Source: Immundisolibacter cernigliae (GTDB taxonomy: Bacteria; Pseudomonadota; Gammaproteobacteria; Immundisolibacterales; Immundisolibacteraceae). Taken from it: 64,000 nucleotides of DNA. The translations under genes and the position numbers were made by a program. The notes beneath the pieces are model-generated. The model had not been told where the DNA came from. It saw nothing but the letters and a program-made list of their open reading frames with translations, and searched no databases. Below are positions 1 to 64,000 of the stretch, piece after piece (positions within the stretch are counted from its first letter, which is position 1; the number at the start of each line of letters is the position of its first letter). The stretch lies in the NCBI RefSeq assembly GCF_001697225.1, contig NZ_CP014671.1, positions 2,480,001 through 2,544,000 on the forward strand, given 5' to 3'.

Positions 1-1979
1 AGTTCTGGGACGGCCCGGAGCCGCCGCGCAAGGTGGAAATCCGCTTCGATGGCCGGCAGATCGCCGGCCTGTATGGCGATGAGGGTGAGCTGCCGCTGCT
101 GCGCCTGGAGCCGGAATTCATCGGCGGTTTCTATCCGGCCAGCAACGAGGACCGGCTGCTGGTGCGCCTGCCGGAGGTGCCGCCGGCACTGATGCAGGCC
201 CTGCTGACGCTGGAGGATCGGGACTTCTACAGCCACCGCGGTGTGTCGGCGCGTGCCATCGCGCGCGCCCTGTGGGCGGATGTGCGGGCCGGGGCGGTGG
301 TGCAGGGCGGCAGCACGCTGACCCAGCAACTGGTCAAGAACTACTTCCTGACCGCCGACCGCACCGTGTGGCGCAAGCTCACCGAGGCCATCATGGCGGT
401 GCTGCTGGAAACCCACTACAGCAAGGACGACATTCTGGAGTCCTACCTGAACGAGGTGTTCCTGGGTCAGGTCGGCGGGCGCGGCGTGCACGGCGTGGCG
501 CAGGGCGCGATGCTCTACTTCGGCCGCCCGCTGGGCGAACTGGATACCGGCCAGCTGGCGCTGCTGGCCGGCATGGTGCAGGCGCCGTCCCACTACGACC
601 CGCGCCGTCACCCCGAGCGCGCCACGGCGCGGCGCAACCTTGCCCTGCGCCTGCTGGGCGAGCAGGGTCAGTTGACGCCCGAGCAGGTCGCCGCCGAGCA
701 GGCCAAGCCGCTGCGGGTGGTCAAGCGCAGTTCCCTCACGATGGCCCGCTATCCGGCCTTCCTGGACCTGGTGCGGCGCCAGTTGCAACGCGACTACCCG
801 GAACAGGTGCTGCGCAACGACGGCCTGCGCATCTTCGCCACCATGGATCCGGCGGTGCAGGTGGCGGCCGAGGCGGCAGTCACCGAACAGGGTGGCGCGC
901 TCGCCAAGCAGCGCAAGCTGCCCGATCTGCAGATGGCCGCCGTGGCGGCGGACATCGCCACCGGCGAGGTGCTGGCGCTGGTCGGCGACCGCGACCCGCG
1001 GTTCGACGGCTACAACCGGGCGTTGGACGCCCAGCGCCAGATCGGCTCACTGGCCAAGCCGGCGGTGTACCTGACCGCGCTGGGGCAGCCGGAGCGCTTC
1101 AATCTGGCCACGCGCCTGGACGACCGGCGCATGTCGGTGCGTCTGCCGAGCGGCCAGAGCTGGCAACCACGCAATTCCGGTGACGACTATGCGGGCGACG
1201 TGTCCCTGCTGCGTGGACTCGCCGAGTCGCGCAACAGCGCCACGGTGGCGCTCGGCCTGCAGGTCGGTCTGCCAAGCGTGCTCAAGACCCTGCGGTCGCT
1301 GGGCGTGACGCGCGACTTGCCCGAAGTGCCGGCCGTGATGCTGGGCGCAGTCGAGCTGACTCCGTTCGAAGTCACGCGCATGTACCTGACGCTCGCCGCC
1401 GGCGGTTTTCGGCTGCATCTGCGCGGCATCCACGCCGTGACCGACAAGGACGGCAAGCCGCTTGCCAGCTACCCGCTGTCGGTGGAGCAGAAACTCGATC
1501 CGGCGGCGGTGTTTCTGGTCAACACGGCTCTGCAGGAAGTGGCCCGCAATGGCACCGCGCGGGCGTTGGGGCGCGTGCTGCCGGGCCTGAACGTGGCCGG
1601 CAAGACCGGCACCACCAACGACAGCCGCGACTCCTGGTTTGCCGGCTTCACCGGCAACACCGTGGCCGCCGTGTGGGTAGGCCTGGACGACAATGGCCAG
1701 ACCGGCCTGTACGGCGCCAGCGGCGCCATGCGCATCTGGACCGACCTGATCGGTCGCCTGCCGGCGGTGCCACTGACTCTGGCCGAGCCGCCCGGCATTC
1801 GCTGGGTGCAGGCACCCAATGGCCCCTGGCTGCCGGCGGCGCAGTGTCCGGGCGGCTTTGGCATGCCGGTGCTGGACGGCGGTGCGCCGTCCGGGTCCGC
1901 GCCCTGCGACGGCGCCGCCATTTCACCTCCGCAAGACAAGGACGACGACTCATGGCGCTGGCTGCGCAAGCTGTTCTGA
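1..1979 (+). CDS. mrcB: Penicillin-binding protein 1B (5' end outside window)
   Basis: Bifunctional class A PBP that polymerises and crosslinks peptidoglycan in the periplasm. The frame is open to the left edge (codons from base 3 read FWDGPEPPRK before the first GTG at 33), so the cytoplasmic tail, membrane anchor and most of the UB2H-like region are missing. The glycosyltransferase domain shows EDRDFYSHRG, GGSTLTQQLVKN and YLNEVFLGQ. The transpeptidase domain shows the SxxK motif in GSLAKP (Ser codon at 1047), SRN as SxN, and KTGTTND. The C-terminus overlaps the next gene by 28 bases. Family assignment is firm; the true start lies outside the window. Confidence 0.95.
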   Translation, partial: FWDGPEPPRKVEIRFDGRQIAGLYGDEGELPLLRLEPEFIGGFYPASNEDRLLVRLPEVPPALMQALLTLEDRDFYSHRGVSARAIARALWADVRAGAVVQGGSTLTQQLVKNYFLTADRTVWRKLTEAIMAVLLETHYSKDDILESYLNEVFLGQVGGRGVHGVAQGAMLYFGRPLGELDTGQLALLAGMVQAPSHYDPRRHPERATARRNLALRLLGEQGQLTPEQVAAEQAKPLRVVKRSSLTMARYPAFLDLVRRQLQRDYPEQVLRNDGLRIFATMDPAVQVAAEAAVTEQGGALAKQRKLPDLQMAAVAADIATGEVLALVGDRDPRFDGYNRALDAQRQIGSLAKPAVYLTALGQPERFNLATRLDDRRMSVRLPSGQSWQPRNSGDDYAGDVSLLRGLAESRNSATVALGLQVGLPSVLKTLRSLGVTRDLPEVPAVMLGAVELTPFEVTRMYLTLAAGGFRLHLRGIHAVTDKDGKPLASYPLSVEQKLDPAAVFLVNTALQEVARNGTARALGRVLPGLNVAGKTGTTNDSRDSWFAGFTGNTVAAVWVGLDDNGQTGLYGASGAMRIWTDLIGRLPAVPLTLAEPPGIRWVQAPNGPWLPAAQCPGGFGMPVLDGGAPSGSAPCDGAAISPPQDKDDDSWRWLRKLF

Positions 1980-2506
1980 ACCGCCGCTCGAAGCCGTGGT
2001 GGCGGCTGTTGCTGGCCGGCCCGCTGTTGCTGGCCGGTTGCGTCAGCGCGCCGCCGCCGCGGCCTGAGCCTCCGCCGCCGCCGCCCGTCAGTCAGGCGCC
2101 ACAGGCGCCCTTGCCGCCGGCGCAGCCCTTGCCCAGGCCGCAGCCGCCGACATCGGCCATCATCCGGCCCGGTCCGCCGCCGTCAGCGCCACCAGTCAGC
2201 GCCACCCCCGCGCCGCCGGCGCAGCCGACGGCCACCGGCTCGCTGGTCGCAATGGCCGACCGGCAGGCCGCCGCCGGCGACTATGCGTCCGCGGCGGCGC
2301 AGCTGGAGCGGGCGCTGCGCATCCGGCCGCAGGATCCGGTGCTGTGGCAGAAGCTGGCCTGGCTGCGCCTGCAAAACGGCGACTTCGATCAGGCGGCGAC
2401 GCTGGCGTCCCGCTCAGACTCCCTGGCCGGCAACAACGCTGCCGTGCGCGAACAGAACCGGCGCATCGTCGATCTGGCGCGCGCCCGCCAGCGGCCCAGC
2501 GAATAG
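1952..2506 (+). CDS. Proline-rich TPR-like lipoprotein
   Basis: Predicted outer-membrane lipoprotein of 184 residues. The N-terminus has basic residues, a hydrophobic stretch and a lipobox LLLAGC, followed by a long Pro-rich linker and a C-terminal part (from about residue 95) that resembles two tetratricopeptide helices pairs, for example AAAQLERALRIRPQDP. The ATG at 1952 lies inside the 3' end of mrcB, a 28-base overlap that implies translational coupling. Short TPR lipoproteins next to PBP1b are plausible cell-wall synthesis accessory proteins (as LpoB is for E. coli PBP1b), but there is no clear LpoB sequence match, so this role is inference. Confidence 0.85.
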   Translation: MALAAQAVLNRRSKPWWRLLLAGPLLLAGCVSAPPPRPEPPPPPPVSQAPQAPLPPAQPLPRPQPPTSAIIRPGPPPSAPPVSATPAPPAQPTATGSLVAMADRQAAAGDYASAAAQLERALRIRPQDPVLWQKLAWLRLQNGDFDQAATLASRSDSLAGNNAAVREQNRRIVDLARARQRPSE

Positions 2507-2508
2507 CC

Positions 2509-3123
2509 ATGAGCTCGCCGCCCGATCCGCCGTCCGGCGCGCCGGCCCAGTTGCAGGATTCGCAGTTTCTGGAGGCGTTGCGCGGGCAGATGCTGAACTT
2601 CGCCCGCCTGCAGCTGCGCGACGACGACCTGGCGCAGGACGTGGTGCAGGAATCGCTGCTCAGCGCGCTGAAGAACGCCGGCTCGTTTCGAGGCCAGGCG
2701 GCGTTTCGGACCTGGCTGTTCGCCATCGTCAAGAACAAGGTCATCGACGCCCTGCGCCAGCGCCAGCGCTGGGTCCAGCCCGACCAAAGCTCGGATGACG
2801 ACGACGCCGAGGAATGGTTGGACCGCCTGTTCGATCGGAACGGTCACTGGCAGCCCGCCCAGCAACCCCGGCCGTGGGGCGATCCGCAGCGCAGCTTCGA
2901 GGACAAGCGGTTCTGGGAGGTGTTCGCCATCTGCCTGGACCGCCTGCCGGCGCGCCAAGGGCGCTTTTTCATGATGCGCGAGTACCTTGGCCTGGAGGCG
3001 GACGAGATCTGTAAGAACGCCGGCCTGACGCGGACTAACCTGCATGTGATCCTGCACCGCGCCCGCTTGCGCCTGCGCGAGTGCCTGGAAAACGGCTGGT
3101 TCGATGGGGGGCGTGATGCTTGA
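2509..3123 (+). CDS. ECF-type RNA polymerase sigma factor
   Basis: Sigma-70 family protein of 204 residues with only regions 2 and 4, as in extracytoplasmic-function sigma factors. Region 2 shows DDLAQDVVQESLLSAL and FRTWLFAIVKNKVIDALRQ; region 4 shows LPARQGRFFMMREYLGL and a recognition helix near TRTNLHVILHRARLRLREC. A D/E-rich insertion (residues about 90-130) separates them. The ATG at 2509 starts two bases after the lipoprotein stop. The stop overlaps the start of the zinc-finger gene by 8 bases, the usual sigma/anti-sigma arrangement. Targets are unknown; the position downstream of PBP1b hints at envelope stress. Confidence 0.92.
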   Translation: MSSPPDPPSGAPAQLQDSQFLEALRGQMLNFARLQLRDDDLAQDVVQESLLSALKNAGSFRGQAAFRTWLFAIVKNKVIDALRQRQRWVQPDQSSDDDDAEEWLDRLFDRNGHWQPAQQPRPWGDPQRSFEDKRFWEVFAICLDRLPARQGRFFMMREYLGLEADEICKNAGLTRTNLHVILHRARLRLRECLENGWFDGGRDA

Positions 3124-3295
3124 TTGTCGTGAAGCTACCGGTTTGATGTCGCAGGCACGCGAGCGCCACCTGTCGCTGCGCGAGCGTGTGGCGCTGCGCC
3201 TGCACTGGGCCATGTGCAGTGCCTGCCGCCGCTTCGACCGGCAGATGGACGTGCTGCGCGCGGCGGCGCGCCGCTTTGCCAGCCGCTCCGACTAG
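3116..3295 (+). CDS. Zinc-finger anti-sigma-like small protein
   Basis: Protein of 59 residues with a putative H-x3-C-x2-C zinc-binding motif (HWAMCSAC), typical of the zf-HC2/ZAS anti-sigma family. No transmembrane segment is visible, so it would be a soluble regulator of the sigma factor encoded just upstream. The ATG at 3116 overlaps the sigma gene stop (ATGCTTGA) and gives the N-terminus MLDCREATGLMSQ normally seen in this family; an in-frame ATG at 3104 is possible but less likely. Function as a direct anti-sigma factor is inferred from motif and context. Confidence 0.85.
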   Translation: MLDCREATGLMSQARERHLSLRERVALRLHWAMCSACRRFDRQMDVLRAAARRFASRSD

Positions 3296-3341
3296 TGACG
3301 ACGCGCCGCCGCCCTGAGCTGCGGCGCACACTGGCTCAGCG

Positions 3342-3866
3342 TTAGGCCAGCCAGCGGCGCGCCAGCCAATGGTCGAGCGACACCACGCCCGGGCCCCGGG
3401 CGATCAGGTACAGCAGCACCGTGGCCCAGACGCCGTGGGTCGGGTAGGCGTCCGGATAAACGAACACCTGGATCACCAGCGTCATTCCCAGCAGGCCGAG
3501 CGCCGACAGGCGCGTGGCGAGGCCGAGCAGGATCAGCACCGGCAGCGCGTGTTCGGCCAGCGCCGCCAGGGTCGCCGCCCACAGCGGCGGGATCAGCGGC
3601 AGGGCGTATTCGTGCTCGAACAGGAATACCGCCGAGTCGGCCAGGCGCGGCCAGCCCAGCGTGAAGGTGCCCTGCACAAGGTCGATGGCGAAGCCCTCGA
3701 CCTTGGTCTGCCCCGACAGCCAGAACACGGCGGCGACCGAAAACCGCCCGAGCAGCGCGATCAGGCTGTGCGGGATGCGCGCGAACAGCGTGTTCAGGCG
3801 GGCGAGGCCGCGCAGCGGCGCGGCCAAAAGGCTGACCCGCGGCGGGCTTGCGGTATTCCCGCTCAT
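3342..3866 (-). CDS. DoxX-family membrane protein of bufferin operon
   Basis: Integral membrane protein of 174 residues with about four hydrophobic helices, matching the DoxX family. It is the last gene of a four-gene minus-strand operon with bufA, bufB and bufC; its ATG overlaps the bufC stop by 4 bases. DoxX proteins are often the fourth partner of DUF2282/DUF692/DUF2063 operons (HvfABCD in Haemophilus and Legionella nomenclature). Their molecular role there is not established; quinone-linked or disulfide-related membrane redox functions have been suggested for other DoxX proteins. Confidence 0.88.
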   Translation of the reverse strand: MSGNTASPPRVSLLAAPLRGLARLNTLFARIPHSLIALLGRFSVAAVFWLSGQTKVEGFAIDLVQGTFTLGWPRLADSAVFLFEHEYALPLIPPLWAATLAALAEHALPVLILLGLATRLSALGLLGMTLVIQVFVYPDAYPTHGVWATVLLYLIARGPGVVSLDHWLARRWLA

Positions 3867-4636
3867 GGGGTGTCTCCAGCGTGGCTCAAGTCGATCAGGG
3901 CGCCGCAGCGGATCAGTCCGGCGAGTGCGGCCGGCAGGTCGAAGGCGCAATCCGCGCCGCCGGCCGCCTCGACGGCGGCGCCCAGCGGTTGGCCGTCGAT
4001 CAGTGCGGCGGCGAAGCGGCCGGCCGCAGCCTCGACCGGGATCACCTCGACCTCCAGCTCACGGCACAGCACCCAGGCGGTTTCGGCGCAATCGAGGTCG
4101 ATCGCCGCCAGCTCGCCCGCCCCCTGATGCGCGGCCCAGACGGACACCATTGCGTAGGACGAGTGCAGCACGGCGAAGGAGGGGTGCAGGTGCAGGCGGG
4201 CGGCCGCCAGGTCGGCCGTATCGGCCAGCCGGGCGGCGAGGCCTGCGCCGGAAAGCGGCGGTGCGTCGGCGGCGTGCAGCGCCGTCAGGCGCAGCCACTC
4301 CAGGCGCGCGACATCGGGCAGATAGGGCAGGCCCTGCGCCGGCTCGAAGCGGGCGATGAAATCGGCGAAGCCGGCGCCGTACTCGGCCATGACCGGGCTG
4401 TGCGGGGGCGAGGCGCGCACGAAGCAGCGCCCCATGGCCTGGAAGAACGCCTCGCCCACCAGCGTGCGGGTGACCGGAAAGCTGTCCGCCAGCACGCCCA
4501 GCAGCGAGACCATGACGTTGTTGCGATAGACGGCCAGACGCGTCGCCGGGTCCGAGCCGTTCCAGGCGCACACATCGGCCGGCGGCGGCAGCGCCGGGTC
4601 GAGCAGCGCGCGGGCGAAGGCGGCCTGATCGATCAT
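3863..4636 (-). CDS. bufC: DUF2063 protein, bufferin maturation partner BufC
   Basis: Protein of 257 residues of the DUF2063 (HvfC/BufC) family. The N-terminal helical half contains the family-typical NGSDPATRLAVYRNNVM region, followed by LADSFPVTRTLVGEAFF; the C-terminal half is an Ala-rich alpha/beta domain. In bufferin and methanobactin-type systems this protein is the partner that binds the precursor peptide and presents it to the iron enzyme. The ATG at 4636 overlaps the bufB stop by 4 bases and the stop overlaps the DoxX start by 4, so the operon is translationally coupled. The ATG was chosen over an upstream frame extension that only shadows bufB. Confidence 0.9.
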   Translation of the reverse strand: MIDQAAFARALLDPALPPPADVCAWNGSDPATRLAVYRNNVMVSLLGVLADSFPVTRTLVGEAFFQAMGRCFVRASPPHSPVMAEYGAGFADFIARFEPAQGLPYLPDVARLEWLRLTALHAADAPPLSGAGLAARLADTADLAAARLHLHPSFAVLHSSYAMVSVWAAHQGAGELAAIDLDCAETAWVLCRELEVEVIPVEAAAGRFAAALIDGQPLGAAVEAAGGADCAFDLPAALAGLIRCGALIDLSHAGDTP

Positions 4637-5532
4637 GCCGGCAGCGCTTGGGCGTTGCGGCGCGCATCCTGCAGGATGCGCTCGGCCTGGCGCGCCTCGG
4701 CCAGCAGCACGGCGAGGGCGGGAATGTCGTTGTCGCGCTCGATCAGCGTCGGCATCGGGCCCACACGCTCGATTGCCTGGGCATAGAGCGCCCACACCGC
4801 CTGGGCGACCGGCGCGCCATGGTTGTCGATGAGCAGGGGATCCCTGGCGCCATCCACGGCCTCGGCATGGCCGGCGAGATGGATCTCGCCCACCGCGTGC
4901 AGCGGCAGGGCGGCCAGTTCGCTCAGGGGGTCGCGGTGGTGGTTGACGCAGGACACATACAGGTTGTTCACGTCCAGCAGCAGGCCGCAGCCGGTGCGTC
5001 GGACCACCTCGCCGATGAAGGCCGCCTCGGGCAGGCTCGAGGCGCGGCTTTCAAGATAAGTGGCCGGATTTTCCAGCAGCATGCGCCGACCCAGCCGCTC
5101 CTGGACGCGCTCGACGTGCTCGCAGACCCGCGCCAGCGCGGCCGTGTCGTAGACCACCGGCAGCAGATCGTTCAGGCACACCGCGCCATCGCGCGACCAG
5201 GCCAGGTGCTCGGAAACCCACGCCGGCTGGTAACGCGCCAGCAGCCGTGCCAGGCGATCGAGATGGGCCGGGTCCAGATCGGCGCCGCCGATCGACAGGC
5301 CCACGCCGTGCACCGACAGCGGATAGTGTTCGGCGATGCGCCCCAGGTAATGGTGGAAGGGGCCACCGGCGCCGAAGTAGTTCTCGGCATGGATTTCGAA
5401 AAAGCGAAGCGCCGGGCGGCGCTCCAGGATGTCGTGGAAATGCCGGGGTTTCAGGCCCAGGCCCGCCAAGGGTTGGGACGGGCAGGCGGGCGCCGCGGGG
5501 CGGCATCTCGCCTGCAAGGACGGCGCCGTCAT
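4633..5532 (-). CDS. bufB: MNIO (DUF692) iron oxidase BufB, bufferin maturase
   Basis: Multinuclear non-haem iron oxidative enzyme of the DUF692/HvfB family, a TIM-barrel protein of 299 residues. In characterised relatives it converts cysteines of the precursor peptide into heterocycles (thiooxazoles in bufferins). Candidate metal ligands sit in conserved motifs: FFEIHAENYFG, SVHGVGLSIGG, SEHLAW, LLENPATYL, DVNNLYVSCVNH and GEIHLAGH. It lies 29 bases downstream of bufA and overlaps bufC by 4 bases. Family identification is strong; the actual modification is inferred from the family. Confidence 0.93.
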   Translation of the reverse strand: MTAPSLQARCRPAAPACPSQPLAGLGLKPRHFHDILERRPALRFFEIHAENYFGAGGPFHHYLGRIAEHYPLSVHGVGLSIGGADLDPAHLDRLARLLARYQPAWVSEHLAWSRDGAVCLNDLLPVVYDTAALARVCEHVERVQERLGRRMLLENPATYLESRASSLPEAAFIGEVVRRTGCGLLLDVNNLYVSCVNHHRDPLSELAALPLHAVGEIHLAGHAEAVDGARDPLLIDNHGAPVAQAVWALYAQAIERVGPMPTLIERDNDIPALAVLLAEARQAERILQDARRNAQALPA

Positions 5533-5561
5533 GACCGCGCTGCGCCTGCCCGCCGACGGGT

Positions 5562-5870
5562 TTACTTGTCCTTTTCCGCGAACGCGGCGAGCTGGCCGAA
5601 GCCGGTCGGCGAGGTGGGCGAGGCGGTCTGCCCGCAGCTGCCCTTGGGCACCAGCTTCCAGGCGTTGCCCTGGTGGTCACGCACCGAGGTGCCGGCGCAG
5701 GTGGTGCCGGGGCCGGCGGCGCAGTCATTCTTGCCCTTCAGCGCCACGCCGAAGCACTTTTCCTGGTCGGCCGCAGCCTGTGCCGGTGCGGCAGCCAGGC
5801 TCAGGGCGAGTCCGAAGGCGGCGGCAAGGCCGGCGCCGGCGAGCGTCAGGGAGGGGTTGTCGCGTTTCAT
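5562..5870 (-). CDS. bufA: Bufferin precursor peptide (DUF2282/HvfA family)
   Basis: Predicted exported precursor of 102 residues. The signal peptide (about 1-32, ending AAAPAQA) is followed by a core with exactly four Cys at positions 39, 50, 58 and 79 within [19 protein letters not shown] and KGSC, the pattern of DUF2282 bufferin precursors. After the last Cys comes a Thr/Ser/Pro-rich tail ending AFAEKDK. Bufferins are ribosomally made, post-translationally modified peptides that chelate copper in the periplasm. An AGGA lies about 8 bases upstream of the ATG. First gene of the operon; no metal-responsive operator was recognised upstream. Confidence 0.92.
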
Positions 5871-6175
5871 GGGCGTATTCCTGGTTGGAGGGATGTGACG
5901 GCGAGCCGTGCGCTATTCCGACGGCCTGCGTGCAGTAGACGCCGCCCACGCGGATGTCTTACAGGCCGTCCCTTGAGTTCCGAAGCGGCTGGCGGCACGC
6001 AGCGGGCGCTCCTGCCCAACAGGTACGGCATCCCGTGTCCGGCGAAAACGGCCCGCTGGCGTCGATGCCCTCGGCGCGCGCCCGCGCCACCGCCGATGCG
6101 TGGGCGTGTACCGCGCCGGGGGAGCTCAAGAAATGCCACGGACGGCATTTTTCAGCGTCTCCCAGCCGGCCCGGG
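5871..6175. other. Intergenic region upstream of bufA
   Basis: About 305 bases between bufA and htrA. It must hold the bufferin promoter on the minus strand, but no convincing -35/-10 pair or metal-regulator operator was recognised. The right end (6102-6163) is a copy of a 62-base repeat also found at 44876-44937, whose hairpin probably ends htrA transcription. The open frame over 5867-6148 (minus) is Arg/Pro-rich, covers the bufA ribosome-binding site and was not accepted as a gene. Confidence 0.6.
6102..6163. repeat. 62-base intergenic repeat, copy 1, with hairpin
   Basis: The last 33 bases (6131-6163) are identical to 44905-44937, and the first 14 bases (6102-6115) are identical to 44876-44889, with the same total length and a partly diverged middle. 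It contains the palindrome AAATGCC-ACGGAC-GGCATTT, an AT-flanked hairpin. In both copies it sits just past the stop codon of a minus-strand gene (here htrA, 13 bases away), which suits a transcription terminator. The arms are less symmetric here than in copy 2. Confidence 0.75.
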
Positions 6176-7327
6176 TCAGTTTTCCGCCTGCAGGGTGACG
6201 GTCACGGTATGCCGTTGCCCGCCGCGCAGCAGACCGATCTGCACCACGTCACCGACGGCGAAATCGTCGAGCCGGGCGAGCAGGCGCGCCACCGAATCCA
6301 CCGGCTTGCCGGCCACGGCGATGATGATGTCGCCCGCCGCCATGCGCCCGTCGGGCGTCAAGCGCAGCGGTATGAGGCCGGCGGCCGCCGCCGGCGAGCC
6401 CGGCGCGACATCCAGCACGAACACGCCCTCGATGCCCAGCAGCCGGCTCAGGCGCGCGTTGACGCCTGCGTCGACTTCCATACCCAGCGCCGGGCGCGTG
6501 TATTTGCCGTGCCGGATCAGCTGCGGCACCACGCGCATGAGCGTGTCGACCGGAACGGCGAAACCAATGCCGGCCGAGGCGCCCGAGGGGCTGTAAATGG
6601 CGGTGTTGATGCCGATCAGCCGACCGGCCGAATCCAGCAGCGGTCCGCCCGAATTGCCCGGGTTGATGGCGGCATCGGTCTGGATCAGATGCTCGACGAT
6701 GCTGCCGCCCTCTTGCGCCGGCAGGCTGCGGTCGAGCGCCGAGACGATGCCTGTGGTCAAGGTCCAGTCGAGTCCGAACGGGTTGCCGATGGCAAACACC
6801 TTCTGCCCGACCTGCAGGTCGTGGCTGGTGCCGATCGGCACCGGCGGAGGCGACTTGAAAGCAACGCCTATCCTGAGCACGGCGATGTCGTGCGCTGGGC
6901 TTGCCCCCACCAGGCGCGCCGGATAGTCGCGCCCGTCGGCCAGGCGCACCGTGGCGCGCGCAGCGCCCTGGATGACGTGAAAATTGGTCACCACGTGCCC
7001 CGCCTCGTCCCACACGAAGCCCGAGCCGGTGCCGCGCGGCACGGCAAACACGTTGCGCGTCCAGAAATCCTGCACCAGCTCGGAGGTACTGATGTAGACC
7101 ACCGAGTCGCGGGTGCGCTCGAACAGTTCGATGACGGCACGCTCGTCCGCACCGAGCGCGCCGCGTGGCGTGATCGTGCGCTGCTCGCCCTGCCAGGCAG
7201 CCATGCCGGCTGGTTGCCAGGTGCCCAGCAGCAGGCAGCCGAGCAGGGCCGACAGCCGCAAACCGCGCCCGCGGCGGCGTTTCAGGTCCGCTGAGCCGGC
7301 ACGCCCGATGGCGCGCTGATCATCCAC
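6176..7327 (-). CDS. HtrA/Deg-family periplasmic serine protease
   Basis: Trypsin-like protease with one PDZ domain, 383 residues, anchored or secreted through an N-terminal hydrophobic segment (about 23-44). The catalytic triad is visible: His117 in NFHVI, Asp147 in HDIAVLRI and Ser226 in GNSGGP. The PDZ domain covers about residues 275-375. A single PDZ makes it more like DegS/AlgW or HhoB than DegP. The start is a GTG 14 bases after cbpM, chosen because the membrane segment must be included; no strong ribosome-binding site is visible. Probably cotranscribed with cbpA-cbpM and heat inducible. Confidence 0.92.
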   Translation of the reverse strand: MDDQRAIGRAGSADLKRRRGRGLRLSALLGCLLLGTWQPAGMAAWQGEQRTITPRGALGADERAVIELFERTRDSVVYISTSELVQDFWTRNVFAVPRGTGSGFVWDEAGHVVTNFHVIQGAARATVRLADGRDYPARLVGASPAHDIAVLRIGVAFKSPPPVPIGTSHDLQVGQKVFAIGNPFGLDWTLTTGIVSALDRSLPAQEGGSIVEHLIQTDAAINPGNSGGPLLDSAGRLIGINTAIYSPSGASAGIGFAVPVDTLMRVVPQLIRHGKYTRPALGMEVDAGVNARLSRLLGIEGVFVLDVAPGSPAAAAGLIPLRLTPDGRMAAGDIIIAVAGKPVDSVARLLARLDDFAVGDVVQIGLLRGGQRHTVTVTLQAEN

Positions 7328-7341
7328 GGGCCGCTGGCGGT

Positions 7342-7650
7342 TCAGCCCGGGCCGTACAGGGCCAGGCGTGCGCGCAGGCGCTCGATCTCCTCGATGAGGT
7401 CACCGACCAGGCCGGCCAGTTCCGGCGCCGCATCGAAATCCCGCTCGATCTGCCGCAGCCGGCGCGCCCGGCGCAGGGTGGCCGACGAGAACCGCCAGAC
7501 GCCGTCGAGCGACTGCGCCTGCGGCAGCAGGCCAGCCTCCAGGTGTTGCTGCAGCCACTCGACGTCGGCCGCGCAGGCGGCCGCCAGCTGCTCCAGCGTC
7601 AGCCACGATTCGTCGAGCAGGGTGCCGATCAGTGCTTCTTTCTGGTTCAT
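7342..7650 (-). CDS. cbpM: Chaperone modulator CbpM
   Basis: Protein of 102 residues of the CbpM/MerR-like family. In E. coli CbpM binds the J-domain of CbpA and inhibits its co-chaperone and DNA-binding activity. The N-terminal half resembles a winged-helix motif (DESWLTLEQLAAACAADVEW) and the C-terminal half is a helix rich in charged residues (LVGDLIEEIERLRARL). The gene starts 6 bases after cbpA, the conserved cbpA-cbpM order, and is followed by htrA after 14 bases. Confidence 0.87.
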   Translation of the reverse strand: MNQKEALIGTLLDESWLTLEQLAAACAADVEWLQQHLEAGLLPQAQSLDGVWRFSSATLRRARRLRQIERDFDAAPELAGLVGDLIEEIERLRARLALYGPG

Positions 7651-7656
7651 CGCCGT

Positions 7657-8589
7657 TCAGTTCCTGCGACGTGGATCGAAAGCCAATTCCCGCGCCATCG
7701 TTGCATAGAGTTCCCGGGCCCGCGGCGTGTCCGCCGGCGGCAACACCACGCGTACGTGCAGCAGCAAATCTCCCGGCGGATCGCCCGGCAGGCCCTTGCC
7801 GCGCACGCGCAGCTCGGTACCGCTTTGGGCGCCCGCCGGAATGCGTACCTTGACCTCCCCCACCGGCAGAGGCACCGCGATCACCGCGCCCAATGCGGCC
7901 TCCCACGGCGCCACCGGCAAGGTCATGCTCAGATCGCGGCCCTCGACGCGATAGCGCTCGTCGGGCTTGAGGTGCACCTCGAGCAGCAGATCGCCGGCCG
8001 CACCGCTGCCGGCGCCCGGATATCCCTGTCCGGCCAGGCGAATCAGCTGACCTTCGCGCACGCCCTTGGGAATGGTCACGCGCAGCGTGCGCTGCACCAT
8101 GCTCAGGCGGCCGGTTTGTTTATCGACCGTCGGCACGCGCAGCGTGATGTCGCGTGTGGCGCCGGTGAAGGCGTCCTGGAGGTCAAGGTAGATATTGGCG
8201 TAATGGTCCTGGCCACGCCCATGCGCGGCGCGGCGCGGGCGTGCGCCCATGTGCCCGAACAGCTCGGTAAAGAAATCGGAGAAATCGGCCGCCTCGTGCG
8301 GCGAGAAGCCGCCGCCCGAGAACTCGAATCCGGCATCCCATCCCGGCGGCGGACGAAATTCCTCGCCGGGCCGATGGCCGGGTCCGAGCTGGTCATAGGC
8401 GGCGCGTTTTTCGGGGTCCGACAGTACCGCGTAGGCCTCGTTGACCTCCTTCATGTGCTGCTCGGCGTCCGGTTCCTTGGACACGTCCGGGTGGTACTTG
8501 CGCGCCAGCTTGCGAAAGGCGCGCTTGATGGCGTCGGCAGTCGCGTCACGCGGCACGCCGAGAATCTGGTAGTAGTCCCGAAACTCCAT
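7657..8589 (-). CDS. cbpA: DnaJ-like co-chaperone CbpA
   Basis: Class II J-domain protein of 310 residues without the DnaJ zinc fingers. The J-domain (about 4-68) carries the HPD motif in [11 protein letters not shown]; a G/F-like linker (about 70-115) includes [13 protein letters not shown]; two C-terminal substrate-binding beta domains follow. The ATG at 8589 is preferred over the GTG two codons upstream because AAGGAG lies 5 bases before the ATG and overlaps the GTG. It heads a probable cbpA-cbpM-htrA operon and has a sigma-32-like promoter at 8631-8659. Confidence 0.93.
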
Positions 8590-8630
8590 GGGCACTCCTT
8601 GGCAGTGCTAGCCGTTGACCGGGGTTTGGA

Positions 8631-8659
8631 AAATAGGGCTGCGCCGCGCCGGACTCAAG
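8631..8659 (-). promoter_or_regulatory. Sigma-32-like promoter of cbpA operon
   Basis: Read on the minus strand, CTTGAGT (8659-8653), a 14-base spacer and CCCTATTT (8638-8631) match the heat-shock sigma factor consensus (CTTGAAA and CCCCATNT) with few mismatches. It lies about 42 bases upstream of the cbpA ATG. Its partner at 8694-8723 faces the other way. This is sequence matching only, not mapped transcription. Confidence 0.6.
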
Positions 8660-8693
8660 GGCAGCGACAGCCTACCCTCAACCCTGTGCAAGC

Positions 8694-8723
8694 TCTTGAA
8701 AGCTGTCACGGCGGCACCGATCT
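8694..8723 (+). promoter_or_regulatory. Sigma-32-like promoter of hsp20 cluster
   Basis: CTTGAAA at 8694-8700 is an exact match to the heat-shock -35 element. After 15 bases, ACCGATCT (8716-8723) resembles CCCCATNT. It is about 60 bases upstream of the first hsp20 ATG. The pair with the divergent cbpA promoter suggests joint heat-shock control of both operons. Confidence 0.6.
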
Positions 8724-8784
8724 TTCGCTTGCGTTCAACTTGCAGGGCGGTCATCGGACCGACCCGTACACCAGGAGGACTGCC

Positions 8785-9219
8785 ATGGCGATTTACAGAC
8801 CCCCGTTCTCGCGCAATCTGTTCGCGGAGTTCGACCGTTTGCGCCGCGAGCTCGACCAGGCTTTCGAGCTGTCGCCGAGCATCCGCGGCCTGGGCGCAGG
8901 CTTTCCGACACTCAACATCGGCTCCACGCCCAACTCGGTGGAAATTTTTGCCTTCGCGCCCGGTGTGGATCCGGCCGCCCTCGATGTGCAGATCGAGAAA
9001 GGCGTGCTCACCATCAGCGGCGAACGCAAGGCCCCGCAGGTGCCGGAAAAGGCCACCGTGCATCTGGGCGAGCGCTTTGCCGGACGTTTTCACCGCGTGG
9101 TGAGCCTGCCGGACAGCATCGACCCGGCCTCCGTCACGGCCAGCTACCGCGACGGCGTGCTGCACATAAGCGCGCAGCGCAAGGATTCTGCACTGCCGCG
9201 CCGCATCAACATCCAGTGA
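8785..9219 (+). CDS. Small heat-shock protein Hsp20, copy 1
   Basis: ATP-independent holdase of the alpha-crystallin family, 144 residues. The alpha-crystallin domain spans about 45-140 with SVEIFAFAPGVDPAALDVQ, the GVLTISGER strand and a C-terminal GVLHISAQRK strand. A strong AGGAGG (8773-8778) precedes the ATG. The gene lacks a clear C-terminal IXI motif; it ends RRINIQ, where INI may serve that role in oligomerisation. First of three tandem hsp20 genes. Confidence 0.93.
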   Translation: MAIYRPPFSRNLFAEFDRLRRELDQAFELSPSIRGLGAGFPTLNIGSTPNSVEIFAFAPGVDPAALDVQIEKGVLTISGERKAPQVPEKATVHLGERFAGRFHRVVSLPDSIDPASVTASYRDGVLHISAQRKDSALPRRINIQ

Positions 9220-9238
9220 TCGACCGGAGGACCCCATC

Positions 9239-9613
9239 ATGAGCCAGGACATCGTGCAAAACGAAGCTGCCAAACAGCCGGAACCGGCCTTGCCGCCGCC
9301 GGCGGACGTGATCGAGGACGCCAGCGGCATCACCTTGTATGCCGACCTGCCGGGCGTGCCGCGCGACCGGCTCGACATTCGCGTCGAGGGCGACCAGCTG
9401 TGCATCGAAGGCGAAATGCAGCTGCCGATGAGCGAAGGACTCGAGGGTACGCACGCCGAGATCACGCTGCCGCGCTATCGGCGCGTGTTCAACCTGTCGC
9501 GCGAACTCGACAGCGAGAAAATCACCGCCGAGCTGCGTGACGGCGTGCTGACGCTGCGTATCCCCAAGGCCGAACACGCACAGCCGCGGCGCATCAGCGT
9601 GCAAGCCGCGTGA
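9239..9613 (+). CDS. Small heat-shock protein Hsp20, copy 2
   Basis: Short Hsp20 of 124 residues starting 19 bases after copy 1, with CGGAGGA before the ATG. The alpha-crystallin domain starts at about residue 23 (VIEDASGITLYADLPGVP) and ends with the strand GVLTLRIPKAE; the C-terminus RRISVQ resembles an I-x-V oligomerisation motif. The N-terminal arm is short, which in this family usually means smaller oligomers. Likely cotranscribed with copy 1. Confidence 0.92.
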   Translation: MSQDIVQNEAAKQPEPALPPPADVIEDASGITLYADLPGVPRDRLDIRVEGDQLCIEGEMQLPMSEGLEGTHAEITLPRYRRVFNLSRELDSEKITAELRDGVLTLRIPKAEHAQPRRISVQAA

Positions 9614-9703
9614 CGGGATGTCGAGCCGGCTCGGGCCGTTGAGAGCGCTTTTCGACGGTTCGGGCAAACCTAGCCCGGCGCCGCGGGCCGGCGGTCGGGC
9701 TCT

Positions 9704-9736
9704 GGCGAGCGGCCGGCACGAGGTCGGCCGCTCGCC
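9704..9736. other. Perfect 12-bp GC-rich hairpin between hsp20 genes
   Basis: GGCGAGCGGCCG (9704-9715) and CGGCCGCTCGCC (9725-9736) form a perfect 12-bp stem with a 9-base loop, 25 bases before the third hsp20 ATG. No T-tract follows, so it may be an attenuator, an RNA-stability element or a weak terminator that lowers readthrough into the third gene. The ribosome-binding site AGGAG (9749-9753) lies outside the stem. Confidence 0.55.
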
Positions 9737-9761
9737 GCTGGCGTGATCAGGAGACCCAACG

Positions 9762-10268
9762 ATGGACATCAACAACCTGAAGGAAAACGTCGAGTCCTGG
9801 TGGTCCAACGTTTCCGAAGGCTGGCGGCAATTGCGCCGTTCGGCGTCCGGGGCGTTGACACGCTTCAAACCCGGCGACACGACCAATCTGCCGGAATCGT
9901 CCAGCATCGATGACGAGCTGTGGTTGCCGGGCCTGTCCTGGTCCATGCTCGGTGTCGACCTGCTGGAAGACGACAGGCGCCTGGTGGCGCGCCTGGAAAT
10001 TCCCGGCCTCGACAAGGACGACTTCAAGATCGAGGTGATGGACGACGCGCTGGTCGTCAGCGGCGAGAAGCGCTTCGAGCGCGACAGCAGCGACGGTCGT
10101 TGGCGCACCATTCAGTGCGCCTACGGTGCGTTTCGCCGGGTCGTGCCGCTACCGGCGCCGGTCAGGGCCGATCAGGCCAAGGCCAGCTACCGCAATGGCG
10201 TGCTGCGGGTGGAACTGCCCAAGGTCGAGCCCGGGCCGGCGCGCAGCGTGACCATCGACGTGCAGTGA
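9762..10268 (+). CDS. Small heat-shock protein Hsp20, copy 3
   Basis: Hsp20 of 168 residues with a longer N-terminal arm (about 1-60, containing WWSNVSEGW). The alpha-crystallin domain covers about 65-165 with LVARLEIPGLDKDDFKIEV, ALVVSGEKRFE and GVLRVELPKVE. AGGAG lies 8 bases upstream of the ATG. It is separated from copy 2 by about 150 bases that include a GC hairpin, so it may have its own promoter. The three copies differ in arm length and so probably form different oligomers. Confidence 0.92.
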   Translation: MDINNLKENVESWWSNVSEGWRQLRRSASGALTRFKPGDTTNLPESSSIDDELWLPGLSWSMLGVDLLEDDRRLVARLEIPGLDKDDFKIEVMDDALVVSGEKRFERDSSDGRWRTIQCAYGAFRRVVPLPAPVRADQAKASYRNGVLRVELPKVEPGPARSVTIDVQ

Positions 10269-10302
10269 GCGGGGCGGCTTGATCGCGTTGGAGTTTCGCC
10301 CC

Positions 10303-10327
10303 GAGGTGCGCCGCGAAGGCGCACCTC
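10303..10327. terminator. Hairpin between convergent hsp20 and lpdA
   Basis: GAGGTGCGCC (10303-10312), loop GCGAA, GGCGCACCTC (10318-10327): a perfect 10-bp stem between convergent genes, overlapping the lpdA stop codon. No T-run is present on either side, so intrinsic termination would be weak; it may instead protect mRNA 3' ends. Confidence 0.45.
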
Positions 10328-11732
10328 AGCGCTTGGGCGCGATGATGTCCGTGACGCTGCCGTCGAAGACCTCGGCCGCCATGCCGACGGTTTCCGAAAG
10401 CGTCGGATGGGCGTGGATGGTCAGGGCAAGGTCCTGGGCGTCGGCGCCCATCTCGATGGCGAGCACGCCTTCGGCGATCAGGTCACCGGCGCCGGGGCCG
10501 GTGATGCCGACGCCGAGCACCCGGCGGCTGGTCGGGTCGAACAGGATCTTGGTCAATCCTTCGTCGCGGCCGAGTGTCAGGCTGCGGCCGTTGGCGGCCC
10601 ACGGAAACACCGCCTTCTCATAGGCAGTGCCATCCTTTTTGGCCTGCTGTTCGGTCAGGCCGGCCCAGGCGATCTCCGGATCGGTGAACACCACCGCCGG
10701 GATCGCCAGCGGCGCAAACGCCGCCTTGTGTCCGGCGATGACTTCCGCCGCCACCTTGCCCTCGTGGGCGGCCTTGTGCGCCAGCATCGGCTCGCCGGCC
10801 ACATCGCCGATGGCGAAGATGTGCGCCACGCCGGTGCGGCGCTGGGCGTCGACCTCGATGAAGCCGCGCTCGGTCACGGTGACGCCCAGCGCCTCCAGGC
10901 CCAGATCCTTGCCGTTCGGACGCCGGCCGACGGCGACCAGGGCGCGGTCGTAGGTCTTGACGTCCTTGCCGTCCGGGCTTTCGAAGCTCACATGCAGGCC
11001 GTCTTTTTTGGCCTCGATGCCGGTGACCTTGGTCTTGAGGCGAATGTCGGCGAACTCCCCGGCCAGCTTTTTGGCCAGCGGCTTGACCAGGTCCGCATCG
11101 GCGCCCGGCAGCAGCATGTCCATGAACTCGACCACGCTGACCGCGCTGCCCAGCGCCCGGTACACGGTGGCCATCTCAAGGCCGATGTAGCCGCCGCCGA
11201 TCACCAGCAGCTTGCCGGGGATGTCCGCCAGCGCCAGCGCGCCGGTGGAATCCATGACGCGCGGGTCGTCCGGCAGGCCAGGGATGCGCACCGGCGTCGA
11301 GCCGGTGGCGACGATGGCGTGCTCGAACGCGATGTCGACTGCCCCGTCCGGCCCGTCGACGCGCAGGGTATGGGCGGCCGTGAATTTCGCCGCGCCGCGC
11401 ATCACCTGCACCTTGCGCTGGCGCGCTAGGGCGACCAGACCGCCGGTGAGTTTGCCAACTACCTTGTCCTTGCCGGCGCGCACGGCGGCAAGATCGATCT
11501 TGGGCTTGCCGAAGGCGACGCCCGGCGTGTGGGCCGCCTCGTCGATCACCTTGGCCACGTGCAGCAGGGCCTTCGACGGAATGCAGCCGACGTTCAGGCA
11601 CACGCCGCCCAGGCGCTGCTCGCGCTCGACCAGCACCACCTGCAGGCCAAGATCGGCCGCCCGGAAGGCCGCGCTGTAGCCGCCGGGACCGGCACCGAGC
11701 ACCACCAGTTGGGTGCGGATGGAATTACTCAT
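10326..11732 (-). CDS. lpdA: Dihydrolipoyl dehydrogenase (E3)
   Basis: Flavoprotein of 468 residues that reoxidises the dihydrolipoyl groups of the pyruvate dehydrogenase complex with NAD+. The N-terminal FAD site GAGPGGYSAAFRAADLG is followed by the redox disulfide in GGVCLNVGCIPSK; a second nucleotide-binding motif GGGYIGLEMATVYRALG binds NAD. The C-terminal dimerisation domain has the catalytic His in HAHPTLSE. There is no N-terminal lipoyl domain. Last gene of aceE-aceF-lpdA; it starts 27 bases after aceF. Confidence 0.96.
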   Translation of the reverse strand: MSNSIRTQLVVLGAGPGGYSAAFRAADLGLQVVLVEREQRLGGVCLNVGCIPSKALLHVAKVIDEAAHTPGVAFGKPKIDLAAVRAGKDKVVGKLTGGLVALARQRKVQVMRGAAKFTAAHTLRVDGPDGAVDIAFEHAIVATGSTPVRIPGLPDDPRVMDSTGALALADIPGKLLVIGGGYIGLEMATVYRALGSAVSVVEFMDMLLPGADADLVKPLAKKLAGEFADIRLKTKVTGIEAKKDGLHVSFESPDGKDVKTYDRALVAVGRRPNGKDLGLEALGVTVTERGFIEVDAQRRTGVAHIFAIGDVAGEPMLAHKAAHEGKVAAEVIAGHKAAFAPLAIPAVVFTDPEIAWAGLTEQQAKKDGTAYEKAVFPWAANGRSLTLGRDEGLTKILFDPTSRRVLGVGITGPGAGDLIAEGVLAIEMGADAQDLALTIHAHPTLSETVGMAAEVFDGSVTDIIAPKR

Positions 11733-11759
11733 GACTAGGCGCTCCGCGCGGGGTGAATC

Positions 11760-13391
11760 TCAGAGCAGAAGGCCGCGCAGGTCTTCCAGCAGGCCGGCCA
11801 GGTGGCGGGTGAAGCGTGCCCCGGCGGCGCCGTCGATGACGCGGTGGTCGTAGGACAGCGACAGCGGCAGCATCAGGCGCGGGGCGAAGGCGGCGCCGTC
11901 CCACACCGGTTTCAGCGATGCGCGCGACACGCCCAGGATGGCCACTTCCGGCCAGTTGACGATCGGCGTGAAGGCGGTGCCGCCAATCCCGCCCAGGCTG
12001 GAGATGGTGAAGCTGCCGCCGCGCATTTCGTCGGATTTGAGCTTGCGCTCGCGGGCGCGGGCGCTCAGGTCCGCGAGTTCCGCCGCCAGGTCGATGATGC
12101 CCTTGCGGTCCACGTCGCGAATCACCGGCACCACCAGCCCATTGGGCGTGTCCACGGCCACGCCGATGTGGATGTAGCGCTTGACGATCAGCGACTTGCC
12201 GTCCACCGCCAGGCTGGCGTTGAAGTCCGGGAAGGCTTTTAGCGCCCCCGCGCAGGCCTTCAGCAGCAGCGCGACCACGGTCAGCTTGGTGCCGCGGGCC
12301 TCGGCGTCCTTGCCGCGCGCCTTGCGGAAGGCTTCCAGGTCCGTGATGTCGGCCTCGTCGTGCTGCGTGACCTGCGGCAGCTGCGGCCAGGAGCGGCCGA
12401 GGTTCTCGCCGGTCAGCTGGCGGATGCGGCCGAGCGCCACGGTTTCGACCTCGCCCCACTGGGCAAAATCGATCACCGGCAGCGGCGCCAGGCCGGCGCC
12501 GGTCGCGGTTCCCGTCGCCCCGCCCTGCAGCACGGACTTGACGAAGGCCTGCACGTCTTCCTGCGTGATGCGGCCCTTGCGCCCGCTGCCGGCGACCTGG
12601 GCCAGATCGACACCCAGCTCGCGCGCAAAACGCCGGACCGACGGTGTGGCGTGGGGGAGCTGGCCAGACGGCGGGGGAGTGGCGGTCAGCTGCGGCGCCG
12701 GGGCGACTGCCAGGGGCGCAGGTGCAGCGGCCGGCGGTGATGCCGCCTCCGGTACGGGTTCCGGTGCCGCGGCGGGTGCCTGCGCCGCCGCCGTTTCGAT
12801 CATGGCCACCAGGTCGCCGGTTTTCAGTTTGTCGCCGACCTTGACCTTCAGCTCGCGCACCGTGCCGGCGAACGGCGCCGGCAGCTCGGTGGCGGCTTTC
12901 TCGGTCTCGACCGTGAGCAGGGCGTCGCCCTCGGCCACCGTGTCGCCGGGTTTCACGGCCAGCTCGATCACGTCGGCGGCCTTGCCGTCGCCAAGATCGG
13001 GGCAGGTGACCGGCTGCAGGGTGGGAGTGCTGGCCGCTGGAGAAGCGGGTTCGGCCTCAGACGCTGCAGCGGCTGCTGGCTTAGCTTCGGGCGCCGATGT
13101 CGACGCTGCCGGGCCGGATGCGGCGCTTTCCTCGGGCGGCGGCTCGGCGCCGACCGTGGTTTCCAGCACCACGATGACATCGCCTTCCTTGACCTTCTGC
13201 CCGGCCTTGACCTTCACCGCCACGACCTTGCCGCCGAACTCGGCCGGCAGCTCCATGGCGGCCTTGTCGGTTTCCAGCGTCAGGATGATGTCGCCCTCGG
13301 CGATGGTATCGCCGACTTTGACCGACACCTCGGCCACGTCGGCTTCGTGCACGTTCTCGGCCAGTCCCGGCACGATGAGGTTCTGTTCCAT
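11760..13391 (-). CDS. aceF: Pyruvate dehydrogenase E2, dihydrolipoyl acetyltransferase
   Basis: Core of the PDH complex, 543 residues. Two lipoyl domains carry the lipoylated lysines in ETDKAAMEL (first) and ETEKAATEL (second), separated by Ala/Pro/Glu linkers. A peripheral subunit-binding domain follows (SVRRFARELGVDLAQVAGSG), then the acyltransferase domain with DHRVIDGAAGARF containing the catalytic His. The ATG at 13391 gives MEQNLIVPGLAENV, the expected start of the first lipoyl domain. Located between aceE and lpdA on the same strand. Confidence 0.96.
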   Translation of the reverse strand: MEQNLIVPGLAENVHEADVAEVSVKVGDTIAEGDIILTLETDKAAMELPAEFGGKVVAVKVKAGQKVKEGDVIVVLETTVGAEPPPEESAASGPAASTSAPEAKPAAAAASEAEPASPAASTPTLQPVTCPDLGDGKAADVIELAVKPGDTVAEGDALLTVETEKAATELPAPFAGTVRELKVKVGDKLKTGDLVAMIETAAAQAPAAAPEPVPEAASPPAAAPAPLAVAPAPQLTATPPPSGQLPHATPSVRRFARELGVDLAQVAGSGRKGRITQEDVQAFVKSVLQGGATGTATGAGLAPLPVIDFAQWGEVETVALGRIRQLTGENLGRSWPQLPQVTQHDEADITDLEAFRKARGKDAEARGTKLTVVALLLKACAGALKAFPDFNASLAVDGKSLIVKRYIHIGVAVDTPNGLVVPVIRDVDRKGIIDLAAELADLSARARERKLKSDEMRGGSFTISSLGGIGGTAFTPIVNWPEVAILGVSRASLKPVWDGAAFAPRLMLPLSLSYDHRVIDGAAGARFTRHLAGLLEDLRGLLL

Positions 13392-13413
13392 TTGTTGTCG
13401 TGCTCCCTGCGCC

Positions 13414-16125
13414 TCAGACGGTGGCCGGATCGGGCCGCTCGGGGTCGATGCCCAGCTTGCCGGCGGCATCCGCCACGGTTTTGGCCGGGAGGGTGCCCTC
13501 GTCGGCCAGGGCCTTGAGCGCCGCGTAGGCGATGTGCTCGCGGCTGACCTCGAAGAACTGGCGCAGCCGCCGGCGCGTGTCGCTGCGCCCGAAGCCGTCG
13601 GTGCCCAGCACCTCGTAGCGCCCGCGTACCCAGGGCCGGATCTGGTCGGCATAGGCCTGCATGTAGTCGGTGGCGGCGATCACCGGTCCTTCGCTGCCGT
13701 CCAGGCACTGCTCGACGTAGCTCTTGCGCGGCTTTTCCATGGGGTGCAGGCGGTTCCAGCGCTGTACCGACAGGCCGTCGCGGCGCAGCTCGTTGAAGCT
13801 GGTGGCGCTCCACACATCGGCCTGCACGCCAAAGTCCCGGCTCAGGATGTCGGCCGCCGCCAGCGTCTCGCGCAGGATGGCGCCGCTGCTGAGCAGCTGC
13901 ACGCGCGGCGCGGCCTTGCCGCGGGGTTTCTTGGGTGCCGTTCCCGGTAGGCGATACAGGCCGCGCAGGATGCCTTCGGTCACGCCGTCCGGCATCGGCG
14001 GGTGGACGTAGTTCTCGTTCTCGACCGTGATGTAGTAGTACACGCTCTCGTCGGCCTCGTACATGCGCCGCATGCCGTCCTGGATGATGACCGCCAGCTC
14101 GTACATGTAGGCCGGGTCGTAGGCGACGCAGTTGGGGATGGTGGCGGCCAGCAGGTGGCTGTGGCCATCCTGGTGCTGCAGGCCCTCGCCGGCCAGCGTG
14201 GTGCGCCCGGCCGTGCCGCCGATCAGGAAGCCGCGCGTGCGCATGTCGCCGGCCGCCCAGGCGAAGTCGCCGATGCGCTGGAAGCCGAACATCGAATAGA
14301 AGATGTAGAAGGGGATCATCGACACGCCGTGCGTGGCGTAGGAGGTGCCGGCGGCGATCCAGGAGCAGAACGCGCCGGCCTCGTTGATGCCTTCCTCCAG
14401 GATCTGGCCCTTTTTGTCCTCCCGATAGAACATGAAATGGCCGGCGTCTTCAGGTTCGTACAGCTGGCCTTCCGGGGAATAGATGCCCAGCTGCCGGAAC
14501 AGGCCCTCCATACCGAAGGTGCGCGCCTCGTCCGGCACGATCGGTACCAGATGCTGGCCGATGTTCGGGTCCTTGGTCAGCTGCGTCAGGATGCGCACGA
14601 AGGCCATGGTGGTGGAAATGTCGCGCTCGCCGGTGCCTTCCAGCAGTTTCTCGAAGGCGGGCAGGCCGGGGATGGTCAGGCGCGGCGCCTGCGCGCGGCG
14701 GGCCGGCAGGTAGCCGCCCAGCGCCTCGCGCCGGGCCCGCAGGTACTGCATTTCGGGGCTGTCTTCGGCCGGCTTGTAGTAGGGGATGGACGCCAGCTGG
14801 TCGTCCGCGATCGGCACCCGGAAGCGGTCGCGAAAGGCGCGCACCTGCTCGTCGGTCATCTTCTTCTGCTGGTGGGTGATGTTCTGACCCTCACCGGCGC
14901 TGCCCATGCCGTAGCCCTTGACGGTCTTGAACAGGATCACCGTCGGCTGGCCGCGGTGGCGCACGGCGGCGTCGAAGGCGGCGTAGATCTTCAGCGGGTC
15001 GTTGCCGCCGCGGCGCAGGCGGTAGATGTCGTCGTCCGACAGATGCTCGACCAGACGCAGCAGCTCCGGGTACTTGCCGAAGAAGCGCTCGCGCGTGTAC
15101 TTGCCGCCGCGCGCCTTGTAGGCCTGGTACTCACCGTCGAGGGCTTCCTCCATGCGCTGGCGCAGCAGGCCACTGCGGTCGCGGCCGAGCAGGTCGTCCC
15201 ACTCCGAGCCCCAGATCACCTTGATCACGTTCCAGCCGTTGCCGCGGAACTCGCCTTCCAGTTCCTGAATGATCTTGCCGTTGCCGCGCACCGGGCCGTC
15301 CAGGCGCTGCAGGTTGCAGTTGACGATGAAGATCAGGTTGTCGAGCTTCTCGCGCCCGGCCACCGCCAGCGCGCCGCGGGATTCGGGCTCGTCCATCTCG
15401 CCGTCGCCCAGGAAGGCGTAGACCTTGCGGCCGTCCATCGGCGCCAGGCCGCGCGCGTCCAGATAGGCCATGAAGCGGGCCTGGTAGATGGCCATCATGG
15501 ATGCCAGCCCCATCGATACCGTCGGCAGGCTCCAGAACTCCGGCATCAGCCACGGATGCGGGTACGACGACAGGCCACCGCCGTCGGCCAGTTCCTGGCG
15601 GAAATTGTTCAGGTCGCGCTCGCTCAGGCGGCCTTCCAGAAAGGCGCGGGCGTACATGCCCGGGGACGTGTGGCCCTGGAAGAACAGCAGGTCGCCGGCG
15701 CCGGCCTCGCCGGGCGCATGAAAGAAGTGGTTGAAGCCGACTTCGTAGATGGTGGCCAGCGAGGCGTAGCTGGCGATGTGCCCGCCCAGCTCGGTCGATT
15801 CGCGGTTGGCGCGCGTCACCATGGCCATGGCGTTCCAGCGCAGCGCTGCGCGGATGCGGCCTTCCAGTTCCTGATCGCCCGGGTACGCCGGCTGGTGGGC
15901 GGTCGGGATGGTGTTCAGGTACGCCGTGGTCAGACCGTGGGGCAGGTTCAGGCCCAGCCGCTGCGCCTCGTCGCGCAGGGTTTCCAGGATGAAACGGGCG
16001 CGGGGTTCGCCTTCCACCTGCGCCAGCGAGCGCAGGGCGTCGAGCCAGTCGCGGGTTTCCAGCGGGTCGTCATCGTGCGCAAGCTGGCCGCCTACCTCAG
16101 GCAGGCCGCCTTCCGGTTTGTTCAT
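13414..16125 (-). CDS. aceE: Pyruvate dehydrogenase E1 component
   Basis: Homodimeric thiamine-diphosphate pyruvate dehydrogenase of 903 residues, about the family's normal length (E. coli 887). The ThDP/Mg motif is seen as GDGEMDEPES followed by an NCN motif in FIVNCNLQRLDGPV; SAGEGQNITHQQKKM and DKKGQILEEGINEAGA match the conserved active-site loops. First gene of the operon, 22 bases before aceF. No regulator gene (pdhR-like) is adjacent. Confidence 0.96.
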   Translation of the reverse strand: MNKPEGGLPEVGGQLAHDDDPLETRDWLDALRSLAQVEGEPRARFILETLRDEAQRLGLNLPHGLTTAYLNTIPTAHQPAYPGDQELEGRIRAALRWNAMAMVTRANRESTELGGHIASYASLATIYEVGFNHFFHAPGEAGAGDLLFFQGHTSPGMYARAFLEGRLSERDLNNFRQELADGGGLSSYPHPWLMPEFWSLPTVSMGLASMMAIYQARFMAYLDARGLAPMDGRKVYAFLGDGEMDEPESRGALAVAGREKLDNLIFIVNCNLQRLDGPVRGNGKIIQELEGEFRGNGWNVIKVIWGSEWDDLLGRDRSGLLRQRMEEALDGEYQAYKARGGKYTRERFFGKYPELLRLVEHLSDDDIYRLRRGGNDPLKIYAAFDAAVRHRGQPTVILFKTVKGYGMGSAGEGQNITHQQKKMTDEQVRAFRDRFRVPIADDQLASIPYYKPAEDSPEMQYLRARREALGGYLPARRAQAPRLTIPGLPAFEKLLEGTGERDISTTMAFVRILTQLTKDPNIGQHLVPIVPDEARTFGMEGLFRQLGIYSPEGQLYEPEDAGHFMFYREDKKGQILEEGINEAGAFCSWIAAGTSYATHGVSMIPFYIFYSMFGFQRIGDFAWAAGDMRTRGFLIGGTAGRTTLAGEGLQHQDGHSHLLAATIPNCVAYDPAYMYELAVIIQDGMRRMYEADESVYYYITVENENYVHPPMPDGVTEGILRGLYRLPGTAPKKPRGKAAPRVQLLSSGAILRETLAAADILSRDFGVQADVWSATSFNELRRDGLSVQRWNRLHPMEKPRKSYVEQCLDGSEGPVIAATDYMQAYADQIRPWVRGRYEVLGTDGFGRSDTRRRLRQFFEVSREHIAYAALKALADEGTLPAKTVADAAGKLGIDPERPDPATV

Positions 16126-16346
16126 GCAGGATCTCCGCGTGTTTGGGTGAAACCGGAGCAGGCCGGCGGCCCTGTGTTTGCCGCGGCCCGAACGCCGGTC
16201 GGGGGTTGGCCCCGACGGGAGGTGAGTTTAGCAGCCCATGGCAGGCCGCTGGCCGGCCTGCTGCGGTCCCGGCACGCGTCACGACCGGCGCGCAGCCGGC
16301 GTCGGCTGGCCGGATAATGGCGCGCCGTTTCATCACCCGCCACGCC

Positions 16347-17387
16347 ATGGACACGCTGACCCTGACCCGCCCCGACGACTGCCACCTGCACCTGCGCGAC
16401 GGGCCGGCGCTGGCGGCGGTGCTGGGCGACACCGCGCGGCGGTTTGCGCGCGCGGTGGTGATGCCGAACCTGCGTCCGCCGCTGAGCACGGTCGAGGCGG
16501 CGCTGACCTATCGGCAGCGCATCCTGGCCGCCCTGCCGGCGGGGCTGGAGTTCACGCCGCTGCTGACGCTGTACCTGACCGAAGCCACCTCGGCGCAGGA
16601 ACTGACCGCCGCCAGGGCGGCCGGCATCGTTGGCGTCAAGCTGTACCCGGCCGGTGCCACCACGCATTCGGATGCCGGCGTGCGGCGCGTGGAGGCCATC
16701 TACCCGGCGCTGGAGGTCATGCAGTCGCTCGACCTGCCGCTGCTGGTGCACGGTGAGGTGACCGATCCGGCGGTGGACGTGTTCGACCGCGAGGCGGTGT
16801 TCATCGATCGCCACCTGGCGCCGCTGGTGGCGCGCTTCCCGGCCCTCCGGGTGGTGCTCGAACACGTCACCACGCGCGAGGGCGTTGATTTCGTGCGCGC
16901 CGCCCGGCCCGGCGTGGCCGCCAGCATCACCCCGCAGCACCTGTCGATGAACCGCGGCGCGCTGTTCGAAGGCGGCCTGCGGCCGCACCACTACTGCCTG
17001 CCGGTTCTCAAGCGCGAGGAGCACCGGGCCGCCGCGCTGCAGGCTGCCATTTCGGGCGATGCCCGGTTTTTCCTGGGCACCGACAGCGCGCCCCATCCGC
17101 GCGGCGAGAAGCAGAGCGCCTGCGGCTGCGCAGGCATCTACAGCGCCCACGCCGGCATCGAGCTGTATGCGGAAGCCTTCGAGGCGGCCGGCGCGCTCGA
17201 TCGGCTCGAAGCCTTTGCCAGCCATCACGGGGCGGACTTCTACCGCCTGGCGCGCAACACCGGCACGCTCACCCTGCGCCGCGCGCCAACCGCCGTGCCC
17301 GACAGCCTGCCCTTTGGCGACGACCGGCTGGTGCCGCTGCGCGCCGGCGGGCAGGTCGCCTGGCAACTTGTCGATTCACAGTCCTGA
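16347..17387 (+). CDS. pyrC: Dihydroorotase
   Basis: Class II dihydroorotase, third step of pyrimidine synthesis, cyclising carbamoyl aspartate to dihydroorotate. It has 346 residues (E. coli PyrC 348). Zinc ligands and catalytic residues: HLHLRDG at the N-terminus, the carboxylated Lys in GVKLYPAGATT, His in LLVHGEV and LEHVTT, and the catalytic Asp in FLGTDSAPH. The ATG at 16347 gives MDTLTLTRPDDCHLH, matching the family; an in-frame ATG at 16317 would add 10 residues. GATAAT at 16313-16318 could be a -10 element. Confidence 0.95.
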   Translation: MDTLTLTRPDDCHLHLRDGPALAAVLGDTARRFARAVVMPNLRPPLSTVEAALTYRQRILAALPAGLEFTPLLTLYLTEATSAQELTAARAAGIVGVKLYPAGATTHSDAGVRRVEAIYPALEVMQSLDLPLLVHGEVTDPAVDVFDREAVFIDRHLAPLVARFPALRVVLEHVTTREGVDFVRAARPGVAASITPQHLSMNRGALFEGGLRPHHYCLPVLKREEHRAAALQAAISGDARFFLGTDSAPHPRGEKQSACGCAGIYSAHAGIELYAEAFEAAGALDRLEAFASHHGADFYRLARNTGTLTLRRAPTAVPDSLPFGDDRLVPLRAGGQVAWQLVDSQS

Positions 17388-17405
17388 ACCCGGAGCACTG
17401 AAGTC

Positions 17406-17999
17406 ATGCTGGAAAACTTGCGCGAGCGTTTCGAGGGTCCGTTGCGCGCAGGCCTCGCACCGGTGGTCGAGTGGCTCGCCATGCGTCAGGTGACGCCCAA
17501 TCAGGTCACGCTGGCGGCGCTCGGCCTGAGCATTCTGGCGGCGCTGTGCATCGGCGCCGGCTGGCTGCGCCTGGGGGCGCTGGTACTGATCGTGGCCGGG
17601 CTGGGCGATCTGGTGGACGGCATGCTGGCGCGGGCCACCGAGCAGGCCAGTCCATTCGGCGCGTTTTTCGACTCCACGCTTGACCGGATATCCGAGGGCG
17701 CCGTGCTGGCCGCGGTGGCGTATCGCTTTGCCAGCGACGGCCAGCCGCTGCTGGTGGCGCTGGTGGTGCTGGCGCTGCTCGGCTCGCTGCTGGTCAGCTA
17801 CGCGCGTGCCCGCGCCGAGGCACTCGGCATCGACTGCAAGGTGGGTCTGATGAGCCGCGCCGAGCGCCTGGTGCTGCTGATCGCCGGCCTGCTGCTGGGG
17901 CTGCTTGGGCCTGCCATCGTGTTGATTGCGGTGCTTTCGCTGTACACCGTCGGTCAGCGCATGCAGCACGTGCGAGAGGCGCTCGTCGCGGGCGATTGA
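17406..17999 (+). CDS. CDP-alcohol phosphatidyltransferase family protein
   Basis: Membrane enzyme of 197 residues with about five to six hydrophobic helices. It contains the complete family signature D-x2-D-G-x2-A-R-x8-G-x3-D-x3-D (starting DLVDGMLAR, residues about 74-99), whose Asp residues bind the metal and catalyse phosphatidyl transfer from a CDP-activated lipid to an alcohol. The acceptor cannot be told from sequence; it is shorter than PssA and could be PgsA-like or inositol-type. It starts 18 bases after pyrC, probably cotranscribed. Confidence 0.88.
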   Translation: MLENLRERFEGPLRAGLAPVVEWLAMRQVTPNQVTLAALGLSILAALCIGAGWLRLGALVLIVAGLGDLVDGMLARATEQASPFGAFFDSTLDRISEGAVLAAVAYRFASDGQPLLVALVVLALLGSLLVSYARARAEALGIDCKVGLMSRAERLVLLIAGLLLGLLGPAIVLIAVLSLYTVGQRMQHVREALVAGD

Positions 18000-18023
18000 T
18001 TTGCCGGCCGACCGGGTGGTGTC

Positions 18024-18050
18024 GTTGACAATCATTCGCATTTGTAATCG
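18024..18050 (+). promoter_or_regulatory. Fur-box-like operator and -35 before bfd
   Basis: The stretch TTGACAATCATTCGCATT (18025-18042) closely resembles Gram-negative Fur operators, which read like TGATAATCATTCTCATTT. TTGACA also forms a good -35; the matching -10 near 18045-18053 (TAATCG or TCGAAT) is poor. Located 39 bases before bfd, the place expected for iron-dependent repression of this ferredoxin. Recognised by eye only. Confidence 0.6.
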
Positions 18051-18088
18051 AATCACCGCCACGGAATTCAAACCGGGGTGCCAGTCCC

Positions 18089-18292
18089 ATGTACGTATGC
18101 GTGTGTCACGGCGTGACCGACAGGGCCATTCGACAGGCGGCCCAGGCCGGTGCGTGCAGCCTCACCGAGTTGGCGCAGACGCTGCGTGTGGCCACCTGCT
18201 GCGGCAAGTGCGCCCAACTCGCGACGACCCTGCTGGAAGCGGCCGATCATGCGGGGGCCGTGCCGGCGGCGCGCCTGGCCAGCGTCGGCTGA
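18089..18292 (+). CDS. bfd: Bacterioferritin-associated ferredoxin Bfd
   Basis: Small [2Fe-2S] protein of 67 residues. Cluster ligands match E. coli Bfd: Cys4 and Cys6 in MYVCVCHG, and Cys38 and Cys41 in TCCGKC; Cys37 is an extra cysteine. It reduces the haem of bacterioferritin so that stored iron is released. Upstream lies a Fur-box-like site, and bfr follows after 84 bases. Length and motif leave little doubt. Confidence 0.93.
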   Translation: MYVCVCHGVTDRAIRQAAQAGACSLTELAQTLRVATCCGKCAQLATTLLEAADHAGAVPAARLASVG

Positions 18293-18316
18293 AACTTTCC
18301 GATCGGCCTGCGCAGG

Positions 18317-18344
18317 CTGGACGGATGGTGCGGGCCCCTATAAT
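18317..18344 (+). promoter_or_regulatory. Candidate promoter of bfr
   Basis: A perfect TATAAT (18339-18344) lies 33 bases before the bfr ATG. The -35 region 16 bases upstream (CTGGAC at 18317-18322) is a weak match to TTGACA. This suggests bfr can be expressed separately from the iron-repressed bfd gene, as expected since the storage protein and its release factor are needed under opposite conditions. Confidence 0.5.
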
Positions 18345-18376
18345 CGACTTCACCCCGCATCTGCCGGAGACTTGCC

Positions 18377-18847
18377 ATGAAAGGTGACGCCAAAGTCATC
18401 GAATTCCTCAACCGCGTGCTCAAGAACGAGCTGACGGCCATCAACCAGTACTTCCTGCATGCGCGCATGGCGGACAACTGGGGTTTGAAGAGGCTCTACA
18501 AGAAGGAATACGAGGAATCCATCGACGAGATGAAGCACGCCGATCGGCTGATCAAGCGCGTGCTGTTCCTGGAGGGTCTGCCGAATCTGCAGGACCTGGG
18601 CAAGCTGTACATCGGCGAGCACGTGCGCGAGGTGCTCGAATGCGACCTGCGCCTGGAGCACGAAGCCATTCCGCTGCTGCGCGAAGCCATCGCGCATTGC
18701 GAACAGTGCGGCGACTACATCACCCGCGAGCTGCTGGAAGACATCCTGGAAGGCGAGGAAGAACACGTCGACTGGCTCGACACGCACCTGGCGCTGTTCG
18801 ACAAGGTTGGCGAGCAGAACTTCCTGCAGACCATGATGGGCGAGTAA
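18377..18847 (+). CDS. bfr: Bacterioferritin
   Basis: Haem-containing 24-mer iron store of 156 residues. The start [12 protein letters not shown] and the length are as in E. coli Bfr. Ferroxidase ligands Glu18, Glu51, His54 and Glu94 are present, with the equivalents of E. coli Glu127 and His130 in EGEEEHVDW; Tyr25 is present and Met52 is the haem ligand. Cys89, Cys107 and Cys110 are unusual additions to this protein. It forms a storage/release pair with bfd. Confidence 0.95.
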
Positions 18848-18895
18848 GCAGCGCGCCGGCCGCGTCCCTGGCGAGCGAGGCCGGCTGCGCCCGGT

Positions 18896-19219
18896 TCAGA
18901 AATGCACCCGAAAGCGCGTGTGATCGAAGCCGAACGGCACCGTCGGCTGGCCGTGCGATTCCACCGCCAGCGACACTTCCATCAGCGCCAGCGCCAGGTT
19001 CAGCAGTGACTGTTCGGCCGGCGGCAGGTCCGGCCACGGGTACTGCTTCAGGTGCGCATGGATGGCGTCCAGACGCGGCAGCACGGCGTCGTACAGGGCC
19101 TTGAGGTCCACGAACGGTCCTTTCAGGCGCTCGGCGTGGCGCTCGCGTTCGGTGTCCAGCGCGTAGCGGTCAGCGAAGGACTGCAGGTCGGCAAAGGCGG
19201 CGGGCAGGGGATGGGCCAT
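18896..19219 (-). CDS. Small hypothetical protein paired with Rieske oxygenase
   Basis: Protein of 107 residues without recognisable catalytic motif. It is mostly helical and charged at the start (RYALDTERERHAERLKG) and ends FGFDHTRFRVHF. It begins 3 bases after the stop of the Rieske oxygenase gene, with GGGGAGG inside that gene as ribosome-binding site, so the two are cotranslated. It is not a classical beta subunit, which is about 160 residues with a different fold. A partner or assembly role is inference from position. Confidence 0.7.
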   Translation of the reverse strand: MAHPLPAAFADLQSFADRYALDTERERHAERLKGPFVDLKALYDAVLPRLDAIHAHLKQYPWPDLPPAEQSLLNLALALMEVSLAVESHGQPTVPFGFDHTRFRVHF

Positions 19220-19222
19220 CGC

Positions 19223-20443
19223 TCACACCTCCCCGTTTACCCAGCGCATGACGTTCGTGTACTGGTGGCGCACGGCCACTTCCATCACCGGGCCGACCGT
19301 CATGTGTTTCAGGGCGCCGGACTTGAGCGACCGGTGGGTGGTTTCCATGGTGCTCAGGTCCTCGTACAGCAGGTCTCGCAGCAGCACCTTGGTGTGTTCC
19401 TGGGCGATGCGCTGACCGACGTCGGCGGCGGCGTACTGGTAGATGTCCATGCTCCACTCGGTCTGGTCGACGCTGATCGGCCAGAAGTTGTAGGTGAAAT
19501 ACCAGCCCGGCCCGACATCGACGAAGAAGTTCGGAAAGAACACGTTGATGTCGAAATACCAGCGCGGATCGTCGCTGGGGTTGGTACCCGGCAGGCGCGG
19601 CGCGGCCTCGTTGGCGGCGAAGCTCGGGCCAAGCTGCCAGGCGGCGCCGGCGACCGGCGTCACGTCCACCCGGCTGACCATGCGGTTGCTGGCCGAATGG
19701 TGCGGTGGGTAGAAGCGCGCCGAGGCCAGCGTGTCGAACTCGTAGCGCAGGTCGGTCGGGATGGAGCAGCCCGGCAGCGAGCGGGCGTGCACCATGCCCA
19801 CGTGGTAGGTCTCGTGAAAGGCGTCGACGAAGGTCTTCCAGTTCACCGCCACGCGCGCGCTGTAGCGGGCCACGCGCTCCATCTGCGCGAACGGGTAGCC
19901 ATCGATCTGCCGGCCAAGTCCGCCCAGGAATTCGGCCAACGGCCACTCGGGCTCGGCGTTCCAGTTCACGAATACGAAGCCGTTCCATACATCGCAGGCG
20001 ACCGGCAGCAGGCCGAGTTTGGCTTTGTCGACGCCGGGGAAATACTCCTGCGCCGGCAGGGTGCGCAGGCTGCCGTCCAGCTCGAAAGTCCAGCCGTGGT
20101 AGCCGCATACGAAGGTGCGGGTGTTGCCTTCGCAGCCGTAGCGGGCCGCCACCTGGTTGCCACGGTGGGTACAGGTGTTGTGAAAGGCGCGGATCACACT
20201 GTCCTTGCCGCGCACCAGCAGGATCGAGGCATTCCAGACTGCGACCTCGAACACCTTGAAGTCGCCGATCTCGGGCAGGTCCTCGGCCCGGCACAGGTTC
20301 AGCCAGGCGCGCTTGAAGATGTGCTCGCGCTCGCGTTCGAAGAACTCGGCCGACACGTAGGGTTCGACCGGGATCGGGCCCTCGATCATGGCCGGCAGGT
20401 CGGTGGTGATGCGCGTGTCGAGGTCGCAAGCGGGCGCGTTCAT
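19223..20443 (-). CDS. Rieske ring-hydroxylating oxygenase, large subunit
   Basis: Aromatic-ring-hydroxylating dioxygenase alpha subunit or related Rieske monooxygenase, 406 residues. The N-terminal Rieske [2Fe-2S] domain has CTHRG (Cys91, His93) and CGYHGW (Cys113, His116). The mononuclear iron site includes His210 and His214 in DAFHETYH. The ATG at 20443 has GAGGAGAG just upstream. The next gene is a 107-residue unknown instead of a beta subunit, so it may be an alpha-only type. Substrate unknown; no reductase or ferredoxin is adjacent. Confidence 0.93.
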   Translation of the reverse strand: MNAPACDLDTRITTDLPAMIEGPIPVEPYVSAEFFEREREHIFKRAWLNLCRAEDLPEIGDFKVFEVAVWNASILLVRGKDSVIRAFHNTCTHRGNQVAARYGCEGNTRTFVCGYHGWTFELDGSLRTLPAQEYFPGVDKAKLGLLPVACDVWNGFVFVNWNAEPEWPLAEFLGGLGRQIDGYPFAQMERVARYSARVAVNWKTFVDAFHETYHVGMVHARSLPGCSIPTDLRYEFDTLASARFYPPHHSASNRMVSRVDVTPVAGAAWQLGPSFAANEAAPRLPGTNPSDDPRWYFDINVFFPNFFVDVGPGWYFTYNFWPISVDQTEWSMDIYQYAAADVGQRIAQEHTKVLLRDLLYEDLSTMETTHRSLKSGALKHMTVGPVMEVAVRHQYTNVMRWVNGEV

Positions 20444-20788
20444 GGTCTCTCCTCTCACGTCATTAAAGATCGGTCGGCGAAGGGCCGTTGTAGTACTTGC
20501 AAGCGGGTGGACGGGTACGCGCCTCGCCGCTGCGGATCGGGAGCACTGTTAAGGTGCGATGTCGGTACCGCAAGGCCAATTTTGCGCGCATTTCAAGCAC
20601 GGTTGCGAGGCGTCGCTGGCACTGGTGTTGGCGCCAATATTGCTTGGGCAGTTTCCGCGAAGGGCCGTCCCATCGCGCCGGTCGCGACAGCGCGGGGAAA
20701 CGGTCGCCCCATCGTGCCCGGGTCTTGCTGATGCGTCCTGCGTGGCGGCCTGCTGAAATCACGCGTCCTTCGGTGTCCGGTCTGCAAC
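20444..20788. other. Intergenic region, no gene seen
   Basis: About 345 bases between the divergent Rieske oxygenase and GGDEF/EAL genes, presumably holding both promoters. GCGAAGGGCCGT occurs twice (20476-20487 and 20658-20669), and two imperfect direct copies around CCCATCG lie at about 20669-20720. The short open frames here are Arg/Pro-rich shadows. No confident promoter could be placed. Confidence 0.5.
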
Positions 20789-22630
20789 ATGCCTTCAAGT
20801 CAGTCATCCGCCTCCACCGCCATCCAGACACTGCGCCAGGTGATCGAGGCACTGTCGCTCGAGGCTGATTTCGAGGCCTTTTTCCGCAAGGCGGCGGGAG
20901 CGGCGGCGGATCTGGTCGGCGCCGATGCGGCGGCGCTGATCCTGCTGAACGCCGACGACCTGCTGGAGTACCAGTTCTTCCTGGGCGTGCCGGACGCCTA
21001 CCGGGACCAGTTCCTGGGCTTCTGTTTCGATCGGCACAGTGGCGTCGCTGGACAAGCCCTGGCTACCCGCCAACCGGTATTCGTGCCCGACTACCCGGCG
21101 CATCCAGGCGCCATGGCCGAATTCGTCGCCAGTGGCCTGCGCGCCAATCTGGCCCTGCCGCTGCACAGTGCCGGCGAGCCGATCGGGGTATTGGTGGTGT
21201 CGTGGTTCAAGAACGCCGTGCATGCGCCCGACGAGCCACTGCTGGCGCTGCTGGCCACCATCGCGGCGCAACTGGGCGTGGCGCACCAGCGCTGGCGGCT
21301 GGAACAGCGCCTGCAGCATCGCGCCAATCACGACGACCTCACCGGCTTGCCCAACCGTGGCCATTTTCTGGAGCGGCTGCGCCAGGCGGTGGCCGACGGC
21401 AAGCGCTACGGGCGCTGCTACGCGCTGATGGTGATCGATCTGGATGGCTTCAAGGCGGTGAACGACCGCGCCGGCCACGCGGTCGGCGACAGCCTGCTGC
21501 GCGAGGTGGCCGAGGGCCTGCGCGAAGTCATCCGCGGCGGCGACGTGATCGGCCGCCTGGGCGGCGACGAGTTCGTGCTGCTGATGGAATACCGGCGCTG
21601 GCCGGAGGAGCCTGCCACGGTGGCGGCGCGGGTGCTGGCCCGTCTGAGCCTGCGCGTGTCCGTGGCCGGCGGCACTACCGCGGTGGCGCCCAGCATCGGC
21701 ATTGCCTCCTTTCCGGACGACGGCGACGAAGCCGGCACCCTGCTGGCCAATGCGGACCTGGCCATGTACGAGGCCAAACGTCGGCGCGGCGGGCGGCAGA
21801 TCTGTTTCTTCAACCAGAGCATCGCGCAGGCCGTGCGCCAGCGCGAACTGCTGCTCGAACAGGTCGAGCAGGCTCTGGCCGAAGGCCGTTTCGTGCTGCA
21901 CTACCAGCCGATCGTCGACCTGCCGGGTGGCAACACCGTGGCCGTCGAGGCGCTGCTGCGCTGGCCCCAGCCGGATGGCAGCCTGCGCCCGCCGGGCACC
22001 TTCATCCCGGAGGTGGAGCGCCACAGCCGGCGCCTGATGCTGGCGCTGGGCCGCTATGTGCTCACGAGTGCCCTGGCCCAGGCCGCCGCCTGGCACCGCG
22101 ACGGGTACGAGCTGGCGGTGGCGGTCAACGTGTCGGCGCGCGAGTTTCTGGAGGAGGGCTTCCTGTCCGGCCTGATCGAGCTGCTGGCCGAGCACCCGGA
22201 CCTGCCGCGTGAACGGCTGGTGCTGGAAATCACCGAAACCGCGGCCCTGGAAGACCTGCCCCGCGCGCAGGCGGTGATGCAGTCCTGCCGGGCGCTGGGC
22301 GTGCGGTTTGCCATCGACGACTTCGGCGCCGGTCACGCATCCCTGGCCAACTTGCGCGAGCTGCCGGTCGATCGCCTGAAGATCGACGGCGCGTTCGTGG
22401 CCGGTTTGCCCGGCGCCAGCGGCGACCGCGCCGTGGTGCAGGCCATCCTGGCCGTCGCCAAGGCCTTTGGCGTGGGCGTGGTGGCCGAGGGCGTGGAAAC
22501 GCTGGCACAGTCGCAAATGCTGCAGGAACTCGGTTGCCGCCTGATGCAGGGCTACCATTTCGCGCGGCCGATGCCGGCCAGCCTGCTTGGCGAGCGCCTG
22601 CACGCGGAACGGCTGGCCCGTTCGGCGTAG
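20789..22630 (+). CDS. GAF-GGDEF-EAL cyclic-di-GMP enzyme
   Basis: Soluble protein of 613 residues with a GAF sensor domain (about 18-165), a diguanylate cyclase domain (about 185-345) and an EAL phosphodiesterase domain (about 360-605). The GGDEF motif is intact (RLGGDEF). The EAL motif (VEALLRW) and the other catalytic residues are also kept: NVSAREF, EITET, DDFGAG, LKIDGAFV and AEGVET. It could therefore make and break c-di-GMP, switched by the GAF domain. No signal peptide or membrane segment. The ligand of the GAF domain is unknown. Confidence 0.95.
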   Translation: MPSSQSSASTAIQTLRQVIEALSLEADFEAFFRKAAGAAADLVGADAAALILLNADDLLEYQFFLGVPDAYRDQFLGFCFDRHSGVAGQALATRQPVFVPDYPAHPGAMAEFVASGLRANLALPLHSAGEPIGVLVVSWFKNAVHAPDEPLLALLATIAAQLGVAHQRWRLEQRLQHRANHDDLTGLPNRGHFLERLRQAVADGKRYGRCYALMVIDLDGFKAVNDRAGHAVGDSLLREVAEGLREVIRGGDVIGRLGGDEFVLLMEYRRWPEEPATVAARVLARLSLRVSVAGGTTAVAPSIGIASFPDDGDEAGTLLANADLAMYEAKRRRGGRQICFFNQSIAQAVRQRELLLEQVEQALAEGRFVLHYQPIVDLPGGNTVAVEALLRWPQPDGSLRPPGTFIPEVERHSRRLMLALGRYVLTSALAQAAAWHRDGYELAVAVNVSAREFLEEGFLSGLIELLAEHPDLPRERLVLEITETAALEDLPRAQAVMQSCRALGVRFAIDDFGAGHASLANLRELPVDRLKIDGAFVAGLPGASGDRAVVQAILAVAKAFGVGVVAEGVETLAQSQMLQELGCRLMQGYHFARPMPASLLGERLHAERLARSA

Positions 22631-22695
22631 CGTGCGCGGTGCCGGCCGGCCGCTGACGCGGCCCCGCGTTCAACAGCCATCCACCGGAGAGGCCC

Positions 22696-23712
22696 ATGCC
22701 CGACCGCGTCGCGCAGATGCGCAAACTGGTCGACTATTACCTCGGCTACAACGCCACGCGCTTCATCGCGCTGGGCGTTGAAACCGGCCTGTTTCGAGCG
22801 CTGGCAGCCGCGCCCGACGGCTTGACGCCGCAGGCTATGGCCACGGCGCACGGCCTGGACGCCCAATACGTCCGCCATTTTCTGCAAACCGGCTACGCGC
22901 TGGAACTGCTGGACCTGGACGGCGACCGCTACCGCCTTGCCGAGCACATGGCGCCGCTGCTGGCGCGCCCCGAGCACAACAGTTACCTCGGCTCCCTGGC
23001 CGGTTTCCACCACATCAGCGGGCGGGACTTCGAGCGCATGCCGGCGCTGCTGAAAACCGGCGGCACCTACACCTTCCAGCAGCACGAGGCCGATTTCATC
23101 GCCGGCGTGGCCGATGTCACCGCCGGCATCGCCGGGTTCGTCGCCGCCAGCATCCTGCCCGGCCTGCCGGAATTCGCCGGCCGTGATGATCTGGCCGTGC
23201 TGGATCTTGGCTGCGGCGCCGGCGGCACGCTGCTGGCGCTGGCGCGCGCCTATCCAAACGCCCGGCTGCTGGGGCTGGACGTGGAGCCGCGCTCGGTCGA
23301 ACTGGCCAACGCGCGACTGGCCGAGGCGGGTGTCGGTGAGCGTGCCCAGGCACGCCTGGCGTCGGCCGAGAGCGTGGACCTGGCCGCGAGCTTCGACTTG
23401 GTGACACTGATCCAGGTGCTGCACGAGACGCTGCCGGCGGTGCGTGCCGACATCCTGGCCGGGGCCTTTGCCGCGCTGAAACCCGGCGGCGTACTGCTGG
23501 TGGTGGACGAGCCCTACCCGGACACCGTCGAGGGCCTGCGCGCGGCGCAAAGCTGCGCCATGACTCAGTTCATCGAGCGCTTCTGGGGCAACGAGCTGCT
23601 GTCGTTGCCGCAGCAGAAAACGCTGATCGAGGCCGCCGGCCTGCGCGTGGATGCCCAGTCGGTGCCGCCGCCCGGGCTGGTCAGCGTGACCATCGCCCGC
23701 CGGCCGCTGTAG
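22696..23712 (+). CDS. SAM-dependent methyltransferase
   Basis: Class I methyltransferase of 338 residues. An N-terminal winged-helix-like dimerisation region (about 1-90, with LGVETGLFRAL) is typical of small-molecule O-methyltransferases of the acetylserotonin/hydroxyneurosporene type. The SAM-binding motif I is VLDLGCGAGGTLLALA (about residue 172), followed by an acidic loop GLDVEP and the post-motif KPGGVLLVVDEPYP. CGGAGAGG precedes the ATG. The substrate cannot be told from sequence. Confidence 0.88.
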   Translation: MPDRVAQMRKLVDYYLGYNATRFIALGVETGLFRALAAAPDGLTPQAMATAHGLDAQYVRHFLQTGYALELLDLDGDRYRLAEHMAPLLARPEHNSYLGSLAGFHHISGRDFERMPALLKTGGTYTFQQHEADFIAGVADVTAGIAGFVAASILPGLPEFAGRDDLAVLDLGCGAGGTLLALARAYPNARLLGLDVEPRSVELANARLAEAGVGERAQARLASAESVDLAASFDLVTLIQVLHETLPAVRADILAGAFAALKPGGVLLVVDEPYPDTVEGLRAAQSCAMTQFIERFWGNELLSLPQQKTLIEAAGLRVDAQSVPPPGLVSVTIARRPL

Positions 23713-23737
23713 GTCGTCGTTGCGGAACGCGGCGAAT

Positions 23738-23864
23738 GTAGGAGCGCAGCTGCACTGTGCGATTCAGCGCGCGGCGGCAGCGTGGCATCGGTCGTACCCG
23801 ACCATCGCCCGGCATAGCCGGGCTCCCACAGGGCGCACCATCGCCCGGCATAGCTGGGCTCTAC
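23738..23864. repeat. REP-like palindromic elements (cluster 1)
   Basis: Contains GTAGGAGCGCAGCTGC (23738 on), then CATCGCCCGGCATAGCCGGG (23803 on) and a second copy ATCGCCCGGCATAGCTGGG (23840 on), each ending in a CTCC-type tail. CCCGGC-ATA-GCCGGG forms a hairpin. The same modules recur at 27886-27972, 30468-30580 and 33312-33365, always between genes. Here they lie between a convergent methyltransferase and glycosyltransferase. Confidence 0.8.
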
Positions 23865-23873
23865 GGGGGGGCG

Positions 23874-24767
23874 TTACGCGCCCTGGTCGTCCCGCCGCTC
23901 GCGCGCCGCCGTCGCATACAGCAGGGTAGTGATCTGTTCCGACACCAGGCCCATCAGGAACACCACCACGGCGGTGGTGAACAGCACCGCGCTGGCGTTG
24001 GTGAAGCGGCCATTGCTGGCGTAGGTGTACAGATAGTTCACCAGCCCGGCCAGGAAACTGAGGCCCGACACCGGCGCGAATATCTTCAGCGGCGAGTACA
24101 GCGTCGCCACCCGGAAGATGATCAGCAGAAACCGCGCCCCGTCGTGCAGCGGGCGGATGTGGCTGCGGCCGGTGCGCCGCGCGGCCACGATCGGCTCGTA
24201 GGCCACGCCGTAGCCGGCGCGGAAGAACGCCATGGTGATGCTGGTCGGGTAGGAGAAGCCGTTGGGCAGCAAAAACAGAAACTCGCGGAACTTGTCCGCC
24301 CGCACGGCGCGAAAGCCCGAGGTCAGGTCGGCGATCTGCTGGCCGGTCATGTAGTTGGCCACGCGGTTGTACAGGCGGTTGGCCAGCGAGCGCCCGACGC
24401 TGGCCTGCGAGCTGCCGTCGCGGGCGCCGACCACCATGTCGTAGCCCTCGCCCAGCCGCGCCAGCAGGCGCGGGATGTCGGCCGGGTCGTGCTGGCCGTC
24501 GGCGTCCATGAACACGATGAGCTCGCCGCGCGCCGCGCGGGCACCGGACTTGACGGCCCCACCGTTGCCGATGCTGTAGCGGTGGCGCACTTCCTGCACG
24601 CCGTGGCGGGCGCACAGCGCGCTGGTGTCGTCGGTTGAGCCGTCGTTGACGACGATGATCTGCGCCTGCGGAAACTGCCCGCGCAGCACCGGCAGCAGCT
24701 TTTCGAGCGCCGGTGCCTCGTTGCGCGCCGGCAGGACGATGGACAGCTCGGGCGGGGTGTCGGTCAT
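23874..24767 (-). CDS. Family 2 glycosyltransferase, GtrB/DPM-like
   Basis: Membrane-associated GT2 enzyme of 297 residues. The N-terminal GT-A domain has SIVLPARNEA, VVNDGSTDDT and the metal-binding DADGQHD; YSIGNGGAVKSG is typical of polyisoprenyl-phosphate glycosyltransferases. Two hydrophobic C-terminal helices (about 215-245 and 260-285) suggest membrane anchoring. It probably transfers a sugar from a nucleotide donor to undecaprenyl phosphate. The ATG at 24767 was chosen; a GTG 48 bases upstream is possible and neither has a strong ribosome-binding site. It could supply the GT-C enzymes encoded elsewhere in the window. Confidence 0.88.
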   Translation of the reverse strand: MTDTPPELSIVLPARNEAPALEKLLPVLRGQFPQAQIIVVNDGSTDDTSALCARHGVQEVRHRYSIGNGGAVKSGARAARGELIVFMDADGQHDPADIPRLLARLGEGYDMVVGARDGSSQASVGRSLANRLYNRVANYMTGQQIADLTSGFRAVRADKFREFLFLLPNGFSYPTSITMAFFRAGYGVAYEPIVAARRTGRSHIRPLHDGARFLLIIFRVATLYSPLKIFAPVSGLSFLAGLVNYLYTYASNGRFTNASAVLFTTAVVVFLMGLVSEQITTLLYATAARERRDDQGA

Positions 24768-24924
24768 GTGGATGCTCGGGCAACGTGGCGATGGGGGCAG
24801 GATGGCTGACGCCACCTACAGCGTAGCAGCACGCGGCGCCGGGCCGGGCGGCGCCGGAAGCCGGCGATAAACTGTCCCGGCCGGCAACATGCCGTCACCG
24901 TCGAGCCGTGGAGGAAAGCCGGTC

Positions 24925-25830
24925 ATGGACTTGTCCCTGTATACCGTCGATGTGTTCACCGGACAGCCGTTCGGCGGCGCGCAGATTGCCGTGTTTCCGC
25001 GCGCGGAGGCCCTGGACACGGCGCAGATGCAGCGCATCGCGGCCGAACTGAACCTGCCGGACAGCGTTTTTCTGGGCGCCACCGACCAGCCGCACCGGTA
25101 CCGGCTGCGCACCTTCACGCCGCGCGAGGAGGTCGATTTCGCCGGCCACGCCGTGCTCGCGGCCGCGCACGTGCTGGCCATCAGCGGCCAGGCGTCGCTC
25201 GGCACGGTGCTCGAACTGCTGCACGGCTTCGGTCCGGTGCAGGTGCGCCTGGGGCCGCTGCAGGGTCGGTCCGGCTTTGTGCAGTTCAGTCGCACCGTGT
25301 TTCCGGTGACCGACCGCTTCGTGCCGGCCGCCGACGAGCTGGCGGGCATCCTGTCCGTGGAGCGGCGCCTGCTGGGCGAGCGCGACCTGCAGCCGCTGCT
25401 GGTGGCCTGCGAGCGGCCCTACCTGATCCTGCCGCTGCGCAGCCTGGAGGCTGTCACACAGGCGCGCTTCAATGCCGCCGCCTGGGCCGGCTCGCACGCG
25501 CCGTCCATGCTGGCGCAGGAGCTGCTGCTGTTCTGCCGCCAGACCGAAAGCCCGCAGGCCAATTTCCACGCCCGCCTGATCGGCCCCGACATCGGCGTGC
25601 GGGACGACCCGCCGGTCGGCGCCGCCTTGCCGGCCTTTGCCGCGTACCTGGCCGCCCAGCCCGGCCTGCGCGCCGGCACCCACACCTTCACTGTCGAGCG
25701 CGGTTTCGACGCCACGCGCAAGAGCCTGCTGCAGGCCGAATTCGACAAGCGCGAACAGGGCGGGCTCACCCTGCGCGTGGGCGGGCAGGCGGTGCAGGTG
25801 ATTCAGGGCACCCTCAGCCTGCCGGATTGA
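24925..25830 (+). CDS. PhzF-family isomerase/epimerase-like protein
   Basis: PhzF-fold protein of 301 residues. The start YTVDVFTGQPFGGAQIAVF is characteristic, as is FTPREEVDFAGHAVLAAAHVL split across the first barrel. The catalytic Glu of the family (in the SETVF-like motif) is replaced by Asp46 (NLPDSVF), and the usual FCGHAT cysteine is Ala. Activity is therefore uncertain. The ATG at 24925 has GAGGAAAG upstream; the longer frame from 24889 lacks support. Confidence 0.82.
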   Translation: MDLSLYTVDVFTGQPFGGAQIAVFPRAEALDTAQMQRIAAELNLPDSVFLGATDQPHRYRLRTFTPREEVDFAGHAVLAAAHVLAISGQASLGTVLELLHGFGPVQVRLGPLQGRSGFVQFSRTVFPVTDRFVPAADELAGILSVERRLLGERDLQPLLVACERPYLILPLRSLEAVTQARFNAAAWAGSHAPSMLAQELLLFCRQTESPQANFHARLIGPDIGVRDDPPVGAALPAFAAYLAAQPGLRAGTHTFTVERGFDATRKSLLQAEFDKREQGGLTLRVGGQAVQVIQGTLSLPD

Positions 25831-25846
25831 CCGGCGCCGGCCAAAC

Positions 25847-27841
25847 TCAGCGTGGCCGACCATCGGCGGCCACCGCGCCGGCGCGGCGGTTTGCGATCGC
25901 GTCCCGCAGCACGGCCAGGTGGCCGGCGTCGGCGGCGCTCAATTCCGGCATGCGGTGGACCTCGTCCAGAACCGCCGAGGCGCCTTCCAGGTCGCCCTGC
26001 AGCATCCGGAAATTGGCTTCCATCAGCCGGTAGACCGGCTGCGACGAGCGCCGGTAGGCCGACTGCACCCAGGCCAGGCCCTCCTCGAAGCGGTCGGTCT
26101 GCAGGCACACCTGGCCGTAGTTGATCGTCACCTGCGTCAGGCTGACGGCGTTGATGCGCGGATTCTCGGCGGCCGCCGCCAGCCAGGCGAGCAGCGCCGG
26201 CGTCAGATCCCGGCAGGCCGCCTCGCCGGCCAGTGCGCAGTCGCTCAGGCTCTGCAGCGCGATCAGCGTGGTCGGCGGCAGCGGGCGTTCGCGCAGCGCC
26301 CTGGCGATCGCCTCCTGCTCGGCCAGCGTCGGCACCGGCTCGCCGGCAGCGCGATCCGCCCACGCGGTTCTGATTGCATAGCCGGTCTCCCACGGCGCCA
26401 GTTCGTGGGCGCGCCGGTAATGCGCCACCGCCTGCGCAGGCTGGCCGTAGCGCTTGAGCATCAGCTCGCCCATCATCTGCTGCGCCGAAGCCGACTGCGG
26501 ATGATGGCGGTACAGCGCCTCGATGATGGTCTCGTCGCTGTGCCAGGACGCCGCCCGGCCGAAGGTGCCAAAGCCCAGCGCCAGCGCGGTGGCAAGACCC
26601 AGCATGGCGTAGACGCGCCGGTTGCCGGTGTGCCGGGCAAAGCGGGCCACGCCATACACGGCGGCGAACAACAGCCCGAAACTTGGCAGGTAATTGCGGT
26701 GCTCGTGGGCGATTTCCAGCGGCACCACGGTCGATTCCAGCGCGTGCCCGGCCAGGAACCACAGCACGCCGAAGGTGAAGGCCGGAGCCCGTCGGCGCAG
26801 CAGCAGCGCCGCCATCAGAAGGATCAGCCAGCCGTCGAGCGCCAGCAGCGTGGTCCACGGCTCCAGCAGCCCGGTCGAGGTCGCAATGTCGTCGTGGTAC
26901 AGGCCGAGGCGCGGCGGCGTCGGCAGCAGCACCAGGCCCACGTAAAACCACAGCACCCGTGCCTCGGTCAGCAGCCGCTCGCCGAGCGTGAACGGCCGGC
27001 TGGCGTAACCGTCCAGCAGCAGGCCCGGCTGCCAAATGAACAGTGCCAGGCCGACCAGCAGCGGCGCCAGCAGCGTGACGGCAAAAAACCACGTCGCCGC
27101 CCGGCGGCCGTGGTCGGCGCCGGCAGTGTCGTTCCAGCGCCACAGGCACAGCTCGATCACCCCCAGATACAGCGGCAGCAGGACGGCGTTTTCCTTGCTC
27201 AGCAGCCCGAGCACGAACAACACGCCGCAGGCCAGCAGCCAGCCGAGCGCCGGGAGCCGACCGGCTACGTTCTGGTTGGCAAAACGCGCTTTATCGCCGT
27301 CACCGCCCGCGCCCGAACCCGCCCAGCCTTCCCGCGCCTGCAGCCAGCACAGCATCGCCGCCAGCGTGAAGGTCGCCGCCAGGCTGGTCATGCGCTGCAC
27401 CACGTACAGCACGCTGGTCAGTTGCAGCGGGTGCAGGCCCCACAGCAGGGCGCAGAACAGCCCTACCGTCGGCGCCATCTCGCCCGCACCCAGCCGGCGC
27501 GCCAGGCGCCCGGCCAGCGCATACACCAGCAGCACGTTCAGCAGGTGGATGGCCAGATTGCTCAGCTTGAAGGCCAGCGGATAGAAACCCCCGGCCCGGT
27601 AATGGTCGATGCCGAACGACAGCGCCGCCAGCGGCCGGCCCAGCGGTCCGCTGGTGTTGGAAAGCGCCGCCGCGCGCAGTGCCTGCGCAGTGAATTCGGT
27701 CACCGCCACCGCCGGGTTGTTCAGGATGTTCGGGTAGTCATCGAACACGAACGGCCCGCGCAGGCCGGGCAGATAGGCCAGCACCACCAGCGCCAGGGCG
27801 GTCAGCAGGGCGGCCGCCTGCAGTTTGCGGGGCAGTTTCAT
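25847..27841 (-). CDS. Polytopic GT-C-like membrane protein with TPR (TMTC-like)
   Basis: Protein of 664 residues with about ten to twelve hydrophobic helices followed by a C-terminal TPR-like region (about 470-650). The first extracytoplasmic loop has Asp34-Asp35 in FVFDDYPN, like the acidic pair of GT-C glycosyltransferases, and the layout (GT-C membrane part plus TPR) resembles TMTC-type protein O-mannosyltransferases. Donor would be a polyprenyl-phosphate sugar. The ATG at 27841 is preferred over an upstream frame extension that runs into REP sequence. Activity is inference from architecture. Confidence 0.8.
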   Translation of the reverse strand: MKLPRKLQAAALLTALALVVLAYLPGLRGPFVFDDYPNILNNPAVAVTEFTAQALRAAALSNTSGPLGRPLAALSFGIDHYRAGGFYPLAFKLSNLAIHLLNVLLVYALAGRLARRLGAGEMAPTVGLFCALLWGLHPLQLTSVLYVVQRMTSLAATFTLAAMLCWLQAREGWAGSGAGGDGDKARFANQNVAGRLPALGWLLACGVLFVLGLLSKENAVLLPLYLGVIELCLWRWNDTAGADHGRRAATWFFAVTLLAPLLVGLALFIWQPGLLLDGYASRPFTLGERLLTEARVLWFYVGLVLLPTPPRLGLYHDDIATSTGLLEPWTTLLALDGWLILLMAALLLRRRAPAFTFGVLWFLAGHALESTVVPLEIAHEHRNYLPSFGLLFAAVYGVARFARHTGNRRVYAMLGLATALALGFGTFGRAASWHSDETIIEALYRHHPQSASAQQMMGELMLKRYGQPAQAVAHYRRAHELAPWETGYAIRTAWADRAAGEPVPTLAEQEAIARALRERPLPPTTLIALQSLSDCALAGEAACRDLTPALLAWLAAAAENPRINAVSLTQVTINYGQVCLQTDRFEEGLAWVQSAYRRSSQPVYRLMEANFRMLQGDLEGASAVLDEVHRMPELSAADAGHLAVLRDAIANRRAGAVAADGRPR

Positions 27842-27885
27842 CGTTTGATTGTTTCTTCTAGCCGTTACTTCGTGTGCGCGCGTTC

Positions 27886-27972
27886 CTGGAGCGCAGCTGC
27901 GCTGCGCGATTGTCTCGGCTGATCGCCCGGCATGACTGGGCGCCACAAGGAGAAACGAAGCTGGGCTCCTGC
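27886..27972. repeat. REP-like palindromic elements (cluster 2)
   Basis: CTGGAGCGCAGCTGCGCTGCGCGAT (27886-27910) and GATCGCCCGGCATGACTGGG (27921-27940) are diverged copies of the modules in clusters 1 and 3, and a partial CTGGGCTCCTGC follows at 27961. They occupy most of the gap between metF and the GT-C/TPR gene. Confidence 0.75.
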
Positions 27973-27988
27973 ATACACGCCTGGCGGG

Positions 27989-28852
27989 TCAGGCCCGTTG
28001 ATGTGCCGGCTGGCCCAGGCCCAGGGCCTGCCACAGGGTGGCGGTCGGTTCGGCGCGGTTCAGGGTGTAGAAGTGGATGCCGGGCGCGCCGCCTTCCAGC
28101 AGGCGGCGGCACAGCGCCAGCGTCACGTCCAGGCCGAAGGCGCGCAGGCCGTCCAGGTCATCGCCGTAGTCCTCCAGCCGGCGCGCCAGCCAGCGCGGGA
28201 TTTCCGCCCCGCAGGCGGCCGAGAAGCGCGCCAGTTGCGTGTAGTTGGTGATCGGCATCACACCGGGGATGATCGGCACGGCAACGCCAGCCGCGGCGGC
28301 CGCGTCGCAGAAGCGGAAATAGGCGTCGGCGTTGAAGAAATACTGCGTGATCGCCCCGTTCGCGCCGGCCTGCACCTTGCGTACGAAGGCGTCCAGGTCC
28401 GCGCGGGCGCTCCTGGCCTGCGGGTGGACTTCCGGGTAGGCGGCCACTTCCAGGTGAAACCAGTCGCCGGTCTGGCGGCGGATGAAGGCCACCAGGTCGC
28501 TCGCATAGCGGAATTCGCCCGGCGTGTCGCCCATGCCGGACGGCAGATCGCCGCGCAGCGCCACCAGCCGGCGGATGCCCAGCGCCCGGTAGGCGTCCAG
28601 CAGCTCTCTGAGACTGGCCGCAGTGGCGCCGACGCAGGAGATGTGCGGCGCCACCGGCACGCCGTCCTGCCGCTGCAGGGTGGCGACGGTGTCGAGCGTC
28701 AGATCCCGTGTGCTGCCGCCGGCGCCAAAGGTGACCGACACGTAACCGGGCCGCAGCGGCAGCAGCGCGCGGCGCGCCTCGGCCAGGCGCGCCGCCGCCT
28801 CGTCGCTGCGCGGCGGGAAGAACTCGAAGCTGAAGCTGCGCGCGCTGCTCAC
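27989..28852 (-). CDS. metF: 5,10-methylenetetrahydrofolate reductase
   Basis: FAD-dependent TIM-barrel enzyme of 287 residues that makes 5-methyl-THF for methionine synthesis. The N-terminus FSFEFFPPRSDEA contains the catalytic Glu; SVTFGAGGSTRD and ALRGDLPSG are conserved folate/FAD motifs, with FFNADAYFRF further on. It starts 9 bases after ahcY and is under the same SAH riboswitch, so methyl-cycle recycling and methyl supply are induced together. Confidence 0.95.
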   Translation of the reverse strand: MSSARSFSFEFFPPRSDEAAARLAEARRALLPLRPGYVSVTFGAGGSTRDLTLDTVATLQRQDGVPVAPHISCVGATAASLRELLDAYRALGIRRLVALRGDLPSGMGDTPGEFRYASDLVAFIRRQTGDWFHLEVAAYPEVHPQARSARADLDAFVRKVQAGANGAITQYFFNADAYFRFCDAAAAAGVAVPIIPGVMPITNYTQLARFSAACGAEIPRWLARRLEDYGDDLDGLRAFGLDVTLALCRRLLEGGAPGIHFYTLNRAEPTATLWQALGLGQPAHQRA

Positions 28853-28861
28853 GGCCGGGCC

Positions 28862-30265
<1,404 letters not shown>

Positions 30266-30344
30266 GCGGTCACTCCTTGATTCGGACGACCGGGCGGGGC
30301 GATGGCTTTGGCAGGGAAGCTCGCACCGGCCGCGGGTCACGGGG

Positions 30345-30408
30345 TTGCGAGCGCAGTTGGGACGGCCTGAGCCTGGCGGGAATCCCGTCGCAGCGCTCCT
30401 CAGGTGGG
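30345..30408 (-). ncRNA. S-adenosylhomocysteine (SAH) riboswitch
   Basis: On the minus strand, upstream of ahcY, the leader reads CCTGAGGAGCGCTGC (bases 30404-30390) and GCCAGGCTCAGG (30377-30366), the two most conserved segments of the SAH riboswitch. CCTGAG and CTCAGG close the P1 stem and a CGGGA/TCCCG hairpin lies between. Downstream, TGCGCTCGC can pair with GAGCGC to form the family's pseudoknot. SAH binding turns expression on, which fits ahcY-metF. The aptamer ends about 80 bases before the GTG start. Confidence 0.9.
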
Positions 30409-30467
30409 CGGCATTCTAACCGGGCGCGCCGGTGGCGCGGCAAGCCGGGTGCCGCTGTTACCCTTGC

Positions 30468-30580
30468 GTGCAGGAGCGCAGCAGCGCTGCGCGATGATCG
30501 CCCGGCGTAGCCGGGCTCCTACAATTGATCGCCACCGTCGTGTGTCGCTGGGGCATCGCCCGGCGCAGCCGGGCTCCTAC
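30468..30580. repeat. REP-like palindromic elements (cluster 3)
   Basis: CAGGAGCGCAGCAGCGCTGCG (30471 on) is followed by ATCGCCCGGCGTAGCCGGG ending in CTCCTAC (30522), then a further ATCGCCCGGCGCAGCCGGG-CTCCTAC (30555-30580). The modules match clusters 1, 2 and 4. They lie between the divergent ahcY riboswitch leader and the FemAB-like gene; any start of that gene upstream of 30580 would translate repeat sequence. Confidence 0.8.
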
Positions 30581-30638
30581 AGTTTTTCGGTGGTGTGCCC
30601 CTTCGTTGCTGACTCGAATCCATCCGGTGCCAGCCCGC

Positions 30639-31778
30639 GTGCAGACCCGTTTCGTCGACAGCATCAGGGCCGTCCCCGCCGCCACGTGGAACGGTCTCGA
30701 TCTGGCCGGCAACCCGTTTTTGCGGCACGAATTCCTGCTGGCGCTGGAGGAATCCGGCTGCGTGGACGGCAAGTCCGGCTGGGCCAGTCAGCATCTGCTG
30801 ATCGAGCAGGGCGGCCGGCTGCTGGCGGCGGCGCCGGTGTACGTGAAGCAGCACTCCTACGGCGAGTACGTGTTCGACTGGGCCTGGGCCAACGCCTACC
30901 AGCGCGCCGGCCTGCGCTATTACCCGAAGCTGGTGGTCGCAGTGCCGTTCACGCCGGTGACCGGGCCGCGGTTGCTGCTGGCGCCGGGCGCGGACGAAGC
31001 GGCGCTGCTGGCCACGGCCGGCGAGGCGCTGATTGCGCACGCCAAGGCGCTGCGGGCCTCGTCCGTGCACTGGCTGTTCACGCCCGAGCGGCAGACGACG
31101 GCGCTGGCCGGCGAGCCGTGGCTGCAGCGCGTCGGGCACCAGTTTCATTGGGAAAACCGCGGCTACGGCAGCTTCGACGATTACGTTGCCGCCCTGACGG
31201 CCGAGAAGCGCAAGAAGGTCCGCCGCGAGCGCCGCCAGGTGGCGGAGGCCGGCATCGAGGTGCGTGTGGTGCCGGGCCGCGCGGCCGGCGACGCCGAATG
31301 GGCGGCCATGTACGGCTTCTACCGCGCCACGGTGGCCCGCCATGGGGCGATTGCGTATCTGAGCGAAGCGTTTTTCGAGCGCCTGGGCCAGACGCTGGCC
31401 GATTGCGTGGTGCTGCTGCTGGCCGTGCGCGATGACCGCTACGTGGCCGGGGCGCTCAACCTGCAGGGCACGGACGCGCTGTACGGCCGCTACTGGGGCT
31501 GCCATGCCGACTATCACAGCCTGCATTTCGAGACCTGCTATTACCGCGCCATCGAGTACTGCATCGAGCAGGGTCTGGCGCGCTTCGAGGCCGGCGCGCA
31601 GGGCGAACACAAGTTAAGCCGCGGTTTCCTGCCGGTCCAGACGCACTCCCTGCACTGGCTGGCCGAGCCGCGTTTTGCCGACGCGGTAGCCGACTATCTG
31701 GTCGAGGAGACTGGCCAGATGGAGCAGTACCGCGAGCTGCTGGCGGAGCACTCGCCGTTTCGCCGCGAGCAGCCTTGA
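30639..31778 (+). CDS. FemAB/GNAT-like DUF482 acyltransferase
   Basis: Protein of 379 residues of the DUF482 (peptidogalycan biosynthesis/recognition) family with a GNAT/FemAB-type fold. Family motifs include [14 protein letters not shown] near the start, [28 protein letters not shown] and [13 protein letters not shown], then [15 protein letters not shown] at the C-terminus. The GTG at 30639 is chosen because anything upstream runs into REP repeats. Substrate unknown. It overlaps aat by 4 bases, and this association with the leucyl transferases is common in Proteobacteria. Confidence 0.85.
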
Positions 31779-32488
31779 GCGGACCGCGCCTGTACTGGGT
31801 ACGCGAAGGCCGCTGGCGGGCCGGCTGGCCGCCGGTGGAGCAGGCCTGCGACGATCCGAATGGCCTTCTCGCAGCCGGTGGCGATCTGGAACCGGCCACG
31901 CTGCTGGACGCCTACCGGCGCGGCATCTTTCCCTGGTTCAGCGAGGGTGATCCGATCCTGTGGTGGTCGCCGCAGCCGCGCGCCGTGCTGTGGCCGCAGG
32001 AGTTCGTTCCGTCCCGCAGCCTGCGGCGGCGCCTGGCGCGGGGCGACTATCGGGTCAGTTTCGATACCGCCTTCGACGCCGTGGTCGCCGCCTGCGCCGC
32101 GCCGCGGCCGGGTGCCAGCGGTACCTGGATCACGCCGGGCATGGCCGGTGCCTATGGCGCGCTGCACCGTCTGGGTTATGCGCACAGCGTAGAGGCCCGG
32201 CAGGATGGCGAGCTGGTCGGCGGCCTGTATGGCGTGGCGCTGGGGCAGGTGTTTTTTGGCGAGTCCATGTTCAGCCGGCGCAGCGACGCTTCCAAGGTGG
32301 CGTTTGCGCATCTGGTGCGGTATTTGCTAAACCATGACTGCCGGCTGATCGACTGCCAGGTCAGTTCGGGCCATCTGGCGAGTCTGGGCGCCGTAGACAT
32401 GCCGCGGGCCGAGTTCTTAACATGGCTCGACCGGCTCGCCCGACCACCGGACCCACGCGGACCCTGGCACGTCGATGATGATCTTTAA
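31775..32488 (+). CDS. aat: Leucyl/phenylalanyl-tRNA-protein transferase
   Basis: Adds Leu or Phe from aminoacyl-tRNA to proteins with N-terminal Arg or Lys, marking them for ClpAP. It has 237 residues, with family motifs [40 protein letters not shown] and [10 protein letters not shown]. The start is TTG in the overlap TTGA with the preceding stop; no better in-frame start precedes the conserved region. It overlaps bpt by 14 bases, giving a coupled N-end-rule pair. Confidence 0.95.
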
Positions 32489-33230
32489 CACCCGCTTCGG
32501 ACGGTTGTTTTTTTTCTCCACCGAACCGCAGACCTGCAGCTACCTGCCGGACCGCGAGGCGGTGATGCTGTTCGCCGACCCGAACAAGGTCATCGACACC
32601 GAGACCTACGCCCGCCTGATCGATTACGGCTTTCGCCGCAGCGGCGACAACGTCTATCGCCCGCACTGCCGCGGTTGTCAGGCCTGCGTGCCGGTGCGCA
32701 TTCCGGTGGCGGATTTCGCGCCCGACCGCGCCCAGCGCCGCGCCTGGCAGCGCAATCAGGATCTGGCGATCAGCACCGCACGCACCGAATTCGGCACCGA
32801 GCACCTGGACCTGTACCACCGCTATCAGGTGGCGCGCCACGACGGCCGGGCGGTCGTGCGCGACGCGCGCGAGCAGCTCGAATTCCTGCGCAGCCGCTTC
32901 ATCAACACATCCAGCCTGGAATACCGGCTCGACGGTCGGCTGGTAATGGTGAGTGTCATAGACGCCATGCCGCAGGGCCTGTCGGCGGTGTACACCTTCT
33001 ACGAACCGGACGACGCGCAGCTGGCCAAGCGCAGCCTGGGCACCTTCGGCGTGCTGCGCCTGATCGAGGAATGCCGCACACGTGGCCTGCCCTGGCTGTA
33101 TCTGGGCTACTGGATCGCCGACTCGGACAAGATGGCCTACAAGAGCCGCTACCAGCCGCTGCACGCCTACCAGCAGGGGCGCTGGGAGCGGCTGGCGCCG
33201 ACCGGCCAGGAACCGGAAACCGACCCGTAG
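32475..33230 (+). CDS. bpt: Aspartate/glutamate leucyl-transferase
   Basis: Arginyltransferase-family enzyme of 251 residues that attaches Leu to proteins with N-terminal Asp or Glu. Conserved motifs: CSYLPDREA near the start, [14 protein letters not shown] followed by [21 protein letters not shown], and [15 protein letters not shown]. It is coupled to aat (14-base overlap), so both branches of the bacterial N-end rule are made together. The stop codon lies at the edge of an inverted repeat. Confidence 0.95.
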
Positions 33231-33307
33231 CCTGGATGCAGCGCAGCGAAATCCGGGGATGATGAGGTACGGCTTCCCCGTATTCCGCTGCGCTGCATAC
33301 GGGCTAC
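33227..33307. repeat. Long imperfect intergenic palindrome after bpt
   Basis: The left arm GTAGCCTGGATGCAGCGCAG (33227 on, starting at the bpt stop) pairs with the right arm CCGCTGCGCTGCATACGGGC plus TAC ending at 33307; CGGGGA and TCCCCG close the inner part. This GTAGCC...GGCTAC palindrome is distinct from the neighbouring GTAGGAG-type repeats. It may act as a transcript end or RNA-stabilising fold. Confidence 0.75.
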
Positions 33308-33311
33308 CACG

Positions 33312-33365
33312 GTAGGAGCCCGGTTGTGCCGGGCGATCCATCGCGCAGCGAAGCTGCGCTCCTAC
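33312..33365. repeat. REP-like palindromic element (cluster 4)
   Basis: GTAGGAGCCCGGTTGTGCCGGGCGAT (33312-33337) and ATCGCGCAGCGAAGCTGCGCTCCTAC (33340-33365) are the same two modules as in clusters 1 to 3 but in the opposite order and orientation, together forming a head-to-head pair. It lies between bpt and the monooxygenase gene. Confidence 0.8.
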
Positions 33366-33447
33366 CAGGCCGGGCGCCGCGCGGAGTGTATCTTGGCCCC
33401 TTGCAGGCGACCCGAACGACACATAAAACGAGGACAAGGAGAGACCC

Positions 33448-35094
<1,647 letters not shown>

Positions 35095-35121
35095 CGGCAA
35101 TCACACAGACAAGGCAACACA

Positions 35122-35913
35122 ATGGATTTACAGCTCACCGGCAAGCTGGCGCTGATCACCGGCAGCACCGCCGGCATCGGCTATGCCATCGCCGCCGGCC
35201 TGGCGCGCGAAGGCGCGCGGGTCATCATCACCGGCCGCACGCAGGCCGGCGTGGACGAGGCGCTGGGCAGCCTGCTGGCCGATACCGGCGTGCTGGGGCA
35301 GGGCTTTGCCGGTGATCTGGGCGAGGCGGCGGTGTGCGCGGCACTGGCGGTGACTTACCCCGATGTGGACATCCTGGTCAACAACCTGGGCATTTTCGAG
35401 ACCAAGCCTTTCGAGGACATTGCGGACGCCGACTGGCTGCGCTTTTTCGAGGTCAACGTGATGGCCGGCGTGCGCCTGGCGCGGGCTTTCGTGCCGGCCA
35501 TGCGCACGCGCGACTGGGGGCGGATCGTGTTCATTTCCAGCGAAAGCGCCATCAACATCCCGGCCGAGATGGTGCACTACGGCATGACCAAGACCGCCCA
35601 GCTGGCCGTCTCGCGGGGCCTGGCCGAGTCGCTGGCCGGCACCGGCATTACCGTCAACAGCGTGCTGCCGGGGCCGACCCGCTCGCGCGGCGTGGTCGAG
35701 TTCCTCGAAAAAATGGCCGCCGAGGCTGGTCAGCCGGTGGCCGACATCGAGCGCGAGTTCTTCAACCGCGCCCGGCCCAGTTCCCTGATCCGGCGCTTTG
35801 CCGAGCCGGCCGAGATCGCGGCCATGGTCACCTACATCGTCAGCCCGCTGGCGTCGGCCACCACCGGAGCCGCGCTGCGGGTCGATGGCGGCATCGTGCG
35901 CAATCCGTTCTGA
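35122..35913 (+). CDS. SDR-family oxidoreductase
   Basis: Short-chain dehydrogenase of 263 residues with a Rossmann NAD(P) motif GSTAGIGYAIA, the NNLG strand, and the active-site Ser (FISSES) and YGMTK catalytic Tyr-Lys. The C-terminus DGGIVRNPF is typical of classical SDRs. Located directly behind the Baeyer-Villiger-like enzyme; an alcohol-to-ketone step feeding that enzyme is a reasonable inference. Confidence 0.92.
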   Translation: MDLQLTGKLALITGSTAGIGYAIAAGLAREGARVIITGRTQAGVDEALGSLLADTGVLGQGFAGDLGEAAVCAALAVTYPDVDILVNNLGIFETKPFEDIADADWLRFFEVNVMAGVRLARAFVPAMRTRDWGRIVFISSESAINIPAEMVHYGMTKTAQLAVSRGLAESLAGTGITVNSVLPGPTRSRGVVEFLEKMAAEAGQPVADIEREFFNRARPSSLIRRFAEPAEIAAMVTYIVSPLASATTGAALRVDGGIVRNPF

Positions 35914-35926
35914 AGCGAGGCCGCGC

Positions 35927-36610
35927 ATGCCCGAAGGCAAATCATTCTGGTCCAGCGTGCCGGGCATACTGACCGCCTTGGCCGGATTGCTGACCGCGGT
36001 CGGCGCGCTGGTGCTGGCTTTTCAGCAAGCCGGTTTGCTGGGCAAGAGTGGGCAGGCCGCGGTGTCAGCGTCCGCGGCAACCCAGCCGCCTCTGCTCGAG
36101 CGCCTTGGCGTGTCCGAGGTCGCGCGCGTGACGCTGCGCGGCGTGCCGACCACGCTCACGCCCGAGCGCCTGTCGGCAGCGCTGGTGGACCACGGCATGT
36201 TCGATGCGTGGGTCAACCCGGCGGGAGCCGGCATCGAAAACCGCTTCGAGGTCGTGGTGCGCGACGAGGCGATGGTGGTCAAGGACGCCACCACGGGTCT
36301 GGTCTGGCAACGCGACGGCACTGCCGGCCTTGATCTGGCCCAGGTGGCCGAAGCGTTGGCGGCGCTCAACGCCGGCGGTTATGGGGGCTACCGGGACTGG
36401 CGCCTGCCGACCGCCGAGGAAGCAGCCTCGCTGATGGAACCAACGTCCATCGACAGTCGGCACATCGACCGGGTATTCGGCCGTGGCGTCGATTTTATCT
36501 GGACCGCCGACCGCACGCCGTCGGGCGATGCCTATGTGGCCTATTGGTTCGATGGCCGGCTGGCGACCGAACGGCCCGACTTTCACGCCTGGGTGCGCGC
36601 GGTGCGCTGA
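35927..36610 (+). CDS. Membrane-anchored DUF1566-domain protein
   Basis: Protein of 227 residues with one N-terminal hydrophobic helix (about 8-35) and a C-terminal DUF1566 (Lcl C-terminal-like) domain recognised by GLVWQRDG, NAGGYGGYRDWRLPT and the EEAASLM segment. The domain is found in many secreted or envelope proteins of unknown function. The ATG at 35927 lies 13 bases after the SDR stop, so it may share the operon, but no metabolic link is evident. Confidence 0.75.
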   Translation: MPEGKSFWSSVPGILTALAGLLTAVGALVLAFQQAGLLGKSGQAAVSASAATQPPLLERLGVSEVARVTLRGVPTTLTPERLSAALVDHGMFDAWVNPAGAGIENRFEVVVRDEAMVVKDATTGLVWQRDGTAGLDLAQVAEALAALNAGGYGGYRDWRLPTAEEAASLMEPTSIDSRHIDRVFGRGVDFIWTADRTPSGDAYVAYWFDGRLATERPDFHAWVRAVR

Positions 36611-36720
36611 ACGGGTCTGCGGTGATTTCGCCGTTTCCAAAGGCGCCGTACGCGCCCCGGTAACGGTGCGCGGCGACAACGGCGTTATTGCCGACGGTGA
36701 CGGCGATCAGGCGTGCTGGC

Positions 36721-37629
36721 TCATTGCCGCCCCCAGCGCCGGTAGCGCCATTGCCAGTAGGCAGGGTGGGCGCGGATTTCCGCCTCGGCCATCCGGTACA
36801 GCGTCTGCAGGGTCGGATCGTCCTCGCGCAGGGTGCCGGCCGGCGCCGGCAGCGGCGGATGTATCACCACCTCGTGCAGTTCCGGATGCAGGAACACCGG
36901 CACGATCGGCGCCCGGGCCCGGCGCGCCAGCACCAGCGGCCCGGCCGGCATCGGCACGCGCTTGCCGAGGAACTCGATCGGGATGCCGCCGTCGTTCTTG
37001 ACGCCCTGGTCCAGGTAGATCATCACCACCCGCCCGCGGCGCAGCGCATCGAGCACGCGCGGGGCGGCGGCCTGATCGCGCTCGATGCGGATCGCCTCCA
37101 GCCCCAGCCGCTGCAGCGCCTCGATGTAGTAACCGGGCGGCACCTGACGCGCCTCGCGGATGACGATGGTGACCGGGTAGCCGGCCTGCGCCAGCCACAG
37201 CGGCACCTTGCCGAAATGCCCAAGATGCAGTCCGACGCCCAGCACGCCACGCCCGCCGGCCAGGGCCTGATCCAGATGCTCGCGGCCGTGGGCCGTGACC
37301 GGTCCCAGGAACTGCGCCGCGTCGATCGTGCCGTCGACCAATTGCAGGAATTCGAGGGCGCCGATGCTGGCGTCGCACAGCGATTCGCGAGCGATGCCTG
37401 GCAGTTGCGCCGCCGGCTGCCCCGGCAGGGCCAGGCGCAGATTGGCAAGATCGCGTCGCCGCTGGGCCGGGCGCAGCGCGTAGTTGAGCCCGCCAACGCA
37501 GCGCCCGACCCGATGCGTGGCCCGCGGATGGCCGGCCAGGACACGCGCCACGGCGCGCAGCAGGCGAAACACGCCGCGCCGCCAGGCGCGGCGCAGCGGC
37601 AGCCACACGCGCTTGGCGAGCGTGGCCAT
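36721..37629 (-). CDS. LpxL/LpxM-like acyltransferase
   Basis: Lipid A lauroyl/myristoyl acyltransferase family protein of 302 residues with an N-terminal basic, hydrophobic segment. The family motif H-x4-D/E (usually HFGNWE-like) appears as HLGHFG, where Gly140 replaces the catalytic acid after His135. Other motifs are kept: IYLDQGVKN, GIPIEFLGKRVPMPAGP and PIVPVFL. It may use a different residue, have another acyl substrate, or be inactive. The ATG overlaps the stop of the ABC exporter gene by one base. Confidence 0.85.
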   Translation of the reverse strand: MATLAKRVWLPLRRAWRRGVFRLLRAVARVLAGHPRATHRVGRCVGGLNYALRPAQRRRDLANLRLALPGQPAAQLPGIARESLCDASIGALEFLQLVDGTIDAAQFLGPVTAHGREHLDQALAGGRGVLGVGLHLGHFGKVPLWLAQAGYPVTIVIREARQVPPGYYIEALQRLGLEAIRIERDQAAAPRVLDALRRGRVVMIYLDQGVKNDGGIPIEFLGKRVPMPAGPLVLARRARAPIVPVFLHPELHEVVIHPPLPAPAGTLREDDPTLQTLYRMAEAEIRAHPAYWQWRYRRWGRQ

Positions 37630-39332
37630 CAGCTGACCGGCTCGCTGGCCCGGTGCAGGGTGCCTTTCACGATATGGAAGACGTGGTCGGAAACGTCCAG
37701 TAGCGCCGGCCGGTGGGTGATGGCCAGCAGCGTGTAGCGGCCCTTCAAATCGCGCAGCGTGTCGCGCACGGCCACCTCGGCGGCGGCGTCCAGCGCCGAG
37801 GTCGGTTCGTCCAGGATCAGCAGCGCCGGCTGGTGCACCAGCGCGCGGGCGATGGCGATGCGCTGGCGCTGCCCGCCGGACAGCTTGCCGCCGCGTTCGC
37901 CGACCGGCGTGTCCAGGCCCTGTTCCAGGGTCGCCACGAAGTCCCAGGCGCCGGCCTGGCGCAGTGCGCGTTCGGCGTCGTCACGGCCCAGCGCCGGATC
38001 GCCCAGCGTCACGTTCACCAGCACGCTGTCGTGCAGCAGCAGCGTGTCCTGCGGCACGTAGCCGATCATGCGCCGCCAGGTCTGGCGGTCCAGCTCCGGC
38101 AGCGGCCGGCCGTCGATCAGCACCTGCCCGGACTGCGGCTGCAGCAGGCCGATGACAACATCCACCAGCGTGGTCTTGCCGGCGCCGGACGGACCGATCA
38201 GGGTGGTGAAGTGGCCGGCCGGGATGACCAGGTTGATGCCGTCGAGTACCGGCTGTTCGCCATATGCGAAGCGCACATCGCGCAGCTCCACGCTGCGGGT
38301 CAGGCTGGGGACGGCGCTGCCGGTAGGCGGTTCGGCAGCGGCCTGCGCATCGACGATTGCGTCGTGCAGCATCCAGAATCCGCCTTCGGCGCTGACCATG
38401 CGCTGGTATTCGCGCTGCACCTTGGTGAAGTAGCCCAGCAACCGCGCCAGCAGGAAAATCACCACCATCACCGACGCCAGCGACAGGCCAAGGTGCGCCA
38501 TGGCCAGGTACAGTCCGCCCGCCGCCAGGGCCGCCAGCAGGGGCTCCTGCACCGCCGGCAATGTTTCTTTGGCGATCACCTGCTTGCGCAGCGCCTTGTC
38601 GATCTGGCGCGTCTGACGGGCCAGGATGCCGTCGGCCAGATCCTCGCGGCCCATGGCCTTGAGCGGCTTGACCGATTGCAACACGTCCGTGAGGTAGGTC
38701 ACGAGTCTTGCGGTCAGCTGCGACTGGCGTGTGCCGGCCTGGCGGGCGCGGCGCACCAGCCCGCCCATGCCCGACATCAACAGGCCGCCGAGCAGCAGCG
38801 CGGCAAGCGTTGCCTGCCAGGACACCAGCAGCGCCAGCACCGCATAGACCAGCCCCTGGACCAGCACCGCCATCATCTGCGCGGCGTCGAAATAGGCGCC
38901 GGCGGCGCGGTTCGATTCGCCCGAAATGGCGTTGGAAAGCCGACCGATCGGTGTACGCAGGTAATACTCCCAGCGGCTGCCCAGCACGGCCCGCAGCAAT
39001 CCGAGCCGAATATCGGTCGCGACCCGCGCCACCGTGTAGCCGACCTGCGCATTGGCGGCCAGCCGCAGCGCAGCCTTGCCTGCCATGGCGAGCACCATCA
39101 ATGCCAGCAGCGGGCCCAGCTGCGGCGAAATGCCCAGGCCGGCCAGGAACTGCCTCACCTGCCGGGCCGGCAGCGGCAGGCCGGCGCCGTCGGCGTCGCC
39201 GGACATCGACACCAGCATGGTCAGCAGCGAGGACAGGCCCAGTCCGTCCAGCAGTCCGGCCAGCAGCAGGGCCAGCAGGGTCAGCAGGCTGCGGGCAGGA
39301 TAGGTGCGGGCAAAGTGCAGCAGCAGGCGCAT
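37629..39332 (-). CDS. MsbA-like ABC exporter
   Basis: Half-transporter of 567 residues with six hydrophobic helices (about 15-320) fused to an ATPase domain. Walker A is GPSGAGKTT, the signature SGGQRQRIAIA and Walker B LLILDEPTSALD, followed by the His switch ITHRP. Type I exporters of this group flip lipids or export peptides. Neighbours are an LpxL-like acyltransferase downstream and an ArnT-like glycosyltransferase upstream, so a lipid-linked or lipid A-like substrate is likely. Confidence 0.92.
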   Translation of the reverse strand: MRLLLHFARTYPARSLLTLLALLLAGLLDGLGLSSLLTMLVSMSGDADGAGLPLPARQVRQFLAGLGISPQLGPLLALMVLAMAGKAALRLAANAQVGYTVARVATDIRLGLLRAVLGSRWEYYLRTPIGRLSNAISGESNRAAGAYFDAAQMMAVLVQGLVYAVLALLVSWQATLAALLLGGLLMSGMGGLVRRARQAGTRQSQLTARLVTYLTDVLQSVKPLKAMGREDLADGILARQTRQIDKALRKQVIAKETLPAVQEPLLAALAAGGLYLAMAHLGLSLASVMVVIFLLARLLGYFTKVQREYQRMVSAEGGFWMLHDAIVDAQAAAEPPTGSAVPSLTRSVELRDVRFAYGEQPVLDGINLVIPAGHFTTLIGPSGAGKTTLVDVVIGLLQPQSGQVLIDGRPLPELDRQTWRRMIGYVPQDTLLLHDSVLVNVTLGDPALGRDDAERALRQAGAWDFVATLEQGLDTPVGERGGKLSGGQRQRIAIARALVHQPALLILDEPTSALDAAAEVAVRDTLRDLKGRYTLLAITHRPALLDVSDHVFHIVKGTLHRASEPVS

Positions 39333-39335
39333 GGT

Positions 39336-40886
39336 TCAGCGTGTCCGTTGCACCGCCGCCGGCCGGTAGCCGGCGGCAACGCGGTAGTAGAGGTGGCGAA
39401 TCACCTGCCCGCGCCAGTGGATGATCTGTTCCTGGATCGGGCCCACCTCGACCAGCGCGGCATCGACCTCGGGACCTTGCAGGTCCTTGCGCTCGAAATC
39501 CACCAGCAGCACCGGCCTTTTGCCATTGCTCTGATCGTCGAACCAGTACTCGAACATCGCTCCGCCGCGCCCGACGATGTTGCGCGAGGTGATGTTGTCG
39601 CGCCGGCCGTCGGTATCGTAAAAGGCCAGCCCCGCCGCGATCGACCACTTGCTCATGCCGGCCACTAGCGGCCGCTGGCCGGTGTCGCGTTGCACCTGTT
39701 GTTCGAGCTGGTGCACCGCCGCAGCGGCCTCGCGCCAGGCCAGGTAATCGACGTTGCGGCTCGGATATGGCACGCCCGGCAGGCCGAACACGATGTACAC
39801 CGCCGTGCTCGCGTAGATCGCGCCCAGCAGGTACAGCGTGGGTCGCCAGGCGCGCGCGAGGAAACGCCCCAGCCGGTCAGCGGGCGCCGCCGGCAGCGTC
39901 AGCGTGGTGGCCAGAAACGGCAACAGGCCGATATAGGCCGGTCCGGTCCAGTGAAAGTGCGGGTAATTGAACAGGCTGAACGCGAAAAAAACGCCAAACG
40001 GCACCGCCGCCGTCCACAGCAAAAGGCACCGGCTGCGCGCGTCTGCCACCGCCCGTGCCCGCCATGCAGGACGGGTGGCAACGCCCCAGGCGGCCAGCGC
40101 TCCGGTAGGGAACAACAGCAGCAGCACGTGCGCCACCAGCAAATGGGTGGAGAACTCGTAGCTCTGCTGGACGCGCCGGGTGCTCTGGAAGGCAAACGAA
40201 GCCCAATCGTGCGCCGCGTTCCACGCCAACACCGGCCAGAACAGTGCCAGCGCCAGCAGCGTGGCCAGATAGGGCTGCGGGCGGGCCAGCCAGCGTCGCG
40301 CGACTGGGTCCGTCAGCACGAAGCCGGCGGCGCCGGCCGCCAGCAGCACGATCGGATACTTGGCCAGCAGGCCGAGTCCCATCGCCAGGCCCACGCCCAG
40401 CCAGGCACCGCGCTGATCGTGCACCAGCGCCCGGTGCAGATAAAACACCCCGGCCGACCAGGCCGCCACCAGCGGCGCGTCCGGCGTCATCAGAAAGCCG
40501 GACAGGAAAAACCCGGGCAGGGCGCAGCCGAGCAGCACCGCCGCCAGCGCCTGTTGGTGTCCGCCGCCGACCTCCCGCGTCAGGCGCCAGATGTAAACCA
40601 AGGCAATCACTCCGCAGCCGATCGCGCCCAGCCGCACGCCGGCCGGCGTGTTGCCCAGCAGGTGTGTGCCCAGCCAGTTCAGCCAGGCCACCAGCGGCGG
40701 GTGATCCAGAAAGGCCAGCTCCATCCGCTGCGAGTAGAGCCAGTAATAGGCTTCGTCGACGATCGGGTCGGCCAGCGGAAAGAACACCAGCCGCAGGGCA
40801 ATGAATAACCCGGCCAGGGCCAGCAGTCCGCGCGTCGACACGATGGCCGACGAGGTCCAGTTCAGGGCAGGGGCGGGTGGGTTCAC
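39336..40886 (-). CDS. ArnT-like GT-C glycosyltransferase
   Basis: Polytopic membrane enzyme of 516 residues with about ten or more hydrophobic helices (PMT_2/ArnT-type family). The first periplasmic loop has the catalytic acidic pair Asp44-Glu45 in DPIVDEAYYW, then LDHPPLVAWLNWLG, both typical. The family transfers sugars from polyprenyl phosphates to lipid A or proteins. The GTG at 40886 was chosen because the upstream frame overlaps the promoter of the divergent ferredoxin. It leads a three-gene operon with the ABC exporter (3-base gap) and LpxL-like gene. Confidence 0.88.
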   Translation of the reverse strand: MNPPAPALNWTSSAIVSTRGLLALAGLFIALRLVFFPLADPIVDEAYYWLYSQRMELAFLDHPPLVAWLNWLGTHLLGNTPAGVRLGAIGCGVIALVYIWRLTREVGGGHQQALAAVLLGCALPGFFLSGFLMTPDAPLVAAWSAGVFYLHRALVHDQRGAWLGVGLAMGLGLLAKYPIVLLAAGAAGFVLTDPVARRWLARPQPYLATLLALALFWPVLAWNAAHDWASFAFQSTRRVQQSYEFSTHLLVAHVLLLLFPTGALAAWGVATRPAWRARAVADARSRCLLLWTAAVPFGVFFAFSLFNYPHFHWTGPAYIGLLPFLATTLTLPAAPADRLGRFLARAWRPTLYLLGAIYASTAVYIVFGLPGVPYPSRNVDYLAWREAAAAVHQLEQQVQRDTGQRPLVAGMSKWSIAAGLAFYDTDGRRDNITSRNIVGRGGAMFEYWFDDQSNGKRPVLLVDFERKDLQGPEVDAALVEVGPIQEQIIHWRGQVIRHLYYRVAAGYRPAAVQRTR

Positions 40887-40993
40887 GGACGGGCTGGGGT
40901 GGCAGCAGGGCGCGGCATGATACCGCTGCCGTTCGAGGGATCGGCGCGCTAGCCCGCCGGCTCGTCGGCCGGCCCGGAGAGCTGAACGAACGA

Positions 40994-41021
40994 TTGCTAA
41001 AGGCGCAATCCTGCGTATACT
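40994..41021 (+). promoter_or_regulatory. Promoter of ferredoxin-P450 operon
   Basis: TTGCTA (40994-40999), a 16-base spacer and TATACT (41016-41021) form a good sigma-70-like promoter 45 bases before the ferredoxin ATG, in the gap shared with the divergent ArnT-like gene. No operator was recognised. Confidence 0.6.
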
Positions 41022-41065
41022 CAAAACCACGGCAGACAGACCCCGCAGCGCAAGGAGGCGCAACC

Positions 41066-41386
41066 ATGACGAAGGTGGTTTTCGTAGAGGCAAACGGCAC
41101 GCGGCACGAGGTGCAGGCCCGCGATGGCCGCTCCCTGATGCAGGCGGCGGTGCAAAACGCCGTGCCGGGAATCGATGCCGACTGCGGTGGCAAATGTCTG
41201 TGCGCCACCTGTCACGTCATCCTGCCGGCGGACTGGTACGCGCGCCTGGGTGGCCCCAACCCCGAAGAAAAAGAAATGCTGGACCCCACGCCGGAGCGCA
41301 CGCCGACCTCGCGCCTGTCCTGCCAGATTCAGGTCTCCGACGCGCTGGAAGGCATCGTCGTGCAGCTTCCCGCGTTCCAGATGTAG
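41066..41386 (+). CDS. [2Fe-2S] ferredoxin for P450
   Basis: Adrenodoxin/putidaredoxin-type ferredoxin of 106 residues. Cluster ligands are in DADCGGKCLCATCHV (C-x5-C-x2-C) plus the fourth Cys in RLSCQIQ; one further Cys lies inside the loop. A strong AAGGAGG precedes the ATG. It would pass electrons to the P450 encoded downstream, as in CYP153 operons. No ferredoxin reductase gene is present in the window. Confidence 0.94.
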   Translation: MTKVVFVEANGTRHEVQARDGRSLMQAAVQNAVPGIDADCGGKCLCATCHVILPADWYARLGGPNPEEKEMLDPTPERTPTSRLSCQIQVSDALEGIVVQLPAFQM

Positions 41387-41430
41387 GCAGGCACGGTGTC
41401 TTCGGGTGCTCACTCGCGCAGGACAGAGTC

Positions 41431-41646
41431 ATGCTGGACTCGGTGAGCCGCCGTGGATTCATGGATGTCGATCCGTACGGCATCCCGCTCCAAAAAATCG
41501 ACGTCCGCCAAGCCGACCATTACCAGCGCCACGCGCGCCGGGGGTTTTTCGAGCGCCGGCGGCGGGAAGACCCGGTCCGCCACGGCCGGGACGGCGGCGC
41601 AAACGAACACGGTCGCCTCAGGCGAGGCGGCTTCGATCACTTCTGA
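41431..41646 (+). pseudogene. Truncated duplicate of P450 N-terminus
   Basis: Short frame of 71 codons whose product aligns without gaps to the first 50 or so residues of the P450 just downstream: MLDSVS against MLDTVK, DPYGIPLQKIDV against DPFGIALDKIDV, and GFFERRRREDPV against GFFERLRKEDPV. After about residue 50 the similarity fades and a stop follows. The two ATGs are 231 bases apart, so a segment of about 230 bases was probably duplicated in tandem and has since diverged. It keeps an AGGA before the ATG and an open frame, so it may still be translated. Whether it is a relic or a leader peptide is unknown. Confidence 0.8.
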
Positions 41647-41661
41647 CGATGAGGGAACATC

Positions 41662-42918
41662 ATGTTGGATACCGTCAAACATCTGCGCATGCTCGACCAG
41701 GATCCGTTCGGGATCGCGCTGGACAAGATCGACGTCAGCCAGGCTGAGCTTTACGAGCACGACGCGCAATGGGGTTTTTTCGAGCGCCTGCGCAAGGAAG
41801 ACCCGGTGCATTACTGCGCAGACAGCGAGTACGGCCCGTTCTGGTCGGTGACCAAGTTCAACGACATCGCCCATGTCGAGAAAAACCACCAGCTTTTCTC
41901 GTCCGAGCCGACCATCACCATCGCCGACCTGCCGGAAGCAATTCCCTTCCAGAGCTTCATCCAGATGGACCCGCCCAAGCACGATGTGCACCGCGCGGCG
42001 GTGCAGCCGGTCGTGGCGCCAGCCAACCTGGCCAAGCTCGAGCCGATCATCCGCGAACGGGTCGGCAAGATTCTGGACGAATTGCCGGTCGGCGAGTCCT
42101 TCGACTGGGTGGAACGGGTGTCGATCGAACTGACGACACAGATGCTGGCGACCCTGTTCGATTTTCCCTTCGAGGAGCGGCGCAAGCTCACCTTCTGGTC
42201 GGATGCCACCACCGGCGCACCCGACATCAGCGGCGGTGACTTCATCACCCCCGAGGACCGCGACGTGGCGCTTGCCGACTGCGGCGAACACTTTGTCCGG
42301 CTTTGGCACCAGCGGGTCAGCAAGCCGGGTAACGACCTGATCTCCATGCTGGCGCATTCCGAGCGCACCCGAAACATGATCGACTCGCCCATGGAATACC
42401 TGGGCAACATCATCCTGCTGATCATCGGCGGCAACGACACCACCCGCAACTCCATCACCGGCGGCGTGCTGGCGCTGAACCAGAACCCGGCCGAGTACGA
42501 CAAGCTGCGCCGCGACCCCACGCTGATCCCGAACATGGTGTCCGAGATCATCCGCTGGCAGACGCCGATCCTTGGCATGCGCCGCCGCGCCATGCAGGAC
42601 ACCGAACTGTTCGGCAAGCAGGTCCGCAGGCACGACAAGGTCATGATGTGGTACGTGTCCGGCAACCGGGACGACGAGGTGATCGCCGACCCGATGAGCT
42701 TCAAGGTCGACCGCGAGAACGCCCGGCACCACTTGTCCTTCGGCTTTGGCATTCACCGCTGCATGGGCAACCGCCTGGCGGAAATGCAGCTGCGCGTGTC
42801 CTGGGAAGAAATCATGAAGCGTTTCCGCATGGTCGAGGTCGTCGGCAACCCGGTACGGGCCAAGTCCAACATCATCCGCGGGTACCGCAGCATGCAGGTG
42901 CAGGTACATCCCTGGTAG
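41662..42918 (+). CDS. Cytochrome P450, CYP153-like alkane hydroxylase
   Basis: Bacterial class I P450 of 418 residues. The haem-binding loop FGFGIHRCMG contains the thiolate Cys367; the I-helix has GGNDTTRNS, and the K-helix ExxR is EIIR. The N-terminus with DPFGIALDKIDVSQAELY, FQSFIQMDPPKHDVHR and FWSDATTG resembles the CYP153 family of terminal alkane/fatty-acid hydroxylases. GAGGGAA precedes the ATG. Electrons would come from the ferredoxin two genes upstream. Subfamily assignment is from recalled motifs. Confidence 0.92.
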   Translation: MLDTVKHLRMLDQDPFGIALDKIDVSQAELYEHDAQWGFFERLRKEDPVHYCADSEYGPFWSVTKFNDIAHVEKNHQLFSSEPTITIADLPEAIPFQSFIQMDPPKHDVHRAAVQPVVAPANLAKLEPIIRERVGKILDELPVGESFDWVERVSIELTTQMLATLFDFPFEERRKLTFWSDATTGAPDISGGDFITPEDRDVALADCGEHFVRLWHQRVSKPGNDLISMLAHSERTRNMIDSPMEYLGNIILLIIGGNDTTRNSITGGVLALNQNPAEYDKLRRDPTLIPNMVSEIIRWQTPILGMRRRAMQDTELFGKQVRRHDKVMMWYVSGNRDDEVIADPMSFKVDRENARHHLSFGFGIHRCMGNRLAEMQLRVSWEEIMKRFRMVEVVGNPVRAKSNIIRGYRSMQVQVHPW

Positions 42919-43253
42919 CCATGTCGCGCTGCGGTGGGCGGCGCGCGACGGCCGCGCGCGCGCCGCGGCAAAAAACGCGGTATGCTGCCGCCCGCAATGT
43001 TTGTCTGTCGTGGTCAGTGAGTGTGCGTTTGGTTTTTGATCGTCCCCGGCCTGTTTGCCCCGCAGCTGCTTTCCCGGCCAGTGAGCCCACCGTGGTTCGC
43101 GCCCCCGGCGTCCGAAAAAGCGCTCGCCTTATGAAACCCTGCCCCGTGCGTCTGGTGCTGTTTGCGCTGGGCGTTTTGTCGCGTTCCGCCGGCTTTTTTC
43201 CACGGACCTGTAGTCCGTACCGTCTACCGCCCGCATCCTGACCCGAGTGCCCA
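42919..43253. other. Intergenic region before small basic protein gene
   Basis: About 335 bases with no accepted gene. GGTATGCTG near 42980 could contribute a -10, and the remaining 250 bases could be a long leader for the small basic protein and RRM operon, as many cold-induced RNA-binding protein genes have. An in-frame stop at 43239 limits the small gene's start to 43242-43254. No terminator for the P450 gene was recognised. Confidence 0.5.
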
Positions 43254-43433
43254 GTGGCCAAGCCAAACTATTCGTTCGAGAAACGTCAGCGCGAGCTGGC
43301 GAAGAGCAAGAAAAAAGAAGAAAAGAACCTGCGCAAGCTCGCCAAGAGTTCCGCGCAAGGGGATGTGTCGGCGCAGTCGCCGTCTGATGAATCGGCATCC
43401 GCCGACCCCGGCGTTCCTGCCGGGAATCCTTGA
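43254..43433 (+). CDS. Small highly basic protein, GTG start
   Basis: Protein of 59 residues beginning VAKPNYSFEKRQRELAKS and continuing with a run of Lys/Glu (KKKEEKNLRKLAK), then a Ser/Pro/Ala-rich tail ending PAGNP. The frame has a stop at 43239, so the GTG at 43254 is the only plausible start. Similar small MAKPNYSFEKRQREL proteins occur in other Proteobacteria. The gene lies 19 bases before the RRM gene; nucleic-acid or ribosome binding is possible but unproven. Confidence 0.75.
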   Translation: MAKPNYSFEKRQRELAKSKKKEEKNLRKLAKSSAQGDVSAQSPSDESASADPGVPAGNP

Positions 43434-43452
43434 AACTTTGGAGTGCTTGTAA

Positions 43453-43776
43453 ATGCAGCAAAACAAACTGTACGTTGGAAATTTCCCCTACTCGGTCACC
43501 GAAGACCAGCTGCGGGCGTTGTTCTCGGAGTATGGGCAGATCACCGATCTGGCCATGATCATGGACCGCGAGACCGGTCGTCCGAAGGGCTTCGCCTTCA
43601 TCACCTTCGCGGCCCAGCAGGCGGCCGAGAAGGCGCTGGAACAGAACGGTCGTGACCTGGGCGGTCGCCCGCTGAAGGTGAACATGGCCATGGAGCGTGA
43701 CGCCAGCCGTGGCCCGCGTCCGGGCGGCGGCGGCGGCTTCGGCGGCGGCGGTGCCGGTCGCGGCCCGCGCTACTGA
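43453..43776 (+). CDS. RRM-family RNA-binding protein
   Basis: RNA-binding protein of 107 residues with one RRM: RNP2 is LYVGNF and RNP1 is KGFAFITF. A Gly-rich tail (GGGGGFGGGG) ends in GRGPRY, as in cyanobacterial and proteobacterial cold-responsive Rbp proteins. It binds single-stranded RNA and probably acts in mRNA stability or cold adaptation. A strong intrinsic terminator follows, and the small basic protein gene precedes it. Confidence 0.93.
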   Translation: MQQNKLYVGNFPYSVTEDQLRALFSEYGQITDLAMIMDRETGRPKGFAFITFAAQQAAEKALEQNGRDLGGRPLKVNMAMERDASRGPRPGGGGGFGGGGAGRGPRY

Positions 43777-43793
43777 GCGAATAGTTCGCTGTT

Positions 43794-43823
43794 AAAAAGC
43801 CCGGATTTTCCGGGCTTTTTTTT
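43794..43823 (+). terminator. Intrinsic terminator after RRM gene
   Basis: AAAAAGCCCGG, loop ATTTT, CCGGGCTTTTTTTT (43794-43823): a GC stem with an eight-T tract, 17 bases after the stop codon. The clearest rho-independent terminator in the window. Confidence 0.95.
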
Positions 43824-43955
43824 GCGCCGGATTTTTCCGGTAAACGGCGTGCCGTGTTTGCAATCGAGCCCGATCTACCGGTGGTGTGCGATCCTTGCGG
43901 TGTCGGGCAAGGCTCCGATGGATAACACGACTTGCAGGGACGGAGGAGGCTGGAC

Positions 43956-44783
43956 ATGGCAGACATGCAGGGCAAGGTGTGCGTGGTCACCGGCGCCAAT
44001 TCAGGCATCGGCAAGGCGACCGCGCAGGGATTGGCCGCCGCCGGCGCCACGGTGCTGATGGTGTGCCGGGACCGCGCTCGCGGCGCAGCGGCCGAGCAGG
44101 ACATCCAGGCCGCTACCGGCAATGCGGCGGTCGAGTTGTGGCAGGCCGATCTTGCCTCGCTGGCCGACATCCGACGCCTGGCGGGCGAGCTTCTGGTGGC
44201 CCATCCGGTCATCCACGTGCTGATCAACAATGCCGGCGTGATGGTGGAAAAGCGCCAGATGTCCGCGGACGGTTTCGAGCTGCAGTTCGCGGTCAATCAC
44301 CTGGCACCGTTCCTGCTCACCCGGCTGCTGGAGCCGGCGCTGGCCGCCGGCGCGCCGGCGCGCGTGGTCAACGTCAGCTCGCGCGTGCACAGCATGGGGC
44401 ACATCGATTTCGACGACCTGCAAAGCACGCGCAAGTACAAGATGTTCGCCGCCTATGGGCGCTCGAAACTGGCCTGCGTCATGGCCACCTACGACCTTGC
44501 CGAACGCTGGCAAGCGCTGGGGATTACGGTGAACTGCCTGCACCCGGGCGTGATCGATACCAACCTTGGCGGTATGCCCGGCTTCATCAAGAAATTGCTG
44601 CCCAAGGCGGACAAGGGCGCTCGCACGTCACTTTACCTGGCCACGGCGCCCGAGGTGGCCGATGTCACCGGGCAGTATTTCAGCGGCTGCAAGCCCGCCA
44701 AATCGTCAGCCGAGTCGCACGACCGCGCCGTGCGCGCGCGCCTGTGGCAGGAAACGGAACGCATGGTGGGTCTGGTGGCCTGA
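43956..44783 (+). CDS. SDR oxidoreductase, retinol dehydrogenase-like
   Basis: Short-chain dehydrogenase of 275 residues. The cofactor motif is GANSGIGKATAQ, with NNAGVM, active-site Ser in NVSSR and the catalytic Tyr-x3-Lys in AAYGRSK. HPGVIDTNLGG and the overall layout fit the WW-oxidoreductase/retinol dehydrogenase-like group. GGAGGAGG precedes the ATG at 43956. Convergent with the dioxygenase genes; its substrate is unknown. Confidence 0.9.
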   Translation: MADMQGKVCVVTGANSGIGKATAQGLAAAGATVLMVCRDRARGAAAEQDIQAATGNAAVELWQADLASLADIRRLAGELLVAHPVIHVLINNAGVMVEKRQMSADGFELQFAVNHLAPFLLTRLLEPALAAGAPARVVNVSSRVHSMGHIDFDDLQSTRKYKMFAAYGRSKLACVMATYDLAERWQALGITVNCLHPGVIDTNLGGMPGFIKKLLPKADKGARTSLYLATAPEVADVTGQYFSGCKPAKSSAESHDRAVRARLWQETERMVGLVA

Positions 44784-44833
44784 GGGCAGCGCTGATTTAT
44801 TCAGCGCTGCCCGTCCGGGGCAGGATGCCCCGG

Positions 44834-44864
44834 CATGAAGCAAGCACGAAGTGCTTGCTTCATG
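44834..44864. repeat. Perfect 14-bp inverted repeat
   Basis: CATGAAGCAAGCAC (44834-44847), loop GAA, GTGCTTGCTTCATG (44851-44864): a perfect 14-bp stem with a 3-base loop in the gap after the SDR. It precedes the 62-base repeat copy. Such a stem without T-tract may help end or protect the SDR transcript. Confidence 0.85.
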
Positions 44865-44875
44865 GAGCCCGTCGC

Positions 44876-44937
44876 GGGCGTGTACCGCGACGAGGCGAGC
44901 TGAAAAATGCCACGGACGGCATTTTTCAGCGTCTCCC
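44876..44937. repeat. 62-base intergenic repeat, copy 2
   Basis: Same length and layout as 6102-6163: identical over 44905-44937 and over 44876-44889, with a diverged middle. Again it ends just before the stop of a minus-strand gene (24 bases from the dioxygenase small-subunit stop). No coding capacity. Two copies almost 39 kb apart suggest a dispersed terminator-like family. Confidence 0.8.
44899..44930. terminator. Bidirectional terminator inside the 62-base repeat
   Basis: GCTGAAAAATGCC (44899-44911), loop ACGGAC, GGCATTTTTCAGC (44918-44930): a perfect 13-bp stem with A/T runs in the arms, between convergent genes. It could end transcription from both sides. Confidence 0.65.
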
Positions 44938-44961
44938 TGAGCGGACCTGCCCGCGGCCCGC

Positions 44962-45462
44962 CTATAGCGTGTAGAAATCGATCAAAGCCGGCACCCGGTC
45001 GTTCTGCAGGCGGATTGTCTTGCGGGCGAACCGCCAGCCCGAACCGCTTTTCAGCAGCCCCAGTTCATAGCGGCCGAAGTTGCTGTGTTGTTTTTCGGTC
45101 CGCGGGTTGTAGACCAGGACCATCCAGTTGGCGCGTGCGGTAATCGCGTCGGCCGACTCGAAGCTCGCCTCGATGTTGCTCACGAAATGCGTGGTGCGCG
45201 GCAGCGGCATGGCGGTCACCGACTTGCCGGACTGTAAGCGCATCACGCGTTCTTCAAGACCGCGGCGGCTGTCGTGATGGATCTGGGAAATCTCGGTGTC
45301 CGGATCGGAGGTTTGCGCGTATTCATCGCGCCAGGACGGCACCCAGTAGACGGCGTCCGGGGTGTACAGCTCCAGCCAGGCGCCCCAATCGCGGTCGTCC
45401 AGACACCGGCATTCGGCGTGCAGCAGGTCGGTGGTTATGGAAGTGGCAATCGGGTCGGGCAT
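44962..45462 (-). CDS. Ring-hydroxylating dioxygenase small subunit (BenB/AntB-like)
   Basis: Beta subunit of 166 residues with the cystatin-like/NTF2 fold of aromatic dioxygenases. Family motifs: DDRDWGAWLELYTPDAVYWVP, SQIHHDSRRGLEERV, RTTHFVSNIE and a C-terminal KTIRLQNDRVPALIDFYTL. It lies 31 bases after the alpha subunit gene and is probably cotranscribed. Together they form an alpha3beta3 oxygenase; the electron-transfer component is not in the window. Confidence 0.92.
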   Translation of the reverse strand: MPDPIATSITTDLLHAECRCLDDRDWGAWLELYTPDAVYWVPSWRDEYAQTSDPDTEISQIHHDSRRGLEERVMRLQSGKSVTAMPLPRTTHFVSNIEASFESADAITARANWMVLVYNPRTEKQHSNFGRYELGLLKSGSGWRFARKTIRLQNDRVPALIDFYTL

Positions 45463-45493
45463 CCGGGTCTCCTGCGTTGCAAGCGGGCGCCGA

Positions 45494-46828
45494 TCAACCG
45501 CCCTGCATCAGCCGGCGCCATTCCCGGTAACCGGCGTGGATGGCGGTCTCGTCGCCAAACGCGAGGCCGGCCGAGCTGGCGTTGCAGCGGGCTTCGGTGA
45601 GCCCGAGCGGCGCGAAGGTAAGCGGCAAGGACGGCGGCGCTGCCATGCCGCGCGAATAGCCCTGCGTGTCGCCGGCCGCCTGCGCAGCAAAGCCGTCCTG
45701 GCTCAGGGCGTACATGACGTTGTCGTCAGAGGTGGCAAGACCGCCGGCGTTGAAAAATTCTTCGTACTGGCGGATGCGAAAGCGCCGCGCCTGCGGATTT
45801 TCGCCGCGCGGGGCGAGGCAGTGCGAGCTCATGCGTGTCCTGTCCACCGCCAGCGGCTGCCAGGTGCGCAGCTGCAGCGACTGGATGTCGATGATCTGCA
45901 GGTTCGGAAAGATCGTCAGGTTGCGCTGGCGCAGCATCCAGTCCAGTCGGGCTTCGCCGACCCGCTGCCTGACCGTCTCCAGCAATTCCGTGTCGCGCAC
46001 CAGCGGACGGCTTTCCGGTCCCTGGCCGGGCGCGCCGACCGACCAGGACATGGCGTGGCCGCGGGCGGTGCTGATGGTGCCGGCAATGATCTGGCCGGGT
46101 GGCTGCGGGGCCGGTCCGGCGCGCGGCCGTTGGCGCACGATGTCCACGAAGGCGGCATGCGTGGTCGCGAAGTGATAGGCGTCGAGGCCGTTCTCGAACT
46201 GCAGCTTCCAGTTGCCGTCGTAGGTGTAGCTGGCCTCGCCGGGGATGTATTCGAGGCCGTCCGGCGCCTGGTCGGCGACCAGATCGAGCAGCTTTCGCGC
46301 CTCGCCCAGATGGTCGTCGAGGCTCGGCACGTCAGCCGACAGACTCGCGAACACGAAGCCGCGATAGCTGCCCACTCGCGCCAGCGGGACCAGGTCGTGA
46401 CTTTCGTCGTCGAAGGCCGGCGGGTAGTGCCCGTCTTTTTGATCGGTGATGCCGACGTTGCGCCCGGCACTGTCGTAGACCCAGCCGTGGTAGGGGCAGG
46501 TGTGGAACTTGCGGTTTCCGGCGCGAAACGGGCACAGCAGCGTGCCTTTGTGGCGGCAGCTGTTCAGGAACGCGCGCAGCGTGCCGGCGCCGTCCCGCGT
46601 CAGGATGATCGGCTGGCGGCCGATCTGGCGGGTGACGAAGTCGTGCGGCTGTTCGATCTCGCTTTCGAGCGCCACGAAGACCCAGGTCGCCTCGAAGATG
46701 CGTGCCATTTCGAGCTCGAATACCTGCGGGTCGGTAAACGCGGTCCGATGCACGCGAAACACGCCCGCCTCGGGACGGTCGTCGACCAGGCTGCTCGCCT
46801 CCACGAAAGCTCCTCCTGATATCGCCAC
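45494..46828 (-). CDS. Rieske dioxygenase large subunit (BenA/AntA-like)
   Basis: Alpha subunit of 444 residues. The Rieske cluster is held by CRHKG (Cys91, His93) and CPYHGW (Cys111, His114). The mononuclear iron ligands include His219 and His224 in LDAYHFATTH, with the bridging Asp216 just before. The similarity is to benzoate/anthranilate-type dioxygenases, but the substrate is not settled. It begins 9 bases after argB on the minus strand, an unusual neighbour that may only be chance. Confidence 0.93.
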   Translation of the reverse strand: MAISGGAFVEASSLVDDRPEAGVFRVHRTAFTDPQVFELEMARIFEATWVFVALESEIEQPHDFVTRQIGRQPIILTRDGAGTLRAFLNSCRHKGTLLCPFRAGNRKFHTCPYHGWVYDSAGRNVGITDQKDGHYPPAFDDESHDLVPLARVGSYRGFVFASLSADVPSLDDHLGEARKLLDLVADQAPDGLEYIPGEASYTYDGNWKLQFENGLDAYHFATTHAAFVDIVRQRPRAGPAPQPPGQIIAGTISTARGHAMSWSVGAPGQGPESRPLVRDTELLETVRQRVGEARLDWMLRQRNLTIFPNLQIIDIQSLQLRTWQPLAVDRTRMSSHCLAPRGENPQARRFRIRQYEEFFNAGGLATSDDNVMYALSQDGFAAQAAGDTQGYSRGMAAPPSLPLTFAPLGLTEARCNASSAGLAFGDETAIHAGYREWRRLMQGG

Positions 46829-46836
46829 TGCGCCGC

Positions 46837-47811
<975 letters not shown>

Positions 47812-47845
47812 TTATCATGCCGGCCATCGCCGCCCGGACCCTGCC

Positions 47846-48964
47846 ATGCCCGCCGACCTGCTCCTGAAAACGCCCCTGCACGCCGCGCACCTGGCTGCCG
47901 GTGCCCGCATGGCGCCGTTTGCCGGCTGGGACATGCCGCTGCATTACGGCTCGCAGCTGGACGAACACCACGCGGTGCGTGCCGGCGCCGGCGTGTTCGA
48001 CGTGTCGCACATGGCGCAGGCGGACCTGAGTGGCCCGCAGGCCGACCACTACCTGCGCCGGGTGCTGTGCGGCGATGTCGCGCGCATCGGCACCGGCAAG
48101 GCGCTGTACACCTGCCTGCTGAACGAACAGGCCGGCATCATCGATGACCTGCTGGTCTACCGCCTGGGCGCCGATCGGTTCCGGCTGGTGCTCAATGCCG
48201 CCCGCCGCGAAGCCGATCTGGCCTGGCTGCGCGCACGACAGGCCGACTTCGACGTGGTGCTCACCCCGCGCGACGACCTGGCCATGCTGGCGGTGCAGGG
48301 ACCGCAGGCGCGCACGCTGACCGATCCGCTGCTGCCGGCTGGCGTGCGTGCGGGCGTGGCGGGCCTGGCCCGCTTTGCTGCCGCCGAGGAGGGTGACTGG
48401 CTGGTCGGACGCACCGGCTACACCGGCGAGGATGGCTACGAAATCATGCTGCCGGCGGCCGCCGCCCCCGCGCTGTGGCAGGCGCTACTGCAAGGCGGCG
48501 TGCGCCCGGCGGGGCTTGGCGCGCGCGACACGCTGCGGCTGGAAGCCGGCCTGTCCCTGTACGGCCACGACATGGACGACACCGTCACGCCGCTGGAATG
48601 CGGCCTGGGCTGGACCGTGCACTGGGAGCCGGCGCAGCGGGATTTCATCGGCCGCGCCGCGCTGGCCGCCCAGCGCGCCGCCGGACCCGCCCGGCAGCGG
48701 GCCGGCGTGGTGCTGGCCTGCCGCGGCGTGCTGCGCGATGGCGCGCCCGTGCTGCAGGACGGGCGGCAGATCGGCCACCTGACATCGGGCGGTTTCGGGC
48801 CGACTATCGGCCGCGGCATTGGCCTGGCGCGGGTCGAAGCCGGCGCCGACGGCGCCTGTACCATACGCATTCGCGATCGCGAGCTGCCGGCACGATTCGT
48901 GAATCCGCCGTTCGTGCGCGAAGGCGCGCTGCGCGTGGATCTGCCGCCGCTGGCCAACGCCTGA
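47846..48964 (+). CDS. gcvT: Glycine cleavage system T protein
   Basis: Aminomethyltransferase of 372 residues that moves the methylene group from the H protein to tetrahydrofolate, releasing ammonia. Conserved features: [16 protein letters not shown] near the start, [20 protein letters not shown] and [22 protein letters not shown]. The ATG at 47846 was chosen for the match to [16 protein letters not shown]. First gene of gcvT-gcvH-gcvPA. Confidence 0.95.
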
Positions 48965-49011
48965 TCGCCGCCGTCTTTATCCCGCCGCTTACTACCGAAC
49001 GGAGACTCGCC

Positions 49012-49392
49012 TTGAGCCAGGTGCCGGACACGCTGCGCTATACCCAGACCCACGAATGGCTGCGTCAGGAAGCCGACGGCAGCATCACCGTGGGTATCAC
49101 CGACCATGCCCAGGCGCAGTTGGGTGACCTGGTCTACGTGGAACTGCCGGCGGTCGGCAAGGCGCTCACGGCCGGCGATGCCTGTGCGGTGGTGGAGTCG
49201 GTCAAGGCCGCCGCGGACGTGTACGCGCCGCTGACCGGCACCGTGCTGGCCTTCAACGATGCACTCGCCAGCGCGCCGGAACTCGTGAACCAGGATCCCT
49301 ACGGCGAAGGCTGGCTGCTGCGCGTGTCCGGCGACCTGCCGCCGGACACGCTGGACGCCGCCGCCTATCGCGCCCTGACCGAGTCCGCCTGA
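49012..49392 (+). CDS. gcvH: Glycine cleavage system H protein
   Basis: Lipoyl carrier of 126 residues. The lipoylated Lys is in [27 protein letters not shown] and [10 protein letters not shown] are standard. The start is TTG at 49012, with GGAG 7 bases upstream; it gives [10 protein letters not shown] in line with other GcvH proteins. The next in-frame candidate, a GTG at 49021, would remove conserved residues. The stop overlaps the gcvPA start. Confidence 0.94.
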
Positions 49393-50735
49393 TGCCCTTC
49401 ATTCCGCACACGGCGGACGAAGTCACCGCCATGCTGCGCGCCGTCGGCGTGCCCGACATCGGCGCGCTGTTCGACGAGATTGCGCCCGGCCTGCGCATTG
49501 CGGACCTGCCCGGCGTGCCGGACGGTCTGCCGGAGTGGGAAGTCGGCGCACTGCTCACAGAGCGCACGGCAGGCGATCGCAATCCGACCTGTTTCCTGGG
49601 CGCCGGCGCCTATCAGCACCACATCCCGGCCGCCGTGTGGCAATTGGTCAGTCGCGGCGAGTTCTATTCGGCCTACACGCCGTATCAGGCCGAGGCCAGC
49701 CAGGGCACGCTGCAGGTGCTGTACGAGTTCCAGAGCATGATCGCCGGGCTGTGTGCGCTGGAGGTCGCCAATGCCTCGCTGTACGACGGCGCCTCGGCGC
49801 TGGCCGAGGCGGTGCTGATGGCGGTGCGTGCCAATGGCCAGGCCGGCCGGCGCGTGCTGCTGCCACGCGCGCTGCATCCGGCCTATCGGGCGGCCGTGCG
49901 CGGCATCGTCGCCCGCCAGGGCATCGAGCTGGTCGAGCCGGGTTTTGATGCGCAAACCGGTCGCAGCGTGCTGGATGGCATCGACTGGACCGGCGTGGCG
50001 GCCCTGGCCGTGCCGCAGCCGAATTTCTTTGGCGTGCTGGAAGACGTCGACGCGCTGACGGACGCCGCCCACGCGGCCGGCGCGCTGGTCATCGGCGTGG
50101 TCAACCCGCTGGCGCTGGCGATCCTGAAACCGCCCGGCCAGTGGGGCGCGCGCGGCGCGGACATTGCTTGCGGCGAAGGCCAGCCGCTGGGCATTCCGCT
50201 GGCCGGTGGCGGGCCGTATCTGGGGTTCATGGCCTGTCGCGAGGGGCTGGTGCGCCAATTGCCGGGCCGCATTGCCGGCCGCACGGTGGATATGGACGGC
50301 AAGGATGGTTTCACCCTGACGCTGCAGGCGCGCGAGCAGCACATCCGCCGCGCCAAGGCGACGTCCAACATCTGCACCAACCAGGGTCTGCTGGCGACCG
50401 CGGCGACGCTGTACATGAGCCTGATGGGGCCGGCCGGGCTGACCACCGTGGCGCGCCAGAGCCACGCCAACCTGCGCCTGCTGTGCGAGCGCCTGTGCGC
50501 GCTGCCGGGCGTGACACCCGCGTTCAGCGGGCCGACCTTCAACGAGACTGTCTTGCGCCTGCCGGGCGATCTGCCGCGCATGCTGGATGGTCTGCTGGAG
50601 CGCGACATTCTGGGCGGCCTGCCGCTGGCGGAACACTACCCGGAACTGGCCGACGGCTTGCTGGTGTGCGCCACGGAGCTGACGCCCCCGGCGGCCTGCG
50701 AGCGCTACGCCGCGGCGCTGGCCGAATTGCTCTGA
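49392..50735 (+). CDS. gcvPA: Glycine dehydrogenase subunit 1 (split P protein)
   Basis: First half of the heterodimeric glycine decarboxylase, 447 residues. Motifs: FIPHTADEVTAML, FLGAGAYQHHIPA, FYSAYTPYQAEASQGTLQ and MVxSLY-like YDGASALAEA. The PLP lysine belongs to the second subunit (GcvPB), which does not follow here; an MFS transporter does. The start overlaps the gcvH stop (TGATG). GcvPB must be encoded elsewhere. Confidence 0.93.
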   Translation: MPFIPHTADEVTAMLRAVGVPDIGALFDEIAPGLRIADLPGVPDGLPEWEVGALLTERTAGDRNPTCFLGAGAYQHHIPAAVWQLVSRGEFYSAYTPYQAEASQGTLQVLYEFQSMIAGLCALEVANASLYDGASALAEAVLMAVRANGQAGRRVLLPRALHPAYRAAVRGIVARQGIELVEPGFDAQTGRSVLDGIDWTGVAALAVPQPNFFGVLEDVDALTDAAHAAGALVIGVVNPLALAILKPPGQWGARGADIACGEGQPLGIPLAGGGPYLGFMACREGLVRQLPGRIAGRTVDMDGKDGFTLTLQAREQHIRRAKATSNICTNQGLLATAATLYMSLMGPAGLTTVARQSHANLRLLCERLCALPGVTPAFSGPTFNETVLRLPGDLPRMLDGLLERDILGGLPLAEHYPELADGLLVCATELTPPAACERYAAALAELL

Positions 50736-50741
50736 GCCGTT

Positions 50742-51917
50742 GTGCAGACGACCCACTGGCGGGGCGTTGGCGTCGCCTTTCTGGCCGGTGTCGCGGCGGC
50801 CACGGCGCTGGCCAAGGCCAGTCCGGCCGCGCTCGACCTGCGCAGTGCGCTGCATCTGACGCTGGCCCAGATCGGCTGGGTGATGTCGGTCGGCACTATC
50901 GCCACGTTCGCGCTCGGCGTCGCCTCCGGGCAACTGAGTCACTGGCGCGGCTCGCGCCGGCTGCTGCGCGACGGGCTGCTGGTGCTGGTGGTGGCCGGCT
51001 CACTCAGTGCGCTGGCACCGGCCACGGCTTGGCTGCTGGCCGGGCGCGGTCTGGAGGGTGTGGGCGTGGTGCTGATCACGGTTGCCGCGCCGACGCTGAT
51101 CGCCAGCCTCACCCGGCGCCAGGACATCGGTCTTGCGATGGGCGTGTGGGCGCTGTGGATGCCGGTCGGCAGCATGCTGATGCTGGCGCTGGCGCCGCTG
51201 CTGCTGGGTGCCTTCGGCTGGCGCGGGCTGTGGGCGGTGAGCGCATTGGCGGCGTTGGCCGTGCTGGCGATGCTGCCGGGCTTGCCACGGGATATTGGCT
51301 TGCCCTCCGGCGGCCGGCTTGACCTGTCGGTGCTGCGCAGCAGCGGGCCGTGGTGGCTGGCGCTGGCGTTTTTCTGTTTCAGCAGTCAGTTCTTCAGCGT
51401 GTTCACGTTTCTGCCCACACACCTGATGCACACGCTCGGCCTGGACACCGCGGCTGCGACGCTGGCCAGCGCGCTGGTGCCGGCGGCGATCATTCCCGGC
51501 AACCTGCTCGGCGGCGTTCTGGTGCATCGCGGCTGGCAACCGTCGACGCTGCTGGTACTGCCGGCACTGCCGCTACTGGTCGTCTTGCCGGCGATGATGC
51601 TGTTTGCGCACTCGCTGGGCTGGACGTATCTGCTGCTGGTGTCCTATGGCTTCCTGCTGGGCATCATCCCGACCGGCATCTTCACGCAGGCGCCGCTGCT
51701 GGCGCCGCGGCCGCCCGCCACCGGGCCCATCCTGGGCCTCGCGCTGTCCGGGCAGGGCCTGGGAATTCTCGTCGGGCCGCCGTTGGTCGGAACCTTGCTC
51801 GAGAAAACCGGCAGCTGGTTCTGGCCGGTACTGTTGCTGGGTACAGCCCTGCTGGGACTGGTGATCTGCGCGCTGATGTTGCGCCACGCCGGTGCGCAGC
51901 AGAAGCCCGCGCATTGA
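50742..51917 (+). CDS. MFS transporter
   Basis: Major facilitator protein of 391 residues with about twelve hydrophobic helices and the loop 2-3 motif GVASGQLSHWRGSRRLL resembling the family signature. The GTG start is 6 bases after gcvPA, so it may be cotranscribed. The N-terminal half resembles cyanate/NNP-type and drug transporters, and the substrate is unknown. It sits where gcvPB would be expected. Confidence 0.85.
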   Translation: MQTTHWRGVGVAFLAGVAAATALAKASPAALDLRSALHLTLAQIGWVMSVGTIATFALGVASGQLSHWRGSRRLLRDGLLVLVVAGSLSALAPATAWLLAGRGLEGVGVVLITVAAPTLIASLTRRQDIGLAMGVWALWMPVGSMLMLALAPLLLGAFGWRGLWAVSALAALAVLAMLPGLPRDIGLPSGGRLDLSVLRSSGPWWLALAFFCFSSQFFSVFTFLPTHLMHTLGLDTAAATLASALVPAAIIPGNLLGGVLVHRGWQPSTLLVLPALPLLVVLPAMMLFAHSLGWTYLLLVSYGFLLGIIPTGIFTQAPLLAPRPPATGPILGLALSGQGLGILVGPPLVGTLLEKTGSWFWPVLLLGTALLGLVICALMLRHAGAQQKPAH

Positions 51918-51989
51918 CCGGCCGCCCAACGGCGCCTAACCTTGCCGCCGTCCGCTCTTTAAATTGCGGATGCCGCCCACGGAGCTCGT

Positions 51990-52340
51990 ATGTCCGCGTT
52001 CAAATTTGTCATCTCGGCGACCCTGGCCCTCGCGCTGACGCAGCCTTTCACCGCATTTGGTGCCAGCCTCGAAACCGACATGTACGGTCCGGGCGCCAAC
52101 GACGATCCGACCGCTGCCCGCATGATGGGTGATGCCCTGATTGCGCGGCCGTTGTATGCGGCCGCCACGGCCACCGGCGTGGCCATATTCGTGGCCACGC
52201 TGCCGTTCACGGCACTCGGTGGCAACGTGGACGAGTCGGCCAGTCAGTTGGTGGTGGGTCCGGCGCGTGGCCTGTTCACCCGTTGCCTCGGCTGCGTCAA
52301 GACGCGACAGGAAATGCCTGTCGAACGCCCGCTGGAATAG
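51990..52340 (+). CDS. Exported small protein of unknown function
   Basis: Protein of 116 residues with an N-terminal signal peptide (about 1-24, ending TAFGA) and a second hydrophobic stretch (about 56-75, AATATGVAIFVATLPFTAL). The C-terminal part includes LVVGPARGLFTRCLGC with two Cys. Likely envelope-located. The family is not recognised with certainty; similar short proteins are sometimes labelled multidrug-transporter-like without evidence. Confidence 0.65.
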   Translation: MSAFKFVISATLALALTQPFTAFGASLETDMYGPGANDDPTAARMMGDALIARPLYAAATATGVAIFVATLPFTALGGNVDESASQLVVGPARGLFTRCLGCVKTRQEMPVERPLE

Positions 52341-52515
52341 TCGATTGGCATAGGCGATCGGCGCCCGGCAGCGCTCCCGCAGCGCTGCCGACTGCATTGT
52401 GAACGGCCGCCTGCCGGCCGTTCTGTCCGCTAGGCCTTTGCGTTCCCGCAGCCGGGAATCCGCCTTCCCGATACATCCGCTATTCAAATCACATTCGATC
52501 AGGAGGAGCTTGCAC

Positions 52516-53484
52516 ATGGCACTCGAATACACCCGCAGCAACGCCAAGGACTGGGCCAAGGAAAAGATCAAGGGCTTTTACATGTGTCCGGTCACGCCCG
52601 TGGGTGAGGACCGGCACGTGGACGAGAAGGGTCTGCGCGAGAACATCGACGCCTTCATCGGCATGGGCATCGAGGGCCTGGTGGTCGGCGGCTTCTTCGC
52701 CGAAGGCTGGAACATGACCCCCACGCAGTGGTTGCGCTTCCATCAGGTGGTGGCGGATGCCGGGCGCGGGCGCATCCCGCTGTGGACCATCATCCTGGAC
52801 CCGTGCGTGCACACCGCCATCGAGAAGATGAACGCGGTCAAGGACATGGGCTTCGAGGGCGCCGAGGTCATCAACCCGGTGGTGCAGCTGCGCACCGATG
52901 ATGAAATCTTCGACTGGTTCAAGTACCTGACCGACCACACCGACCTGGCCGTGTGCCTGTACCGGACGGGCGTTGGCGGGCGCGTGCTGGGCTTTGACCT
53001 GATGCAGCGACTGGCCGCCATCGACACGATGGTCGCGGTCAAGCAGGGCGCCGGCAGCCGCATCGACACCTTGCGCATGCGCCGCGAGCTGCCGGGCAAT
53101 TTCCTGGTCTGCGATCCGTCGGAGGCCGTTTTCCTGGACGATCTGCGCGCCGGCGGGCAGTGCGTGTGGGGTGAGCTGTCCTACATCCTGTACGGCAAGA
53201 AGCGCCACCTGGTGAATGAATACCGGGCGCTGGCGGCGCAGGGCAAGTGGGAAGAAGCGCGCGAAAAATCCATGCAGCTGAACGGCGTGCGTCTGCTGCT
53301 GGAAGAAACCCTGCTGTGGAAGATCATCGAGACCAACACCTACGCCGGTACCGTGTCCAGCGTGAAGACCTGGTTCGAGGCCATCGGCCTGAAGGGCGGG
53401 CGCATGATCCCGCCGCTGCGTGACCTGCCGGCGGCGCAGGCCGACGTGCTGCGCGGCAAGCTGCAGGATCTGGGCGTGTGCTGA
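52516..53484 (+). CDS. DapA-family (Schiff-base) lyase
   Basis: Class I aldolase-type TIM barrel of 322 residues related to dihydrodipicolinate synthase. The Schiff-base Lys176 is in AVKQGAG and the proton-relay Tyr149 in CLYRTGVGG. The normal GTTGE substrate motif is replaced by VVGGFFAEGWNMT, so it is not a genuine DapA; hydratase-aldolases of aromatic degradation or sugar-acid aldolases are alternatives. AGGAGGAG precedes the ATG by 8 bases. No partner genes adjoin it. Confidence 0.85.
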   Translation: MALEYTRSNAKDWAKEKIKGFYMCPVTPVGEDRHVDEKGLRENIDAFIGMGIEGLVVGGFFAEGWNMTPTQWLRFHQVVADAGRGRIPLWTIILDPCVHTAIEKMNAVKDMGFEGAEVINPVVQLRTDDEIFDWFKYLTDHTDLAVCLYRTGVGGRVLGFDLMQRLAAIDTMVAVKQGAGSRIDTLRMRRELPGNFLVCDPSEAVFLDDLRAGGQCVWGELSYILYGKKRHLVNEYRALAAQGKWEEAREKSMQLNGVRLLLEETLLWKIIETNTYAGTVSSVKTWFEAIGLKGGRMIPPLRDLPAAQADVLRGKLQDLGVC

Positions 53485-53558
53485 TGCGCGCCGGTTGAGC
53501 GCCCGCTGCCGGCGGGGGCGGCTTTCAAAACGGCGGTCCCGTAGGTGCTTCTGTGCGT

Positions 53559-53626
53559 GTGGGAGGCCCGCCCCCGGGCCGAATGGGTTGGTTGAAGAAG
53601 ATTCGCGGCGAGGGCGCCGCTCCCAC
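53559..53626. repeat. REP-like pair of GTGGGAG type
   Basis: GTGGGAGGCCCGCCCCCGGGCC (split between 53559-53580) and a reversed copy GCGGCGAGGGCGCCGC-TCCCAC (53605-53626) form a head-to-head pair. The module differs from the GTAGGAG-type elements elsewhere in the window. It lies in the convergent gap of 166 bases between the DapA-like lyase and soeC-like gene. Confidence 0.65.
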
Positions 53627-53650
53627 GTGCAGTGCGGTCGTCGCGTCGTT

Positions 53651-54598
53651 TCAAACCGTGGCGGCGCCGTAGTACAGCGTCACCGTATGTTTAGCTTGGG
53701 CAAAGAACAGCCAGCGTTCGACCAGTGCGCCGATCGCGGTACTGGCCAGGGCGAGCGCCAGCAGCCACACCGACACCGCGCCTGACAGAAAGCTTGCCGG
53801 CAGCACGAGTAGCAGCGGCAGGCCAAAACCACCGATCAGCACCAGGCGACGCAAGCGGTCGGCGTGTTTGCGCGCCACCCGAAAGCCCATCTCCTTTTGC
53901 AGGTAGTTTTCTTGCGTGTTCGGGCGTTCGAGCAGGCGCGCCTGGCCGAGCTTGCCCAGGCCGGTCGCAGCGGCCGCCGTGGCGATCGGTGCGGCGGTGT
54001 CGATATGCTGCCAGTAGGCCAGTTTGACCAGTGCCGCCAGACCCAGCCCGAGCACGGCAATGGCGTTGGCCGGCCCGCGCCCGACGCCGAATACGCCGGC
54101 CAGCAGCGCCAGCCAGACCGCGCCGGTGGCCAGGGCCATCGCCAGATACCCCGGCATCACCCAGTGGTTACGCCACTGTGGAATCGGCTTGAGGCTGGCG
54201 TAGATCATGGCGGTGCAACACACCGTCATCACGGCGAGCAACGCAGTCAGCCAGCCGGCCAGCGCGAAAGCGCCATCGGTGCGGCCGGCCAGCACCCAGC
54301 CGCCGGCAAACAGCAGCGCCGGCGGATAACCCGCGATTGCCAGCACCCCTTCGCGCGACAGCCAGGACGTGCGCCACTGGCTAAGTGCCCGCCAGGCCCG
54401 CTCCGGATGGCCAAGGTGAAAGGTGGAGGCGAGCAGGCCGGTTGTGATCAGGGCCAGCGCCGTGCCAAGGCCGGCCAGCCCCAGGCCGGGGTCGGGCGGC
54501 AGCATGCCCAGACTGCCCAGCACGGCGAGCAGGGCCAGCAGGCCGTAGCCCATGCCGGAGCTGACGGTGAACAGGATGACCGAGGCGGCGGGATGCAT
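53651..54598 (-). CDS. DmsC/SoeC-like membrane anchor subunit
   Basis: Integral membrane protein of 315 residues with about eight hydrophobic helices, of the DmsC/NrfD-related family. FHLGHPERAWRALSQWRTSWLSREG is typical of DmsC and SoeC anchors (shown here as two adjoining motifs, FHLGHPERAW and SWLSREG). It would exchange electrons with the quinone pool. It starts 14 bases after the iron-sulfur subunit gene. The other partner, the molybdenum subunit, lies beyond an oppositely oriented gene. Confidence 0.9.
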   Translation of the reverse strand: MHPAASVILFTVSSGMGYGLLALLAVLGSLGMLPPDPGLGLAGLGTALALITTGLLASTFHLGHPERAWRALSQWRTSWLSREGVLAIAGYPPALLFAGGWVLAGRTDGAFALAGWLTALLAVMTVCCTAMIYASLKPIPQWRNHWVMPGYLAMALATGAVWLALLAGVFGVGRGPANAIAVLGLGLAALVKLAYWQHIDTAAPIATAAAATGLGKLGQARLLERPNTQENYLQKEMGFRVARKHADRLRRLVLIGGFGLPLLLVLPASFLSGAVSVWLLALALASTAIGALVERWLFFAQAKHTVTLYYGAATV

Positions 54599-54612
54599 GG
54601 CGTGCGGATTTC

Positions 54613-55374
54613 TTATCGGGACAGCAAACGATCCACCCAGCCGAGCAGTCGCTGGCCGATGTCGGCCCCACCGGGGGCGTCGTCCAGGGGCGCGGTGTCG
54701 GCGGCGGCGCGCCGCTCGCGCGGCGGCAGGTATTTGTTCACCGGCCGGTACCCCAGGTCCGGCAGCAGGTCGACCCCACCGCGATCGGCTACCAGCCGCG
54801 ACACGTCCGAATCGGCATCGCCCAGATCGCCAAAATGGCGGGCCGAGGTTGGGCAGACCATGACGCAGGCCGGCTGGCGCTCGGCCGGCGGCAGGTTCGT
54901 GTTGTAGATGCGGTCCACGCACAGGGTGCATTTTTTCATGGTGCCGCTGTGGGAGTCGTACTCGCGCGCGCCGTAGGGGCAGGCCCAGGAGCACAGCTTG
55001 CAGCCGATGCACTTGTCCTCGTCGATCAGCACGATGCCGTCCTGGGCCCGCTTGTACGAGGCGCCGGTCGGGCACACGGTGACGCAATCCGGCTGCTCGC
55101 AGTGCAGGCAGGAGCGGGGGAAGTGCACGGTGCGCGTGGTGGCCGGCCCGGCGCCGCAGCCGGATTTGGGCCGGGTCTCGAAGGCGTGGACGCGGTTGAA
55201 CCACACGCCAAATGGCTCCTTGCCGTAAGGATCCTCGTCGGTCAGCGGCGCCATGTGGCCGCCGTCGTTCCATTCCTTGCAGGCCACCGCGCAGGCATGG
55301 CAGCCGACGCAGGTGTCCAGATCGATCACCAGGCCAAGCTTGCGGCCGGTGGTGGTTCTCGAAACTGTTGTCAT
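54613..55374 (-). CDS. SoeB/DmsB-like 4Fe-4S ferredoxin subunit
   Basis: Iron-sulfur protein of 253 residues with four cysteine clusters for [4Fe-4S] centres: CVGCHACAVACKEW, CLHCEQPDCVTVCP, CIGCKLCSWACPYG and CTLCVDR with a later CVMVCP. The start GLVIDLDTCVGCHACAVAC is like SoeB of sulfite-oxidising enzymes and DmsB. There is no Tat signal, so the enzyme faces the cytoplasm. It connects the catalytic subunit to the membrane anchor encoded next. Confidence 0.92.
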   Translation of the reverse strand: MTTVSRTTTGRKLGLVIDLDTCVGCHACAVACKEWNDGGHMAPLTDEDPYGKEPFGVWFNRVHAFETRPKSGCGAGPATTRTVHFPRSCLHCEQPDCVTVCPTGASYKRAQDGIVLIDEDKCIGCKLCSWACPYGAREYDSHSGTMKKCTLCVDRIYNTNLPPAERQPACVMVCPTSARHFGDLGDADSDVSRLVADRGGVDLLPDLGYRPVNKYLPPRERRAAADTAPLDDAPGGADIGQRLLGWVDRLLSR

Positions 55375-55541
55375 GTGACGGATCGGTTCGGTGTAAAGGA
55401 AAGCGCAGGGCCGGATTGCTCGGCGCGGCGGCTGGGCATGGCGTCGACGTTGATGCCTGTCAAGCCGCGCCGTGTCTGGCAGCAGCGGCCGTTTGCTAGA
55501 CTGGCAGCCGTACGCAGTTGTCGTCCGCAGGAGCAGGAGAA

Positions 55542-56720
55542 ATGAGCGAAATGACGCACGAGGAAATGGTTGCCCGCGCCCGGCACATCGGCGAGCAGGC
55601 GGACCTTGAGATCGCCGAAGCCGAACTCAAGGGCGGCTTCTCCCTGAAACTGCGCGAAGTGGTGCACACGGCGCAGATCCACAAGCTGCTGCGTCCCAAG
55701 CGCTATGGCGGTTTCGGCATGGGCGCGCGCACCTTCTCGGAGGTGGTGCGCGTTGTGGCGCAGCGCAATGCGTCCGCAGCCTGGCTGGTCTATTTCACCG
55801 CGCTGCACGAACAGTGGGTGGCCTACCTGGACCCCAAGGGCCGGCAGGAAATCTACGACAGCGACGGCTTCACGGCCGACATCTTCTTTCCCATCGGCAA
55901 AGTGGATTACGTCGAAGGCGGCGTGAAGCTGTCCGGCCAGTGGAACTGGGGCAGCGGCGTGAAGTGGGACGACTGGATCGGCCTGGGTGCCTTCGTCGAG
56001 GTGCCCGGCATGGCCGGCGGGCCGCAGCCGTGCCTGGTCACGGCCAACACGCGCGAGATCGAGATCGTCGGCGAATGGAACCCGTTTGGCCTGCGTGGCA
56101 CCGGCAGCCACACGGTGCGCGCCGACCAGGTGTTCGTGCCCTGGCACCGCGTGCTGCCGTTGGCGCACATCAAGGCCACTGGCCGGCCAATCGGCGGCGA
56201 CTGGGACGACACCACGCCGATTTACCGCATCCCGTTCATGCCGATGTTCTGCGTGGGCTTCGGTGCCCTCGCGGTGGGCGTCACCCAGCGGGTGGTCGCT
56301 GAGGTCAAGCAGCGCGTGCGCGACCGCCAGCGGGTGCTGTACGGGGTCAAGGAGTGGGAGTCGCCGATCGCCCAGCGCAACGTGGCCGAGATGCTGGTCA
56401 AGGCCGACACCATCGAGGCGCTGCAGGAACGCTACGTGCAGCAGCTCGAGGCTTGGGATGCCGCCAACACGCCGGTGGTGTCTGAAGCCGAACGCAATCG
56501 ACCCAACGCCTGGCGTTCGCTGATGTGCAAGGAGGCCTCCGCGCTGGCCTTCCGCGGCATCGAGATGCTGGGCGGCGCCGCCACCACGCGCGGCGACGTG
56601 CTGGAGATTGCCGCCCGCGACCTGCTGATGCTGTCGATCCACGTCGGTCAGCTCTACGACGACAACATGCTGGCCTATGGCCGGGCCGAGTACGGCCTGG
56701 GCGGCCATCCGCTGCTGTAA
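55542..56720 (+). CDS. Flavin-dependent monooxygenase, acyl-CoA dehydrogenase fold
   Basis: Protein of 392 residues of the group D flavin monooxygenase family (HpaH/HsaA/DszC-like) with the acyl-CoA dehydrogenase fold. Motifs: KLLRPKRYGGFGMG, AQRNASAAWLV, SGQWNWGSGV and GEWNPFGLRGTGSHTV. The reduced flavin is expected from a separate reductase, which is not visible nearby. Two AGGAG stretches precede the ATG at 55542. The gene is inserted in reverse orientation between soeA-like and soeBC-like genes. Confidence 0.9.
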   Translation: MSEMTHEEMVARARHIGEQADLEIAEAELKGGFSLKLREVVHTAQIHKLLRPKRYGGFGMGARTFSEVVRVVAQRNASAAWLVYFTALHEQWVAYLDPKGRQEIYDSDGFTADIFFPIGKVDYVEGGVKLSGQWNWGSGVKWDDWIGLGAFVEVPGMAGGPQPCLVTANTREIEIVGEWNPFGLRGTGSHTVRADQVFVPWHRVLPLAHIKATGRPIGGDWDDTTPIYRIPFMPMFCVGFGALAVGVTQRVVAEVKQRVRDRQRVLYGVKEWESPIAQRNVAEMLVKADTIEALQERYVQQLEAWDAANTPVVSEAERNRPNAWRSLMCKEASALAFRGIEMLGGAATTRGDVLEIAARDLLMLSIHVGQLYDDNMLAYGRAEYGLGGHPLL

Positions 56721-56731
56721 GGTCATGCGCG

Positions 56732-56769
56732 TTCGCCGCCGGTCGGTCAGGATGCCGACCGGCGGCGAA
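56732..56769. terminator. Bidirectional hairpin between monooxygenase and soeA-like gene
   Basis: TTCGCCGCCGGTCGG (56732-56746), loop TCAGGATG, CCGACCGGCGGCGAA (56755-56769): a perfect 15-bp stem with an 8-base loop between convergent genes. The right arm encodes the last residues of the molybdoenzyme (the RRR before SAS) and the stop codon sits in the loop. No T-tract, so termination strength is uncertain. Confidence 0.7.
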
Positions 56770-59611
56770 ACATCCCGCCACGGGACAGGCGCTGGGGCGC
56801 CGCGTCCAGGCCGGGCGGGCGCGGCAGCGCTGCGAACTGCGGGGCACTGACTGCCTCCTGATCCGCTGCCGCCACCGGTTCGACGCGCACGCGAAGGTCG
56901 TACCAGGCGGCCTGCCCGGTCACCGGATCGCTGTTGCTGTGTCCGCCGCCGGGTAGCAGATCGGCGATCAGGTGGTTCAGCAGAAAGCCTTTTTTTGCCT
57001 CCGCCGCGCCGGGGTCCAGATTCCAGGCGCCGGCCCGCTTGCCGACCGCATTCCAGGTCCACACCGTGTCCGGGTTCACGCCGGCCATCAGGCGCACCTG
57101 GCACTTGATGCGCCCGTGATGGCTGGTCACCCACACCCAGCCGTCGTCGGCCACACCCAGTCGCGCCGCGGCTTGTGGGTGCAGGTACAGGCGGTTGCTG
57201 CCCAGAATCTGCCGCTGCCAGGCGTTTTGCGAATCCCAGGCGTGGTACATGATCATCGGCCGCTGGGTGATGGCGTGCAGCGGGAAGTCGGCGCCGTTCA
57301 GCGCGGCCTGTTCGAGCGGCGCGTACCAGATCGGTAGCGGGTCGAAGTAGGTTTCGACGCGCGTGCGCTGCTCGGGCGGCGGCGTCACCGGCCCGTGACC
57401 GCGGGCGGCGAGGCGGAATTTCTGCAGCACTTCGCTGTAAATCTGCAGGATGATCGGCTCGGCGCTGTCGATGAAGCCCATGCGCGCCGCGTAGTCCAGA
57501 TAATCCCGGTTGGCGTGCTTGAAGTAGCGCGCCTGCGCCGGCAGTTCCTCCTGCCAGAAGCAGCCGTTGTCGATGTAGCGCTGCAACTGGTCCGGGTTGA
57601 CGGCGCCGCTGCCGTGCTGGTTGCCGTCTGCGCCGCGCCAGCCGGCCAGCGTGCCAACGCCGGGCTTGCGCTCGTGATTGACGATGTAGTCCGCGTAGCC
57701 GCCCGGATAACGCGGGCTGCCGTCGTCCGTGACCATGCCCGGCAGCCCCAGCCGGGCGCCCAGGTCCAGCAGCACGCTCTGGAAGCAGCGCACGTCGCGG
57801 TCGGGCTGGATGATCGGCTGACGGATGGCGTCGGCGGGTCCGTCGGCGCTGGAAATCGGCCGGTCGAGCAGGGAAATGGCATCCCAGCGTTCCAGATAGG
57901 TGGTGTCGGGCAGCACCAGGTCGCTGTAGGCGACCATCTCGGAGGCGAACGCGTCCGAGTAGACGATGAACGGGATGCGGTACTCGCCGCTGGTCGGGTC
58001 CCTGTCGGTCAGCATGTCCAGGGTGCCGGCGCTGTTCATGCTGGAATTCCAGGCCATGTTCGACATGAACAGGAACAGCGTGTCGATCGGATACGGATCA
58101 CCCTTCCACGCGTTGTGGATCACCGTGTGCATGGCGCCATGGGCGGCCAGCGGCGCTTCCCAGGAGTAAGCCTTGTCGATGCGCATGGGCAGGCCATCGG
58201 CGTCCAGCAGCAGGTCTTCCGGGCCGGTCACGAAGCCGAGCGGTAGGCCCGGCATGGGCGCGCCAGGACGCACCTGCGCCGGTTTGCCGGTCGGCTTTTG
58301 GGGGGGCGGCGCCGGCCGCGGGAAGGGCAGCTTGTAGCGAAAGCTGCCCGGCGTGTCGATGGCGCCCAGCAGCATTTGCAGCATGTGCAGAGCCCGGCAG
58401 GTGTGAAAGCCGTTGCTGTGCGCCGCGATGCCGCGCATGGCGTGGAACGACACCGGGCGGCCGATCATCTGCTCGTGCCGACGTCCGGCCCAGTCGGTCC
58501 ATGGCTGCTCGATGACCACCGGCTGCTCGAAGGCCGCCTGCGCGATTTCGGCCGCCAGCCCGCGGATGGTGGCGGCGGACAGGCCCACCTGATCGGCCAC
58601 CGCCTCGGGCGCATAGGCCGGCTCCAGATAACGACGGGCCAGCAGCTCGAAGGCCGGCACGGCACCGCGCCCGTCCGCCAGCGTGCGCCGGCCGGCCAGC
58701 ACCGGCTGCGTGTCCGCCTCCAGCGCGCTGACCAGGGCACCCCGCGCGCCGTCGTACAACAGCCGGTTGCCGTCGCCGTCGCGGGCAAACAGTCCGTCGT
58801 CAGCGGCGCCCGGATCGTCGATCACCAGCCACGGCGCGTTCGTGTAGCGGGCCAGATAGTCGAAATCGACCTTTTCGCTGCGCAGCAGCTCGTGCACCAG
58901 CGCCAGGATCAGCAGCCCGTCGGTGCCCGGACGGATGGCCAGCCATTCGTCGGCGATGGCCGAGTAGCCGGTCTGCACCGGGTTCACCGATACGAACTTG
59001 GCGCCGCGCGCCTTGAGCTTGGCCAGGCCGATCTTCAGCGGGTTGCTGTCGTGGTCCTCGGCCACGCCGAACATCACCAGATAGCGGGTGTGTTCCCAGT
59101 CGATCTCGCCGAATTCCCAGAAACTGCCACCGATGCTGTACAGCCCGCCAGCGGCCATGTTCACCGAACAGAACCCGCCGTGGGCGGCGTAGTTGGGGGT
59201 GCCGAACTGCTGCGCCCACCAGCCGGTCAGCGCCTGGCTCTGATCGCGGCCGGTGAAGAAGGCCAGCTTGCGCGGGTCGGTGTTGCGGATTCCGGTCAGG
59301 CGTTCGGCCAGCAGGCCTAGCGCCTCGTCCCATTCGATTTCGCGGAATTCACCCGCGCCGCGCTCACCGGTGCGCAGCAGCGGCTTGCGCAGCCGGGCCG
59401 GTGATTCCTGCTTCATGATGCCGGCGCTGCCCTTGCCGCAGATCACGCCGCCGTTGACCGGATGCTGCGGATTGCCGTCGATGTAGCGGATGCGGCCATC
59501 CAGCAGGTGCACGCGCACGCCGCAGCGGCAGGCGCACATGTAGCAGGTGGTGGTCTTGATCTGGTCGGCGACGACGGGGGAGGTGTCGATCGCGGGGTCT
59601 GAAGCAGGCAT
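56747..59611 (-). CDS. SoeA/DmsA-like molybdopterin oxidoreductase
   Basis: Catalytic subunit of a complex iron-sulfur molybdoenzyme, 954 residues. The N-terminal [4Fe-4S] motif is TTCYMCACRCGVRVHL with VICGKGSAG; a Cys in HGGFCSVNMAAG is a candidate molybdenum ligand. No Tat signal is seen, so it is cytoplasmic, like SoeA, the sulfite dehydrogenase subunit of Allochromatium. The ATG at 59611 was chosen; an ATG at 59665 would add 18 residues. soeBC-like genes follow only after an inverted gene. Sulfite oxidation is the best guess, not proven. Confidence 0.88.
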   Translation of the reverse strand: MPASDPAIDTSPVVADQIKTTTCYMCACRCGVRVHLLDGRIRYIDGNPQHPVNGGVICGKGSAGIMKQESPARLRKPLLRTGERGAGEFREIEWDEALGLLAERLTGIRNTDPRKLAFFTGRDQSQALTGWWAQQFGTPNYAAHGGFCSVNMAAGGLYSIGGSFWEFGEIDWEHTRYLVMFGVAEDHDSNPLKIGLAKLKARGAKFVSVNPVQTGYSAIADEWLAIRPGTDGLLILALVHELLRSEKVDFDYLARYTNAPWLVIDDPGAADDGLFARDGDGNRLLYDGARGALVSALEADTQPVLAGRRTLADGRGAVPAFELLARRYLEPAYAPEAVADQVGLSAATIRGLAAEIAQAAFEQPVVIEQPWTDWAGRRHEQMIGRPVSFHAMRGIAAHSNGFHTCRALHMLQMLLGAIDTPGSFRYKLPFPRPAPPPQKPTGKPAQVRPGAPMPGLPLGFVTGPEDLLLDADGLPMRIDKAYSWEAPLAAHGAMHTVIHNAWKGDPYPIDTLFLFMSNMAWNSSMNSAGTLDMLTDRDPTSGEYRIPFIVYSDAFASEMVAYSDLVLPDTTYLERWDAISLLDRPISSADGPADAIRQPIIQPDRDVRCFQSVLLDLGARLGLPGMVTDDGSPRYPGGYADYIVNHERKPGVGTLAGWRGADGNQHGSGAVNPDQLQRYIDNGCFWQEELPAQARYFKHANRDYLDYAARMGFIDSAEPIILQIYSEVLQKFRLAARGHGPVTPPPEQRTRVETYFDPLPIWYAPLEQAALNGADFPLHAITQRPMIMYHAWDSQNAWQRQILGSNRLYLHPQAAARLGVADDGWVWVTSHHGRIKCQVRLMAGVNPDTVWTWNAVGKRAGAWNLDPGAAEAKKGFLLNHLIADLLPGGGHSNSDPVTGQAAWYDLRVRVEPVAAADQEAVSAPQFAALPRPPGLDAAPQRLSRGGMFRRRSAS

Positions 59612-59899
59612 GGGGGCGGTCCGGCTGGCCGGCGAGCCGGCAATGGACCGGCAAAAACTAACCATATAGCCGTTTAATCTAACCCAATCGGGGCCACCGT
59701 CGCGCCGCGCCGGCAGTGCCAGCCACCGTTGCAAAGCCGGTCGTCGACGTCTTGAGCGGTAACAAGTCACAGTTTTCCGCGGCGACATGGCGAATCATGG
59801 AGCCTCGTCGTTGACCGCCTGGTCAGTTCGCGCCCCACCGCCTCGATGGGCTGCGAGTAGCCTGCAGTCCCTGCCAGTTCCCACTATCGGTACCCCGCC

Positions 59900-60493
59900 A
59901 TGGGCAGCGCCATCGCCATTCTGGCCGCCGAACACGCCGCCATCCAGCGGGCTGTGGGCGTGCTCGGCCGGTTGTGCGAACAGGCTGCCGCCGGCGGTGC
60001 CGACGAACACGCCGACAGCGCCGGGCAGGTGCTGGAGTTCCTGCGCGAGTTCGCGGAACGCTGCCACAACGCCAAGGAAGAGGAGCTGCTGTTCCCGGCC
60101 ATGGTCCACCGCGGAATTCCGTCCAACGGCGGGCTGTTGTCGGCACAACTGGCCGGACGCCGGCAGGGCCGCCAGCTGATGGATGCCATGACCCTGGCTC
60201 AGGCCGCATGGGCGACCGGCAAGGCTGGCGCGGGTGGCCGCTTCAGTGCCGCCGCCACGGCCTATCATGCGCTGCTCGAGCAGCATGTCGCCGCGGAACA
60301 GGACGTGGTGTTCGCTGTTGCCGACCAGGTGCTGGATGACGTGGCGCAGGACGCGCTGACTCACGCTTTCGGCCGGTTCGAACTGCACGTGTTGGGCACC
60401 GGCCGGCGCTCGGCGCTGTACCGGCAACTGGACAGGCTGCTGCTGCGCTATCCGTCGGCGGCAATCGCTACCGGATATGCCAGCGGAGCCTGA
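59900..60493 (+). CDS. Hemerythrin-domain protein
   Basis: Helical protein of 197 residues with a hemerythrin-like di-iron site: His12 in AAEHAAI, His56 and Glu60 in CHNAKEEELLFP, then His123, His129 and Glu133 in YHALLEQHVAAEQDVV. Such proteins bind oxygen, sense it or store iron. It is divergent from the molybdoenzyme gene; a link through oxygen or nitric oxide response is possible but unproven. Confidence 0.88.
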   Translation: MGSAIAILAAEHAAIQRAVGVLGRLCEQAAAGGADEHADSAGQVLEFLREFAERCHNAKEEELLFPAMVHRGIPSNGGLLSAQLAGRRQGRQLMDAMTLAQAAWATGKAGAGGRFSAAATAYHALLEQHVAAEQDVVFAVADQVLDDVAQDALTHAFGRFELHVLGTGRRSALYRQLDRLLLRYPSAAIATGYASGA

Positions 60494-60514
60494 TCGGCCC
60501 GCGCCCTATCCGGG

Positions 60515-61126
60515 TCATCTCCCGAGCGGTACGGCGGCCCAGGCCGGGCGTGTGGCGCAGCGGGCGTACCAGTCGGCCAAGGCGTCGAACCCGCCCAGCG
60601 CGAATCCGGCTACCTGCAGATACTCCGCACTGGTGAAGATGGCGATGTCGGCCAGCGTCGGATGTTGCCCGCACACGAACGGTGCCGCCTTCAGCTCCAG
60701 GTCGAGCTCCGGCAGGATCAGCCCCAGCAGGCGTTCGGCCTCGGCGCAGGCGGCTGAGTCCGGTGCATCCGGCCGGAAGCGTCGCTGGCGCATCAGCTGC
60801 GCGGCCAGGCGGCCCAGGCGCAGGGCCTGCCAGTCCAGCCACTGATCGACCTTGGCGCGCAAATCAATCTGCTTCGGGTACCAGACGCCGGCCGTGTCGT
60901 GGCGCGCCGCCAGATAGCGCAGGATGGCGTGCGCCTCGCCCAGGATGAAGCCGCCCTCGTCGATCATCGGCACCTTGCAGGCCGGGTTCAGTGCCTCGGG
61001 CAGGTAATCGTCGGCCTCGGCCTGCTTGACCTCGATGAAGCGATGCTCGACGCCAAGCTCCGCGCACAGGATGCGCACCTCGCGCGTGGGCGCCGACCAG
61101 GGGTGGCCGTACAGGTCGAGCGTCAC
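60515..61126 (-). CDS. Glutathione S-transferase family protein
   Basis: GST of 203 residues. The thioredoxin-like domain (about 1-75) has LYGHPWSAPTREVRILC near the active-site Ser, then KVPMIDEGGFILGEAHAIL, the cis-Pro glutathione site. The helical domain follows with GQHPTLADIAIFTSAEYL. The GTG at 61126 overlaps the aldo-keto reductase stop as GTGA; a GTG at 61132 would add two residues. Cotranscribed with the aldo-keto reductase. Substrate unknown. Confidence 0.9.
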   Translation of the reverse strand: MTLDLYGHPWSAPTREVRILCAELGVEHRFIEVKQAEADDYLPEALNPACKVPMIDEGGFILGEAHAILRYLAARHDTAGVWYPKQIDLRAKVDQWLDWQALRLGRLAAQLMRQRRFRPDAPDSAACAEAERLLGLILPELDLELKAAPFVCGQHPTLADIAIFTSAEYLQVAGFALGGFDALADWYARCATRPAWAAVPLGR

Positions 61127-62163
61127 GGGCACGGGTTCGGCTCCGCGCCGTGCACGGCCTCGATGGCCTCGGTCACCGCCTCGGGCAGTTCAAGCTCGAT
61201 GCTGGCCAGGTTGGTCCGCAGCTGCTCCGGCGTGGTCGCGCCGACGATGGCACTGGTCAGAAACGGCTGACGCAGCAGAAAGGCCAGCGCCATCTGCGCC
61301 GGGTCCAGGCCATGCGCCTCGGCAATCTGCGCGTACTGCTCCACCGCCGCCGCGCCGCGCGGCGTGCTGTAGCGCTGGAAGCGATCGAAGCGTGTCAGCC
61401 GACCCTGCGCCGGCCGGGCGCCGTGGCGGTATTTGCCGCTCAGCGCGCCCATGGCCAGCGGCGAGTAGGCCAGCAGGCCGACCTGCTCGCGCAGCGCGAT
61501 CTCGGCGTGGCCGATCTCGAACACGCGGTTGAGCAGGCTGTACGGGTTCTGGATCGACACCACGCGCGGCAGCCCGCGCTGCTCGGCAAGCGCCAGGTAG
61601 CGCATCAGGCCCCACGGCGTCTCGTTGCTGACGCCGACCTGGCGCACCTTGCCGGCGCGCACCAGATCGCCGAGCGACGCCAGCGTCTCCTCGATCGGCA
61701 CCTCGTCCGCCAGCGGCTGGTGCTGATAGCCCAGCCGGCCGAAGAAGTTGGTGCTGCGGTCCGGCCAGTGCACCTGGTAAAGATCGATGTAGTCGGTCTG
61801 CAGGCGCCGCAGGCTGGCCTCGACGGCCGCCTCGATGTTGCGCCGGTCCGGGTGGATGGCGAACGGCCGGGCGTAGGCCAGTTCGGTCGATCGACCGGCC
61901 ACCTTGGTGGCGACGATCAGCTTGTCCCGACCGCCCCGCGCCTTGAGCCACGAGCCGATATAGGCCTCCGTGCGGCCCTGGGTTTCCCGCCGCGGCGGCA
62001 CCGGATACATCTCGGCCGCATCGATGAAGTTCACGCCTTGCGCGGTGGCGTAGTCGATCTGCGCGTGGGCTTCGGCCTCGGTGTTCTGCTCGCCGAAGGT
62101 CATGGTGCCCAGGCACAGGCGACTGACCTGCAAGCCGGTACGACCGAGCGGTGAATACTGCAT
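61123..62163 (-). CDS. Aldo/keto reductase (Tas/YajO-like)
   Basis: NADPH-dependent TIM-barrel oxidoreductase of 346 residues. The catalytic tetrad is visible: Asp and Tyr in FIDAAEMYPVPP, Lys in IVATKVAG and His in YQVHWPDR. The start QYSPLGRTGLQVSRLCLGT and the length match E. coli Tas. The ATG at 62163 is preferred over the upstream frame, which overlaps the promoter region of the divergent metY. It is translationally coupled to the GST gene. Confidence 0.92.
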   Translation of the reverse strand: MQYSPLGRTGLQVSRLCLGTMTFGEQNTEAEAHAQIDYATAQGVNFIDAAEMYPVPPRRETQGRTEAYIGSWLKARGGRDKLIVATKVAGRSTELAYARPFAIHPDRRNIEAAVEASLRRLQTDYIDLYQVHWPDRSTNFFGRLGYQHQPLADEVPIEETLASLGDLVRAGKVRQVGVSNETPWGLMRYLALAEQRGLPRVVSIQNPYSLLNRVFEIGHAEIALREQVGLLAYSPLAMGALSGKYRHGARPAQGRLTRFDRFQRYSTPRGAAAVEQYAQIAEAHGLDPAQMALAFLLRQPFLTSAIVGATTPEQLRTNLASIELELPEAVTEAIEAVHGAEPNPCP

Positions 62164-62175
62164 GGCGAAGTTCCA

Positions 62176-62203
62176 TTGGGGGCGAAAAGGCCGATGGTAT
62201 AGT
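62176..62203 (+). promoter_or_regulatory. Candidate promoter of metY
   Basis: TTGGGG (62176-62181), a 16-base spacer and TATAGT (62198-62203) preceded by TGG, which gives an extended -10 form. It is about 60 bases before the metY ATG. The leader is too short and unlike any SAM riboswitch. Confidence 0.5.
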
Positions 62204-62262
62204 CCGGCGCCCCCGTGGCCGGCAAGCCCGGCCGGCCCGCAACATGCCCTGGAGTCGCCTCG

Positions 62263-63540
62263 ATGGAGCTCGAAACCCTCGCCATCCACGCCGGCTACAA
62301 GCCCGACCCGACCACCAAGTCAGTCGCGGTGCCGATCTACCAGACCGTTGCCTACGCCTTCGACAGTGCCCAGCACGGCGCCGACCTGTTCGACCTGAAA
62401 GTCGCGGGCAACATCTACACCCGCATCATGAACCCGACCAACGACGTGCTCGAACAGCGCGTGGCGGCGCTCGAGGGCGGCATCGCGGCGCTGGCGCTGG
62501 CCTCCGGGTCGGCGGCCATCACCTACACGGTGATGAACCTGGCGCGGGCCGGCGACAACATCATTTCCACCAAGAAGCTCTACGGCGGCACCTACAACCT
62601 GTTCGCCCACACGCTGCCGCAGTTCGGCATCCAGACGCGCTTCGTCGATCACGACGACCTGAACGCGCTGCGCGCCGCCATCGACGACAAGACCAAAATG
62701 GTCTTCTGCGAGACCATCGGCAACCCGGGCGGCCACGTGCCGGATCTGGCCGGCATGTCGGCCATCGCCCACGCCGCCGGCGTGCCGCTGGTGGTGGACA
62801 GCACGGTCGCCACGCCGGCCCTGTGCCGGCCGATCGAGCACGGCGCCGACGTGGTCATCCACTCCCTGACCAAGTACATGGGCGGCCACGGCACCAGCAT
62901 GGGCGGCGTCATCGTCGATTCGGGCAAGTTCCCGTGGGCCGAGCACGCGGGCCGCTTCCCGCAGTTCAGCACGCCGGACCCGTCCTATCACGGCACGGTG
63001 ATGACCGACGCCTTCGGGCCGGCGGCCTTCATCGCCCGCGCGCGGGTGGTGCCGCTGCGCAACATGGGCGCGGCGATGGCGCCGATGAACGCGTTCCTGA
63101 TCATGCAGGGCATCGAGACGCTGTCGCTGCGCATGGAGCGGCATTGCGAGAACACGCAGAAAGTGGCCGAATACCTGAAGGATCACCCGCAGGTGAGCTG
63201 GGTTTCCTACGCCGGGTTGCCGGAGCATCCCGACCACGCACAGGCGAACAAATATCTCGGCGGGCGCGCGTCCGGCATCCTGTCGTTTGGCGTCAAGGGC
63301 GGCTTCGATGCCGGTGTGAAGTTCCTGGACGCGCTGCAGCTGGTCACGCGCCTGGTCAACATCGGCGACGCCAAGTCGCTGGCCACGCACCCGGCCTCCA
63401 CCACCCACCGCCAGCTGAACCCCGACGAACTGGCCGCCGCCGGCGTGGCGCCGGACATGGTGCGCCTGTCGATCGGCATCGAGAACGTGGCCGACATCCT
63501 GGCCGACATCGAGCAGGCGCTGGCGGCAAGCGCCGCCTGA
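62263..63540 (+). CDS. metY: O-acetylhomoserine sulfhydrylase
   Basis: PLP enzyme of 425 residues of the Cys/Met metabolism family that makes homocysteine from O-acetylhomoserine and sulfide. Motifs: ETLAIHAGYKPDPTTKSVAV, YTRIMNPTND, ALASGSAAIT, CETIGNPGG and the PLP-lysine HSLTKYMGGHG. Family length and the start MELETLAIHAG support the ATG at 62263. Together with metF and ahcY it belongs to the methionine cycle genes of the window. Confidence 0.94.
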   Translation: MELETLAIHAGYKPDPTTKSVAVPIYQTVAYAFDSAQHGADLFDLKVAGNIYTRIMNPTNDVLEQRVAALEGGIAALALASGSAAITYTVMNLARAGDNIISTKKLYGGTYNLFAHTLPQFGIQTRFVDHDDLNALRAAIDDKTKMVFCETIGNPGGHVPDLAGMSAIAHAAGVPLVVDSTVATPALCRPIEHGADVVIHSLTKYMGGHGTSMGGVIVDSGKFPWAEHAGRFPQFSTPDPSYHGTVMTDAFGPAAFIARARVVPLRNMGAAMAPMNAFLIMQGIETLSLRMERHCENTQKVAEYLKDHPQVSWVSYAGLPEHPDHAQANKYLGGRASGILSFGVKGGFDAGVKFLDALQLVTRLVNIGDAKSLATHPASTTHRQLNPDELAAAGVAPDMVRLSIGIENVADILADIEQALAASAA

Positions 63541-63610
63541 GGCTGGGCGCCGAAGGCCCGGAGCAACGGCGTACCATCCCCGCCCAGGCGCGTTTCCCGA
63601 CGGAGCTCTC

Positions 63611-64000
63611 ATGGCCATCGACGTACACACCCACATCGTTCCGGCCGAGTTTCCGGCCTATGCCGGGCGTGCCGGCGCGCAGCGTTGGCCGCAGATGCAC
63701 GCCTGCGATCACCCCGGCCACAAGACCGTGGTGATCGGCGACAAGCCGTTTCGGACCGTCAGCGACCACAGCTGGGACGTCGCTCGCCGGCTGGACGAAA
63801 TGCTGGCCGAGGACGTGCAGATGCAGGTGCTCTCGCCCATGCCGGAGCTGCTGTCGTACTGGTTCGATGCCGACGATGCTCTGACCATGGCGCGGCATGT
63901 GAACGGGACCATTGCAGCGATGGTGGCGACCGACCCGGCGCACTTCGCCGGTCTTGGCATGGTGCCGCTGCAGGACCCGGAACTGGCCGCCAAACAGATG
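63611..64000 (+). CDS. Amidohydrolase-2 family protein (3' end outside window)
   Basis: The first 130 codons of an ACMSD-like amidohydrolase: the metal-binding DVHTHIVP is at the start and VLSPMPELLSYWF follows. The frame stays open to the right edge. An ATG at 63611 has CGGAG 6 bases upstream. Members of this family act as decarboxylases or hydrolases of aromatic-degradation intermediates, which would fit the neighbourhood, but the active-site residues beyond the first His pair are cut off. Confidence 0.85.
   Translation, partial: MAIDVHTHIVPAEFPAYAGRAGAQRWPQMHACDHPGHKTVVIGDKPFRTVSDHSWDVARRLDEMLAEDVQMQVLSPMPELLSYWFDADDALTMARHVNGTIAAMVATDPAHFAGLGMVPLQDPELAAKQM

Follow-up and report, generated by a model that had tools for sequence, protein, structure and literature searches.

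The 64,000-nucleotide stretch of Immundisolibacter cernigliae DNA analysed here (the window) carries a Buf1-type bufferin cassette that, with a probability of roughly 80%, is controlled by a switch of the sigma-E/MseR type, namely an ECF sigma factor and a small ZAS-type anti-sigma factor whose genes face the operon. This control unit had been missed in the initial annotation. The features of the cassette, in window coordinates, are as follows.

2498-6152: whole cassette (ECF sigma, anti-sigma, buf operon and promoter), missing from the corresponding site of two congeners
2509-3123, plus strand: ECF sigma gene, tail-to-tail with the buf operon (NCBIfam TIGR02943, 247.5 bits, cut-off 162.2)
3116-3295, plus strand: small ZAS-type anti-sigma gene, overlapping the sigma gene (NCBIfam antisigmaE, 73.6 bits, cut-off 50)
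3866-3342, minus strand: doxX, DoxX-family membrane protein, 174 aa (Pfam DoxX, 56.7 bits, E=4e-15)
4636-3863, minus strand: bufC, DUF2063 plus RRE-like partner (PME type 1), 257 aa (Pfam DUF2063, 94.6 bits, E=4e-27)
5532-4633, minus strand: bufB, MNIO bufferin maturase, 299 aa (NF050167 MNIO_BufB, 370.7 bits, cut-off 310)
5870-5562, minus strand: bufA, Buf1 (DUF2282) precursor, 102 aa (Pfam DUF2282, 78.7 bits, E=3e-22)
5775-5870, minus strand: predicted Sec signal peptide, cut after AQA (residue 32), read from the sequence by eye
5697-5723, minus strand: codons of the central Cys50 and Cys58, the expected thiooxazole sites (alignment position and PMC12452194)
5565-5633, minus strand: conserved C-terminal tail after Cys79, of the TxSxTSPTGxGQLxxFKEK type
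5963-5936, minus strand: ECF-type promoter TGTAAG-N16-CGTCTA, 65 nt before the bufA ATG

On the strength of its family profiles, the set of four genes is near certainly a canonical Buf1 (DUF2282) bufferin operon, ordinary and complete. The initial annotation had proposed a complete bufA-bufB-bufC-doxX operon of the bufferin family, and the genes were indeed found in this order on the minus strand, with Pfam matches above cut-off for all four. The identities suggested for the last three products (DUF692 MNIO, DUF2063 partner and DoxX protein) were borne out by the MbnB_TglH_ChrH (MNIO; E=1e-103 for bufB), NF050167, DUF2063 and DoxX profiles, and family membership by the DUF2282 precursor, a BufB-type MNIO with its ligands, the DUF2063-RRE fold of the partner and the DoxX protein. 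The translational coupling claimed for the whole operon holds for the bufB-bufC and bufC-doxX junctions, where ATGA overlaps are present and bufC and doxX each start with ATG (4636 and 3866, respectively), but not for bufA and bufB, which are 29 nt apart. Likewise, the proposed unit of 3342-5870 contains the operon genes, but the unit is larger, about 2498-6152 with the promoter, sigma and anti-sigma. The window BufA scored only 20.6 bits against the BufA2 model NF050166 (cut-off 60), giving no indication of Buf2 membership, and assignment to the HvfA/oxazolin (EGKCG) group was not supported either (HvfC equivalog 59.5 vs 142 bits; HvfX 36.4 vs 80 bits). Judged by sequence, the operon adds a new member to an established family, matches the gig operon of Cupriavidus and by itself is one further example among thousands.

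The precursor was described as a signal-peptide protein with exactly four core Cys (39, 50, 58 and 79), and all four were invariant with respect to 46 aligned relatives (a 47-sequence alignment); the h-region of the signal peptide is also conserved in relatives. A four-electron oxidation is expected to give a mass loss of about 4 Da per Cys. The idea that the MNIO acts on all four residues does not agree with published work on Buf1, in which the central pair alone is modified and the first and last Cys form a disulfide (PMC12452194); two thiooxazoles, not four, would therefore be expected in BufA. In related products the ring has been assigned as a 5-thiooxazole (PMC13097082). By homology, we infer that the window BufA would undergo Cys modification and bind copper.

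The Thr/Ser/Pro-rich tail after the last Cys had been taken as a possible family variation. An alignment of BufA tails indicates instead a fixed feature of one clade: a G-x-G-Q motif was present in 77/77 precursors adjoining the closest MNIO relatives and TS[PSA][TS] in 71 of these 77, whereas 18 DUF2282 proteins from more distant members of the class had neither motif. Mean entropy was lowest in the core (0.48), intermediate in the tail (0.82) and highest in the signal peptide (1.35). In an AlphaFold2 model of BufA, residues 71-100 reached a pLDDT of 88-89, above that of the first half of the core, although the model was built with a conserved alignment, which can raise pLDDT. A disordered or idiosyncratic extension was ruled out by this conservation together with the model confidence, and Foldseek searches with the BufA model returned no match to a known fold. 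By its sequence the tail is a signature of one Buf1 clade and, as a conserved element of that clade, it is probably functional; the model suggests that it is probably part of the mature folded domain.

The maturation enzyme appears well preserved. Residues H75, H109, E154, N190, H218, D236, H238 and E265 of BufB were invariant in 92/92 aligned MNIO sequences, so that no loss of the metal ligands was seen. Relatives in the PDB are 3BWW (from H. somni, an HvfB relative), TglH and MbnB. N175, D242 and H244 are essential in HvfB (PMC13419390), and by sequence motif these correspond to N190, D236 and H238 of BufB. BufC gave no matches to PDB entries by sequence, either singly or with a profile; its predicted model (pLDDT 91.9), however, matched TglI (8hci, 8hi7) and NGO1945 (3dee) with E values of 1e-4 or better, and on this model BufC is the expected DUF2063-RRE partner fold, PME type 1. 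These data leave an inactive MNIO and export of the precursor as an unmodified, plain thiol peptide as a very improbable alternative, given that the BufB ligand positions are all intact and invariant and that the BufC partner and the BufA precursor, with its invariant Cys, are intact too. Among plasmid records only distant BufB relatives were found (best 68%); many plasmids of Escherichia coli and some of Klebsiella carry relatives of about 56% identity, annotated only as DUF692.

The regulatory reading of the cassette, which we consider likely, starts from the anti-sigma factor. Its N-terminus, MLDC, is followed by His30-x3-Cys34-x2-Cys37, and its gene lies downstream of that of the ECF sigma; Cys4, His30, Cys34 and Cys37 reproduce exactly the numbering of meningococcal MseR (PMC2893595). 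In Neisseria the corresponding sigma-E consensus, GTMAGBWTT-N12/13-CGTCTAAH, governs an MNIO operon and msrAB (PMC2893595), and the bufA promoter shares with it the core letters and the spacing. When the buf1 site, GTAAGACAT-N13-CGTCTACT, was set against this consensus, the -35 core, the spacing and CGTCTA fitted, but the outer -35 bases and the positions after CGTCTA did not. The element is enriched before bufA genes: 78 bufA upstream regions shared TGTAAS-N15/16/17-CGWCTA, 28 of them perfectly and 27 with one deviation (thus 55/78 loci matching 11 or 12 of 12 positions), against 0 perfect and 0.5 one-deviation sites in shuffled controls. We infer that sigma factors of the window type read a TGTAAS-N16-CGWCTA promoter. 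Autoregulation of the window sigma, as in Neisseria, was not supported: the best site upstream of its gene matched only 8/12 positions, which is no clear copy of the motif.

The bufferin operon could be real and the sigma pair facing it adjacent by chance, with bufA under a housekeeping or copper-responsive regulator. The window sigma gene indeed comes after penicillin-binding protein and lipoprotein genes on the same strand, and a strong homologue of it was found within about 6 kb in only 11/80 related MNIO loci. Most close relatives thus have the promoter and lack such a neighbour, and in them the promoter must be read by a sigma whose gene lies at another locus. Moreover, in C. metallidurans deletion of the neighbouring rpoQ did not lower gig expression but raised it under metal (PMC10304878). 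The genome also holds two sigma/anti-sigma pairs of the MseR type, and the reader of the promoter may come from either. We nevertheless regard a chance neighbourhood as unlikely, because the bufA promoter is itself of the sigma-E/MseR kind, sigma and anti-sigma recur beside other members of the related loci, and the sigma gene belongs to the same insert as the operon. This last point follows from the genes upstream of sigma, which are shared with congeners that lack both the sigma and the buf genes.

The limits of the insert were provided by these congeners. In one of them (G001), blastn showed window positions 1-2497 and 6153-8827 to abut, at 95-96.5%; in the other (G002) the left edge is as in G001 and window ends 2496 and 6186 nearly abut. 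In both, the penicillin-binding protein and HtrA genes that flank the cassette in the window lie close to each other. Since these two congeners cleanly lack window positions 2498-6152, the sigma and anti-sigma genes travel together with the promoter and the operon, and the empty site common to both favours a gain of the cassette here rather than two identical losses. No shared repeat of note was found at the two ends of the cassette and no transposase was seen within it, the ORFs of the block leaving no room for one. The clean insertion site shows joint movement of switch and operon: a four-gene bufferin set in a 3.7-kb block with its own stress-sensing switch, an arrangement known in outline from related bacteria.

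The promoter motif is not confined to bufA. At about 2.265 Mb (L001, genome positions 2263280-2267065) the genome contains a second bufferin cluster, Buf2, with genes for a precursor (NF050166, 95.1 bits, cut-off 60), an MNIO and a DUF2063 protein, head-to-head with another ECF sigma and ZAS anti-sigma, the latter with an apparent C-terminal membrane segment. A published survey found sigma genes in Buf1 but not in Buf2 clusters (PMC12452194), which makes the present Buf2 cluster an exception. The congeners keep Buf2 but contain no close homologue of the window sigma. With the N16 spacer, the consensus has exactly two exact sites in the 3,243,537 bases of the genome, one before bufA and the other before bufA2 (genome positions 2,265,984-2,266,011, 12/12 positions), where about 0.3 would be expected from base composition. 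With spacers of 14-19 allowed, there were 4 exact sites against 3 in the reversed control, so the argument rests on position and not on number. A copy with one mismatch (L136:1501-1528) stops 59 nt short of the probable msrP start codon, an ATG at L136:1588, and a gene for a membrane protein follows msrP where msrQ would be expected; of the remaining one-mismatch sites, most fall within genes or lack an obvious target. Outside this genome the bufA2 promoter varies (10/12 in congener G001, 8-11 in others), and common control of Buf2 is therefore not general.

A Rhodocyclaceae genome (G065) contained ten exact promoter sites. At loci L155, L159, L161-L164 and L166-L168 they precede a Buf1 bufA1, genes for two HvfA-like peptides, msrPQ and msrAB, as well as thioredoxin, arsS, MTA phosphorylase and FAD oxidoreductase genes. 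A signal-bearing peptide of NPCAAK repeats that matches no known family (L160:1153-1413) is encoded behind the same promoter, and the adjoining gene (L160:1786-2469) encodes a protein in which these repeats are joined to a CNTCH haem-type motif. No MNIO gene was found within the 3 kb examined around it; the repeat peptide is possibly a new type of precursor.

Known systems resemble the cassette in different respects. In gene content it matches gigPABT-rpoQ-rsqA of Cupriavidus metallidurans, with the same four families in the same order and an ECF pair beside them; there, however, the sigma pair is divergent, the anti-sigma is predicted to be membrane-bound and control by RpoQ was not shown (PMC10304878), whereas here the pair is tail-to-tail with the operon and the anti-sigma is small and soluble. 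The GIG operon of Legionella (lpg2105-2108) also comprises the four families, but no linked sigma has been described and its regulation was tied to RpoS (PMC5413113). In regulation, a parallel is the sigma-E/MseR operon of Neisseria, NMB2140-NMB2145 (the gonophorin cluster in N. gonorrhoeae), which shares with the cassette an MNIO cluster, a sigma with a ZAS anti-sigma, the Cys/His positions of the latter, the promoter core and spacing, and a methionine sulfoxide reductase in the regulon (PMC2893595, PMC3240639). It differs in having an EGKCG-type precursor instead of a DUF2282 one, and sigma and mseR inside the operon instead of facing it. The bufferin 1 operon of Caulobacter vibrioides (CC3254-CC3257) is likewise of the MNIO-DUF2063-DoxX type, and the sigma-F regulon to which it belongs joins two paralogous MNIO operons and yedY (msrP) under one ECF promoter, as seems to be the case here (PMC3511200); in contrast to the small soluble ZAS protein and TGTAAS-N16-CGWCTA, its anti-sigma NrsF is a membrane protein and its promoter is GTAACC-N16-CGAA. 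RpoE7 of S. meliloti controls a similar DUF692-DUF2063 operon (PMC6180224).

Under the proposed sigma-E/MseR-type control, a cytoplasmic stress signal, either oxidation or copper displacing zinc, would inactivate the zinc-binding anti-sigma, and the freed ECF sigma would read TGTAAS-N16-CGWCTA. BufA would then be produced and held by BufC while the iron enzyme BufB converts Cys50 and Cys58 to 5-thiooxazoles. After export by Sec, the Cys39-Cys79 disulfide would close, the conserved tail would pack against the domain, and the exported BufA would capture excess periplasmic copper. DoxX would act in the membrane.

It is conceivable, though in our view improbable, that copper is not the main target and that BufA serves chiefly to counter oxidative or hypochlorite damage or other metals such as gold, chromate or cadmium. 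This promoter precedes msrPQ both here and in the Rhodocyclaceae genome, where msrAB and thioredoxin have it too; chromate and cadmium elicit a response of sigma-F in Caulobacter (PMC3511200), and gig responds to gold (PMC5413113, PMC10304878). Nevertheless, copper induces gig as well, in both Legionella and C. metallidurans (PMC5413113, PMC10304878), and bufferins bind copper and improve growth under copper stress (PMC12452194). Copper stress can itself oxidise periplasmic methionine, so that the copper and oxidation readings overlap.

What is useful in the cassette, beyond one more bufferin operon, is a testable regulatory picture: an anti-sigma with the residues of MseR, a promoter found at two bufferin operons and, in near-exact form, at msrPQ, and a clean insertion site for switch and operon. 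The broader proposition, that one promoter class of the sigma-E/MseR kind joins chemically different thiooxazole peptides (Buf1, Buf2, EGKCG type) and periplasmic methionine-sulfoxide repair across beta- and gammaproteobacteria, with the Buf1 cassette travelling with its own sigma switch, stands in our estimate at even odds; such a class would parallel sigma-F/NrsF in alphaproteobacteria. Among the papers searched, none combined bufferin, Msr and ECF. If the proposition is true, bufferins would be part of a shared periplasmic response to copper and oxidation, and not a stand-alone copper trap.

Follow-up and report, generated by a model that had tools for sequence, protein, structure and literature searches.

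The window, the whole 64,000-nucleotide stretch of Immundisolibacter cernigliae DNA analysed here, contains two related intergenic sequences that adjoin the stops of minus-strand genes at 6176 and 44962. A first-pass annotation had described them as a 62-base repeat lying beside these stops, and both statements are borne out: bases 6131-6163 and 44905-44937, the 33-base ends, are identical (repeat family D10), as are the first 14 bases, and an ungapped comparison of 6102-6163 with 44876-44937 gives 52 matching bases of 62. The repeat is not, however, a complete element. The stretch 44876-44937 is the last 62 bases, or right end, of a larger element of ~154 bases (44784-44937), whose other end abuts the TGA stop of a plus-strand gene (43932-44783). 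BLAST with the full element recovered a copy at 6099-6163 with 91% identity (E 6.8e-18), so the likeness between the two sites is not due to chance. The sequence at 6102-6163 (plus strand) is thus the broken-off end of an element whose whole copy is 44784-44937: a 5'-truncated relic with the end of hairpin 4, hairpin 5 (6124-6156, GGA at 6140-6142) and the right end, from which everything further left has been lost. A 62-base consensus pattern searched against the window with up to 3 mismatches allowed found nothing, since the differences between the two copies exceed that limit. When the 23-base hairpin core was searched in the genome with up to 3 mismatches allowed, it was found in four places, two exact and two with 2 mismatches, and the backwards-read control gave none.

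The relic is bordered on its left by a fragment (6033-6095) that resembles part of a pdxA gene and is 90% identical to G000:2821633-2821695, a place identified as PdxA by Pfam (PF04166, 141.3 bits). In the sister genome G001, the homologue of 996-2488 joins the homologue of 6153 onward directly, indicating that the relic-carrying segment is absent at that place. This segment, 2489-6152, amounts to about 3.7 kb here and includes a DoxX gene (about 3342-3890), a DUF2063 gene (3863-4795) and a gene for an MbnB/TglH/ChrH-type enzyme (4633-5532), a set that recalls a RiPP/metal-buffering operon. Elsewhere in the window, an SAH riboswitch on the minus strand (RF01057, 30342-30407, 54.1 bits) is the sole Rfam match at gathering score, and other short, REP-like palindromic repeats of the GTAG/GGGCGAT type lie at 23738-23861, 30494-30589 and 33328-33365.

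The full copy at 44784-44937 forms a series of five hairpins separated by hardly any spacer, at -110.1 kcal/mol compared with a shuffle mean of -58.8 (z -13.3). We call plus the strand on which the loops of hairpins 2 and 5 carry GGA; the opposite strand folds into the same five helices. H1 (44784-44812) is a palindrome formed from the left terminal inverted repeat, in which GGCAGCGCTGATTTATTC matches the end of an IS5-family insertion sequence (IS) at 16 of 18 bases. H2 (44815-44833) has the motif CAGGATG with GGA in its loop at 44823-44825, H3 (44834-44864) has a stem of 14 bp, H4 (44867-44896) has the loop GCGTGTA, and H5 (44899-44930) has the loop ACGGAC with GGA at 44914-44916. The 3' side of H5 runs into the right terminal inverted repeat, which matches the IS end at 10 of 11 bases.

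Comparison with G001 indicates that this copy is an insertion. In that genome the same two flanking genes, identified by Pfam as a short-chain dehydrogenase and a ring-hydroxylating dioxygenase beta subunit, are separated by a single CCTGAG, and the element is absent. The window has 157 extra bases with CCTGAG on both sides (44779-44784 and 44936-44941), from which we deduce a target duplication of 4 to 6 bases. The TGA stop of the dehydrogenase gene (44781-44783), which lies inside the left target copy, was retained after insertion. Mobility of the window copy relative to the sister genome is therefore well supported.

The ~154 bases leave no room for a transposase gene, and none is present. 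Among 14 DDE_Tnp_1 matches in the genome, 12 represent one 330-aa transposase of the IS5 family (NF033581, 325.7 bits against a cut-off of 140; also PF01609 and PF05598). The resident IS that encodes it is 1,220 bp long, starts with GGAAACGCTGATTTATTC and carries a near inverse at its other end. At ten loci compared, most target duplications of this IS were clean and of 4 bases (CTAG, CTAA, TTAG, ATAA, TTAA), and two copies (L134, L138) differed at the left. Similarly, in the congener G002, elements L047, L048, L050, L051 and L055 start with the same 18 bases, GGAACCGCTGATTTATTC, as the IS L121, a likeness that concerns one end. The near-identical ends and the 4-base duplications of the 1,220-bp IS argue for an IS5-type miniature inverted-repeat transposable element (MITE). 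We are almost certain that the element is a MITE, and a transposase of the resident IS5-family kind most likely moved it, judging from these sequence matches.

Of 61 elements with model-defined borders, 26 combined an exact 4-base duplication with ends that were inverted at 7 or more of 12 bases. The duplications were TTAA (7), CTAG (6), TTAG (6), ATAG (2) and one each of CTAA, ATAA, TGAA, ACCA and CAAG, so that NTAR describes 23 of the 26. Insertion at targets with TAA or TAG in them would account for the nearness of copies to stop codons. The ends fall into no fewer than four kinds: sorted roughly by pattern, the 61 elements included 29 as GGAAnCnCTGA-like, 8 as CAGGCTGTTGA-like, 4 as GAGAGCTTG and 2 as GGGCACCTCGA, and the 18 left unsorted include many evident variants of the GGAAnCnCTGA-like kind. 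A search for an IS with CAGGCTGTTGAAAAAC-type ends sought PF01609 in 8 genomes, 4 of which had it, and no IS was found for the other end types. Among 16 loci examined from searches of three genera, one further IS, L260 in G309 (GGAACCTCTGATTAATT, duplication ATAA), had IS5-type ends of this sort; none of the same 16 carried CAGGCTG ends.

The genome search for further copies, which the first-pass annotation had proposed, did find them. The own genome has four near-full copies including that of the window, together with partial ones; it also has a second subfamily, whose stems differ, and a third one (L018). Two places (L026, L032) consist of an H1 palindrome alone, about 29 bases long, which may have arisen from the element by internal deletion or be a minimal end-to-end copy, and in L029, L031 and L034 REP-like palindromes are apparently inserted into hairpin 4, giving nested repeats. 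A covariance model, R1, was built from 26 copies and scored the window copy at 175.8 bits. At E<=1e-5, R1 matched 40 times in the own genome, a number in which a single place may be counted once per strand (the listing has 14 places at 68.9 bits or more), 11 times in G001 and at least 150 times in G002. It had no match in four sister-genus genomes or in one genome of the order's second family. In G002, L307-L311 are tandem arrays of an H2-H5 unit without a new H1, in which each unit keeps both GGA hairpins.

In a class-wide sample, R1 matched in 35 of 369 gammaproteobacterial genomes at E<=1e-7, and the best hit reached at least 55 bits in 31 of the 369, belonging to 23 families; eight candidates were scored per genome, so that these counts are lower bounds. 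The 55-bit floor was chosen with regard to the opposite-strand readings of true elements, which reach 53.8 bits with R1, and it left G175, G252, G253 and G316 out of the carrier count. Searching with a pattern that spans H2 and the first part of H3 gave matches in at least 118 contigs. The 80 contigs listed had gammaproteobacterial or unspecific names, among them Sedimenticola, Candidatus Thiosymbion, an Olavius symbiont, Candidatus Muproteobacteria and many MAGs. Three MAG contigs titled Klebsiella pneumoniae (L148, L195, L207) carry elements of the Sedimenticola/MAG type, and the title is probably wrong. L223, L225 and L257 are longer variants in which H4 has an extra apical stem. One candidate, L187 (Algicola), has only H2 and looks like a chance match. 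The window copy had no match among plasmids or phages, two relatives had none among plasmids, and the H2-H3 pattern had none among viral contigs.

We then asked how the fold is maintained. In 26 distinct copies aligned with MAFFT, 94.1% of cells pair, and both-sided changes occur at 23 of 60 pairs compared with 9.6 in shuffles, which keep relatedness in, and 2 to 10 when the structure is slid, which removes relatedness. The covariation score was 0.202 compared with 0.085. The structure tested was taken from one of the 26 aligned sequences. The data thus support maintenance of the interior stems by compensatory change. Class-wide, the arms vary widely (41 distinct 5' arms among 51 H3 hairpins, 39 among 45 H4 hairpins). 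RNAalifold on the class-wide alignment A3 (35 of 36 intact elements; L154:3327-3482, whose H5 looked spurious, was excluded) kept only H2 and five pairs of another helix, and for this reason we claim formal covariation for alignment A1 only.

The mismatches in the stems distinguish the two strands, since an AC mismatch on the GGA strand is a GU pair on the other. Class-wide, H3-H5 stems have 57 GU and 13 AC on the GGA strand (binomial 1e-7), and the window subfamily has 21 and 4 (binomial 9e-4); both tests ignore relatedness. The bias is weaker, 39 GU to 25 AC, when all cells of a fixed alignment are counted with decayed copies included. The preference for GU over AC points to selection on one strand and, most simply, on its RNA. 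We consider it likely that selection has acted on the RNA of the GGA strand.

The loops differ in what they conserve. We surveyed 56 non-redundant elements (of 103 with enough flank) that had been found through H2 and the first bases of H3, a search in which H5 played no part. GGA was present in the H5 loop of 37 of the 40 elements that had an H5 hairpin, in 2 of 52 H3 loops and in 1 of 46 H4 loops; on the opposite strand the corresponding numbers were 0, 0 and 1. This survey supersedes a count at rough positions, which gave GGA in 77 of 79 with H5 undetected in 112 of 191. Among 26 class-wide loci found with R1, GGA occurred in 25 of 26 H5, 18 of 25 H2, 0 of 25 H3 and 0 of 24 H4 loops, a count that is partly circular, as R1 knows the loops, and that misses some H2 owing to a fixed window. 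The evidence for H2 is itself partly circular, as GGA was in the search pattern or the model. Seven full-length copies in the own genome were found via H1 alone (L020, L021, L023, L029, L030, L034, L039; L038 was left out), and read by eye, all 7 had GGA in H2 and 6 of the 7 had it in H5. The H3 loop is in many cases GNRA-like, and there is conservation in the H4 loops too.

The motif in H2 resembles a known protein-binding site. The available text of PMC4347634 gives the SELEX consensus for CsrA as RUACARGGAUGU, with ACA and GGA fully conserved. In 49 of 191 elements H2 contains the exact sequence ACARGGATGT, and hence the SELEX core as an extended motif; most of the 191 had been found with a pattern that included GGATG but neither the outer A and T nor the R. 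Matches to known CsrA-binding families were few. The window had no match to clan CL00106 at gathering score, and permissive Rfam scans of three sets of loci (7, 20 and 20, with overlap between the two sets of 20) gave scattered weak hits and a single RsmW hit (clan CL00106; 41.9 bits, E 0.0014, gathering score 52), so that only 1 of 20 loci matched a CsrA-binding family, below the gathering score. A csrA gene is present in 34 of 36 genomes (the 35 matched at E<=1e-7 and G002) and was not found in G130 or G202, whose fragmented assemblies are 95% and 98% complete; its presence says little, as csrA is so common in the class. The paired H2 and H5 loops look like putative CsrA docking sites, and we regard CsrA as a quite possible ligand.

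A consensus scan limited to the sigma-70 consensus gave no promoter-like site at the window copy. On this basis the element would have to rely on read-through. To see how copies lie relative to genes, we predicted genes with a home-made hexamer score and placed 115 of the 191 elements. The others were set aside: 46 lay at the edge of a contig, 13 overlapped predicted genes, 10 were distant from any gene and 7 lacked a pair of flanks. Co-directional genes flanked 28 elements oriented with them and 34 oriented against them, at median distances of 10 and 25.5 nt from the end of the upstream gene; 32 elements lay between convergent genes and 21 between divergent genes. Given this lack of bias, it is unlikely that most fixed copies do an orientation-dependent job for their neighbours. 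The target of selection seems to be the RNA of amplifying copies or an effect in trans.

Taken together, we judge it on balance probable that the element is an IS5-driven MITE carrying a compact structured RNA with paired CsrA-type hairpins, transcribed by read-through and serving as a putative CsrA ligand. Its ends match those of a resident multi-copy IS5-family IS, and it would transpose in non-autonomous fashion, mostly into NTAR. Transcription would come by read-through from neighbouring genes, and the RNA would bind a CsrA/RsmA dimer via H2 and H5, two GGA hairpins flanking two long ones in a layout that such a dimer could bridge. The element might then serve as a dispersed decoy for CsrA or be a transcript that CsrA protects, and CsrA binding may have helped either the element or the host to retain the fold. 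A bolder and more tentative version is that this is a mobile family of putative CsrA-binding RNAs across Gammaproteobacteria, with ends swapped according to the IS5-type transposase available and Csr titrated by copy number.

It is conceivable, if somewhat unlikely, that the RNA fold is selected for a partner other than CsrA, such as a ribonuclease or some different RNA-binding protein, or because it has a part in how the element itself transposes. The strand bias and loop conservation do not name a ligand, the GNRA-like H3 loops and conserved H4 loops would suit another partner as well, and csrA was not found in two of the genomes. However, the agreement of the extended H2 motif with the CsrA SELEX core argues for CsrA, and the resident IS lacks CANGGATG on either strand, which argues that the H2 motif is not something the transposase needs. 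We find it unlikely that the element is a plain MITE, with hairpins that are palindromic filler or at most padding that stabilises upstream mRNA from either strand, and with loops conserved through descent from a few founders. The inverted ends, duplications and empty site, the equal folding of both strands and the unbiased orientation would all be expected of it, but compensatory change in the stems, the excess of GU on one strand and the retention of GGA in H5 and not in H3 or H4, across many genomes with different stems, are not.

The first-pass annotation had offered a dispersed terminator and a fossil mobile repeat as explanations, and it is the second that stands: the relic at 6102-6163 fits a fossil, and the copy at 44784-44937, with its inverted ends, target duplication, empty site and matching IS ends, fits a mobile repeat. 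A dispersed bidirectional terminator is very improbable. The arms of H5 contain an A tract and a T tract and copies lie near gene ends, but a consensus scan gave no terminator-like site at either place in the window, a scan that wants a T run after the stem and would miss the one at H5, which lies within the hairpin arm. Furthermore, divergent genes flank 21 of the 115 placed elements, orientation to co-directional neighbours is unbiased, and H2-H4 and the GGA loops would be left unexplained. That this is a REP/RAYT-type palindrome family can practically be dismissed, for although GTAG-type palindromes also occur in the genome, full copies are ~154 bases rather than 20-40, no GTAG or CGTC tag is seen at the ends listed, and the inverted ends come with a target duplication.

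We found no description of the element in Rfam 15 or in the largely open-access literature searched; for the annotation of RNAs and of ISs it would represent a new family. Were CsrA to bind it, transposon load would be linked to a global regulator, and the Csr networks of many environmental bacteria would need re-reading. ERIC, BOX, RUP and Correia elements are structured non-coding repeats, some of them moved by an IS in trans; to our knowledge, none has paired CsrA-type loops. TwoAYGGAY RNA, named for its two AYGGAY motifs, is reported from gamma-Proteobacteria among others in the available part of PMC2864571; its likeness to our element is one of name and taxa, and it had no match in Rfam scans of 20 loci. 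GTAG/CGTC-tagged REPs, as characterized in the available part of PMC3733652, are dispersed intergenic palindromes of 20-40 bp tagged at one end; the element is likewise dispersed and intergenic, but it is ~154 bases long and shows no such tag in the ends listed. Like the CsrA/RsmA-binding small RNAs CsrB, RsmW and RsmZ (CL00106), it has paired hairpins with GGA in the loop. Unlike them, it is mobile and dispersed, has no promoter that we could see, scores below the Rfam gathering thresholds and is a putative CsrA binder. The element is like IS5-family MITEs in being short and non-coding, with inverted ends and 4-base duplications as in the resident IS. MITEs are usually treated as empty shells; in contrast, this one has at least four kinds of ends and an interior that is a covarying, RNA-like fold of five hairpins, with conserved loops that are paired and of regulator type.
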